A program made the position numbers and the translations under genes. DNA of 40,387 bases. Source: Chitinophagaceae bacterium UBA7600. Lineage in GTDB: Bacteria; Bacteroidota; Bacteroidia; Chitinophagales; Chitinophagaceae. Shown here piece by piece: positions 1-40,387 of this stretch. The stretch covers positions 1 to 40,387 of the forward strand of contig DLKC01000074.1 in the NCBI GenBank assembly GCA_002478885.1. Reading direction: 5' to 3'. Under the pieces are notes generated by a model. That model made no database searches. It was not told the origin of the DNA and worked only from the letters and a program-made list of their open reading frames with translations. Position 1 is the first letter of the stretch, and every line of letters starts with the position of its first letter.

Positions 1-2
1 TC

Positions 3-20
3 GTTGCGTCGCAATCACTT
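3..20 (+). repeat. Dispersed intergenic repeat, copy at window edge
   Basis: GTTGCGTCGCA matches the 11-base core of the intergenic repeat family found throughout the window (see 16999-17154). It is followed by a degenerate CACTTTAT where other copies have CnCTTGTAC. It lies directly upstream of the 6-phosphogluconolactonase start, which suggests the first 57 bases are intergenic rather than the end of an upstream gene. Confidence 0.5.
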
Positions 21-57
21 TATCGTCCGGTTCATTTATCAGCTTAAAACCGATCTT

Positions 58-798
58 ATGAATATGAGTATTTCGGCCGACATCAATTTGTTAAGCATCG
101 CAGTTGCTGACTGGATGGTTGAACTCATGCAGGAAACACTGGAAAAGCAAGACCGTTTTACGCTGGTGTTAAGCGGTGGCAACACGCCAAAAAAACTGAA
201 TGAATTATTAACTACGCAAGTGTATAAGAACGCGATCGACTGGACTAAAGTGCATATTTTTTTCGGCGATGAACGCTTTGTTCCCTTTGCTGATGAGCGT
301 AATAATGCTAAGATGGCTTTCGACACCCTACTCAATCATGTGCCGGTTGCAAGAGAGAACATCCACATCATGCAAACGGAAAATATTTCTCCGGAAGAAA
401 GCGCGAACGCATATGAAACAATTTTAAAACAATATTTTCCAACGTTTGATAGCAGTAATTCAAAAGCTACCACTTTCGACCTGGTGTTGCTGGGCGTCGG
501 GGATGATGGCCACACGCTTTCCCTGTTTCCCGGCAAAACAGAAGTAATACAGGAAACAGAAAAATTGTGCACTTCGTTGTGGCTGGAAGAACAAAACATA
601 CATCGTATTACACTTACACATCCAATCGTTAACCAGTCTGCCGCCGTAGCATTTCTTGCCTCGGGAAGCAACAAAGCGCAGGCATTAAAAGAAGTATTGT
701 ATGGCGTGTATAATCCTGCTGTGTATCCCTCACAAATAATAAAACCCGTAGGCGAACTGCATTGGTTTGTAGATGAAGCAGCGGCTTCATTATTTTAA
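58..798 (+). CDS. pgl: 6-phosphogluconolactonase
   Basis: Hydrolyses 6-phosphogluconolactone to 6-phosphogluconate, the second step of the oxidative pentose phosphate pathway, in the cytoplasm. The 246-residue product has the family landmarks LSGGNTPKKL near the N-terminus, FFGDERFVP in the first third and GVGDDGHTLSLFPG in the middle, as expected for the NagB/DevB-type lactonase fold. The reading frame is open back to a TTG at position 4, but ATG 58 (or ATG 64) removes a tail that does not look like the family and overlaps a dispersed repeat copy. In many bacteria zwf lies just upstream; that region is outside the window. The stop codon overlaps that of the convergent T9SS gene by four bases, leaving no room for a separate terminator. 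Confidence 0.93.
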   Translation: MNMSISADINLLSIAVADWMVELMQETLEKQDRFTLVLSGGNTPKKLNELLTTQVYKNAIDWTKVHIFFGDERFVPFADERNNAKMAFDTLLNHVPVARENIHIMQTENISPEESANAYETILKQYFPTFDSSNSKATTFDLVLLGVGDDGHTLSLFPGKTEVIQETEKLCTSLWLEEQNIHRITLTHPIVNQSAAVAFLASGSNKAQALKEVLYGVYNPAVYPSQIIKPVGELHWFVDEAAASLF

Positions 799-2399
799 CG
801 CTGGTGCTGCACAATTAATTTACCGGTAAATGATGGCTTTCCTTCACGCGTTATCTTAAGAATGTATAGCCCATTGGAGAAAGAGCTTACATCAATGTAA
901 TTCTCATCGTCAAGATTTTTCCTGTGAAGCAAAAGCTTGCCATCAGGGTTGTATAGGAATAAGCCTGCTTCACTGCGCTCGCCTGTTATATTAATTCTCA
1001 CTATTCCGGTTGCCGGATTTGGAAAGAACCAGCTTTGCACATCGTGCTGAATAGCTTCATCAGCCGCCGCTAACAATGTAGATCCATATTGAAGTTCATA
1101 ACAGCCCATATCGATTTTACCGCTATCTGGCCAAATACGTGGATTGCCATCAAGGTCTTTTTGGGCAGTTTGTTTTATAGCTTTTCCCGCGTTAATACAG
1201 GGGGACTTTCTTTTTAAATGAAAATCTGATTCAGATACAAAGACAGGATTTGAAGATAGGTTACCCTTGCCTGCATATCCATCTTTAATATCAGAAAATA
1301 AAGCTTGTACAACAAACGCATTATTGCCATAGCCGGCAAACAATTCATTGCCCTGCTGGCCATCATTCCAAAGTACCGAGTTTATGATATCTATTTTGTT
1401 TGCTTTATTACCTGTTGCTTCGGAAATAAACACACTTTTTCCCTTTATAAAAAAGCTATCATTATTCAGGCCGGAACTTTTTGACGATGTGCCGGTGATT
1501 GTGCAATTCTCAATTCGCAATAAATTGCCGCTGCTTCCCACCACAATAGCGCCTCCATTGAGCGTATCAGTTTTGCCAATCTTAAGAGTCGCATAAATAC
1601 TGTTGTTGGCGAAAAGCGAATTGGAGATTTTTATATTGGAAGCATCCATATCAAGCGCAACTCCGCCAGGTAAATTAAAAGCTGACGGCGGCTCAAGCAA
1701 TGCAGAAGAACTGGAAATATTGTTTTGAATTTTTACGGCATCAAAACTAATGGCTGAACTATCTGCACTTATTACCGCGCCATTCTGGAAAGCTGACGAA
1801 CCATTATCATGTATGTTTGAATGCACAACCTTTACATTGCTGTTTTTCACAAATAAAGCATAGCCTTCGAAAGAAAGGTATGAACTGCAGGCAGAGCAAT
1901 CCCCCCTGGAATTATTATAAAAGCTGCTCCCGGAAATTTTTACAGTGCTGTTTGTGCAAAGCATACCTGCGCCTCTTTGCGGGCCAAGATATGGATCTCC
2001 CATCAGGTTATTCCTGAAATTACAGTCGTCGAAACCCGCTGCTGCATTGCTGATGTTTACCCCTCTGCCGGCATTGCGGAATGTAATACCTGTTATGGAA
2101 GCATTCAGATCATTGATGGATGTACCCGCTATTACTAAAAGTTGTTTTGTAAAATCCCTGTTACCATCAATCACTACAGAATCACTATTTATTCTTCTTC
2201 CTTTCAAGCTTATATTTTGTACGTGCGGCCAGGAAAGATATTCGCTGTAAATACCCGGTTCAACAATTACAATGTCTCCTGCGGTGCACGCGTTCAGGGC
2301 TGATTGTATAGAGGTAAATTGCCCGGGAACGTGTTTCTCTGCCGCATGCAGAAAATCGGTTATTAGGATCAAAACGATAAATAGGTAGATCTTTTTCAT
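795..2399 (-). CDS. Secreted right-handed parallel beta-helix protein with T9SS sorting domain
   Basis: A 534-residue secreted protein. Residues 1-19 form a Sec signal (MKKIYLFIVLILITDFLHA). The body begins with a pectate-lyase-like opening (VIVEPGIYSEYL, then VVIDGNRD) and continues with irregular NNS/GGAI/ISNSLFANN-type rungs typical of a parallel beta-helix, ending in the CINAGK...DLDGNPR...DMGCYE block often seen at the end of such domains. The last ~80 residues (FPNPATGIVRINITG ... SNGLYILKITREGK) are a type A T9SS sorting domain, so export through the outer membrane by the type IX system is expected. The ligand is unknown; relatives bind or cleave polysaccharide, but no catalytic residues can be named here. 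It is last in a minus-strand run. Confidence 0.88.
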   Translation of the reverse strand: MKKIYLFIVLILITDFLHAAEKHVPGQFTSIQSALNACTAGDIVIVEPGIYSEYLSWPHVQNISLKGRRINSDSVVIDGNRDFTKQLLVIAGTSINDLNASITGITFRNAGRGVNISNAAAGFDDCNFRNNLMGDPYLGPQRGAGMLCTNSTVKISGSSFYNNSRGDCSACSSYLSFEGYALFVKNSNVKVVHSNIHDNGSSAFQNGAVISADSSAISFDAVKIQNNISSSSALLEPPSAFNLPGGVALDMDASNIKISNSLFANNSIYATLKIGKTDTLNGGAIVVGSSGNLLRIENCTITGTSSKSSGLNNDSFFIKGKSVFISEATGNKANKIDIINSVLWNDGQQGNELFAGYGNNAFVVQALFSDIKDGYAGKGNLSSNPVFVSESDFHLKRKSPCINAGKAIKQTAQKDLDGNPRIWPDSGKIDMGCYELQYGSTLLAAADEAIQHDVQSWFFPNPATGIVRINITGERSEAGLFLYNPDGKLLLHRKNLDDENYIDVSSFSNGLYILKITREGKPSFTGKLIVQHQR

Positions 2400-2523
2400 A
2401 GTAGTGGGAATTACAGGTTTTGTTGAAGGTTAACAGGTACAATCTACGCCAAAAACCTCAACGGGCTATTCCGTTGTTGAAGCAAACCTGTCGTGTAATG
2501 GTACGATTGCTGATATGCCCGGT

Positions 2524-3321
2524 TCATTTCTTTTTACTGTTCCAATAAACTCTTCTTCCAACAAGCACTTTAAAAACAGGCCCGTCAGTTGCAGGCGTTA
2601 ACCCAAAGCCCACGCCTGTATTCAGTTCCCAGTGCTTGTTGTTCAGGAGATCGAAAGTTGCATAAAGGGCATGGCCTTGTTCAGGGGCTTTGTCAAAATT
2701 GTTCAAAGGTCCCATATCCCCATAATACTCCGCCCCGATAGCGCCGTTTTTGAATAAGGCGTAACTCAGTTTTATATTAGGTGCAAAAGAAGGCACAGAT
2801 GATTCGTCAATACCCTTTAATTGAAAAGCAAGCGTTGGATTGAATGATAGATAAAGCTTTTCCCACTGCTTGTCGATGATGGGCCTTAACTCGAGGCTCC
2901 ATGTCTCGGTAGAATAATTGGCACTCTGGTAACCAACCTCTGCCGATAAACTTATGCCCACTGGCAGGTTCCATTTTGATGGCGCCATAATACGTGGCCG
3001 GAGATGAACGCCTACAAAATGAAATCCGTAGTCGGGTAGGTAGTTCATAAAGACATAAAACCCCATTTCAAAATTATCAGTGAGCCCATGCGTAATTTCT
3101 ATCGTTTCATGCAAAGCGTGGTAGGTCGGCCTTACACCTTTTACCGGCTCCTTTTCACCATCAAATGTGTAATTGCTGTGTAGTTCAAAGATAGTGCTGT
3201 TCTTTTGCTGCGTTTGTGAACCGTAAACCTGTATTTCGTAATTCTCCTGTGCTATTAAGTTGTCGGAAATAATACAGGTCCATACAAATAAAATGATCGT
3301 TCTGTGAAGCTTGATGTGCAT
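2524..3321 (-). CDS. Predicted outer-membrane beta-barrel protein, unknown function
   Basis: About 265 residues when started at ATG 3321 (MHIKLHRTIILFVW), which gives a normal signal peptide ending near LIAQ; an upstream ATG adds 13 residues with no signal-like character. The mature part alternates hydrophobic and polar residues in short strands separated by Gly/Pro/Asp turns (GFYVFMNYLPDYGFHFVGVH, ISLSAEVGYQSANYS, AIGAEYYGDMG) and ends near LVGRRVYW, which resembles a small outer-membrane barrel. It resembles proteins annotated as transporters or MetA-pathway outer-membrane proteins, but no specific family is recognised with confidence. It follows the GH3-family gene by 82 bases on the same strand and may be co-transcribed with it. 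Confidence 0.7.
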   Translation of the reverse strand: MHIKLHRTIILFVWTCIISDNLIAQENYEIQVYGSQTQQKNSTIFELHSNYTFDGEKEPVKGVRPTYHALHETIEITHGLTDNFEMGFYVFMNYLPDYGFHFVGVHLRPRIMAPSKWNLPVGISLSAEVGYQSANYSTETWSLELRPIIDKQWEKLYLSFNPTLAFQLKGIDESSVPSFAPNIKLSYALFKNGAIGAEYYGDMGPLNNFDKAPEQGHALYATFDLLNNKHWELNTGVGFGLTPATDGPVFKVLVGRRVYWNSKKK

Positions 3322-3403
3322 GCAGTCAAAAATATAAAAATAAATATTGTAACTGCACAATGATTAATGGCAGCGCTGCCCGGTTATAAAATTTGTAATG
3401 GCT

Positions 3404-4885
3404 CTAATCAATGCCGCAAAGCGTAGCTGCTTTACGCATGATATGTTGGTCCTGTGAAAGATGCTTCGTTTTTGACTGCGCGGTAACATGCTTCACATCT
3501 ATGTTGTGAAAAAACCTTTCAGAAACGGGAATAATATCAGGCTGGTTGATGACGCTTGCTTTTGAAAGGTCATGATAATAACTGTTTTTGCTGCAGAGAT
3601 TTTGATCAAGTAACAACTGAAATGTTTTAATGTCCGTGGGCGCTAGTTCAAAATCGATATAACACCTGTAGCGGGATGCTTCAAAGTCAGGAACGATGAG
3701 AAAATCTCTGATAATACTGTTTGCCTGCGTTGACGTTTTCGCCATCGCTTGCTCGGCTTGTATCGGCAGCATATGCTCGCCAAAAGGCGAGAAAATATCG
3801 TTAAGTCTGCCACATATGATAAGTCTGTAGGGATTTAGTGAAACAAACTCTACCATATCATTCATCATGTAGGCCCATAAACCATTACAAACTGAGATCA
3901 CGATTGCGTAGCGCTGAAATAAACTTACGTCCTTTAACTGTATCCTCGCCGGTTGCGGGCTGCTGGCTTCTTTCAGCGGAATGAACTCGTAAAAAATCCC
4001 CTGGTTACAAATCAACTCCATTCCTTTTACTCCCGGTACCGGCTGGTAAGCAAAATTCCCTTCTGTGGCTGTATAATTTTCCAAAATTATTAAGTCGCCG
4101 CCCATATGCTCATAAATCAGTTGCTCATAAGGCTCGCAGTTCATGCCAGTGAGAAATAGTACGCTGAATTGCGGAAAAAATGCTTTGAATTTCCTTCCCT
4201 TTCTTTTTTCAAATTCGTTTAAAAAATGAGATAGCCATACAGGAAGAGCAACGGCCATGTTTATGTCATTTACTGGTATTGTATCAATAATAGTATTAAG
4301 CCTTTGTGCAGGTTCTGTTAAACCATTCAAACAGCTGCCCGGAAAGGAGAATGATTTCGCCCATGTTGGCATACGGGACGACTTTATCGCTGAGATGGCG
4401 CCACATGCAAAGCCATTGATGTTTTCAAATTCCTGTTGGTCATCGAGGTAAAAAACTTTTTTTCCGATGAAACGGGCATGCCCTTTTAGCATGGCAAGAT
4501 TGCATAACATATATTTTGCTGCATACTGTGTACATGATAAAAATGCATTGGTTACCGGCAAATATTTTGAAGCGTCTGTTGTACCAGTTGTCTTGCCAAA
4601 ATAGTCCGGAAGCCCTGGCCAAAGCACATCTTTTTCCCGGTTGAATATTCTTTGTATATAAGGTTTAAAAGCCTCGTATGTTCTTACAGGAACATGTCTT
4701 TTAAAATCATCGTAATTTTTTATGTTTTTGAAACAGTGTTCTTTTCCAAAAGCTGTATGCGATCCATTTTGTATCAGCTCACTGAAAATATTTTGTTGGC
4801 AGTCTGTCGCATGAAACCTGTTGACATGCACAAGTTTGGCGAATTGCCTGAAGTAGTAATATTGTATGGTTGAAATAAAGGACAA
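3404..4885 (-). CDS. GH3-family acyl-adenylating enzyme (auxin/jasmonate-amido synthetase-like)
   Basis: A 493-residue member of the GH3 branch of the ANL adenylating superfamily. Plant relatives adenylate a carboxylic acid and couple it to an amino acid; the substrate of bacterial members is mostly unknown. The order of motifs fits: N-terminal TAFGKEHCFKNIKNYDDFKRHVP, the phosphate-binding loop KTTGTTDASKYLPV (residues 98-111), the second nucleotide motif ENYTATEGNFAYQ (269-281), and the hinge region LIICGRLNDIFSPFGEHM before a small C-terminal domain. No signal peptide, so cytoplasmic. The length is slightly short of plant GH3 proteins but normal for bacterial ones. Neighbours do not reveal a pathway: a phosphatidyltransferase lies upstream across a 235-base gap and an outer-membrane protein downstream. 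Confidence 0.85.
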   Translation of the reverse strand: MSFISTIQYYYFRQFAKLVHVNRFHATDCQQNIFSELIQNGSHTAFGKEHCFKNIKNYDDFKRHVPVRTYEAFKPYIQRIFNREKDVLWPGLPDYFGKTTGTTDASKYLPVTNAFLSCTQYAAKYMLCNLAMLKGHARFIGKKVFYLDDQQEFENINGFACGAISAIKSSRMPTWAKSFSFPGSCLNGLTEPAQRLNTIIDTIPVNDINMAVALPVWLSHFLNEFEKRKGRKFKAFFPQFSVLFLTGMNCEPYEQLIYEHMGGDLIILENYTATEGNFAYQPVPGVKGMELICNQGIFYEFIPLKEASSPQPARIQLKDVSLFQRYAIVISVCNGLWAYMMNDMVEFVSLNPYRLIICGRLNDIFSPFGEHMLPIQAEQAMAKTSTQANSIIRDFLIVPDFEASRYRCYIDFELAPTDIKTFQLLLDQNLCSKNSYYHDLSKASVINQPDIIPVSERFFHNIDVKHVTAQSKTKHLSQDQHIMRKAATLCGID

Positions 4886-4968
4886 ATTTTTCTTATCGAT
4901 TTCTGCAAATGTCTAAAGCATTTTTTCGAGATCTTGTTACCCGGCGTCCGCCTGTCTGTTGAACTGAT

Positions 4969-5076
4969 GTTGTGTCACGCACTTCAGGGTTCAGAACCAT
5001 ATTGAACAGGGAACAAATTGCCTTCCGGCTTTTTGCGTTGATGCCATGGTTGCTTTAGCACAAGTGAGCGACGCAA
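4969..5076. repeat. Inverted pair of dispersed intergenic repeats
   Basis: The left copy GTTGTGTCACGCACTT (4969-4984) faces the right copy GCACAAGTGAGCGACGCAA (5058-5076). Reading both inward, TTGyGTCrCnCACTT matches at about 12 of 15 positions. The pair lies in the 235-base gap between the GH3-family gene and the phosphatidyltransferase and has the same geometry as the clearer element at 16999-17154. Confidence 0.5.
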
Positions 5077-5120
5077 GTAAAGCTGCATAGCGTTGTCAAA
5101 GCCGGGTACATATAAGTTGG

Positions 5121-5723
5121 TTACCCGTTAAAAAGCATAAACTTTTTGACCTGCTTCCCTTTTCTTAACCGCCACGCATGCCATGCACTCGGCACATCGT
5201 GCTGCCATTGCGGAAGTATGAGCGTTATAAGTATCCTGTCAAGATGTGATACAATACCCGAAACCAGGCAAAAATAAAAGAGAAAACCTGCGTTGCCATT
5301 GAGTATAAGATCAGTGAAGGCCGCCAGCAACGTGAGTCCCCAGAACTTGGAGAGGTAAGCATGCGTGCAGGTTTCGCGGCCGAATTTAATGATGCTTACT
5401 GCATAACACGATGCCTCCATGCCAAGCAATGTCCAGATTACAAATTTATTTTCACTGATCACCCTTGGCCAGATGAACCATGCCGTAAAACCAGCTGAGA
5501 GCCAGAAAATCATGTCGGTCTGGCTATCGAGCCTGCGCATTTTTGCTGTAGATGTATTTTGTTTACGGGCAATGATGCCATCGAGCACATCACTGAGTAA
5601 GCCCAGGAAGAGCAGTGCAACGATCAGCTTTGTGTATTGCTCATCAAAAACATAGCCCAGCCATAACATGAGCGGGGCCAGTAAAAAGCGAAAAGCGATA
5701 AGTGCATAGGGAAACTGTTTCAT
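5121..5723 (-). CDS. CDP-alcohol phosphatidyltransferase family membrane protein (variant motif)
   Basis: A 200-residue integral membrane protein with about five or six hydrophobic segments, of the family that transfers a phosphoalcohol between CDP-linked donor and alcohol acceptor (phospholipid or related head groups). The signature D-x2-D-G-x2-A-R-x8-G-x3-D-x3-D is present as SDVLDGIIARK...MRRLDSQTD: D45, D48, G49, A52, R53, D66 and D70 are kept, but the second glycine is Met62. All metal-binding aspartates remain, so activity is possible. The start at ATG 5723 (MKQFPYALIAFRF) is chosen because the longer frame from 5798 adds a charged, non-family 25-residue tail. A 97-base gap precedes it; the substrate cannot be deduced. 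Confidence 0.8.
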   Translation of the reverse strand: MKQFPYALIAFRFLLAPLMLWLGYVFDEQYTKLIVALLFLGLLSDVLDGIIARKQNTSTAKMRRLDSQTDMIFWLSAGFTAWFIWPRVISENKFVIWTLLGMEASCYAVSIIKFGRETCTHAYLSKFWGLTLLAAFTDLILNGNAGFLFYFCLVSGIVSHLDRILITLILPQWQHDVPSAWHAWRLRKGKQVKKFMLFNG

Positions 5724-5815
5724 ATGACAGTATTTAGACTGGCCGTGCCTTATTTCGGTACGGTCTTTTGATAAATAAATATACAATAGCTTATACATTG
5801 TTCTGTAAGTAAGGG

Positions 5816-5842
5816 AAGCATGCCCGTCTTGCAGGCATGCTT
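5816..5842. terminator. Perfect 9-bp hairpin between minus-strand genes
   Basis: AAGCATGCC (5816-5824) pairs with GGCATGCTT (5834-5842) across a 9-base loop. It lies 57 bases beyond the stop of the seven-repeat T9SS gene and upstream of the phosphatidyltransferase. There is no clear T tract on either side, so an intrinsic terminator is not certain; it may instead be an mRNA-stabilising hairpin. Confidence 0.35.
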
Positions 5843-5898
5843 TCGAGACTGTTTTTAACAGGTAGCGTTATGATCCGGGGGAGAGTAATTGGCACTTT

Positions 5899-7491
5899 TT
5901 ATTGTACGATCATTATTTTCTTTGATGTCCCGTCGACACTGTTCTTCAGGTAGTAAGTGCCTGCACTGAATTTTGATACATTGATCGTTCCGGCTCCGTC
6001 AATTAACTGGCTGAGTAATATTTTACCTGACTGGTCAGTAAGTGATATCGTGGCTCTTCCATTAACCGATACCAGTAGCTGGCCTTTTGCTGGATTTGGA
6101 TATGCCTTGAATTGTTGGGGCAGGTTATTTTTTTGAATGATATCATCGGTGGTGGTTGCGAAGACCGCTGTTTTTTGGTACGCAAGTGTTACAAACCAGA
6201 TATCAAGCCCGCCTCTTGACGCTTCTGATTTCTCGCCACTGATTCCGGAAGAAGAGGAGCCACCAATAAAGAAAATATCTCTTTTAGTTTCCTGTATGCT
6301 GCGAACGTTATCATTGCCATAACCACCGAGGGTTTTATCCCAGGATATTTTTCCGTTCTTGTTCAACTTCACCACCCATATATCATAATCGCCGCGGCTG
6401 TTTTCTGTTTTATCGCCTGATATATTCGAGGCAGAGTTGCCTGCAATGATTAAACCACTGTCTGCTGTGTTGGAAACGGTTGCCTCAAATTCATAACCAC
6501 TGCCACCTATTGTTTTATCAAATTGCACTTTGCCATTCCGCGAAAATTTTACGATCCAGAAATCAAAAAGCCCTTTGGAATTTTCGGTTTTTTCTCCCGA
6601 AATATTGGAGGCGGAAGATCCGGATACAACATAGCCTCCATCGGGGGCTTGCGCAAGGCCGCTTACATAATCGTTATCCGCACCGCCAGCCGTTTTATCC
6701 CATTGTTTATTCCGGTTCTTATCAAGCTTCACCGCCCAGAAGTCGTTGTTCCCCCTGCTGTTTTCTGACTTTTCGCCAGATATATTCGATGTTGAAATTC
6801 CACCCAGGAAATAGCCACCATCAGGTGTTTCAATTACCGCGTTTAAAAATTCGTCGCCGCTGCCGCCGATGGTTTTGTCCCAGGCTTTATCGCCGTTGCT
6901 GTTGAGTTTTACAATCCAGTAATCATAACCACCTCTGCTGTATTCCGACTTATCGCCTGAAGCATCCGAACCTGATGAGCCGCCGATAAGGTAACCACCG
7001 TCTTTAGTCTGTTGCACAGAGTTGCAGAATTCGTAGGAACTGCCACCCAATGTTCTTTGCCATTCAACGCTGCCAAAGCTGTTGAGTTTTATTACCCAGA
7101 AATCAAAGACGCCTTTATTATCTGCCTTATCTCCCGAAGGAAAAGAAGCAGAATTGCCTGCGAGTATATATCCGCCATCTTTTGTTTGCGCCAAAGCAAG
7201 TATTTCATCAACGTCAAAGCCACCGAGTGTCCGTTGCCATTGAATATTATTTTGTTTGTCAAGCTTTACCAGCCAGTAATCGTCTACGCCATTATTAGTT
7301 TCTGTTTTTTCACCGGAGATCGGCGAGTATGACCTGCCGCCAAGCACAACGCCCCCGTCGGTAGTTGGCCAGGAGGCACCGGCCATATCGTCGTAATAGC
7401 CACCAAGTGTTTTCTGATTTAAAATAGTTGGCTGCGCATAACTGGTTACGCAAAAGGCAAGTAGCAGGAGTAATATGAATTGCTGTTTCAT
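5899..7491 (-). CDS. Secreted seven-repeat (propeller-like) protein with T9SS sorting domain
   Basis: A 530-residue protein with a Sec signal (MKQQFILLLLLAFCVTSYAQ) and seven tandem repeats of about 57 residues between residues 22 and about 445. Each repeat has a core D-[YFI]-W-x-[VI]-K-[LF] followed by x-W-x-[KR]-T-x-G-G and then DGGY-x-x-x-G-S. The seven cores are DYWLVKL, DFWVIKL, DYWIVKL, DFWAVKL, DFWIVKF, DIWVVKL and DIWFVTL; seven units suggest a closed seven-bladed beta-propeller, which is an inference. Linkers rich in SGEKSENSRG separate the units. The C-terminus (FKAYPNPAKGQLLVSVNG ... FSAGTYYLKN) is a type A T9SS sorting domain. Probably surface-attached or released; ligand unknown. 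Confidence 0.88.
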   Translation of the reverse strand: MKQQFILLLLLAFCVTSYAQPTILNQKTLGGYYDDMAGASWPTTDGGVVLGGRSYSPISGEKTETNNGVDDYWLVKLDKQNNIQWQRTLGGFDVDEILALAQTKDGGYILAGNSASFPSGDKADNKGVFDFWVIKLNSFGSVEWQRTLGGSSYEFCNSVQQTKDGGYLIGGSSGSDASGDKSEYSRGGYDYWIVKLNSNGDKAWDKTIGGSGDEFLNAVIETPDGGYFLGGISTSNISGEKSENSRGNNDFWAVKLDKNRNKQWDKTAGGADNDYVSGLAQAPDGGYVVSGSSASNISGEKTENSKGLFDFWIVKFSRNGKVQFDKTIGGSGYEFEATVSNTADSGLIIAGNSASNISGDKTENSRGDYDIWVVKLNKNGKISWDKTLGGYGNDNVRSIQETKRDIFFIGGSSSSGISGEKSEASRGGLDIWFVTLAYQKTAVFATTTDDIIQKNNLPQQFKAYPNPAKGQLLVSVNGRATISLTDQSGKILLSQLIDGAGTINVSKFSAGTYYLKNSVDGTSKKIMIVQ

Positions 7492-7840
7492 GGTTTTTGA
7501 TTTTTTATGTTATTGAGTAAAGAAAACTTTTTTAAGTCCGGCTTCACTACAGCTGGCATCGGCTCCTGCGCTTGGTAAAAGATATTTTCTGCGATGTTGT
7601 TGTCCTGCAAAACCCGCTACGGATGGAAGCAGTGCGATATGCTGTTGATGTTTAAGACTAAGCTAATATCTTAGGACATGCAACTCAGGCAGGAGTTGGT
7701 AAAATATCAAAGTGGATTAATATATGGCAGAAAATAAGGTTAGGATCAACTTACCAATGCGTTCCGCTTATACATCAACAGATACTGATTAAATATTAAA
7801 CATGCTGGAAATACCAGGAAAGAAAATTTATATTTAATAG
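7492..7840. other. Divergent intergenic region, 349 bases
   Basis: Lies between the divergently transcribed T9SS gene and the histidine kinase, so it should carry promoters for both. No clear TTG/TAnnTTTG pair was found on either strand. It contains a degenerate copy of a repeat module (7538-7575) shared with 12982-13009. No gene or RNA was recognised. Confidence 0.5.
7538..7575 (+). repeat. Repeat module shared with 12982-13009
   Basis: CCGGCTTCACTACAGCTGGC (7538-7557), then ATCG, is matched at 12982 by CCGGCTTCAGTGCAGCCGGC, then ATCG, with only three differences over 24 bases. The second copy lies inside a dispersed repeat element. A shorter piece, GCCGGCATC, recurs at 16970, just before another element, suggesting this module belongs to the same family. 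Confidence 0.5.
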
Positions 7841-9736
7841 ATGAAGTGCACGATAACAAAGGTTTCCATCTGTGTTTTTTCCAGGGGAGTATTATTTGCA
7901 CTGTTTTTCTTCCTGGCGACCTTTTTATATGCCCAACAATATAAAGTCGACAGTTTAGTAAGCCTCATAGCAATAACAAATACGGATACCGGTAAAATTG
8001 ATTTATACGAAAAATTAGGTGATGCCTATCGCAGTGCAAAAAAAATGGACTCCTCAATTCTATCTTTTCAGCTTGCGCTTGATATAAACAAAAAAAATAA
8101 TTACTCCGTCCAGCATCAATGCTGGAATATGGCAGCAATGGATTACATACTCTTTGAGATGGGGAATTATTTATTGTCACTTACATACGCGGAAAACCAT
8201 TTAAAGCTAAGTGAACAATTAAATGATACGTCACAAAAAGGGGCTGCGCATTTGGTGTTTGGTCATGACTATCGCGAACTTGGAAATTACAGGCAGTCTC
8301 TTGATCACTATTTTAAAGCATTTTATTATTGGAATATTTTTCATGTCGGACGCCATGAAGAGCCGGATAATATATATACGCTTCTCTGCATTGCACTCAC
8401 GTATTTAAAAATGAATAAGCCAGACTCTGCCTTATTTTATGCAAATCAAAGATTTCAATATCCAAAAGCTATGTCTGTTCACCGCAATTTGCTTCTTGCA
8501 GAACGCATATCAGGTGATATTTATTTAGCAAAAGGGGATGATGAAACTGCTTTAAAATATTACAGGGATTATCTTCCGGACTATACAGAATATGAAGAAA
8601 GAAATAGGGACTTATGTTTCGTTTTAAATAACATGGCAAGGATTTTTATAAAAAGAAATCAAACTGACTCAGCTGTCTTTTACGCGAAAATGGCTTTAAC
8701 AAGCGCTGGTGAATACCAGGACCAGCAAAATATCTACGATGCTGCTAAATTGCTTTCGGATTTGTACGAACCTGGGCACTCCATACATAATGACGAATTA
8801 CAGGCTTTCAAATATTTCAGGATAGCTGAAGCTGCGAAAGATAGTATGGCGAATATTGAGAAGATAAGACAAATACAGTTGCTTTCATTTAATGAAAAAG
8901 TTCGGGAAAAAGAACAACAGGATGCAGACGCCAGGGAAGCCGCTAAGGAAAGGATGATCATAATTATTTCCGCTATTCTTGTTGTGATTGTGAGCTTTTT
9001 AATATGGTACCGGATCAAACAATTGAGGTTAAAATATAAAACCATTCTCGAACAGAAAGAAGCAGAAAAGCTAAAAACTACTTATGAAAAGAAAATGCTC
9101 GAGCTCGAATCCAAAGCGCTTCGTGCCCAGATGAACCCACATTTTATTTTCAATTGTCTCAACTCTATTAAAGCGCTTGTGCAAAAGAAAGATGAGGATA
9201 AGGCAATAACTTATCTCACAACTTTTTCCAAACTGATAAGAACGATTTTCCAGAACTCTGATAAGCGGGAAATAACGCTTTATGATGAAATGGAGACTTG
9301 CAGGTTATATACACAGCTGGAGAGCATGCGTTTTGGTAATAAATTCAATTATTCATTTGCGGTTGACAATACAATAGACCTGAAATCGGTGATGGTGCCT
9401 GCATTGATTATACAGCCCTTTATAGAGAATGCGATCTGGCATGGTATCATGCCTAAAGAAGATGGGGGATACGTGAATGTAACTGTTAACAGGTTGGATG
9501 AGAATATTTGCTGCATGATTGATGACAATGGCATTGGCAGGGAAATATCGCGACAAAATAAGTTTAAAGGCGAGCCATCCACGCACCAGTCGAAAGGCGT
9601 TCATTTAACACAGAGCAGGTTAGACCTCAATAATTTAATCAACGAACGCAGTGCATCGCTTGAAGTGATTGATAAAAAGGATGACGAAGGGAAAGCAGCT
9701 GGAACTGCCGTTGTAGTGAAGTTTAGAGAAATATAG
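7841..9736 (+). CDS. LytS-type sensor histidine kinase with periplasmic TPR repeats
   Basis: A 631-residue membrane sensor. Residues 1-32 are an export signal; residues ~50-340 form TPR-like helical pairs (DSSILSFQLALDINKK, YRQSLDHYFKAFYYW, DETALKYYRDYLPDY, DSAVFYAKMAL) expected in the periplasm. A single membrane helix follows (371-390), then a short coiled coil (~400-428). The His-kinase domain has MNPHFIFNCLNSIKALV with the phospho-acceptor His434, and the ATPase domain has the N-box ALIIQPFIENAIWHGI (521-536) and DDNGIG (561-566). It belongs to the family that partners LytTR regulators; the likely partner is at 10898-11650. The two are separated by one opposite-strand gene. Signal sensed is unknown. 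Confidence 0.92.
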   Translation: MKCTITKVSICVFSRGVLFALFFFLATFLYAQQYKVDSLVSLIAITNTDTGKIDLYEKLGDAYRSAKKMDSSILSFQLALDINKKNNYSVQHQCWNMAAMDYILFEMGNYLLSLTYAENHLKLSEQLNDTSQKGAAHLVFGHDYRELGNYRQSLDHYFKAFYYWNIFHVGRHEEPDNIYTLLCIALTYLKMNKPDSALFYANQRFQYPKAMSVHRNLLLAERISGDIYLAKGDDETALKYYRDYLPDYTEYEERNRDLCFVLNNMARIFIKRNQTDSAVFYAKMALTSAGEYQDQQNIYDAAKLLSDLYEPGHSIHNDELQAFKYFRIAEAAKDSMANIEKIRQIQLLSFNEKVREKEQQDADAREAAKERMIIIISAILVVIVSFLIWYRIKQLRLKYKTILEQKEAEKLKTTYEKKMLELESKALRAQMNPHFIFNCLNSIKALVQKKDEDKAITYLTTFSKLIRTIFQNSDKREITLYDEMETCRLYTQLESMRFGNKFNYSFAVDNTIDLKSVMVPALIIQPFIENAIWHGIMPKEDGGYVNVTVNRLDENICCMIDDNGIGREISRQNKFKGEPSTHQSKGVHLTQSRLDLNNLINERSASLEVIDKKDDEGKAAGTAVVVKFREI

Positions 9737-9860
9737 AAAAATTTGAGCCGCCTGCTTTTTTTTCACAGCAACCGTTGCAGACCTAAAACATTAGTGCGTT
9801 GGAAGGCTGACTTATAATGATGAAATAGGCGTATTTCAGTTGTATAAAATGTATACTGCC

Positions 9861-10658
9861 TCAATAATCTTTTATACTGATAATAACGGCAAACATTGTT
9901 GCAATGGCCTGCTGGTATGATTCACTTATGTCATTACGAATCCACATATCAGGTTTCTTTTGCTTAAATGCCAGCGCGGCAACATGTTCACCTTTATTGT
10001 TTATCAGCACAAGGTCGGCGGCGAACGAGCTGTAGAGTTGCATGGCGAGCGAATCTTCATTGTTTTTGAGATAGCCACCTGAAATAGAGGCTACTGGGTA
10101 AGGCATATAAGCGGTTGGCTGCCCGCCACTGGTAAAGTCCTGCAGCATAAACTTCCAATGAACCGAATCGTTTTCTGTTTGAATAATACCCGGAATATCT
10201 CTTTTGTAGTTAAGCACCTCATCTTTTCCTTCATCGTTTTTGCTGAGCAGTTTACCAAATAAGGTTTGACGCTTTTCCTGCGACTCTGAAGCAATGGCAA
10301 AAACAGCATCAGCATTGGCGTTTTCTTTTGAAAGCGAAAGCTTGTAAAATTTTGACTTTTTGATGGTGAGGTATTTACTTTGATCAAAGTCGGTTCCATC
10401 GGTGCTGCTTTCGAAACCGATGAAAGAACTGTCTTTTGTTTTCTGTTTAATAACAGGCGAATCGAGTTTTATTACTGCTGTTGTTGTATATGGTCCAAAC
10501 TGTGGTTTGGACAAACCAAAAAGCCCTTTATTGGGTTTTGCTGTCCATTGCTCACTATGTGCAAGCAACAATGAATCGGGGTTCTGCCTGGAGTAGGCAG
10601 GCAATGTTGCAGGAACAATAAAAACGATCATCAACAAAATAGCATTGACAGTTTTCAT
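9861..10658 (-). CDS. Secreted protein of unknown function
   Basis: A 265-residue protein that I do not recognise. Start taken at ATG 10658 (MKTVNAILLMIVFIVPATLPAYSRQ), which places a clean Sec signal at the N-terminus; the frame opens seven codons earlier. The mature part is mixed alpha/beta in composition with no cysteines, a KPNKGLFGLSKPQFGPYTT segment near the N-terminus and a final hydrophobic AIATMFAVIISIKDY tail. It may be periplasmic or a lipid-free surface protein. It is on the opposite strand between the histidine kinase and its response regulator, converging with the kinase gene (124-base gap). That position raises the possibility that it is a target or accessory of the pair, but nothing in the sequence proves it. 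Confidence 0.7.
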   Translation of the reverse strand: MKTVNAILLMIVFIVPATLPAYSRQNPDSLLLAHSEQWTAKPNKGLFGLSKPQFGPYTTTAVIKLDSPVIKQKTKDSSFIGFESSTDGTDFDQSKYLTIKKSKFYKLSLSKENANADAVFAIASESQEKRQTLFGKLLSKNDEGKDEVLNYKRDIPGIIQTENDSVHWKFMLQDFTSGGQPTAYMPYPVASISGGYLKNNEDSLAMQLYSSFAADLVLINNKGEHVAALAFKQKKPDMWIRNDISESYQQAIATMFAVIISIKDY

Positions 10659-10897
10659 AATGTGATTTTTGAATGTCAACTGTAGAACTTTTGCTTAAAT
10701 TACGAATCACCCTCGCATCATCAAAACATGGATTGATAAATAACCGGTTTCAGTTTGCAACCGGTTTATTAGTCTATATACGCCTGTTGCCAAATGAAAC
10801 AAATGAGTTATCATAAGTGGCAATGATATAGTATAATTAGCACTAATTTTAACCTGGCGGAGCAGCGAACGCTTCTCTTAGACCGATATTTATACTC

Positions 10898-11650
10898 ATG
10901 ATATCTTCCATCATCATAGACGATGAGCAACATTGCATTGATGCACTTGGCGCAGACCTGGGCAAACATTGTCCAAATGTGGAAGTGCTTGCTAAATGTG
11001 CTTCAGCTAAGGAAGGAATTCTCGCTATCAAAAAATATAAGCCTCAGTTGATCTTCCTCGATGTGGAAATGCCCTGGATGAATGGCTTTGAAATGCTCGA
11101 GCTGCTTGATCACATCGACTTCTCCATCATCTTCACCACAGCATATGATAAATTTGCGGCAAAGGCTTTTCGTATCAGTGCAGTTGATTACCTCTTAAAG
11201 CCTGTTGATGCGGAAGATCTGAAAACCGCGGTCAAAAAGGCAGAAGAAAAAATTAACTCCGCATCAGGGGTGGTTAATATCCAGAACCTGCTGCACAATA
11301 TCCGTCAGCCCGAACAACAGCAAAAAATTGCTTTGCCCAACCGCGAAGGTTATGAATTTACCCGGGTCGATACCATTTTGTATTGTTCAGCCGAAGGTGC
11401 CTACACAAAAGTGTTTTTGACCGGTAAACGAAGCCTGCTTATTTCCCGAACGCTTGGGGATATCGAAGAAATGCTACCCTACGAAAGTTTTATCCGCATT
11501 CATCATTCAACAGTTGTAAACCTCAATGCCGTTACGCATTACCTGCGGACCGACGGCGGTTATGTGGTTTTAAATAGCGGGGAGAAATTAATGGTCTCTA
11601 AGGCAAAGAAAGATGCTTTGCTGCAAAGGCTCGGGCTGAAAAAAGACTAG
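10898..11650 (+). CDS. LytTR-family response regulator
   Basis: A 250-residue DNA-binding response regulator. The receiver domain (1-~118) has the acidic pair D8-D9, phospho-acceptor D55 in LIFLDVEMPWMNGFE, the T81 region (FTTAYDKFAAKAF) and K101 in DYLLKP. After a linker, residues ~140-248 form a LytTR domain (LPNREGYEFTRVDTILYCSAEGAYTKV ... SFIRIHHSTVVNLNAV ... GGYVVLNSGEKLMVSKAKKD), which binds direct repeats upstream of targets. The sequence pairs naturally with the LytS-type kinase at 7841-9736 on the same strand. The genes it controls cannot be told; the GH172 gene 163 bases downstream is a candidate. Confidence 0.93.
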   Translation: MISSIIIDDEQHCIDALGADLGKHCPNVEVLAKCASAKEGILAIKKYKPQLIFLDVEMPWMNGFEMLELLDHIDFSIIFTTAYDKFAAKAFRISAVDYLLKPVDAEDLKTAVKKAEEKINSASGVVNIQNLLHNIRQPEQQQKIALPNREGYEFTRVDTILYCSAEGAYTKVFLTGKRSLLISRTLGDIEEMLPYESFIRIHHSTVVNLNAVTHYLRTDGGYVVLNSGEKLMVSKAKKDALLQRLGLKKD

Positions 11651-11694
11651 GGTCTGCATTGTTGCTGCCTTTTCTTGCCGCCTCATAATCTCCT

Positions 11695-11714
11695 GCACAG
11701 CTGTGCGACGCAAC
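11695..11714 (-). repeat. Dispersed intergenic repeat copy with palindrome
   Basis: GTGCGACGCAAC (11703-11714) is the repeat core in minus orientation. It overlaps a perfect 12-base palindrome GCACAGCTGTGC (11695-11706). The copy lies between the LytTR regulator and the GH172 gene. A matching palindrome GCACACGTGTGC occurs in the nuoD-nuoH copy. Confidence 0.55.
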
Positions 11715-11813
11715 TAATGCCCGATCCTGTTCAGCAGCGTGGCTAAAAATATCTCTCCCTGAGAAAGTCTACATGCTTTATCTTTAAGTTCATCATTTCT
11801 TAAAACACAGCAT

Positions 11814-12968
11814 ATGAAAAAGATTGCCTTGCTTACCGGGGTTATTATGTATTTACTTCAACTGGATGCCCAGCAGAAATTCAACGGCATTGACATGAAC
11901 CTGAACAATCTCTATCGCCTTTCCGATGCGAAGAGCCGTTCGATAAGCCCCGAAAATTTTACCGGTGAAAAAGGCAAAGGCGGAATGGCTACAACGGGAA
12001 CCGGTGCCAATGCATCAAGAGATCTTGGCCAGGGTTGGAAAGTGAGCCCGAGCATTATCATAAAAGCTAAAACCACTTATACCATTGCTGAGATGGAAGG
12101 ACCGGGCTCAGTGCAGCACATCTGGATGACACCCACAGGCAACTGGCGCTACACCATCATACGCATTTATTGGGACGATGAAACAACGCCTTCCGTTGAA
12201 GCGCCGGTAGGCGATTTCTTTTGTATGGGTTGGGGTAAATATGCTCCGGTGCAGTCATTGGCAGTTACGGTAAATCCGGGCAGCGCATTCAATTGTTATT
12301 GGCCAATGCCGTTCAGGAAGAAATGCAAAATAACCATGGAAAATATTGCCGATGAAGATATGTACCTCTATTACCAGGTCGATTATGTCCTCACCGAAGT
12401 GCCAACCGATGCCGCTTACTTTCATGCCCAGTTTCGCCGGGTAAACAGGTTGCCATACAAAACGGATTATACAATACTCGACGGCATACAGGGCAAGGGT
12501 CAATATGTGGGTACTTATATGGCGTATGGCGCACACAACAATGGCTGGTGGGGCGAAGGCGAAATAAAATTCTTCATGGATGGCGACACACAGTTCCCAA
12601 CGATCTGTGGAACAGGAACCGAAGACTATTTCTGCGGCTCTTACGATTTTGATACAAGAAGAACTGCCGGCAGCGATAAAACAGACTATACAGAATTTTG
12701 TACGCCATACACCGGCCTGCCACAGGTAATTCGCGGCGACGGTCACTACGATGTCATGCAACGCTTTGGGCTCTACCGCTGGCATATCACCGATCCCATC
12801 AGGTTTGAAAAGAATTTAAAAGTAACCATTCAATCACTCGGCTGGCGGCATGATGGCCGCTACCTGCCGCAGCAGGACGATATCGCTACAGTGGCATTCT
12901 GGTACCAGGCCGAGCCCCATACCGCTTACCCCAAATTACCCGAAAGAGATTTGCTGGAGCTGAATTAA
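11814..12968 (+). CDS. Glycoside hydrolase family 172 (DUF2961) protein
   Basis: A 384-residue secreted protein with signal MKKIALLTGVIMYLLQLDAQ. It matches the DUF2961/GH172 family: GPGSVQHIWMT early, then IRIYWDDETTPSVEAPVGDFFCMG, WPMPFRKKCKITMEN, and the strongly conserved GEGEIKFFMDGDTQFPTICGTGTEDYFCGSYDF segment (acidic residues E/D there are the likely catalytic ones by family analogy), ending in LGWRHDGRYLPQQDDIATVAFWYQ. Family members described so far act on fructofuranose- or arabinofuranose-containing glycans; the substrate here is not determined. It follows the LytTR regulator on the same strand with a repeat copy in the gap. Length is normal for the family. Confidence 0.9.
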   Translation: MKKIALLTGVIMYLLQLDAQQKFNGIDMNLNNLYRLSDAKSRSISPENFTGEKGKGGMATTGTGANASRDLGQGWKVSPSIIIKAKTTYTIAEMEGPGSVQHIWMTPTGNWRYTIIRIYWDDETTPSVEAPVGDFFCMGWGKYAPVQSLAVTVNPGSAFNCYWPMPFRKKCKITMENIADEDMYLYYQVDYVLTEVPTDAAYFHAQFRRVNRLPYKTDYTILDGIQGKGQYVGTYMAYGAHNNGWWGEGEIKFFMDGDTQFPTICGTGTEDYFCGSYDFDTRRTAGSDKTDYTEFCTPYTGLPQVIRGDGHYDVMQRFGLYRWHITDPIRFEKNLKVTIQSLGWRHDGRYLPQQDDIATVAFWYQAEPHTAYPKLPERDLLELN

Positions 12969-13331
12969 AAACGTTGTAAACCCGGCTTCAGTGCAGCCGG
13001 CATCGCCCCTTACACTTGTTCCGGGAGAAAAGATGCCGATCGAACAATTGTGCCCTGGAACAAGTACAGGCGTTCCGGCACATCCTGCAGTCGGGGGCGC
13101 TTTGCCGCGCATTGTTGTTGCCGTACAAGAGTGCGACGCAACAACAGCCAGGGCAAGCACTGCCGCCCGGGCCATACCCTTTTACTTCCCCGGATAGTTA
13201 ATCACTTATATAAGCACAGGCAGGTTTTACTGACTACAATCATCTTTAAAATTGATGACCGTCATACCCGTTGCTTGTCATTCATTTTACTTTAGCCCTT
13301 TGTTTGTGATCACCTTTAAACTAATTTTTTC
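12969..13331. other. Intergenic region upstream of nifJ, 363 bases, filled with repeats
   Basis: No convincing gene. Most of 12982-13142 is a dispersed repeat element. Short frames across it are produced by the repeat's GC-rich composition. Near nifJ there is a perfect 8-base palindrome GTGATCAC (13306-13313) about 20 bases before the start codon, and a TACTTTAG (13288-13295) that is one base from the TAnnTTTG -7 box but has no correctly spaced TTG. Confidence 0.5.
12982..13142. repeat. Composite dispersed repeat element
   Basis: Starts with the CCGGCTTCA...GGCATCG module (12982-13004), continues with a degenerate hairpin module GTTCCGGGAGAAAAGAT (13018-13034) and ends with a strong core copy GTACAAGAGTGCGACGCAAC (13123-13142). 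That last copy is the exact reverse complement of 16999-17018 over 20 bases. It also sits inside a local hairpin, GTTGTTGC (13114-13121) pairing with GCAACAAC (13138-13145). Confidence 0.65.
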
Positions 13332-16300
13332 ATGGAAACCACAGTTGAAAAAGCATCCAAAGTAGCCTCGCTTCATCCCGCGCATGCCAATGCGATAATG
13401 GATGGCAATGAGGCCGCGGCATACATTGCTTACAGAACAAGCGAAGTATGCGCTATCTATCCTATCACACCGTCATCGGCAATGGGTGAGTGGGCTGACG
13501 AATGGAGCAGTAATGAAGTCACCAATATTTTCGGCGAGGTTCCGAAAATAATAGAAATGCAAAGTGAAGCAGGTGCCGCAGGCGCCATTCATGGAGCGCT
13601 TCAGGGTGGTGCTCTTGCTTCTACCTTTACCTGCTCACAGGGTTTGCTGCTGATGATTCCCAACATGTTTAAAATCGCAGGTGAATTAACGCCCGCCGTT
13701 TTTCATATTGCGGCAAGGGCGATAGCAACACACGCATTGTCCATCTTCGGCGACCACAGCGATGTGATGGCAGCACGACAAACTGGTTTTGCCATGCTTT
13801 TTGGCAATAACCCGCAACAGGCAATGGATATGGCTTTGATAGCTACATCAGCTACACTAAAGGCAAGAATTCCCTTTCTGAATATTTTCGATGGGTTTCG
13901 AACATCGCATGAATTAAACCAGGTAACGGTGATTCCGGATGCAATCATCCGCGATATGATCGATGAGGAAGAAGTGAGCAAACACCGCCAGCGCGCACTA
14001 AACCCTGAACATCCCTTTGTTCGCGGTACTGCGCAAAACCCTGATGTATTCTTCCAGAGTCGCGAAGCTTGCAATAAATATTACCATAACGTTCCTGCGA
14101 TTGTTGAAAGCACCATGCAGCAGTTCGAACAACTCACAGGCCGCTCTTATAAACTTTTTAGCTACTACGGGCATCCGCAGGCTGAAAAACTGATCATCAT
14201 TATGGGATCAGGTTACGGTCCGGTTCATGAAGTAACCGACTACCTGAATAACCGTGGTGAAAAAGTGGGTTACCTGAATGTTCATTTGTTCCGCCCGTTC
14301 TCTATCAAACATTTTATCGATGCCATTCCAGCCACGATAAAAAAGATAGCTGTACTCGACCGCTGCAAAGAACCCGGTGCAATCGGCGAACCTTTATACA
14401 TGGATGTGATCAGTGCTTTGCATGCAGGATGGCAATATCAAATGCCATTGGTTATCGGCGGGCGCTACGGCCTCGCTTCAAAAGAGTTCAATGCAGGAAT
14501 GGCAAAAGCCGTATTTGATGAGCTGGCAAACGACCGCCCGAAAAACAGTTTCACTGTTGGCATCGAAGACGATGTAACAAATACAAGCCTGCAATGGGAC
14601 AAAACTTTTTCATTGGAAGAACAGCATCTCTTCCGCGGTTTGTTCTTTGGCCTTGGTGCAGACGGAACTGTAAGTGCAAATAAGAATACCATTAAGATCA
14701 TTGGCGAAGTAACAGATGACTATGCACAGGGTTACTTCGTTTACGATTCAAAAAAATCAGGCTCATTAACCGTCTCGCATTTGCGCTTTAGTGAACGCCC
14801 GATACTCTCAACATACCTGGTAAATTCTGCCAACTTCATTGCCTGCCATCATTTCAACTACCTTAAAAAATACGACGTATTAAAAGACGCCGAAGAAGGA
14901 GCAACATTCCTGGTGAATGTGCCATACGCTACAGACGAAGTATGGCAACACCTGCCACAGAAGATCCAGGAAGAGATCATTCATAAAAAATTGAATTTTT
15001 ATGTGATCAATGCGTCAAAGGTTGCCAGGGATACAGGTATGGGATCACGCATTAACTCAATATTGCAAACCTGCTTTTTCGCAATATCCAACGTTATGCC
15101 TAAGGAGCAGGCCATTCAATATATTAAAGATGCCATCAAAAAAACATATGGCCGCAAAGGCGAGGAAGTGATTCAAAAGAACTTCAAGGCGGTTGACCAG
15201 ACTTTGGAAAATCTTTTCCATATCGATTACAGCAGTTATGCCGTAGGCCGCACTGCAATTGAAGCGCCTGTGTCAGAAAATGCGCCTGATTTCGTACAAC
15301 ATGTGTTGGGGCGGATCATAGCGGGCGAAGGTGACGAATTACCGGTAAGCGCATTCCCTATCGATGGCACTTATCCTTCCGGCACAACCCGTTGGGAAAA
15401 GAGAAATATTGCCGAGCAGGTTCCTGTATGGGATCCTCAATTGTGTTCTCAGTGCGGCAAGTGTTATTTCGTTTGTCCGCATGCCGCGATCCGCGTTAAA
15501 GTCTACGATCGCGAAAAATTGGAAGAGGCACCTTCTTTCTTCAAATTCACCGACCCTGTCGGTAAAGAGTTCTTTAAAGACAAAGAAGCTTATACTTTAC
15601 AGGTGGCAGTGGAAGATTGTACCGGTTGTAAATTATGCACCGAGGTTTGCCCGATCGAAAGCAAAACACAACCGGGCCATAAAGCAATCGATATGGTTGA
15701 CGTGTTGCCGTTGAAAGAAACAGAAAAAACAAACTGGGACTTCTTCCTTTCACTCCCCGACATCGACCGTACAAGAGTGAACAAAGCCACTGTTAAGGGC
15801 TCACAGTTACTCGAACCATTATTCGAATTCTCCGGCGCCTGCAGCGGTTGCGGCGAAACACCTTACCTGAAACTGCTTACACAGTTGTTTGGCGACAGGA
15901 TGATCACAGCAAATGCAACAGGTTGTTCTTCTATTTTTGGCGGTAACCTTCCAACAACTCCATGGACACTCAATTCCGAAGGACATGGACCAGCCTGGGC
16001 CAATTCACTTTTTGAAGACAATGCAGAATTTGGCCTCGGTATCAAACTCGCTACAGACAAGAAACACGATATGGCTTTGCGCCTGACAAAGGAATTAAGA
16101 GAAGAGATCGGAAGCGAACTGGTTGACTCCATCATTGCCAATGCCGAGACTACCGAAGGGGAGATCATTCAACAACGAAAAAATGTAAATGAACTCAAGA
16201 AAAGATTGCGGGAAATAAAAACAGAGAAAGCTTACCGCCTTTACCAGATCGCAGAATTCCTGGAAAAGAAATCTATGTGGATCGTTGGCGGAGATGGATG

Positions 16301-16904
16301 GGCATACGACATTGGCTTCAGCGGGCTCGACCATGTGCTCAGCACCGGGGAAAATGTAAACATTCTGGTAATGGATACAGAGGTGTACAGCAACACAGGC
16401 GGACAAAAATCAAAAGCTTCACCGATTGGTGCAAGTGCGAAATTCTCCATCAAAGGAAAAACAACCGGTAAAAAAGATCTCGCTATGCAGGCCATTGCAC
16501 ATGGCACCGCCTACGTTGCACAAATTGCCATGGGTGCCAACGATGTGCATGCGTTAAAAACAATACTCGAAGCCGAAGCATATCCCGGGCCTTCCATCAT
16601 CATCGCGTACAGCCATTGCATCGCCCATGGATACGATATGTGCCACGGGTTGGAGCAACAAAGCCTTGCGGTTAAAACCGGTTATTGGCCTTTGTTCCGC
16701 TACAATCCGATGAAAGATAAAGGCCAGCGTTTCTCACTCGATTGCAAAACACCTTCGATGCCATTGGAAGAATTCCTGTATCACGAAAACCGTTTTGCTA
16801 CGATTAAGAGCAATTATCCTGATAAAGCCACAGAATTCCTGGCACAGGCCAATGATGGCGTTCTCAGGAGATGGGAAACAATCGAAGCATTGAAGAGCCT
16901 CTAA
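13332..16904 (+). CDS. nifJ: Pyruvate:ferredoxin (flavodoxin) oxidoreductase
   Basis: Single-chain PFOR, 1190 residues, the usual length. It oxidises pyruvate with CoA to acetyl-CoA and CO2 and passes electrons to ferredoxin or flavodoxin. Domains in order: pyruvate-binding domain I (AAAYIAYRTSEVCAIYPITPSSAMGEWAD), domain II (~260-400), the gamma/linker domain (~420-640), a two-cluster ferredoxin domain with C705/C708/C711/C715 (CSQCGKCYFVCP) and C763/C766/C769/C773 (CTGCKLCTEVCP), and the TPP domain with C837/C840 (CSGCGETPY), GCSSIFGGNLPTTPW and MDTEVYSNTGGQKSKASP. No signal. A strong terminator follows. It converges on ppdK, which makes or consumes its substrate pyruvate. PFOR is oxygen-sensitive in many species, so expression at low oxygen is plausible. 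Confidence 0.97.
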   Translation: METTVEKASKVASLHPAHANAIMDGNEAAAYIAYRTSEVCAIYPITPSSAMGEWADEWSSNEVTNIFGEVPKIIEMQSEAGAAGAIHGALQGGALASTFTCSQGLLLMIPNMFKIAGELTPAVFHIAARAIATHALSIFGDHSDVMAARQTGFAMLFGNNPQQAMDMALIATSATLKARIPFLNIFDGFRTSHELNQVTVIPDAIIRDMIDEEEVSKHRQRALNPEHPFVRGTAQNPDVFFQSREACNKYYHNVPAIVESTMQQFEQLTGRSYKLFSYYGHPQAEKLIIIMGSGYGPVHEVTDYLNNRGEKVGYLNVHLFRPFSIKHFIDAIPATIKKIAVLDRCKEPGAIGEPLYMDVISALHAGWQYQMPLVIGGRYGLASKEFNAGMAKAVFDELANDRPKNSFTVGIEDDVTNTSLQWDKTFSLEEQHLFRGLFFGLGADGTVSANKNTIKIIGEVTDDYAQGYFVYDSKKSGSLTVSHLRFSERPILSTYLVNSANFIACHHFNYLKKYDVLKDAEEGATFLVNVPYATDEVWQHLPQKIQEEIIHKKLNFYVINASKVARDTGMGSRINSILQTCFFAISNVMPKEQAIQYIKDAIKKTYGRKGEEVIQKNFKAVDQTLENLFHIDYSSYAVGRTAIEAPVSENAPDFVQHVLGRIIAGEGDELPVSAFPIDGTYPSGTTRWEKRNIAEQVPVWDPQLCSQCGKCYFVCPHAAIRVKVYDREKLEEAPSFFKFTDPVGKEFFKDKEAYTLQVAVEDCTGCKLCTEVCPIESKTQPGHKAIDMVDVLPLKETEKTNWDFFLSLPDIDRTRVNKATVKGSQLLEPLFEFSGACSGCGETPYLKLLTQLFGDRMITANATGCSSIFGGNLPTTPWTLNSEGHGPAWANSLFEDNAEFGLGIKLATDKKHDMALRLTKELREEIGSELVDSIIANAETTEGEIIQQRKNVNELKKRLREIKTEKAYRLYQIAEFLEKKSMWIVGGDGWAYDIGFSGLDHVLSTGENVNILVMDTEVYSNTGGQKSKASPIGASAKFSIKGKTTGKKDLAMQAIAHGTAYVAQIAMGANDVHALKTILEAEAYPGPSIIIAYSHCIAHGYDMCHGLEQQSLAVKTGYWPLFRYNPMKDKGQRFSLDCKTPSMPLEEFLYHENRFATIKSNYPDKATEFLAQANDGVLRRWETIEALKSL

Positions 16905-16925
16905 CGTTCTTATGCTGTATTAAAA

Positions 16926-16957
16926 AGGAACTGCTGGAAAAGCAGTTCCTTTTTTTA
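16926..16957 (+). terminator. Intrinsic terminator after nifJ
   Basis: A perfect 10-bp stem, AGGAACTGCT (16926-16935) with AGCAGTTCCT (16941-16950), a 5-base loop GGAAA and a run of seven Ts directly after. It starts 22 bases beyond the nifJ stop codon. Confidence 0.92.
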
Positions 16958-16998
16958 TTTAATGATGAAGCCGGCATCTGTATTTCAATCAAACACCT

Positions 16999-17154
16999 GT
17001 TGCGTCGCACTCTTGTACTGCAGAAAAACCAGGAGCAATAAGCTGCTCGCCACGCCCCTTAAGTGAACATCAGTTATGCACACTTTAGTTGCGGTTATAT
17101 ATCCGGCAACAGCGGCCGCCGCCCGCAGTTCAACAGTACAAGTGTGCGACGCAA
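16999..17154. repeat. MITE/REPIN-like element with 26-bp imperfect terminal inverted repeats
   Basis: The left end (16999-17025) begins GTTGCGTCGCACTCTTGTAC and continues TGCAGAA. The right end (17129-17154) read inward is TTGCGTCGCACACTTGTACT, then GTTGAA. From the shared TTG the two arms match at 23 of 26 positions. The interior (about 100 bases) has no coding potential that I can see. This is the best example of a family of about 15 intergenic copies in the window; no transposase is nearby. Confidence 0.75.
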
Positions 17155-17217
17155 GGAACGATGAGCAGCATTGTTCAGCCGGTTAAAAAATAGACAATCG
17201 CTTATACAAAATAAGAA

Positions 17218-17244
17218 GCCCGGGCATTACAATAACGCCCGGGC
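17218..17244 (-). terminator. Hairpin terminator after ppdK
   Basis: GCCCGGGC (17218-17225) pairs with GCCCGGGC (17237-17244), with inner TTA/TAA pairs after one mismatch. On the minus strand the stem is followed by TTCTTATTTTGT, a T-rich tract. It lies 25 bases past the ppdK stop codon and could stop transcription from both directions. Confidence 0.75.
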
Positions 17245-17269
17245 CCGGATTGGTTTCGGCTTTTTTGAT

Positions 17270-20008
17270 TTATTCAATCGCTGCCTGCGCTGCGGCCAGT
17301 CTTGCGATTGGCACGCGGAACGGTGAACAGCTAACATACGTCATTCCAATACGGCTACAGAATTTTACACTTTCAGGGTCGCCGCCATGCTCGCCGCAAA
17401 TACCCACTTTAAGGTTAGGCTTCGTGGCACGGCCGCGCTCTGTTCCAAATTTGATCAGTTCACCAACGCCATCCTGGTCGATGGTCTGGAATGGATCATC
17501 ATAAAGTATTTTCTGATCGAGATAATTGGGCAGAAATCCGCCGATATCATCACGGCTGAAGCCAAAACTCATCTGTGTAAGGTCGTTGGTGCCAAAGCTG
17601 AAGAAGTCGGCAGCAGTGGCCATTTGTGCGGCCTTTAACGCGGCTCTTGGAATTTCGATCATGGTACCATACAGGTAGTTGATCTTGCGCACTTTCATTT
17701 TTGCGCACACTTCTTTGTAAACCCTGTCAACGATTTCTTTCTGATGTTTTAATTCATTTACAGAACACGTAACAGGGATCATTATTTCAGGGTAGGCTTT
17801 CTTGCCTGCCTTCGTTAATTCAGCAGCGGCTTCAAAAATGGCCCTCACCTGCATTTCCGTAATTTCTGGATAGCTGATACCAAGACGAACACCACGGTGG
17901 CCCAGCATTGGGTTATTTTCATGAAGGGCAAGTACACGCCTTCTCAAAATGCTCATACTTATGCCAAGCTCTTTGCTCAATGCCTGCAGTTTTTCTGAAT
18001 CGTGTGGCACAAACTCGTGCAGCGGGGGATCCAGCAACCTGATGGTAACCGGGTACCCGTTCATAATGGAAAGTGTGTCCTTAAAGTCTTTTTTCACAAA
18101 ACTGAAAAGCTCGTTCAATGCCTTGCGCCTTTCGTCAACGGTTTTACTCATGATCATTTTGCGCAGCAGGAACAGCGGTCTTTCGCTGCCTTCTCCATAA
18201 AACATATGTTCTGTGCGGAAGAGTCCAATACCCTCTGCGCCAAACTTCAAAGCCTGGGCCGCATCTTTTGGTGTATCAGCGTTGGTTCTTACACCCATAT
18301 TTTTTGTCTTGTCAACCAGCTTCATCAGGTTTTTGTAAGACAGGTTTTTATCAAGGTCAATATCCACCAGCGGCATGCTGCCTTCATAAACAAGGCCTTT
18401 TGTGCCATTCAGGCTAATCCAGTCTCCTTCTTTAATGACTATGCCGTTTTTGGCATGCATGGTTTTGGTGTCGGCGTGAATTTCAATATCACCGCAACCA
18501 ACGATACAGCACTTACCCCAGCCTCTGGCAACAAGTGCCGCATGCGAAGTCATCCCTCCCTTGGAAGTAAGAATAGCCTGCGATTTATGCATGCCATCTA
18601 CATCTTCCGGCGAAGTTTCTTCACGTACCAGGATTACTTTTTCGCCGATATGCGCCCACTCAACAGCATCTTCAGAGGTAAACACTACGCGGCCTCTTGC
18701 GCCACCCGGGCCTGCAGGCAAACCCTTTGCAATGGGCTTGGTTACGATTTCCGTTTTGGGGTCAAGCATCGGCAACAGCAATTCCACCAGCTGGTTTGGA
18801 CCAACGCGTTTAATGGCTGTGTGCATATCGATCAGTTTTGACGCATACATTTCAGTAGCCATTCTAACCGCCGCAATACCATTGCGTTTACCAACACGGC
18901 ACTGCAACATATACAGTACGCCTTTTTCAATGGTAAACTCGATATCCTGCATGTCTTTATAATGCTGCTCCAGCCTGCGCTGGTAGTTGTATAACTCCTT
19001 ATACAACGTCGGCATCAGCTTCTCCAGCGAATCAAATTGTTTGCTCTGGTCATTCTTTGAATACTCGTTCACCGGTGCAGGTGTTCTTATACCGGCCACC
19101 ACATCTTCTCCCTGTGCGTTCACGAGAAATTCACCATAGAATTTATTTTCACCATTGCCCGGGTTCCTGGTAAAGGCAACACCGGTACAACTGTCATTAC
19201 CCATATTACCAAATACCATTGCCTGCACATTAACAGCGGTACCCCACTCATCCGGTATTTTTTCAATGCGCCTGTATTCTACCGCACGCTTCCCATTCCA
19301 GCTGCTGAATACGGCACCAATCCCACCCCACAACTGTTCCCAGGGATTATCGGGAAAATCTTTGCCCAACACTTTTTTTACGGTCTTTTTATAATCCTTC
19401 ACAAGCTCTTTCAGTTCTTCCGCAGTAAGGTCGGTATCACTGGTATAGCCCCGCCGCTTCTTAACTTCATCAAGTTTTTCATCCAGCAATTTGCGGATGC
19501 CCTTGCCTTTTGGTTCTACGCCGCCGGCTTTTTCCATAACCACATCGGCATACATCATAATCAGTCTTCTGTAAGCATCGTAGGCAAAACGTTCATCACC
19601 GCTTTGAGCAACAATGCCTTTTATTGTTGTTTCATTCAGCCCTACATTCAACACGGTTTCCATCATGCCTGGCATGCTCTTTCTTGCACCGGAACGCACA
19701 GAAACAAGCAGCGGGTTCTTTTCATCGCCGAATTTTTTCTTTGTCAGTTTTTCCATTTTGCCAAGCGCTTCAAGCACCTGTGCATTCAATTCTTTGGGAT
19801 AATTCTTCTTATGGTCATAGAAGTAAGTACAAACTTCTGTCGTCACCGTAAAGCCGGGCGGAACAGGCAGCCTTAGATTTGGATGACCCGCCATTTCAGC
19901 GAGGTTTGCGCCTTTGCCACCAAGAAGATTTTTCATTGATTCATTGCCATCGGCTTTGCCGCCGCCGAAGAAGTAAACATACTTCCCTGCTTTTATAGAT
20001 TTTGCCAT
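17270..20008 (-). CDS. ppdK: Pyruvate, phosphate dikinase
   Basis: A 912-residue PPDK that interconverts pyruvate + ATP + phosphate with PEP + AMP + pyrophosphate. The N-terminal ATP-grasp domain carries GGKGANLAEM and the Arg-rich LLVSVRSGARKSMPGMMETVLNVG; the central phospho-histidine domain has GGMTSHAALVARGWGKCCIVGC with the swivelling His near residue 489; the C-terminal PEP/pyruvate barrel has GIGLFRTEHMFYGEGSERP, FFSFGTNDLTQMSFGFSRDD and KVGICGEHGGDPESV. The complete motif set and length leave little doubt. Cytoplasmic. It converges with nifJ (PFOR), and in organisms with both, PPDK can run toward PEP for gluconeogenesis or toward pyruvate for PFOR. A candidate -7 box lies 22 bases upstream of the start. 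Confidence 0.97.
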   Translation of the reverse strand: MAKSIKAGKYVYFFGGGKADGNESMKNLLGGKGANLAEMAGHPNLRLPVPPGFTVTTEVCTYFYDHKKNYPKELNAQVLEALGKMEKLTKKKFGDEKNPLLVSVRSGARKSMPGMMETVLNVGLNETTIKGIVAQSGDERFAYDAYRRLIMMYADVVMEKAGGVEPKGKGIRKLLDEKLDEVKKRRGYTSDTDLTAEELKELVKDYKKTVKKVLGKDFPDNPWEQLWGGIGAVFSSWNGKRAVEYRRIEKIPDEWGTAVNVQAMVFGNMGNDSCTGVAFTRNPGNGENKFYGEFLVNAQGEDVVAGIRTPAPVNEYSKNDQSKQFDSLEKLMPTLYKELYNYQRRLEQHYKDMQDIEFTIEKGVLYMLQCRVGKRNGIAAVRMATEMYASKLIDMHTAIKRVGPNQLVELLLPMLDPKTEIVTKPIAKGLPAGPGGARGRVVFTSEDAVEWAHIGEKVILVREETSPEDVDGMHKSQAILTSKGGMTSHAALVARGWGKCCIVGCGDIEIHADTKTMHAKNGIVIKEGDWISLNGTKGLVYEGSMPLVDIDLDKNLSYKNLMKLVDKTKNMGVRTNADTPKDAAQALKFGAEGIGLFRTEHMFYGEGSERPLFLLRKMIMSKTVDERRKALNELFSFVKKDFKDTLSIMNGYPVTIRLLDPPLHEFVPHDSEKLQALSKELGISMSILRRRVLALHENNPMLGHRGVRLGISYPEITEMQVRAIFEAAAELTKAGKKAYPEIMIPVTCSVNELKHQKEIVDRVYKEVCAKMKVRKINYLYGTMIEIPRAALKAAQMATAADFFSFGTNDLTQMSFGFSRDDIGGFLPNYLDQKILYDDPFQTIDQDGVGELIKFGTERGRATKPNLKVGICGEHGGDPESVKFCSRIGMTYVSCSPFRVPIARLAAAQAAIE

Positions 20009-20029
20009 AAGTGAAACTTTTAGTGCCTA

Positions 20030-20063
20030 CAAAACTATTGTTTCAACACTGGGATAATCACAA
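20030..20063 (-). promoter_or_regulatory. Candidate Bacteroidota-type promoter of ppdK
   Basis: On the minus strand TAGTTTTG (20030-20037) matches the -7 consensus TAnnTTTG exactly. A TTG (20061-20063) lies 23 bases upstream, at the upper end of the known spacing. The -7 box is 22 bases from the ppdK start. Similarity only; no start site is known. Confidence 0.45.
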
Positions 20064-20192
20064 CATGAATCAATCAGCACATTGATTAAAATCATGTTTT
20101 TATAAAACAAAATGAGGTAAAAATAACAGCCTGTGTCCGGTGCTTTGTATAAGTGCTTTTGTAACCGGCTGCAGTATCCAAATGGAGCTTTG

Positions 20193-20212
20193 GTTGTGTC
20201 ACTCCCTTGTAC
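20193..20212 (+). repeat. Dispersed intergenic repeat copy
   Basis: GTTGTGTCACTCCCTTGTAC fits the family core GTTGYGTCRCnCnCTTGTAC. Its first 16 bases are the exact reverse complement of 34473-34488. It lies between ppdK and the end of the nuo operon. Confidence 0.65.
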
Positions 20213-20368
20213 GTTCAGTACAGTAATCAGCCGGCTGTATAAGAACAAAAAATGCGTTTGAAAGACTGTAGAGGGCTGTTATGCACACAAAATGAGTAAC
20301 ACAACCCAGCCTGCGTGGCGGAGTCAGGCAGAGAAGTTGCCACGAAGTACATCGGCTGGCAACAATGA

Positions 20369-20767
20369 TCAGTTATGTTCGTAGTAAGGTATTTCGTCGT
20401 GACTCACCGCTTCTTTTTGTAGCCAGTAAGCGGGTGTAACAACATGGCCGTTTTTTGTTTGCAGCAGTCGGCCATACACGGCGTTGGTGGGATTGAAAGC
20501 GACATTGGTAACGCCAACCGTAAAAGTGGATGGCGGTGGTGGGGGTGGAGGCGGAACAGCAGGCGCGGCGGTTCCGTCAGCGGCCGCAACGGGCTTTGGG
20601 GCGGGGGCGGCTTTAGGCGGAGGGGTTGCAGCTACAACAACCTTAAAGTGGTTATATTCAAGCAGCTCCTTTAAAAACGCCACTCTTTCCGGCGAAGCAT
20701 TTTTTTCAACGATGGCACATTTTATTCCATCCAGTTCTTCAAATTCGTGATTTTTATTAATTGCCAT
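20369..20767 (-). CDS. Small protein with Pro/Ala-rich linker, downstream of nuoN
   Basis: A 132-residue protein that I cannot name. It has a ~48-residue N-terminal part (DGIKCAIVEKNASPERVAFLKELLEYNHFKVVVA), a ~32-residue linker of mainly Pro and Ala that contains eight consecutive prolines (about residues 72-79), and a ~50-residue C-terminal part (FTVGVTNVAFNPTNAVYGRLLQ ... PAYWLQKEAVSHDEIPYYEH). No signal peptide or membrane helix, so probably cytoplasmic. It begins 40 bases after the nuoN stop on the same strand and is probably the last gene of the nuo transcript. The linker is like those joining mobile domains in multienzyme complexes. The proline run would be expected to need EF-P for translation. 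The good codon pattern and operon position support a real gene. Confidence 0.75.
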   Translation of the reverse strand: MAINKNHEFEELDGIKCAIVEKNASPERVAFLKELLEYNHFKVVVAATPPPKAAPAPKPVAAADGTAAPAVPPPPPPPPSTFTVGVTNVAFNPTNAVYGRLLQTKNGHVVTPAYWLQKEAVSHDEIPYYEHN

Positions 20768-20807
20768 ATTCGCTACAGTTGAATAATCTTAAAATGAGGC
20801 ACATCTT

Positions 20808-22214
20808 TTATTTCAGCAGTGAATGAATATATGCATAACCCCCGCTTGCAAGGCCAGTGACAACAATACCGGCTACGCAAATAAAGAGCGACGCCTTTGG
20901 TGAAAACGATGTTTCGAGTTTTGGTATTGGCCGGTCATTGGCATCCATGAACATCGCCTTTATGATCCGCAGGTAATAATAGAACGAAATAATCATGTTC
21001 AATGCGGCAATAGCGATGAATAAATAATTGCCTTTTGCCGCACCCGCAAGAAACAGGAAGAATTTACCAAAAAAACCTGCAGTAGGCGGAACACCTGCCA
21101 GTGAAAAAAGGGCAATGGCCAATACCCAGCTCAGCAAAGGATTTGTTTTATAAAATGCCCTGTAATCATCAATGTTTTCTTTCCCTGTTAAGGCGCTTAC
21201 TAAATTCACAACACCAAACGCAGCGAGGTTGGAGAAAATATAAATGAGCACAAAATAAATAACGGATGCGGTACCGTCCACAGACTGACCGGAAATACCG
21301 ATAAGGATAAAACCAACCTGCGCAATAGAAGAGAATGCGAGAAACCGTTTGATGTTCTCCTGTCTTAACGCAAACAGGTTTCCGGTAATGATCGTAAGCA
21401 GGGAAATAAGAAAAACCATATTATACCACGTGCCGCTTAAAGGAGTAAACACATTGTATAAAACGGAAACCATTACAAATAATATGGCGCCTTTGGAGAT
21501 AACGGATAAGTACGACGTAACCGCAACCGGTGCGCCTTCGTAAACGTCAGCGGTCCAAAGGTGAAAGGGTACAGCTGATATCTTAAAACCAAAACCCGCA
21601 AACAGTAAAATGAATGAAAATACCTGGAGCGGCGTTCCCGAAATATGCGCTGGTATTTCGCCGAAACTTAAAGTACCGGTTGTGCCGTATAACAGGGAAA
21701 TACCAAACAACAACAAGCCTGATGAGAAAGCGGAAGAAATGATCATCTTGAATGCTGCCTCTGATGATTTCTTTTTATCAAGATCAAAATTGGCCAGCGC
21801 CGCAAGTGGTATGGTCGATAGCTCAAGGCCCAGGTAAAACATCAGCAGGTTATTACTGCTCAGCATAAAGAACATACCCAGTAACGTCGATAGCAGCAGC
21901 ATGTAAAATTCAGCCACATGCTTATGATCTTTCAGCCAGTTATAAGATTGCAGCGAAATGATCAATGTACCAAGGCTCAATAAATTCTTTTCAAAGCTAA
22001 GCAGCTCACTGCTGCGGAACATGTCGCCAAAAAGGGTACCGGTCTGCTGCATAAAAAATCCGGACACAAGATTAATAACAAGCAACACGTTCACGAAATT
22101 CATCAGCGAAACATTGCTCCATTCCCTGCCGCTCACTTTTTTAAACAGCAGCAGGAAAATGATCACTGTAACCAGCAATTCCTGCTTCATTAATATCAGA
22201 AAATCATTCAACAT
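20808..22214 (-). CDS. nuoN: NADH-quinone oxidoreductase subunit N (antiporter-like)
   Basis: A 468-residue membrane subunit of respiratory complex I, one of three antiporter-like proton channels. About 14 hydrophobic helices. Key residues are present: Glu131 in MFYLGLELSTIPL (TM5) and Lys211 in GFGFKISAVPFHLWTADVYEGAP (TM7). The later segment GVPPTAGFFGKFFLF is the usual TM12 motif. It starts two bases after the nuoM stop, indicating tight co-translation. Last of the nuo genes proper; the small linker protein follows. Confidence 0.95.
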   Translation of the reverse strand: MLNDFLILMKQELLVTVIIFLLLFKKVSGREWSNVSLMNFVNVLLVINLVSGFFMQQTGTLFGDMFRSSELLSFEKNLLSLGTLIISLQSYNWLKDHKHVAEFYMLLLSTLLGMFFMLSSNNLLMFYLGLELSTIPLAALANFDLDKKKSSEAAFKMIISSAFSSGLLLFGISLLYGTTGTLSFGEIPAHISGTPLQVFSFILLFAGFGFKISAVPFHLWTADVYEGAPVAVTSYLSVISKGAILFVMVSVLYNVFTPLSGTWYNMVFLISLLTIITGNLFALRQENIKRFLAFSSIAQVGFILIGISGQSVDGTASVIYFVLIYIFSNLAAFGVVNLVSALTGKENIDDYRAFYKTNPLLSWVLAIALFSLAGVPPTAGFFGKFFLFLAGAAKGNYLFIAIAALNMIISFYYYLRIIKAMFMDANDRPIPKLETSFSPKASLFICVAGIVVTGLASGGYAYIHSLLK

Positions 22215-22216
22215 GG

Positions 22217-23713
22217 TTATTTTATTACTCCCAAAATTTTAGTCATAATGGCTGCTGTGCCCGGGTTGATCAGGTCTTTCAAAAGAAAAGGCGTTATACC
22301 AATGATCAATACGCCAACAATAAGTAAACCCGCGGCAAGCCTTTCATTCCAGCTGGCATCGGTGAACGACAGATGTGTTTTGTCCACGATCGGTCCGTTA
22401 ATCACTTTCCCTGTAGCACGTAAAATATACACCGCGGTCACTACGATCGATGCGCAGGAAAGAATCGTGGCAATACGGTAATAACTGTCGGCATTTTCCC
22501 ATGAACCCATAAACACCGTCATCTCGGCGACAAAACCACTCAGCCCCGGCAACCCCAGTGAACACAGACCGGCGATTACAAATACGGTCGATATAAATGG
22601 CATCACTTTCAGCAATCCGCCAAGCCTGGCAACTTCTCTCGTATGCGCCCTTTCGTAGATCATGCCTATCACGGCGAAGAAAAGGGCGGTCATTAAACCG
22701 TGAGAAACCATCTGCAGCACTGCTCCGTCAATCGAAGTCTTGGTAAGCATGCCAATACCCAGCAACACAAAGCCACAGTGGCTTACCGAAGAATAAGCAT
22801 TGATATATTTAAGATCCGTCTGCATCATCGTGGCAAAGGCGCCATATAAAATAGCGATGCAGGACAAGGCAACTATAATCGGTGAATACTCGTGCGCTGC
22901 CGCCGGCATCAGAAAAGTCGCTACCCGCAAACAACCATATCCTCCCAGCTTCATCGAAATCCCGGCAAGAAACATCGATGCCGCAGTTGGGGCAGACGAG
23001 TGCCCGTCCGGCACCCAGGTATGAAAAGGGAACAATGCAGTGAAAACACCAAAACCAATAAAGGCGAATGGAAAAAAGAGTTCCTGCACATCAACGGGAA
23101 TATTCACCGCCGATAATTGTGTAATATCAAAACTGTGCGCCCCGTTTACATCCGTATTAAAATAAACACCGGCCAGCCCAACGAAAACCAATGCAGATCC
23201 ACCCATCAGCATCAATGCCAGCTTCATGGCACTGTATTCTTTTTTGCCGCTGCCCCAGATGCCGATAAGCAGGAACTTTGGTATTACCGCTACCTCAAGG
23301 AAGAAAAACAAAGTAAAGAGGTCAAGCGAAATAAAATAACCATAGGCGCCCAGGCTAAGGAAGATCAGCAAAAAGAAAAACTCCTTGTTCATCTTCTCCA
23401 TCTTCCACGAAACCAGCACCCCGGCAAGTACTACAAATGCGGTAAGCAGGATCATGGCAATGGAAATGCCATCAACGCCAATATGATAATGAATATTCAA
23501 CGCCGCGTACCAGCTATAATCATCCTCAAAAAGAAACGCAGCGGTGTTGCCCGAAGCGCGTTCCTGTAAATAAGCAAACAATAAAAATCCGCAGAGCAGG
23601 AACTGCACGGCGGCACCAGCCATGGCAATCGCTCTCACCTGCTTTAGGCCTTTTGCAGGCAATATCCCCAGCGCGGTGATCAACGGAACAATCAGCAGTA
23701 ACGATAAATTCAT
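22217..23713 (-). CDS. nuoM: NADH-quinone oxidoreductase subunit M, lacking the TM7 lysine
   Basis: A 498-residue antiporter-like subunit of complex I. Conserved features present: Glu140 in FFFLEVAVIPKFLLIGIWG (TM5), Lys255 in LAGISMKLGGYG (TM8) and Glu397 in LSGFVAEMTVFMGSW (TM12). The TM7 lysine, found five residues before the P-[FL]-H-x-W motif in E. coli NuoM, is Phe224 here (GFGVFTALFPFHTWVPDGHS). NuoL and NuoN of the same operon keep theirs. From memory, NuoM proteins of most Bacteroidota have a WQPDTY-type motif at this place, so this is a different subtype. Separated from nuoL by a 106-base gap holding a repeat element. Confidence 0.94.
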   Translation of the reverse strand: MNLSLLLIVPLITALGILPAKGLKQVRAIAMAGAAVQFLLCGFLLFAYLQERASGNTAAFLFEDDYSWYAALNIHYHIGVDGISIAMILLTAFVVLAGVLVSWKMEKMNKEFFFLLIFLSLGAYGYFISLDLFTLFFFLEVAVIPKFLLIGIWGSGKKEYSAMKLALMLMGGSALVFVGLAGVYFNTDVNGAHSFDITQLSAVNIPVDVQELFFPFAFIGFGVFTALFPFHTWVPDGHSSAPTAASMFLAGISMKLGGYGCLRVATFLMPAAAHEYSPIIVALSCIAILYGAFATMMQTDLKYINAYSSVSHCGFVLLGIGMLTKTSIDGAVLQMVSHGLMTALFFAVIGMIYERAHTREVARLGGLLKVMPFISTVFVIAGLCSLGLPGLSGFVAEMTVFMGSWENADSYYRIATILSCASIVVTAVYILRATGKVINGPIVDKTHLSFTDASWNERLAAGLLIVGVLIIGITPFLLKDLINPGTAAIMTKILGVIK

Positions 23714-23760
23714 AAAATATTTTTGATACCAGCTTTAGTAATACCCATCAACTTTGCTTA

Positions 23761-23810
23761 CGCCTGTCCCGGGAGAAGCGATCCGGGATCACACGCTTGT
23801 ACTGCGCAAC
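23761..23810 (+). repeat. Dispersed repeat element (hairpin module plus core) between nuoL and nuoM
   Basis: CGCCTG precedes a hairpin: TCCCGG (23767-23772), loop GAGAAGCGAT, CCGGGA (23783-23788). This runs into the family core GGGATCACACGCTTGTAC (23785-23802) and ends TGCGCAAC. The outer pair is T-A here but C-G in the copies at 28341 and 37242, a compensatory change. It occupies most of the only gap between nuoL and nuoM. Confidence 0.7.
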
Positions 23811-23819
23811 CCTTATCAG

Positions 23820-25754
23820 CTATTTCCACCAATACAAAAACACAACCGCCAGGGTAACAATGCCTCCAAAAAAATACAAGGCGTAGGCCTGCACTTTACC
23901 TGATTGCAAACCTTTTATCATGGCCGAAATGTCTGCAGTAATATTTGCCGAAGCATTCACCAGCCCATCAACCACGTTCCGGTCGATCCATGCGGCCGGC
24001 CTGCCTATCAGATTGAAAATAATTTTCTTTGTAAAAAAGAGGTAAACCTCGTCAATATAAAACTTGTGATAGGCTGCTCTATAAAGACCTCCCAGCGATG
24101 CGGCAACTTTCTGTGGTTTATCGGTTTCCCGTTTGTACATCACCCATGCCAGCATAATGCCCGCCAGGCCAAACAGCACGGGTGCAGCAGAAAATACAGG
24201 ATCAAATTGCGATTCAAGTGCTTTACCATCCGATGACACAAATTCTCCAAAATGAATAAAACCTGCACCGGCTGAACACAAAGCCAGGATGATCAATGGT
24301 ATTTTCATACTCATCGTTCCCTCGCCATGATCGTTGTGATGATGAAAGTCTTTCTGTTTGTTCCAGAAGATAGAAAAATACAAACGGAACATATAAAAGG
24401 CTGTGAGGCCTGAGGTAAACAACGCTTCCCCATATACCAGTTTATTGCTGTTATATGCGGCAAGTAATATTTCTTCCTTGCTAAAGAAACCTGCCAACGG
24501 CGGAACACCGGCAATGGCCAGGCAGGCGATCAAAAAACAAATATTGGTGACCGGCATAAATTTTCTCAGGCCACCCATATCTTTCATTTCATTGCTATGC
24601 ACCAAATGGATCACCGCGCCTGCGCAAAGGAACAGCAGCGATTTAAAGAAAGCATGGGTAAACAAATGGAACATCGATGCGGTATAACCTAGGCCGTTCT
24701 CGCCACCATAACCCGAAACACCTAAGGCGAACATCATATACCCGATCTGCGACATGGTGGAATAGGCCAATACGCGCTTAATATCTGTCTGTGTGCAGGC
24801 GATCACGGCGGCAATCAGTGCCGAAACCAAACCCACATAAGTTACAACGGTCAGGGACGCCTGTGTTAATGTAAACAAGGGGAATAACCTCGCTACAAGG
24901 TAAACACCAGCAACAACCATGGTTGCCGCATGGATAAGGGCCGAAACAGGTGTAGGGCCTTCCATGGCATCGGGTAACCAGATGTGTAACGGGAACATCG
25001 CCGATTTGCCGGCGCCGCCCATAAATACAAGACACAGCCCCCACGATAATGCAGATACGCCAAACAACGATGCGGTAGAAATGGCTAAAAATTCAGCAGA
25101 CTGTTGCTGCGTTAACTTTTGAATAAGTGTACCAATATCCAGTGTGCCGCCATAATAGGCAAGCACCAGGATGCCAATCAAAAATCCCAGGTCGGCAAAC
25201 CTGGTAACAATAAATGCTTTCTTCGAGGCTGCAACAGCAGACGGTTTATCGTAATAATAGCCGATAAGCAAATAAGAAGAAACACCAACCAGCTCCCAGA
25301 ACATATACACCTGGAAAAGATTGCCGGAGACAACCAATCCAAGCATCGAAAAGGTAAAAAGCCCAAGGAATGCATAATAGGTGGAGAACCGTTCTTCTCC
25401 TTTCATATAGCCGAGGCTGAAAATATGCACCATCAGGGAAACAAAGGTTACTACCACAAGCATCATCACCGATATGGGGTCGAGCACGATACCCATATCA
25501 ATGCTGACATTATCAGAAAATGAAAGCCACGTAAATTTAAAAGCGGTGATAGATTGATATTGGTCTCCAACTTTCCCATCGACAAAGAAATAATGGTAAG
25601 CAGTATACAAAGCCAGCACGGCAGCAACAAGCAACAAACCGGTTCCTATAATTCCCGAAGCGTTCTTCAGGTATTTTCTGCCAAACAATCCCAGCAACAC
25701 GAAGCCGGCCAGGGGCAGTATGGGAATCAATGCTATGTAGGAAGAATAGCTCAT
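23820..25754 (-). CDS. nuoL: NADH-quinone oxidoreductase subunit L
   Basis: A 644-residue distal antiporter-like subunit of complex I with ~16 helices. Glu154 (MFWELVGVSSYLLIGYYY) and Lys250 (GGAGKSAMFPLHIWLPDAMEGPTPVSALIHAATMV) are the TM5/TM7 proton-pathway residues; FHLFTHAFFKSLLFLCAGAVIH and AGVPPLAGFFSKEEIL are also family hallmarks. The C-terminal ~100 residues contain the lateral helix region and a last membrane segment (ALYFFGGIVTLAVVFLYWW). It starts eight bases after the nuoK stop. Length is normal. Confidence 0.96.
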   Translation of the reverse strand: MSYSSYIALIPILPLAGFVLLGLFGRKYLKNASGIIGTGLLLVAAVLALYTAYHYFFVDGKVGDQYQSITAFKFTWLSFSDNVSIDMGIVLDPISVMMLVVVTFVSLMVHIFSLGYMKGEERFSTYYAFLGLFTFSMLGLVVSGNLFQVYMFWELVGVSSYLLIGYYYDKPSAVAASKKAFIVTRFADLGFLIGILVLAYYGGTLDIGTLIQKLTQQQSAEFLAISTASLFGVSALSWGLCLVFMGGAGKSAMFPLHIWLPDAMEGPTPVSALIHAATMVVAGVYLVARLFPLFTLTQASLTVVTYVGLVSALIAAVIACTQTDIKRVLAYSTMSQIGYMMFALGVSGYGGENGLGYTASMFHLFTHAFFKSLLFLCAGAVIHLVHSNEMKDMGGLRKFMPVTNICFLIACLAIAGVPPLAGFFSKEEILLAAYNSNKLVYGEALFTSGLTAFYMFRLYFSIFWNKQKDFHHHNDHGEGTMSMKIPLIILALCSAGAGFIHFGEFVSSDGKALESQFDPVFSAAPVLFGLAGIMLAWVMYKRETDKPQKVAASLGGLYRAAYHKFYIDEVYLFFTKKIIFNLIGRPAAWIDRNVVDGLVNASANITADISAMIKGLQSGKVQAYALYFFGGIVTLAVVFLYWWK

Positions 25755-25762
25755 AATAAGGC

Positions 25763-26077
25763 TTAATATTTCATCTCTTCGGCAGTCTCCACATCAATCG
25801 ACCGGTGGCTGCGGTAAAGATTAATGATAATCGCAATCGCCACCGCAGCTTCTGCCGCGGCAATGGTGATAATAAAAATCGCAAAGAACAATCCGTCCAG
25901 TTTGTCGGGATAGAGATATTTGTTAAACACCACAAAATTGATGTTCACGCTGTTCAGGATCAGTTCAAGCGACATCAGCATCGTGATCATGTTACGGCGC
26001 GTAAACAAACCATACATGCCGATAAAAAACAAGGCGATGCTTACAAACAATATATTATTTACCGGTATGCCGTTCAT
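25763..26077 (-). CDS. nuoK: NADH-quinone oxidoreductase subunit K
   Basis: A 104-residue membrane subunit with three helices. The start at ATG 26077 (MNGIPVNNILFVSIALFFIG) gives the normal family length and a four-base ATGA overlap with the nuoJ stop; a longer frame from 26119 would overlap nuoJ further and add a non-family tail. Conserved acidic residues within membrane helices are seen in MSLELILNSVNINFV and AAAEAAVAIAIIINLYR, as in NuoK of other bacteria, where they couple quinone chemistry to the antiporter arm. Confidence 0.95.
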   Translation of the reverse strand: MNGIPVNNILFVSIALFFIGMYGLFTRRNMITMLMSLELILNSVNINFVVFNKYLYPDKLDGLFFAIFIITIAAAEAAVAIAIIINLYRSHRSIDVETAEEMKY

Positions 26078-26592
26078 TGTTGTTCCTCCGGTTTTGCTTT
26101 CATTGCAATAACAATACAACCGATCATGGCGGCCAGTAATAACATACTCACTACCTCAAATGGTAAAGAGTAACCGTTATCTGCCGTGCCCAACATCGAG
26201 TTGCCTATTTTTTCTACGCTCCAGTCAAAAGGTTTCCCTGTGGCTTCAAACCCGTTTTGCTGAACCAGCATATAGGTAAGCGCGAATCCAAAAATTACTG
26301 CCAGCGCTGCTGCGATCTTTCTTACAACGGGTGCTTTGGCCATTACTTCGCCTGACTGCTGCGTGAGAAACAGGGAAAAGATAATAAGCACCACGATACC
26401 CCCGACATAGACCACAATCTGCACCGCGGCGATAAACTCCACTTCCATCCAGAAATACAAACCCGCCACGCCAATAAGAGAAAACAACAACCAAATGGCA
26501 GACCTGAATATTTTTCTCGTGGTAACCGAAAGCACAGCCGTACCAAGAATAAAGGCTGATAAAATATAGAATATGATTTGTGATGCCGTCAT
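26074..26592 (-). CDS. nuoJ: NADH-quinone oxidoreductase subunit J
   Basis: A 172-residue complex I membrane subunit with five predicted helices. The conserved Tyr/Gly-rich third helix is seen as EFIAAVQIVVYVGGIVVLIIFSLFL, where a pi-bulge forms in known structures. A soluble loop (NGFEATGKPFDWSVEKIGN) precedes the last helix (LPFEVVSMLLLAAMIGCIVIAM). It overlaps the nuoI stop by four bases and the nuoK start by four bases, which indicates translational coupling. Confidence 0.95.
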   Translation of the reverse strand: MTASQIIFYILSAFILGTAVLSVTTRKIFRSAIWLLFSLIGVAGLYFWMEVEFIAAVQIVVYVGGIVVLIIFSLFLTQQSGEVMAKAPVVRKIAAALAVIFGFALTYMLVQQNGFEATGKPFDWSVEKIGNSMLGTADNGYSLPFEVVSMLLLAAMIGCIVIAMKAKPEEQQ

Positions 26593-27068
26593 TCTACTCC
26601 TTCCCTGATTTTAGATCCTGGTTTATTTAAAACTTTTGTAAGCTCGGCTCTGTCAAGTACACTGTGTTCAAATGTTTGGGCCATCTTAATAGCACTCGTG
26701 GGGCAGGCTTCTATACACAGGTTACAGAAAGTGCAAAGCTCCAGGTGGTATACAAATGTGTCCAGCGCCTTTTTCTTTTTCCCTTCGGGCGATACATCAA
26801 ACTTGGTAACGACCTTGATCGTTGCATTCGGGCAGGCCAGTTCACAGGCAGTGCAACCGGTGCATGCATGTTCATTGTGCTCGTCATGTATCATTACTAC
26901 CTCGCCGCGAAAGCGTTCCGGCAACTCCAATGTTTCCTTATTATCCGGGTATTGCTGCGTGATCTTTTCCTTGCCATGACGTAAAGCATAACCGCCGGTG
27001 ATTTTCATACCGGTGAGTAATGACTTAACAGCCCCCGTAACTTCTTTTATGTAATCGGCTATAAACAT
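26589..27068 (-). CDS. nuoI: NADH-quinone oxidoreductase subunit I (two 4Fe-4S)
   Basis: A 159-residue peripheral subunit that carries clusters N6a and N6b between the electron input and NuoB. Ligands: C69, C72, C75, C79 (ACTGCTACELACP) and C112, C115, C118, C122 (LCTFCNLCIEACP). The N-terminal helix (MFIADYIKEVTGAVKSLLTGMK) anchors it on the membrane. In complexes without NuoEFG, this subunit is a likely place for a ferredoxin or flavodoxin to deliver electrons. The 139-base gap before it contains a dispersed repeat copy. Confidence 0.96.
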   Translation of the reverse strand: MFIADYIKEVTGAVKSLLTGMKITGGYALRHGKEKITQQYPDNKETLELPERFRGEVVMIHDEHNEHACTGCTACELACPNATIKVVTKFDVSPEGKKKKALDTFVYHLELCTFCNLCIEACPTSAIKMAQTFEHSVLDRAELTKVLNKPGSKIREGVE

Positions 27069-27122
27069 TTATGCTTATTAAGATTTTGCTGTTCAGCTTA
27101 TGTGCCGGGCAGCGGACAAACC

Positions 27123-27142
27123 GTACAAGTGTGCGACGCAAC
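27123..27142 (-). repeat. Dispersed intergenic repeat copy between nuoH and nuoI
   Basis: GTACAAGTGTGCGACGCAAC is a full 20-base core in minus orientation. It differs at one base from the copies at 13123 and 16999. It occupies the centre of the 139-base gap between nuoH and nuoI. Confidence 0.75.
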
Positions 27143-27207
27143 GGCAGCAACAGCAAGCTGCTGGAGTTGGGTACACAAAAACCATTGAACAAAAGAACTT
27201 TTACGAT

Positions 27208-28287
27208 CTACTGAAAATACCAGCCCGCAATGGCAATAACCGTTGCAAGCAATAAATTGAACATGCTGATCGGCAACAAATATTTCCATTCGAGATTGAG
27301 CAACTGGTCAATGCGCAGCCTCGGGAACGTCCACCTGAACCACATGATCACAAAAATTAAAAAGAATGTTTTACCCATGAACCACACACTCGATGGAATA
27401 TAATCCATGATATGGTTGAAAGTGGTATCTGTCCCGAAATGCAGCGGTTGCCAGCCACCGAAGAACAATGTTGCGCCAAGCGCACACACCACAAAAATGT
27501 TTACATATTCGGCGAGAAAGAACAACGCGAATTTCATTCCCGAATACTCGGTATGAAAACCCGCGGTGAGCTCGCTTTCTGCCTCGGCCAGGTCAAAAGG
27601 CGCCCGGTTCGTTTCCGCGGTCACCGCGATCATGAAGATCACGAAGGCGATCCACACGGGGATATGTCCTTTAAAGATCCACCAGCCATCGGCCTGTGCA
27701 TTCACTATATCAGATATGCGTAAACTGCCGGTAAGAATAACAATCACAAGAACGGCAAAACCCGCAGAAAGCTCATAGCTCACAATCTGCGCGCCACTGC
27801 GCATAGCGCCAAGCAAAGAATATTTATTGTTGCTCGCCCAGCCCGCCATCAGAATGCCGATCACCGAAACCGACGATACAGCAGTGATAAAAAGAACGCC
27901 GATATTAATATCCCAGATCTGTAAGCCTTTGGCAAAAATCAGCGGCGCCATTATAACCATGGCAATGATCATCACTACGAACGGCGCTACATTGAACAGC
28001 AATTTATCCACCCCGTTTGGTGTCATGCCTTCTTTTACAATGAGCTTTAAAGTATCCGCAACAGTTTGAAACATGCCGCCCGGGCCAACACGGTTGGGGC
28101 CAAGACGTAACTGCATCCATGAAGAAACTTTCCGTTCCATCATGATCAGCACAAGGCCAAGCATGGCAAACAAACCAATGATGCATACACCCACGATCAC
28201 AAATTCAATGAGCATCGCCCAGGTGGAAGGAAATGTTTCATTCAACCATTCATGAACCGTGTTTGCCAGTTGTTCTAAACTCCACAT
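27208..28287 (-). CDS. nuoH: NADH-quinone oxidoreductase subunit H
   Basis: A 359-residue membrane subunit that forms the quinone chamber with NuoB and NuoD. Landmarks: ERKVSSWMQLRLGPNRVGPGGMFQTVADTLKLIVKE in the first third, the charged FDLAEAESELTAGFHTEYSGMKFALFFLAEY loop that lines the quinone site, and MWFRWTFPRLRIDQLLNLEWKYLLPISM near the end. About eight or nine helices. It begins 122 bases after nuoD; in 14-gene operons nuoE, nuoF and nuoG would lie in that gap, but only a repeat element is there. Confidence 0.96.
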   Translation of the reverse strand: MWSLEQLANTVHEWLNETFPSTWAMLIEFVIVGVCIIGLFAMLGLVLIMMERKVSSWMQLRLGPNRVGPGGMFQTVADTLKLIVKEGMTPNGVDKLLFNVAPFVVMIIAMVIMAPLIFAKGLQIWDINIGVLFITAVSSVSVIGILMAGWASNNKYSLLGAMRSGAQIVSYELSAGFAVLVIVILTGSLRISDIVNAQADGWWIFKGHIPVWIAFVIFMIAVTAETNRAPFDLAEAESELTAGFHTEYSGMKFALFFLAEYVNIFVVCALGATLFFGGWQPLHFGTDTTFNHIMDYIPSSVWFMGKTFFLIFVIMWFRWTFPRLRIDQLLNLEWKYLLPISMFNLLLATVIAIAGWYFQ

Positions 28288-28330
28288 GGGTTTGTGTATT
28301 TTAAATTATGTTGCCAGCTTTTGACCTGCT

Positions 28331-28387
28331 GTTGCGCCTGCCCCGGGAGGAACGATCCGGGGTCGCACACGTGTGCGCCTGTTGCAC
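28331..28387 (+). repeat. Dispersed repeat element (hairpin module plus core) between nuoD and nuoH
   Basis: The hairpin is CCCCGG (28341-28346), loop GAGGAACGAT, CCGGGG (28357-28362). It runs into GGGGTCGCACACGTGTGC (28359-28376), which contains the perfect palindrome GCACACGTGTGC (28365-28376). TGCGCCTG occurs on both sides (28333-28340 and 28374-28381). It fills nearly half of the gap where nuoEFG would be in a 14-gene operon. Confidence 0.7.
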
Positions 28388-28409
28388 AGAGCAGTTTTGC
28401 TTCCCGTTA

Positions 28410-29552
28410 TTACCTGTCGATATCGGGGATAACAAGATCAAGCGTTCCCATCATTGCCACAAAATCACCAATCTTGCTTCCTCTCGCCATATGATCCAAA
28501 GCGCTCAGGTTGCTATAGCCCGGCGATCGGAATTTGATCCGGTAAGGCGTTGTGCCGCCTTCACTCACGATGTACACACCAAACTCACCTCTTGCCGTTT
28601 CTATCCTTGAATAATATTCTCCTTTGGGCAGTTTCAAAACAGCTTTTGTTTTCGCTTGTATCTCGCCTTCGGGTATGTTATCAATCAGTTGTTCTATAAT
28701 AGAGATCGATTGGTTCATCTCCTCCATTCGTACGAGATATCTTGCATAGGAGTCACCACCTGTTTCCGTTACTTCTTTAAAATCAACTTTATCATAAACC
28801 TCGTAAGGATAAAGCTTTCTTATGTCGCAGCTAACACCGCTACCTCTTGCAGCGGGGCCACTCATGCCAAATGAGATCGCATCTTCTTTGGAAATATAGC
28901 CTACGCCCTTCATGCGGTTTTGAAAGATCACATTGTTGGTGAGCAGGTCATTGTATTCATTCAGCTTGGACTTAAAATGCGTAAGAAAGGTTTTTACTCT
29001 TCTAACAAAATTGGGGTGCAGGTCGGCCATCACGCCACCCGGTACCATATAGTTCATGGTTAACCTGGTGCCGCAGGTTTCTTCAAAAATATCGTTGATC
29101 ATTTCGCGTTCGCGGAATGCATGGAAGAAAGGCGTTAAGGCACCTACATCCATCCCCATAGCGCCCCACCAAAGCTGGTGCGAAGCAAGCCTGGTCAATT
29201 CATCCATCAACACGCGAATCACCTGCGCACGTTCCGGTACTTCAATCTGCATACCTTTCTCTACACACAAACAGCAACCATGATTATTGATATGCGAAGA
29301 GAGATAATCCATTTTGCTCGTTACATAAATAAACTGGCGGAAACTCAGGCTTTCGCACATCTTCTCAATAGAACGGTGTATATAGCCAAGATGCGGTTCT
29401 ATTTTTTTAATAGTCTCTCCATTCAGCGTAATAAGCAGGTGCAACACACCGTGTGTGGACGGGTGCTGCGGACCAACATTAATGACCAGGTCGCCATTGA
29501 CGTCGGGCCCGTTTATGACCGGCTGTTTTATTATGGTTGTTTCGCTGTACAT
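28410..29552 (-). CDS. nuoD: NADH-quinone oxidoreductase subunit D (49-kDa type)
   Basis: A 380-residue peripheral subunit that forms the quinone-binding site with NuoB and is related to the large subunit of NiFe hydrogenases. Landmarks: VNVGPQHPSTHGVLHL-type N-terminus (NVGPQHPSTHGVLHLLITL), EPHLGYIHRSIEKM, the conserved DYLSSHINNHGCCLCVEK, and the C-terminus MGTLDLVIPDIDR. It is not fused to NuoC, unlike in E. coli. The start overlaps the nuoC stop as TAATG, so translation is coupled. Confidence 0.96.
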   Translation of the reverse strand: MYSETTIIKQPVINGPDVNGDLVINVGPQHPSTHGVLHLLITLNGETIKKIEPHLGYIHRSIEKMCESLSFRQFIYVTSKMDYLSSHINNHGCCLCVEKGMQIEVPERAQVIRVLMDELTRLASHQLWWGAMGMDVGALTPFFHAFREREMINDIFEETCGTRLTMNYMVPGGVMADLHPNFVRRVKTFLTHFKSKLNEYNDLLTNNVIFQNRMKGVGYISKEDAISFGMSGPAARGSGVSCDIRKLYPYEVYDKVDFKEVTETGGDSYARYLVRMEEMNQSISIIEQLIDNIPEGEIQAKTKAVLKLPKGEYYSRIETARGEFGVYIVSEGGTTPYRIKFRSPGYSNLSALDHMARGSKIGDFVAMMGTLDLVIPDIDR

Positions 29553-30010
29553 TATAATTTTATCATGTTAACCGGGTCCTCAAAATCTTTGCGCATGGGG
29601 TTCTTTCCTTCCCATCCGTCAGGCAAAATCAGCAGTCTTAAATCCGGGTGATTGAGGAAATTCACTCCGTACATTTCATATACTTCCCTTTCATGAAATT
29701 CTGCTGTACGCCATATATGTGCAATCGACGCTACTTCGGGTTTGTTCCTGTCAAGCTGCACTTTAACTACCACCGGCTGACGGTGTGTCGTTGAAGTAAG
29801 GTGATATACCATCGTCAGGTTGGTCTTCCAGTCAACACAGGTAAGACAAAACATATAGTCAAAATGCAAAGCTGCTTCATAACGCAGCTGCTTTGCAGTC
29901 GCGGCGAAATCAGTAGCAGCAACAGTCATATTCAGCCATTCGCCGCTTTCATCAAAAGCCGCCGCAGGGAATAATTCAGCCAGTTGTATTTTCAGCGCTT
30001 CCTTTGTCAT
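29552..30010 (-). CDS. nuoC: NADH-quinone oxidoreductase subunit C (30-kDa type)
   Basis: A 152-residue peripheral subunit that packs against NuoD. The family signature is clear near the C-terminus: EFHEREVYEMYGVNFLNHPDLRLLILPDGWEGKNPMRKDF. The N-terminal half (LRYEAALHFDYMFCLTCVDW ... LTMVYHLTST) has the normal beta-rich pattern. TAATG overlaps join it to both nuoB before and nuoD after. It is a stand-alone protein, shorter than fused NuoCD proteins. Confidence 0.95.
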   Translation of the reverse strand: MTKEALKIQLAELFPAAAFDESGEWLNMTVAATDFAATAKQLRYEAALHFDYMFCLTCVDWKTNLTMVYHLTSTTHRQPVVVKVQLDRNKPEVASIAHIWRTAEFHEREVYEMYGVNFLNHPDLRLLILPDGWEGKNPMRKDFEDPVNMIKL

Positions 30011-30564
30011 TAAAAACTTTGTTCCGGTTTCTGGGATCTTATTTGCTCTCTTGTTAACCCGCTCTTTATCTTTTCCTGCAGCGTTATCATGGCATGCAGC
30101 AAAGCTTCAGGTCTCGGCGGACAGCCGGCGATATATACATCAACCGGTATCACATGGTCCGCACCCTTTACAACAGAATAAGTGTTATAGAAAAATGGTC
30201 CGCCGCTGGTTGCACAGGCACCCATGGCGATTACATATTTGGGATCGGCCATCTGGTCATAAAGCCTTTTTAATACAGGTGCCATTTTGTTTACAATCGT
30301 TCCCGCGATAATGATAAGGTCGGCCTGCCGCGGTGTGGCTCTCGCTACTTCAAAACCGAATCTCGACCAATCGTATTTTGCTGAGGCAGCACTCATCATT
30401 TCAATCGCGCAGCAACTGGTGCCAAAAACAAGCGGCCATAAGGAATTGGACCGCGCCCAGTTGATCACATCATCCAGTTTACTCACCAGCACCCCACCGG
30501 TGGGTGAGGGATGCACCTCTCCAGGGAAAGCAAGATTTGATTCTGATTGAAATTTGTCTGTCAT
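30010..30564 (-). CDS. nuoB: NADH-quinone oxidoreductase subunit B (cluster N2)
   Basis: A 184-residue peripheral subunit that holds the terminal cluster N2, which reduces quinone. Ligands are the adjacent C51-C52 ([10 protein letters not shown]), C117 ([11 protein letters not shown]) and C148 ([13 protein letters not shown]), all in normal places. The segment [22 protein letters not shown] forms part of the quinone cavity. Starts 88 bases after nuoA; overlaps nuoC as TAATG. The C-terminal tail ([15 protein letters not shown]) is family-like. Confidence 0.97.
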
Positions 30565-30652
30565 TGATTTAAGCTCGTTTCCTTCACACTGAAGAAAAGT
30601 TATTCGTAAAATAGCACCGTTCAGAAATGTTATATCGCAGTTTACCGCAGCC

Positions 30653-31003
30653 TTATTGCCACTTTAATGCACCTTTTTTATGCGCATATAAAAAGCCCAT
30701 AAATAATATGAAAAGGAAAATCATGATTTCCACCAGCGCGATCCATCCAATACCCTTCACCACCACGGCCCATGGGTATAAAAAAATAAGCTCCACATCA
30801 AAAATCAGGAAGATCAAAGCGAATAAATAATACCCGACATTAAACTGTATCCAGCTTGGGCCCTTTGTTGGAAGACCACATTCGTAAGGTTCACCTTTCT
30901 GCTTGTTGGTCGTTGACTTTAAAACAATTTTGGAGATCAGTATCGCAATGCCCGAGAAGGCGATTGCGGCAATCATTAAAGCAATCAGTGATCCTGCGCC
31001 CAT
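30653..31003 (-). CDS. nuoA: NADH-quinone oxidoreductase subunit A
   Basis: A 116-residue membrane subunit, first gene of the nuo operon. It has three helices; the loop [15 protein letters not shown] carries the conserved Glu-Cys-Gly near the quinone entry, followed by [26 protein letters not shown]. The promoter should lie in the 144 bases before it (31004-31147), which are A/T-rich; I saw no exact TAnnTTTG box there. Confidence 0.95.
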
Positions 31004-31147
31004 GCCGTTGGTTGATTAGTTAATTAGCTTGTAATATACAACGAAACGAAATATCAAAATAATGACTTTGCATCGCTGCTAATTTTTTTCCGGATGCTAA
31101 GTACGCATTCCTTCTTTTTAGAAATAATGATATTCGTCATAAACATG

Positions 31148-32011
31148 CTAATATTTTTTCTTCAGCAAAAAGTCCCTGCTCATAGCCAGGCTGTCAAACG
31201 GATCACGCTTGCACTCATCCTGCTCAACAAACCAATATTCCATGCCTGCTTTTTTACGCGCCGCAAATATTCTGTCGAAATCTATAGTGCCTGAACCTAC
31301 CTCGGCAAAATCACCGCTGCCTTTTTCCATATCCTTTACATGCCATAACGGGAAACGGCCCGGGTATTTTTCAAACCATTTAACCGGGTCTTCTCCGGCT
31401 TTGTTAAACCAATACAAGTCTGCTTCAAATTTTACTTTGCCGGCATCGGTATTTTCCAGTAAATATTGATAAGGAACCACACCGTCTATTACCGGGAACT
31501 CAAAATTATGGGCATGGTAACCAAACTGCATCTTCGCTTTGCTGCAGGGCTCCGCTGCAGTATTCAGCATGCCCGCGAGTTGTTTATAAAGATCCATGCT
31601 CCCCCGCTCATCGGGATAAAGCCATGCGCAGATCATGTATTTGATATTAAGCTCGGCTGCATCATCAACAGCTTTTTGCCAGCCATTTAATAAAGTGCCT
31701 TTGGCATTATCGTGCCGGCCCGTGTCGTAGTGTGAGCTGATGATGGTTAACCCTGCATTCTTACAAATCGCGCCGAATTCTTTGGCCGTTTTCCCCCAGA
31801 AGGTTCCGTCATAACCAAAAAGTTCAATATTGCTGTAGCCCAAAGCAGCCAGCTTATTCAACGAGCCTTCAAGGTCTTTTTTAAGCGCTTCGCGGATGGT
31901 CCACAACTGCGCGCCAAGTACATATTTTTTTGGTGCGGCGAATAAGTTACCGGAGAATGCAAGCGCCGCAGATGTTACGGCGGCTGACTGCAAAAAATGA
32001 CGTCTGTGCAT
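31148..32011 (-). CDS. Tat-exported sugar phosphate isomerase/epimerase-like TIM-barrel protein
   Basis: A 287-residue protein of the AP-endonuclease-2-like TIM-barrel family, often annotated as sugar phosphate isomerase/epimerase. The start at ATG 32011 gives MHRRHFLQSAAVTSAALAFSG, a twin-arginine signal, whereas the longer frame from 32047 would bury it. The mature part opens with VLGAQLWTIREALKKD and has LGYSNIELFGYDG, GLTIISSHYD, FGYHAHNFEFPVIDG, VKFEADLYWFNKAGED, PLWHVKDM and EYWFVEQDEC, with Glu/His/Asp residues at barrel strand ends suited to bind a divalent metal. In Bacteroidota such secreted proteins often occur near carbohydrate genes, but here the neighbours are nuo and an ene reductase. 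The substrate is unknown. Confidence 0.88.
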   Translation of the reverse strand: MHRRHFLQSAAVTSAALAFSGNLFAAPKKYVLGAQLWTIREALKKDLEGSLNKLAALGYSNIELFGYDGTFWGKTAKEFGAICKNAGLTIISSHYDTGRHDNAKGTLLNGWQKAVDDAAELNIKYMICAWLYPDERGSMDLYKQLAGMLNTAAEPCSKAKMQFGYHAHNFEFPVIDGVVPYQYLLENTDAGKVKFEADLYWFNKAGEDPVKWFEKYPGRFPLWHVKDMEKGSGDFAEVGSGTIDFDRIFAARKKAGMEYWFVEQDECKRDPFDSLAMSRDFLLKKKY

Positions 32012-32116
32012 AGCAATCGTTTTGGCTTTGAAAATAAGCGTTTCCATTTATTCCGGGTAATTTTTTTGTTCCCGTCTTTCATACAAATGGCATTGTCTCC
32101 TGTACCTGCAGCTCAG

Positions 32117-32130
32117 GTGTGCGACGCAAC
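32117..32130 (-). repeat. Dispersed intergenic repeat copy
   Basis: GTGTGCGACGCAAC (32117-32130) matches the core in minus orientation; the outer half is GCTCAG instead of GTACAA. It lies between the divergent isomerase-like gene and the ene reductase. Confidence 0.6.
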
Positions 32131-32178
32131 GGAAGCCCGGGCAGCGGTATAAAAGGCCGGTCCAAAAATTTACAACCC

Positions 32179-32186
32179 TACATTTG
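32179..32186 (+). promoter_or_regulatory. Candidate -7 box upstream of ene reductase
   Basis: TACATTTG matches the Bacteroidota -7 consensus TAnnTTTG exactly and lies 49 bases before the start codon. No TTG is found at the expected -33 spacing, so this is weak. Confidence 0.35.
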
Positions 32187-32234
32187 TGGCACCATAACAG
32201 ACACAGCAGCTACCTTTATTAAAAAGATAAACCT

Positions 32235-33302
32235 ATGCCGGCTTTATTCGATCCGCTGATCATAAAAAATATCTGTTTCAGGAACCGCATCGCAGTATCA
32301 CCCATGTGCCAGTATTCAGCTGTGGATGGTTTCGCCAACGACTGGCACCTCGTGCACCTTGGCAGCCGTGCCGCAGGTGGCGCCGGGCTGCTGATACAGG
32401 AAGCAACAGCGGTTTCGCCTGAAGGAAGAATTACACCCGATTGCCTCGGCTTGTGGAAAGACGAACACATGACCATGCTAAAACGCATCGTTACATTCAT
32501 AGAATCGCAGGGCGCGGTGCCGGGCATCCAGTTGGCGCATGCAGGCCGCAAAGCTAGTCATAGCTCGCCATGGATGGGCGCAAAACCATTGTTGCCCGAA
32601 GAAGGGGCATGGCAAACCATATCGGCCTCGGCGGTACCGTATAAAGACAGCGATCCTGTTCCGCATGCCATGTCAACCGCTGATATACACCAATGCATCA
32701 GCGATTTTAAAGCCGCGGCCACCAGGGCGTTGGCATGTGGCTATAAAGTATTGGAAATTCATGCGGCACACGGTTACCTGCTCAACAATTTCTTATCACC
32801 CGTCAGCAATCACCGCGATGACGAATATGGCGGCTCATTTGAAAACCGTATTCGCCTGTTGCTGGAAGTAATAGAGAATGTGCAATCAACCTGGCCAGCA
32901 GCTTACCCGTTGTTTGTGCGCATCTCCGCGACAGACTGGGTGGAAAAAGAAGGGTGGACGATCGAAGACGCTGTCGCCCTTGCACACATCCTTAAAACAA
33001 AGGGTATTGATCTTATCGATTGCAGCAGCGGCGGCAATGCCGTCCATCAGCAGATTCCCGTTGCACCTTTATATCAAACGCCCTTTGCCGAACGCATCAA
33101 AAAAGAGACAGGTATCATGACCGGCGCGGTTGGACTAATTACTGCTGCCGAGGAAGCCGATGCCATCATCAAAGAAGGAAAGGCAGACCTGGTTATTATG
33201 GCGAGGCAGTTACTGCGCGACCCCTATTTTCCATTACATGCTGCTAAAGTGTTGGGTGTTGATGTGCCCTGGCCAAACCAGTACCTCAGGGCCAAACGCT
33301 GA
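32235..33302 (+). CDS. Old yellow enzyme, YqjM/NamA-type ene reductase
   Basis: A 355-residue FMN-dependent NAD(P)H:enone oxidoreductase of the OYE family, thermophilic-like/YqjM branch. Landmarks: Cys25 in VSPMCQYSAVDG (redox-tuning cysteine of this branch), IQLAHAGRKASHSSPW, the substrate-binding pair H176/H179 and Y181 in EIHAAHGYLLNNFLSPVSNHR, RDDEYGGSFENRIRL, and FMN-phosphate segments TGAVGLI and LVIMARQLLRDPYFPLHAA. Cytoplasmic. Physiological role is usually detoxification of electrophilic enones or nitro compounds; the native substrate is unknown. It converges with the DUF72 gene (26-base gap). Confidence 0.95.
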   Translation: MPALFDPLIIKNICFRNRIAVSPMCQYSAVDGFANDWHLVHLGSRAAGGAGLLIQEATAVSPEGRITPDCLGLWKDEHMTMLKRIVTFIESQGAVPGIQLAHAGRKASHSSPWMGAKPLLPEEGAWQTISASAVPYKDSDPVPHAMSTADIHQCISDFKAAATRALACGYKVLEIHAAHGYLLNNFLSPVSNHRDDEYGGSFENRIRLLLEVIENVQSTWPAAYPLFVRISATDWVEKEGWTIEDAVALAHILKTKGIDLIDCSSGGNAVHQQIPVAPLYQTPFAERIKKETGIMTGAVGLITAAEEADAIIKEGKADLVIMARQLLRDPYFPLHAAKVLGVDVPWPNQYLRAKR

Positions 33303-33328
33303 TTGATGACAGCAGCGCTGGTACAATC

Positions 33329-34261
33329 TTAGTCAAACAATCCTTTTTGTTGTTGAACACCGGCAGTGCCACTTTCAATGAACCTGGGTTTGATGAGATT
33401 CAGCCCGCAGGAAGCGTTCAATTGATCAACAAGGTAAACAGTAAGTTCCGGTGAGTACGTTTCATCATGCATATGCATAAAGAAATACAGTTCCTGTAAA
33501 CCCTTATCCAACCAGTGTTGCATGCGGTTAACCCATGCATCGGTTCTGCTGTAATCACTTGGGTGCAGGCTGTTGCCGACATAACGGATAAATGCTTTGG
33601 GAATCGTCAGTTGCATGTGCGCACAATCTCTTCTGCCTGCCGTATCGGTAATAACGGCGCCCATATTAAGGGAACCAAGCGTATCGAACAATTCGGCCCT
33701 TATGTCGGGCTTCGCAAACCAGTCGGGGTGTCGCACTTCAAGAAAAAATTGCAGGTCGGTGGGCAGCGATCGCAGGTAAGCAAACAATTCCTCTTTTCGC
33801 TTCGGTGAAAAAGCATCACTCACCTGCACGAAAATAGGCCCAAGATGTTCCTCAAACGCAACAATGCCACGAAAGAACTCTGAGGTAATAAAATCTTTTC
33901 CCTTCAGGCTGCCGCGGTGCGTGACGCCCTGGTACATTTTCGGGCAAAATGTAAAGTCTTTTCCCGCTGCTTTTGCAGCCCACTTGCCAATGCCTGCAGC
34001 ACCATAGATTTTATAGTGGGTTGCATTCAGTTCAATGCTGTTGTAATGCTGTACATAGTGATCGAGGAAATCTTTTTCCTTTGTCTTTGGCGGGTAGATT
34101 TTGCCAACCCATTCTGTTCTTCCCCATTTTGCACAGCCGATATACACTTTCGGCTTGCTGTATTGCTTGCCGCCCAGCACGGCCTTATTGGCCGCCGGTT
34201 CTTTGGGCAGGCTAAAATCAATGCTGTTCAGTTCCTCTTCCGGTACGCGGCCAAATTCCAT
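33329..34261 (-). CDS. DUF72 (YecE-family) protein
   Basis: A 310-residue cytoplasmic protein of the DUF72 family, a TIM-barrel-like fold of unknown activity. Landmarks: YIGCAKWGRTEWVGKIYPPKTKEKDFLDHYVQHYNSIELNATHYKIYG near residue 40-85, FTFCPKMYQGVTHRG, GPIFVQVSDAFSP, LQFFLEVRHPDWFAKP, GAVITDTAGRRD and YFFMHMHDETYSPEL. The N-terminal ~30 residues are an extension relative to many members. It has no co-directional close neighbour; the 266 bases upstream contain repeats. Confidence 0.9.
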   Translation of the reverse strand: MEFGRVPEEELNSIDFSLPKEPAANKAVLGGKQYSKPKVYIGCAKWGRTEWVGKIYPPKTKEKDFLDHYVQHYNSIELNATHYKIYGAAGIGKWAAKAAGKDFTFCPKMYQGVTHRGSLKGKDFITSEFFRGIVAFEEHLGPIFVQVSDAFSPKRKEELFAYLRSLPTDLQFFLEVRHPDWFAKPDIRAELFDTLGSLNMGAVITDTAGRRDCAHMQLTIPKAFIRYVGNSLHPSDYSRTDAWVNRMQHWLDKGLQELYFFMHMHDETYSPELTVYLVDQLNASCGLNLIKPRFIESGTAGVQQQKGLFD

Positions 34262-34355
34262 GTGACAATTTTCAAAGTAATCGAATAGGGGAAACTACAA
34301 ATAAAGAAGGGAATTGTTTGTATGGGCCTGGCTTTTGTACTGCTATGAAGCGTTC

Positions 34356-34488
34356 GTTGTGCCACTCACTGCATCGTTCTGAACATTGATCAGCAAACGT
34401 GAGCTGTGAACGACAGACGCCAGGATACTCACGTCTCACGTTTCACGTCTGACGACAGCTGCATGGCAGCATAAGGGAGTGACACAAC
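34356..34488. repeat. Inverted pair of dispersed intergenic repeats
   Basis: The left copy GTTGTGCCACTCACT (34356-34370) faces the right copy AAGGGAGTGACACAAC (34473-34488); read inward, 13 of 15 bases match. The right copy is the exact reverse complement of 20193-20208. A CTTTTGTACTGC fragment lies just left of the pair. The interior contains the CACGT repeats at 34395-34456. Confidence 0.6.
34395..34456. repeat. Imperfect inverted repeat with tandem TCACGTn units
   Basis: AAACGTGAGCTGTGA (34395-34409) is matched in inverted orientation by TCACGTCTCACGTTT (34429-34443), 13 of 15 bases. The right arm consists of three 7-base units TCACGTC, TCACGTT, TCACGTC (34429-34449) plus a degenerate TGACGAC. 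It lies inside the paired repeat at 34356-34488. Confidence 0.6.
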
Positions 34489-34527
34489 AGGCGATGCCAT
34501 AGGCACTGTAGTTTGTCAACAAAAAAT

Positions 34528-36666
34528 CTATGCTTTAAAAACATCCTCGGCACTGAATGGCTGGTTGCGCAAGCGCTTGCCCGTTGCTTTAAAAATAGCA
34601 TTCGCAACGGCACCGCCGGTTGGCGGCAGGGCTGGTTCACCCAGGCCCGTTGGGTCAATCCCGTTATCAACAAAATGTGGTTCTACTTCGGGTATCTCCT
34701 TCATACGGATGATGCGGTAATTGTTGTAATTCTTTTGCTCCGATGCCCCATCCTTAAAAGATATTTTTCCATACATCGCATTGCCATAACCATCAACGAT
34801 CGCACCCATCACCTGGTGGCGTGCACCGCTTAGGTTGATGACTTGCCCGCAGTCTGATACTGCATAGATTTTCTTTACGGCGGGTTTGCCTTTTTCCATC
34901 ACCACTTCACAAACCTGCGCAACATAACTCTGGTGAGAGAAATACACGCTGAAGCCCTGCGCAACATCCTTCTTTGTGCCCCAGCCTGATTTTTCCGCGG
35001 CTGTTTTTATTACAGTCACCATGCGGTCGATATTGTACTTGATGGCGCCGACCGGTTTTTGTTTGGCCTTTGCAAGCAGGTCGAGCCTGAATTGCACCGG
35101 GTCTTTGCCGGCAGCCATGGCCACCTCGTCCAAAAATGTCTGTTCTGCAAAGGCAAGGAAATTAGTGATCGGTGCCCGCCATGCACCGGTGGTGATCGGC
35201 GAAACATATTCCACGTTCTCAATAAGCAAATGATCAACAGCGCCCGACGGAAAATTATCTTCCCTGGTACTGTTGCCCGCATTGATGCCAACACCCCGCA
35301 ATTGATAGCCGACGAGATTGCCGGAACCATCCAATGCCGCCTTAAACCGGTAACGCACTGCCGGCCGGTAACTGCCACCCTGCATTTCGTCTTCCTTGGT
35401 CCACATCACCTTTACCGGTTTCTTGATAATGCCCGACAATTCCGCTGCTTCTACCACGTAATCGAACTTGAGCCTTCTTCCGAAACCACCGCCCAACCTC
35501 GTGATCTGCAGTGTGATCTTGTCTTCAGGCACATTCAGCATTTTGGAAACGGCCTCTCTTGCACGTGCCGGCGTTTGGCTCGGGCCGATCAGTTCAATGC
35601 CATCTTCCCGCACATGGGCAAAGAAATTCATCGGCTCCATAGGCGTGTGCACAAGAAAAGGGCATTGGTATTCCGCCTCAATTACTTTTGCCGCGCCTGC
35701 AAATGCTGCCTTTACATCGCCGTCTTTGCGTTGTACCGTTGCTTTGCCATTGTCATTATCCAAAAGGTCTTTTAATATTTTATCATGGTCTTCGCTGCTT
35801 TCGATATTGCCGTCTTTCTCATACTCGATCTTCAGCAGTTTTCTTGCTTTCATGATCGCCCATGTTGAGTTCCCCACAACGGCCACGTTGTTTTTAAACG
35901 TTACCACATCAACAATTCCCGGCGATGCTTTTGCAGCGGCGGCATCAACGGATTTTATTTTGGTGCCGAATGCCGGTGGCCTTTGGATCATCGCCATCGC
36001 CATACCATCACGGTAAAAATCTAACCCGAATAACGGTTTGCCGGTGATGATATTTTTATTCTCTACGTTGCGCACTGCCGTGCCGATAAGCTTAAAATCC
36101 TTACGGTCTTTCAACGGCACATCAGCCGGCGCCGTAAGGGCAGACGCGGCTGTTGCGAGTTCACCATAGCCAAGTTTTTTACCGCTCGGCCGGTGAATCA
36201 CAAAACCGTTTTCTGCATAGCAGGCAGAAGCATCAACCTGCCATTGTTGGGCTGCGGCCTGTATCAAAACATATTTTGCGGTGGCTCCTGCTTTTCTCAG
36301 CCGCATCCATGAATGGGGAACGGCACCACTGCCACCGGTGAGCTGCCGGTCAAACTTATTATCAAGCATGGCCTGCTCTACTTTTACTTTGGTCCAGTCG
36401 GCTTCCAGTTCTTCCGCCACTACCATGGGAAAAGATGTTTTGATATTCTGCCCTAACTCGGGGTTGGGCGAATAAATGGTAATGGTTCCGTCGGTAGCGA
36501 TTGACAGGTAACTGTTAAAGGCAAGGGTTTCTTTGGCATCCCCGCCCGCAACAACGGCCGCTTTTACACTGTTGTCAAACCAGTTAAAACCGATCAGTAA
36601 TCCACCGGTAGTTAGTGAACCGAGCTTAAGGAAATTTCTCCTGCTGGTTGTATGGGTAGTGTTCAT
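34528..36666 (-). CDS. iorB: Tat-exported molybdenum hydroxylase large subunit (isoquinoline 1-oxidoreductase beta-like)
   Basis: A 712-residue molybdopterin-binding subunit of the xanthine oxidase family, IorB/aldehyde dehydrogenase type. A twin-arginine signal is clear (TSRRNFLKLGSLTTGGLLIGF). Landmarks: IYSPNPELGQNIKTSFPMVVAEELEADW, FLVHTPMEPMNFFAHV, ITRLGGGFGRRLKFDYVVEAAEL, SPITTGAWRAPITNFLAFAEQTFLDE, and GLGEPALPPTGGAVANAI near the C-terminus with the probable catalytic Glu677. The substrate could be an aldehyde or N-heterocycle and cannot be chosen from sequence. It follows the 2Fe-2S subunit gene by three bases, so they form one enzyme; no third FAD subunit is present, so electrons probably leave through a cytochrome or other carrier. 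Confidence 0.93.
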   Translation of the reverse strand: MNTTHTTSRRNFLKLGSLTTGGLLIGFNWFDNSVKAAVVAGGDAKETLAFNSYLSIATDGTITIYSPNPELGQNIKTSFPMVVAEELEADWTKVKVEQAMLDNKFDRQLTGGSGAVPHSWMRLRKAGATAKYVLIQAAAQQWQVDASACYAENGFVIHRPSGKKLGYGELATAASALTAPADVPLKDRKDFKLIGTAVRNVENKNIITGKPLFGLDFYRDGMAMAMIQRPPAFGTKIKSVDAAAAKASPGIVDVVTFKNNVAVVGNSTWAIMKARKLLKIEYEKDGNIESSEDHDKILKDLLDNDNGKATVQRKDGDVKAAFAGAAKVIEAEYQCPFLVHTPMEPMNFFAHVREDGIELIGPSQTPARAREAVSKMLNVPEDKITLQITRLGGGFGRRLKFDYVVEAAELSGIIKKPVKVMWTKEDEMQGGSYRPAVRYRFKAALDGSGNLVGYQLRGVGINAGNSTREDNFPSGAVDHLLIENVEYVSPITTGAWRAPITNFLAFAEQTFLDEVAMAAGKDPVQFRLDLLAKAKQKPVGAIKYNIDRMVTVIKTAAEKSGWGTKKDVAQGFSVYFSHQSYVAQVCEVVMEKGKPAVKKIYAVSDCGQVINLSGARHQVMGAIVDGYGNAMYGKISFKDGASEQKNYNNYRIIRMKEIPEVEPHFVDNGIDPTGLGEPALPPTGGAVANAIFKATGKRLRNQPFSAEDVFKA

Positions 36667-36669
36667 GGT

Positions 36670-37128
36670 TTAGATTTTTGTGCTTGCAGATTTAACGGCT
36701 TCCCGAATGCGGTGATAAGCGCCACAGCGGCAGATATTGCCATGCATCGCATTGCCGATTTCCTCGTCCGTTGGATGCGGGTTCTTTTTGAGCAATGCCG
36801 CGGCAGTCATGATTTGCCCGGCCTGGCAATAGCCACATTGTGGCACATCGAGCTCGTCCCAGGCAAGCTGCACCGGGTGATCGCCCTTTTCCGACAAGCC
36901 TTCAATGGTGGTTATAGCCGCAGCTTGTATAGCCGAAACGGGCAAAGAGCAGGAACGCATGGCAACGCCGTTCAGGTGCACCGTGCATGCCCCGCATTGC
37001 GCAATACCACAGCCATATTTTGTGCCCGGGAGCTGAAGCTCATCCCGGAGCACCCATAACAGCGGGGTATCGGCAGGGACATCTGCCTCCCGGACCTTCC
37101 CGTTAATATTGAGTTTATATACAGGCAT
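36670..37128 (-). CDS. iorA: (2Fe-2S)-binding subunit of molybdenum hydroxylase (IorA-like)
   Basis: A 152-residue iron-sulfur subunit. Plant-type ferredoxin cluster ligands C40, C45, C48 and C60 (YGCGIAQCGACTVHLNG ... RSC), and the second all-helical cluster C98, C101, C133 and C135 (PQCGYCQAGQ ... NICRCGAYHRI). The start at ATG 37128 (MPVYKLNINGKVREADV) gives the usual family N-terminus; the frame from 37173 adds 15 non-family residues. It has no export signal, so it is expected to cross the membrane folded with IorB by the Tat system. Three bases separate it from iorB. Confidence 0.94.
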   Translation of the reverse strand: MPVYKLNINGKVREADVPADTPLLWVLRDELQLPGTKYGCGIAQCGACTVHLNGVAMRSCSLPVSAIQAAAITTIEGLSEKGDHPVQLAWDELDVPQCGYCQAGQIMTAAALLKKNPHPTDEEIGNAMHGNICRCGAYHRIREAVKSASTKI

Positions 37129-37189
37129 GATGAATGGATTTTTATGATAACTAAAGATAAAAAAAGCACGCAAAAGATCAGCTGCTTAA

Positions 37190-37208
37190 CAGCGGCAGAT
37201 CACCGCTG
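37190..37208. repeat. Short hairpin upstream of iorA
   Basis: CAGCGG (37190-37195) pairs with CCGCTG (37203-37208); an alternative overlapping stem CGGCAG/CTGCCG (37193-37211) competes with it. It lies between iorA and the repeat module at 37229-37270. Confidence 0.35.
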
Positions 37209-37228
37209 CCGAAATAAATTACCGGGCC

Positions 37229-37270
37229 CTGAAGGGAGTGACCCCGGATCGTTCCTTCCGGGGCAGGCAC
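37229..37270 (-). repeat. Dispersed repeat element with hairpin module, between M1 peptidase and iorA
   Basis: CCCCGGA (37242-37248) pairs with TCCGGGG (37257-37263) around TCGTTCCT. Read on the minus strand it is TGCCTG, CCCCGG, loop AAGGAACGAT, CCGGGG, then TCACTCCCTTC, which aligns over its full length with the copies at 23761 and 28335. Here the orientation is sense to the flanking genes, in nuo it is antisense. Confidence 0.7.
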
Positions 37271-37325
37271 AACAACAGCTGAATAGCTATTATGTTGCAG
37301 GTAACCAAAAAAATACCAGCAACAA

Positions 37326-38915
37326 TTATTCGTAAATCACCTTCTTCAGGTAATAAACATCAGGATCGATCTGCGGCGGCGTTGTGCTTTTAATGACCAC
37401 CGGCGTTTTGCTCAGCGTAACCTTCTGCCTGCCATCGGAAGTAACCACGTCAACAACCAGGGGCATGTCAATATTCAGCAGGCTTACTTTGTATTCTCCC
37501 GGCTTGGAACCGGCTACATCAATGGCCAGTTTATCTGTACTGCGGATATACAGGTCAAACAAAGGCTTTAAGCTAAAACCCGCCGCATTGCTGAACAATT
37601 GCTCTACATCTTCCGTGTTTACAAGATTGCTGTAAGTATACCGGGGATCGGTAGCCAGTTTTTTTAATGCCGGGAAAAACAGGTCGTCGCCCATCACATA
37701 ACGCAGCGTATGCATAAAGAAGGCTCCCTTCGCGTAAATGTCGCCGATGTAGGCAGACTCCTCATCGATGTCTTTTCCCTGCACAATGGGCTTATCGTTT
37801 TTAAAACCGTATACATAATTTTTAAACTGGTTGATATAAGCATATTCGCCTTCCTTTTCCAGCGTATAAAGTGCATCACCATAGGTGCCGATGCCTTCGT
37901 GGATCCAGTAATCTGCCCAGTCTTTGGCAGTGACCTTATTGCCCCACCACTCATGCCCGAATTCGTGGTTCATCAGCCAGTCAAAATCCTGCCCGCCTAC
38001 TTTTACATACCGGAAATAATTACCATAGGCATTCATGCTCTGGTGCTCCATGCCAAGATGAGGTGTTTCAACGATGCCGATTTTCTCTTTTGCCCAGGGG
38101 TATTCGCCAAAATATTTCTCTTTAACCCTGGCCATCGCCTCAAGCAATTCCAGGTGATGTTGCGCAAACGGTTCGTGGTAGCTGATCACATAAAACTGCA
38201 TGGGTACTTTATTGCCGTCAACCGTTGTATAGGTCCTGCTCACCACTTTATAATCACCCGCATTAAAGACAAGGCTGTAGTTATTGATGCTGTATTTGGT
38301 TTGCCAAAAATAAGTGGCCGTTGTTTTGCCCGTTTTTGTGCTTTTCAGCAGACCCGGGCCGGCTACCACCATGCCCCTGGGCACGGTAATGATCATATCA
38401 GCGCCTTCATTAGGCTCATCCGAAGGGTGGTCTTTACAGGGGAAGAATATTTTACCGCCACCACCTTCTGCGGTAACCGCCAGCCAAAGCTGGCCCAGTG
38501 AATCATGCGCCCAGGTAAAACCGTCTTCCCACGGTGGACGGGTGGCCACGTGCGGCTTACCGGCGTACTGCACTTTTACCGAGGCCTTGCCCGCAGGCTG
38601 CGATGGTGTAAGCGCTATGGTGATCATCGAGTTTTCGTGCCGGAAGGGGACTTCCTTATTATTCACCCACACTTTTTCAACGGTGTAATTATCCATAAGG
38701 TCAAACAGCAGCACCGGTGTTGGCTGCGATAAAATAAGATCGATCACGGTGTTACCGCTGATGCTTTGATTAACCGTATCAATAGCCAGGTTAATGCTGT
38801 AATGGCGGATGTCCATGATCGCCTGTTCAGGCTTCAGTTTGCCGCCCGAAGTGAGCGACTGCGCATTCAATGCGACGGTAACAGTAAGTAGCAGGAATAA
38901 GAATATTGGCCTCAT
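37326..38915 (-). CDS. Secreted M1-family zinc aminopeptidase
   Basis: A 529-residue metallopeptidase. The start at ATG 38915 gives the signal MRPIFLFLLLTVTVALNAQ; the frame runs further upstream to 39032 but those residues are not signal- or family-like. Zinc site H317-E318-F-G-H321 and E340 (HEFGHEWWGNKVTAKDWADYWIHEG, i.e. HExxH-x18-E). The exopeptidase motif corresponding to GAMEN appears as LGMEHQSMNAYG. N-terminal beta domain (MDIRHYSINLAIDTVNQSISGNTVIDL) is normal; the protein lacks the large C-terminal helical domain found in PepN, as is common for Bacteroidota relatives of about 550 residues. Probably periplasmic, trimming N-terminal residues from peptides. Confidence 0.93.
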   Translation of the reverse strand: MRPIFLFLLLTVTVALNAQSLTSGGKLKPEQAIMDIRHYSINLAIDTVNQSISGNTVIDLILSQPTPVLLFDLMDNYTVEKVWVNNKEVPFRHENSMITIALTPSQPAGKASVKVQYAGKPHVATRPPWEDGFTWAHDSLGQLWLAVTAEGGGGKIFFPCKDHPSDEPNEGADMIITVPRGMVVAGPGLLKSTKTGKTTATYFWQTKYSINNYSLVFNAGDYKVVSRTYTTVDGNKVPMQFYVISYHEPFAQHHLELLEAMARVKEKYFGEYPWAKEKIGIVETPHLGMEHQSMNAYGNYFRYVKVGGQDFDWLMNHEFGHEWWGNKVTAKDWADYWIHEGIGTYGDALYTLEKEGEYAYINQFKNYVYGFKNDKPIVQGKDIDEESAYIGDIYAKGAFFMHTLRYVMGDDLFFPALKKLATDPRYTYSNLVNTEDVEQLFSNAAGFSLKPLFDLYIRSTDKLAIDVAGSKPGEYKVSLLNIDMPLVVDVVTSDGRQKVTLSKTPVVIKSTTPPQIDPDVYYLKKVIYE

Positions 38916-39115
38916 AAAAAACAGTTTGTATAATGATATCAGGAAAGCATACAAGTTAACGAGTTTACACATGCGACGTTTCAACCAACCGCATCTTTGG
39001 ATAAAAGATTTAACTTGGGGTCCGGCCTGCAACCGGCCATTCTTCCCGGGGTAAGCGCAAAAGCTGCCTGGCGCACAAAAGCCGGGCCTATAAAAAAATT
39101 AAACTACATCGATCA

Positions 39116-40258
39116 ATGAAAACTGCAAAACAAAAAATGCTGTGCGTATTGTTTGGCATCCCGATGCTCTGCCCGTTGATGACTACCGCGCAACGGGCTT
39201 CCGGCTTCGGCATCCGCATTGGCGTGATGACGCCGGGCAGGCTTGATGGCATTACTGATGTGCCGGGGATTAAAGTCGGGCAAACAACGCTGATCAAAGC
39301 CGATTCCATCCGCACCGGCGTGACGGCCATCCTGCCGCATGGCGGCAATCTTTTTCAGCAGAAAGTACCGGCAGCGGTGTACACGGGCAATGGTTTCGGT
39401 AAACTGGCCGGCACCACGCAGGTAAAAGAACTGGGCAATATAGAATCACCCATTGTGCTCACCAATACGCTGGGCGTGGCAACAGCCATCAATGCGGTGG
39501 TTTCGTGGACGCTCTCGCAAAAAGGCAACGAGGAAGTGCAATCGGTTAATGCGGTAGTTGGTGAAACCAACGATGGTTATCTAAACGACATCCGTGGCCG
39601 GTATGTGACCGAGGCCGATGTGCTCCAGGCGATCAATACGGCAGGCGCCGGTGCTGTTACCGAAGGCAATGTGGGCGCCGGCACGGGAACCGTTTGTTTT
39701 GGTTTTAAGGGCGGTATAGGCACCGCCTCCCGTGTGCTTCCCCAAAGCCTGGGTGGTTATACTGTCGGCGTGCTCGTGCAGACCAATTTCGGGGGTGTAC
39801 TTACGGTTGACGGCGTCCCCGTGGGAAAAGAACTGAAAAAATATTACCTCAGCGATGTGCTCGGCGAAAAGCCCGATGGCAGCTGTATGATGGTGGTAGC
39901 CACCGATGCGCCGCTCGATGCCCGTAACCTCGAAAGGCTTGCCAAAAGAGCGTTTATGGGACTTGCCAAAACAGGCGGCATCGCCTCCAACGGCAGCGGT
40001 GATTATGTGATTGCTTTCTCCACAGATAGCAGCCTGCGTGTTCCCTTCAACGCGCCGGCCATCCTGCAGCAAAATGTGCTGAGCAACGATGCGGTAACAC
40101 CCTTGTTTATGGCAGCCATCGAGGCGACAGAAGAAGCCATCATCAACTCCCTGCTTGCCGCCGAAACCATGAAAGGAAAGAACGGCAGAACTGTGGAAGC
40201 TTTACCCAAAGACCGTTTGCAAGAGTTGTTGAAGCAATACAGGCGATCAGACCGGTAA
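39116..40258 (+). CDS. Secreted P1-family peptidase (DmpA/BapA-like)
   Basis: A 380-residue self-processing aminopeptidase of family P1. Signal MKTAKQKMLCVLFGIPMLCPLMTTAQ. Body: GRLDGITDVPGIKVGQTTL, RTGVTAILPHGGN, the Asn/Gly segments VLTNTLGVATAINAV, GNVGAGTGTVCFGFKGGIG, and VVATDAPLDARNLERLAKRAFMGLAKTGGIASNGSGDYVIAFST. By analogy with DmpA, the chain should cleave itself between Gly255 and Ser256 (PDGSCMMVVATDAP), Ser256 becoming the N-terminal nucleophile of the beta chain. Family members release N-terminal D- or L-residues or beta-amino acids from peptides; specificity is unknown. It is divergent from the M1 aminopeptidase gene, so both may serve peptide use outside the cytoplasm. Confidence 0.92.
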   Translation: MKTAKQKMLCVLFGIPMLCPLMTTAQRASGFGIRIGVMTPGRLDGITDVPGIKVGQTTLIKADSIRTGVTAILPHGGNLFQQKVPAAVYTGNGFGKLAGTTQVKELGNIESPIVLTNTLGVATAINAVVSWTLSQKGNEEVQSVNAVVGETNDGYLNDIRGRYVTEADVLQAINTAGAGAVTEGNVGAGTGTVCFGFKGGIGTASRVLPQSLGGYTVGVLVQTNFGGVLTVDGVPVGKELKKYYLSDVLGEKPDGSCMMVVATDAPLDARNLERLAKRAFMGLAKTGGIASNGSGDYVIAFSTDSSLRVPFNAPAILQQNVLSNDAVTPLFMAAIEATEEAIINSLLAAETMKGKNGRTVEALPKDRLQELLKQYRRSDR

Positions 40259-40289
40259 CAGGTTAGCCGAAAACATCTCCCTTGCATAT

Positions 40290-40387
40290 TCACCCTATCG
40301 GTTGCTGTCTGCACCAACCGAAACCGATGAAAAGCCCTTCCACCGATCAGTCGTCATCACCGACACAAATCACCCTATCGGTTGCTG
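40290..40387 (+). repeat. Direct repeat, 18 identical bases at 80-base spacing, cut by window end
   Basis: TCACCCTATCGGTTGCTG occurs at 40290-40307 and 40370-40387; the second copy runs into the window end, so the true repeat length is unknown. After the first copy the sequence has dyad symmetry: TCGGTTG (40298-40304) with CAACCGA (40315-40321), and ATCGGTT (40297-40303) with AACCGAT (40322-40328). It could be a tandem or dispersed repeat, or the first units of a CRISPR array. Confidence 0.6.

Follow-up and report, generated by a model that had tools for sequence, protein, structure and literature searches.

The window, by which we mean the whole 40,387-nucleotide stretch of DNA analyzed, is contig C92 of a 5.47 Mb draft genome of the Chitinophagaceae. 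Between its POR and PPDK genes lies an inverted dimer of a repeat unit (16990..17165), the GTAC (5′) ends of which face inward. Both arms belong to the subfamily designated A below. The left arm (16956..17040, minus strand, nhmmer E 1.7e-14) includes the core at 16999–17018, and its A-tract end comes after the terminator of the upstream POR gene; the right arm (17120..17194, plus strand, nhmmer E 2e-12) includes the core at 17136–17155, and its A-tract end points toward the PPDK gene, whose end is 75 bp away. The cores themselves read on the plus strand at 16999 and on the minus strand at 17136–17155 and, from TTGCGTCGCAC on, the 26-base arms agree by reading at 23 positions, which confirms the inverted ends described in the original prediction for 16999..17154. 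That prediction listed 14 further places with the core. The unit profile matches at 13 of these and gives no match at position 3, at the contig edge; 10 of the 13 match at E ≤ 0.015, and at 23785, 28359, and 37229 a split in the core, revealed by palindrome searches, reduces the match to weak pieces (E 0.017 to 8).

All three of the proposed inward-facing pairs are present, at 4931–5117 (with a weak left arm), 16956–17194, and 34313–34531. The first consists of a degenerate left arm (4931..5008, minus strand, nhmmer E 0.015) and a right arm (5038..5117, plus strand, nhmmer E 5.2e-13) with its A-tract end 3 bp off a stop codon. The third has two arms of subfamily B (34313..34398, minus strand, nhmmer E 1.2e-07; 34448..34531, plus strand, nhmmer E 3.7e-09), and the A-tract end of its right arm overlaps the stop codon of a gene. 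Single units of subfamily A are located on the plus strand at 13101..13176 (nhmmer E 9e-12) and 27101..27186 (nhmmer E 5.8e-13) and one of subfamily B on the minus strand at 20149..20231 (nhmmer E 9.2e-13). The plus strand also carries a partial or diverged unit (11702..11755, nhmmer E 5.6e-07), a diverged unit (32101..32174, nhmmer E 5.7e-07), and a half unit comprising the A-tract end alone (39059..39101, nhmmer E 0.006). In three units, the core is split by a palindrome, that of the units designated class C: a degenerate unit at 23713..23822 (minus strand; half matches E 0.017 and 0.36; palindrome at C92:23769 with 2 mismatches) and two class C units recognized by palindrome searches at 28301..28392 (minus strand; core GTTGCG / TCGCAC, palindrome 28343–28361, weak half matches E 5.5 and 8) and 37232..37314 (plus strand; core GTTGTG / GTCACTC, palindrome 37243–37261, half match E 0.12).

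The repetition of the core is real and far larger than originally noted. Within the window, GTTGYGTCRCNCNCTTGTAC has 10 matches at up to 3 mismatches as compared with 0.09 expected from shuffles; one of the 10 (33916) is within a gene and resembles chance. In the whole 5.47 Mb genome, TTGYGTCRCNCNCTTGTAC has 1511 matches at up to 2 mismatches versus 2 for the reversed control. Alignment of 114 copies from a 403 kb sample (four contigs plus the window) was used to define the unit, and in it conservation reaches well past the core, which is the middle of a unit of ∼80 nt with an A-tract at one end. Read with GTACAAG forward, the unit comprises a TTGCTG-rich 5′ end, GTACAAG, a TGYGACRCA palindrome, a variable middle, and GCCGGGTnCAAAAAA. 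The arm of 26 bases that had been predicted is thus present but belongs to a longer unit, and the core has three forms. A profile of the unit identified 157 units at E ≤ 0.01 in the sample and a single match, at E 0.15, in the reversed sample; its 5′ part is less conserved. Among 387 units from several genomes, the single strongly covarying complementary pair is in the core (C-G 283, T-A 102, T-G 2) and separates subfamily A, GTGCGACGCAA, from subfamily B, GAGTGACACAA. Since it behaves as one subfamily split, this pair is weak evidence for a hairpin, and no covarying helix was detected outside the core in the same 387 units. A stem TGTAC...GTACA beside the A-tract, at which the consensus hints, was rejected for its lack of covariation; a group II intron or intrinsic terminator, prompted by GTGCGAC and the T-run, was dropped by reading only, and Rfam has no match at the gathering score in the window.

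The core is present at one mismatch in 156 of 294 Chitinophagaceae genomes, in 1 to 2386 copies. The control pattern has 1 or 2 matches in 15 of the 294 (counted by hand), so genomes with a single match may hold no real core. All 20 sites fetched from four low-copy genomes are recognized by the unit profile with E values no higher than 1e-10. Of 395 genomes searched at class level, 386 belong to other families, and in these the core is at chance level: 7 have one match each, and the control has 9 matches. The copy in one of these 7 (G537, locus L268) also matches part of the unit profile, at E 1.4e-5, and may be real. No match to the core was found in plasmid sequences. The exact core occurs in 46 stretches of viral contigs from IMG/VR (L319–L364); several of these lie within the same contig, so the stretches may represent host DNA wrongly assigned to viruses, or prophages together with flanking host sequence. 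In named genomes, the best relatives of the POR gene of the window are mostly from Chitinophagaceae and other Bacteroidota metagenome-assembled genomes.

Units less than 200 bp apart have a fixed arrangement, as the original prediction proposed. In the 403 kb sample, 32 of 33 such pairs have the 5′ ends inward, one has the 3′ ends inward, and none is in tandem; the corresponding numbers in genome G140, the most active relative, are 23, 2, and 1 of 26, all 6 close pairs of G069 face inward, and the 4 units of G268 are unpaired. Modeled as single-stranded DNA, the dimer at 16990..17165 has a much better fold than its shuffled versions (z −4.5). The other dimers of the window, at 34350 and 4960, have z scores of −2.2 and −0.7, and seven whole dimers from G140 fold weakly or no better than shuffles (z −1.8 to +0.6); two monomers are no better than shuffles (z −0.96 and −1.17). 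Dimers in G140 combine the two subfamilies more often than expected (17 of 22 versus 10.4, p 0.005); there is no such excess in the genome of the window (14 of 31 versus 13.5), and the numbers for G058 (2 of 4) and G069 (3 of 5) are too small.

Comparison of sites bears on the mobility of the units. One dimer has many copies in G140, of which 20 places were fetched, namely the dimer itself and 19 of its best further matches. The 19 match over 83 to 149 bp at 80–94%, with the spacer between the cores conserved and the flanks unrelated; inverted dimers with a conserved spacer have been dispersed as units in this genome. Orthologous sites with and without the element, a comparison suggested by the original prediction, were found between G140 and its congener G058: of 15 gaps, 5 have a unit in both genomes, 4 in G140 only, 6 in neither, and none in G058 only. 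The 4 G140-only gaps are longer by 58 to 123 bp, and the alignments of the gaps are too diverged to give exact unit ends; at one of the 4 "empty" G058 sites, part of an A-tract end persists, and a unit may have been lost there. At the sites compared, the ends are A/T tracts, and no clean target-site duplication was seen. Other sites are shared within genera, indicating that many copies are old: G090 and G218 have units at common sites beside ctaB/coxA and a TypA-like gene (names by reading), and one genus-conserved site has been kept together with its preceding terminator. A search for a gene family recurring beside units at 20 sites in G028, G218, G090, and G166 turned up, for the most part, orthologous sites and scattered paralogues, along with two Y1 genes.

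The units are closely associated with gene ends. In the 403 kb sample, 146 of 157 are outside open reading frames (ORFs) of at least 100 residues, which make up 86% of the sample. The prediction that all copies are intergenic fits the list of ORFs except that A-tract ends in some cases run a few bases into the end of a gene; a short mechanical ORF (28308–28610), opposite a longer gene, also overlaps a unit. Because ORF calling simply took the longest frame, a small number of placements could be in error. Stop codons are faced by the A-tract end in 82 cases, at a median of 6 bp, and start codons in 64 cases, at a median of 68.5 bp, and a T-run often begins right after the stop codon or after an intrinsic terminator. 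Among 50 genes that a unit abuts, 32% have TTTTT within 12 nt of the stop, as compared with 5% of 107 genes lacking such a unit; in G140 the values are 46% of 26 and 2% of 42. These figures indicate that the T-run is part of the unit. Intergenic regions of at least 80 bp in the sample contain units in 28 of 35 convergent, 66 of 129 codirectional, and 22 of 47 divergent cases. Singlets are divided about evenly between the two strands in the samples.

This bias toward convergent genes and the proximity to stop codons are in keeping with a different explanation, a selected gene-end element that is kept for an RNA or DNA function and whose spread is secondary. Singlets equal to dimer arms in conservation (permutation p 0.85, 0.90, 0.36, and 0.87 in four genomes, G058 having only 8 doublet arms) and the sites kept within a genus, one with its terminator, point the same way. 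We nevertheless regard it as unlikely, and likewise the candidate functions of transcript 3′-end formation, a barrier between convergent genes, or a nucleoid or topoisomerase site. Copy number ranges from 0 to 2386 in one family and is uneven even inside one genus; a unit is present at 4 of 80 POR loci and at none of those of the eight best-matching relatives (L034–L041, each spanning 8 to 14 kb); codirectional gaps hold the two orientations in nearly equal numbers (45:34); and, by reading, an A-run rather than a U-run follows the dimer hairpin. The lack of a covarying helix outside the core also speaks against it.

The dispersal of dimers into unrelated flanks, together with the inverted ends formed by their arms, would also suit a MITE of a conventional (DDE) transposon in which the units are terminal inverted repeats and the autonomous element has been lost or was not sampled. 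Like MITEs, the unit is small, noncoding, and dispersed. Unlike MITEs, isolated units are abundant and form the majority (90 of about 156 in the sample and 56 of 109 in G140), and as a group these singlets have no remnant of a partner, with the exception of a handful in the sample that score high. Neither a target-site duplication nor an autonomous, full-length copy was found, the genome-wide search being of Y1 families, so the MITE as originally proposed is not supported, and we judge a DDE origin improbable. A putative RNA-borne retroposon, in which an ∼80-nt RNA with a 3′ A-tail would be primed at gene ends and pairs would reflect priming from both sides, could account for an A-tract always at the same end, beside stop codons or terminator T-runs, and for late starts of profile matches (position 16 or later, 22 of 156) exceeding early ends (before 80, 8 of 156) in a profile with a less conserved 5′ part, but it is very hard to credit because T-runs are rare at unit-free stops, and hence not an evident pre-existing target, and dimers with a conserved spacer are copied as units.

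No transposase was found by Pfam among 9 ORFs of the window, and a whole-genome search with Y1_Tnp gave no match in its contig; the genome has three Y1_Tnp genes. The original prediction suggested looking for a Y1 (RAYT-like) or other transposase with matching ends, and no Y1 enzyme was found to be common to the high-copy genomes. The presence of Y1 genes does not track copy number: of the 24 genomes holding 50 or more copies, 19 have a PF01797 match, versus 221 of 294 overall, and 18 have a match, mostly distant, to the RAYT of the window's genome, versus 192 of 294 (the fractions of 24 were tallied by hand, with genomes absent from the match tables taken as having no match). G140, with 2195 copies, has no PF01797 match. 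This RAYT (C1:8354–8923) was also rejected as a general partner since, besides these fractions, the genome with its closest relative (G229, 83%) has no core match. An inward-facing unit is found on either side of it, the second of them weak (E 0.0058); given the high density of units in the genome, this location is weak evidence. Just past it (L033:2000–2360, C1) are tandem repeats of CGCACAAGACCC...AGTCTTGCGCTAGCG, 96 to 133 nt apart, that recur no more than once elsewhere in the 403 kb sample and are perhaps the RAYT's own cognate repeat. Eight Y1 genes of G188 and ten or more of G115 have identical or near-identical scores and are probably active IS200-like elements.

One group of Y1 genes is associated with the units. 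We collected 60 Y1 loci, each with flanks of up to 10 kb to either side, hand-picked from the listed PF01797 matches in genomes having 3 or more copies (G148 and G207 omitted), and built a tree from 59 of the encoded proteins (one short protein was dropped) and two Y1 proteins of the window's genome. A clade of 11 (L399, L400, L402, L403, L406, L417, L420, L425, L428, L431, and L440; support 100/99), singled out after the labels were seen, has a unit within 1.7 kb in 8 of 11 cases versus 4 of the 50 other rows (Fisher p 2.2e-5); it includes two congeneric pairs (G172/G099 and G218/G166), so the cases are not all independent. All 8 units have the 5′ end toward the Y1 gene. Near the 11 genes there are 8 units in 35.9 kb as compared with 2 in 162 kb farther away (p 3.7e-5), and the other 49 loci have no excess (7 in 165.6 kb near, 32 in 730 kb far, p 0.6). 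The clade was found in genomes of 5–104 copies and is absent from those with more than 1000. Its loci are also rich in palindromes of the GTTCC-N-GGAAC type, with 72 in 21 kb within 1 kb of the gene versus 11 in 177 kb far, and GGTAG lies no more than 16 nt from 29 of the 72. At the other 49 loci, the counts are 37 in 98 kb near and 11 in 798 kb far. At least two such palindromes are within 1 kb at 11 of 11 clade loci and 9 of 49 others. Outside the clade, G218 and G090 share a unit at one site, and in G218 alone a Y1 gene lies near its 5′ end, at a distance of about 75 to 100 bp. This difference fits either arrival of the Y1 gene next to a unit already in place or a loss from G090.

The class C cores link the units to a second palindrome. 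Cores split by CCGGRAGGAACGATYCGGG were found at 34 sites, at up to 2 mismatches, in the window's genome alone among 294, and this genome has 50 copies of the palindrome (control 0). Loci were fetched for 30 of the 50, and 33 distinct copies were read, some loci having more than one. Both halves of the unit core are kept in 26 of the 33 (one mismatch allowed per half), with the insert between GTTGYG and TCRC; it is 26 bp in 17 of 26 and 19 to 29 bp otherwise, and it occurs in both subfamilies. Copies at C72:7076, 8042, 8416, and 8789 flank one of the three Y1_Tnp genes of the genome (C72:7406–7849) within repeats of ∼373 nt, and one of these repeats also has, by eye, a half resembling that of a unit core; another site of the palindrome is C1:9411. 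A palindrome tied to a Y1 gene is therefore found at the center of the unit core.

Taken together, we favor, with a probability of roughly 0.6, a nonautonomous, REP/REPIN-like dispersed repeat of the Chitinophagaceae, found both singly and in inverted dimers whose 5′ ends face inward. Copy number, anatomy, the orientation rule, placement at gene ends, restriction to the family, dimer dispersal in G140, and site differences between congeners are the observed grounds for it. The units would spread by transposition in trans through single-stranded DNA, with the palindrome extruding as a hairpin, and purifying selection would retain copies just beyond stop codons and terminators. Y1 (HUH) transposases of the IS200/TnpA_REP superfamily would be the most likely enzymes: a Y1-linked palindrome is at core centers in the window's genome, and elsewhere one Y1 clade adjoins units in a fixed orientation.

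REPINs and BIMEs of Pseudomonas fluorescens SBW25 and Escherichia coli are likewise intergenic, of high copy number, and arranged as inverted doublets of fixed orientation. The heterodimers of G140 resemble those noted for GTAG-3 and CGTC-2/3 in the portion of PMC3733652 consulted. The likeness to REPINs and MITEs holds in copy number, intergenic bias, fixed inverted pairs, dimer dispersal, and presence or absence at sites; membership among REPs or REPINs is not supported. The unit is ∼80 nt and directional, the most active relative has weakly folding dimers, and no RAYT is tied to high-copy genomes. As compared with what the consulted portion of PMC3116915 describes for SBW25, doublet arms are not better conserved than singlets (p 0.36 to 0.90) and singlets lack partner remnants as a group, so that the REPIN as originally proposed is not supported. 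A REP of the GTAG superfamily has a palindrome of 20–40 bp with an unpaired GT[AG]G at its foot, whereas the unit has just a 7–9 bp palindrome (TGYGACRCA) and GTAC/GCAC at the position of the tag. The CGTC superfamily (Di Nocera et al. 2013, PMC3733652), reported from Bacteroidetes with no dedicated transposase reported in the portion consulted, is similar in that CGTC and TGTC alternate in the core; unlike in those repeats, they are inside the core palindrome, with no 8–9 bp stem beside the tag in the two monomers folded. Y1 genes of TnpA_REP subclasses 1.2 and 2.6 of Bacteroidetes are, in the consulted portion of PMC6006769, also flanked by palindromic repeats. By motif only, the linked clade (DHLH ... 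YIQNQExHH) resembles subclass 1.2 and the RAYT of the window's genome (YIHNNP) subclass 2.6; the table in that portion gives "no" REP for subclass 1.2, in contrast to the palindromes at 11 of 11 loci of the clade. No description of the family was found in open-licence PMC papers, where strings of the core occur only in papers of seemingly unrelated title, consistent with the original view that it is not a described one.

The units may further serve as landing pads for Y1 (HUH) elements in a nested, two-level repeat system, a suggestion that we hold tentatively. The Y1-linked palindrome would have inserted repeatedly at the center of the core palindrome in the window's genome, and elsewhere Y1 genes with palindrome arrays of their own would settle at the inward (5′) end of a unit. 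If this is true, hairpin-apex targeting of one repeat by another becomes directly testable, as do REP-type repeats in a Y1 subclass that has been regarded as lacking them. The split cores log the insertion sites of other elements and thus constitute a natural assay for hairpin-directed insertion. The family departs from the REPIN model in two respects, since its singlets are not evident remnants and rich genomes have no dedicated RAYT. The repeat occupies about four fifths of convergent gaps in the sample, exceeds 2000 copies in some relatives, and shapes gene ends and genome evolution in a widespread family.
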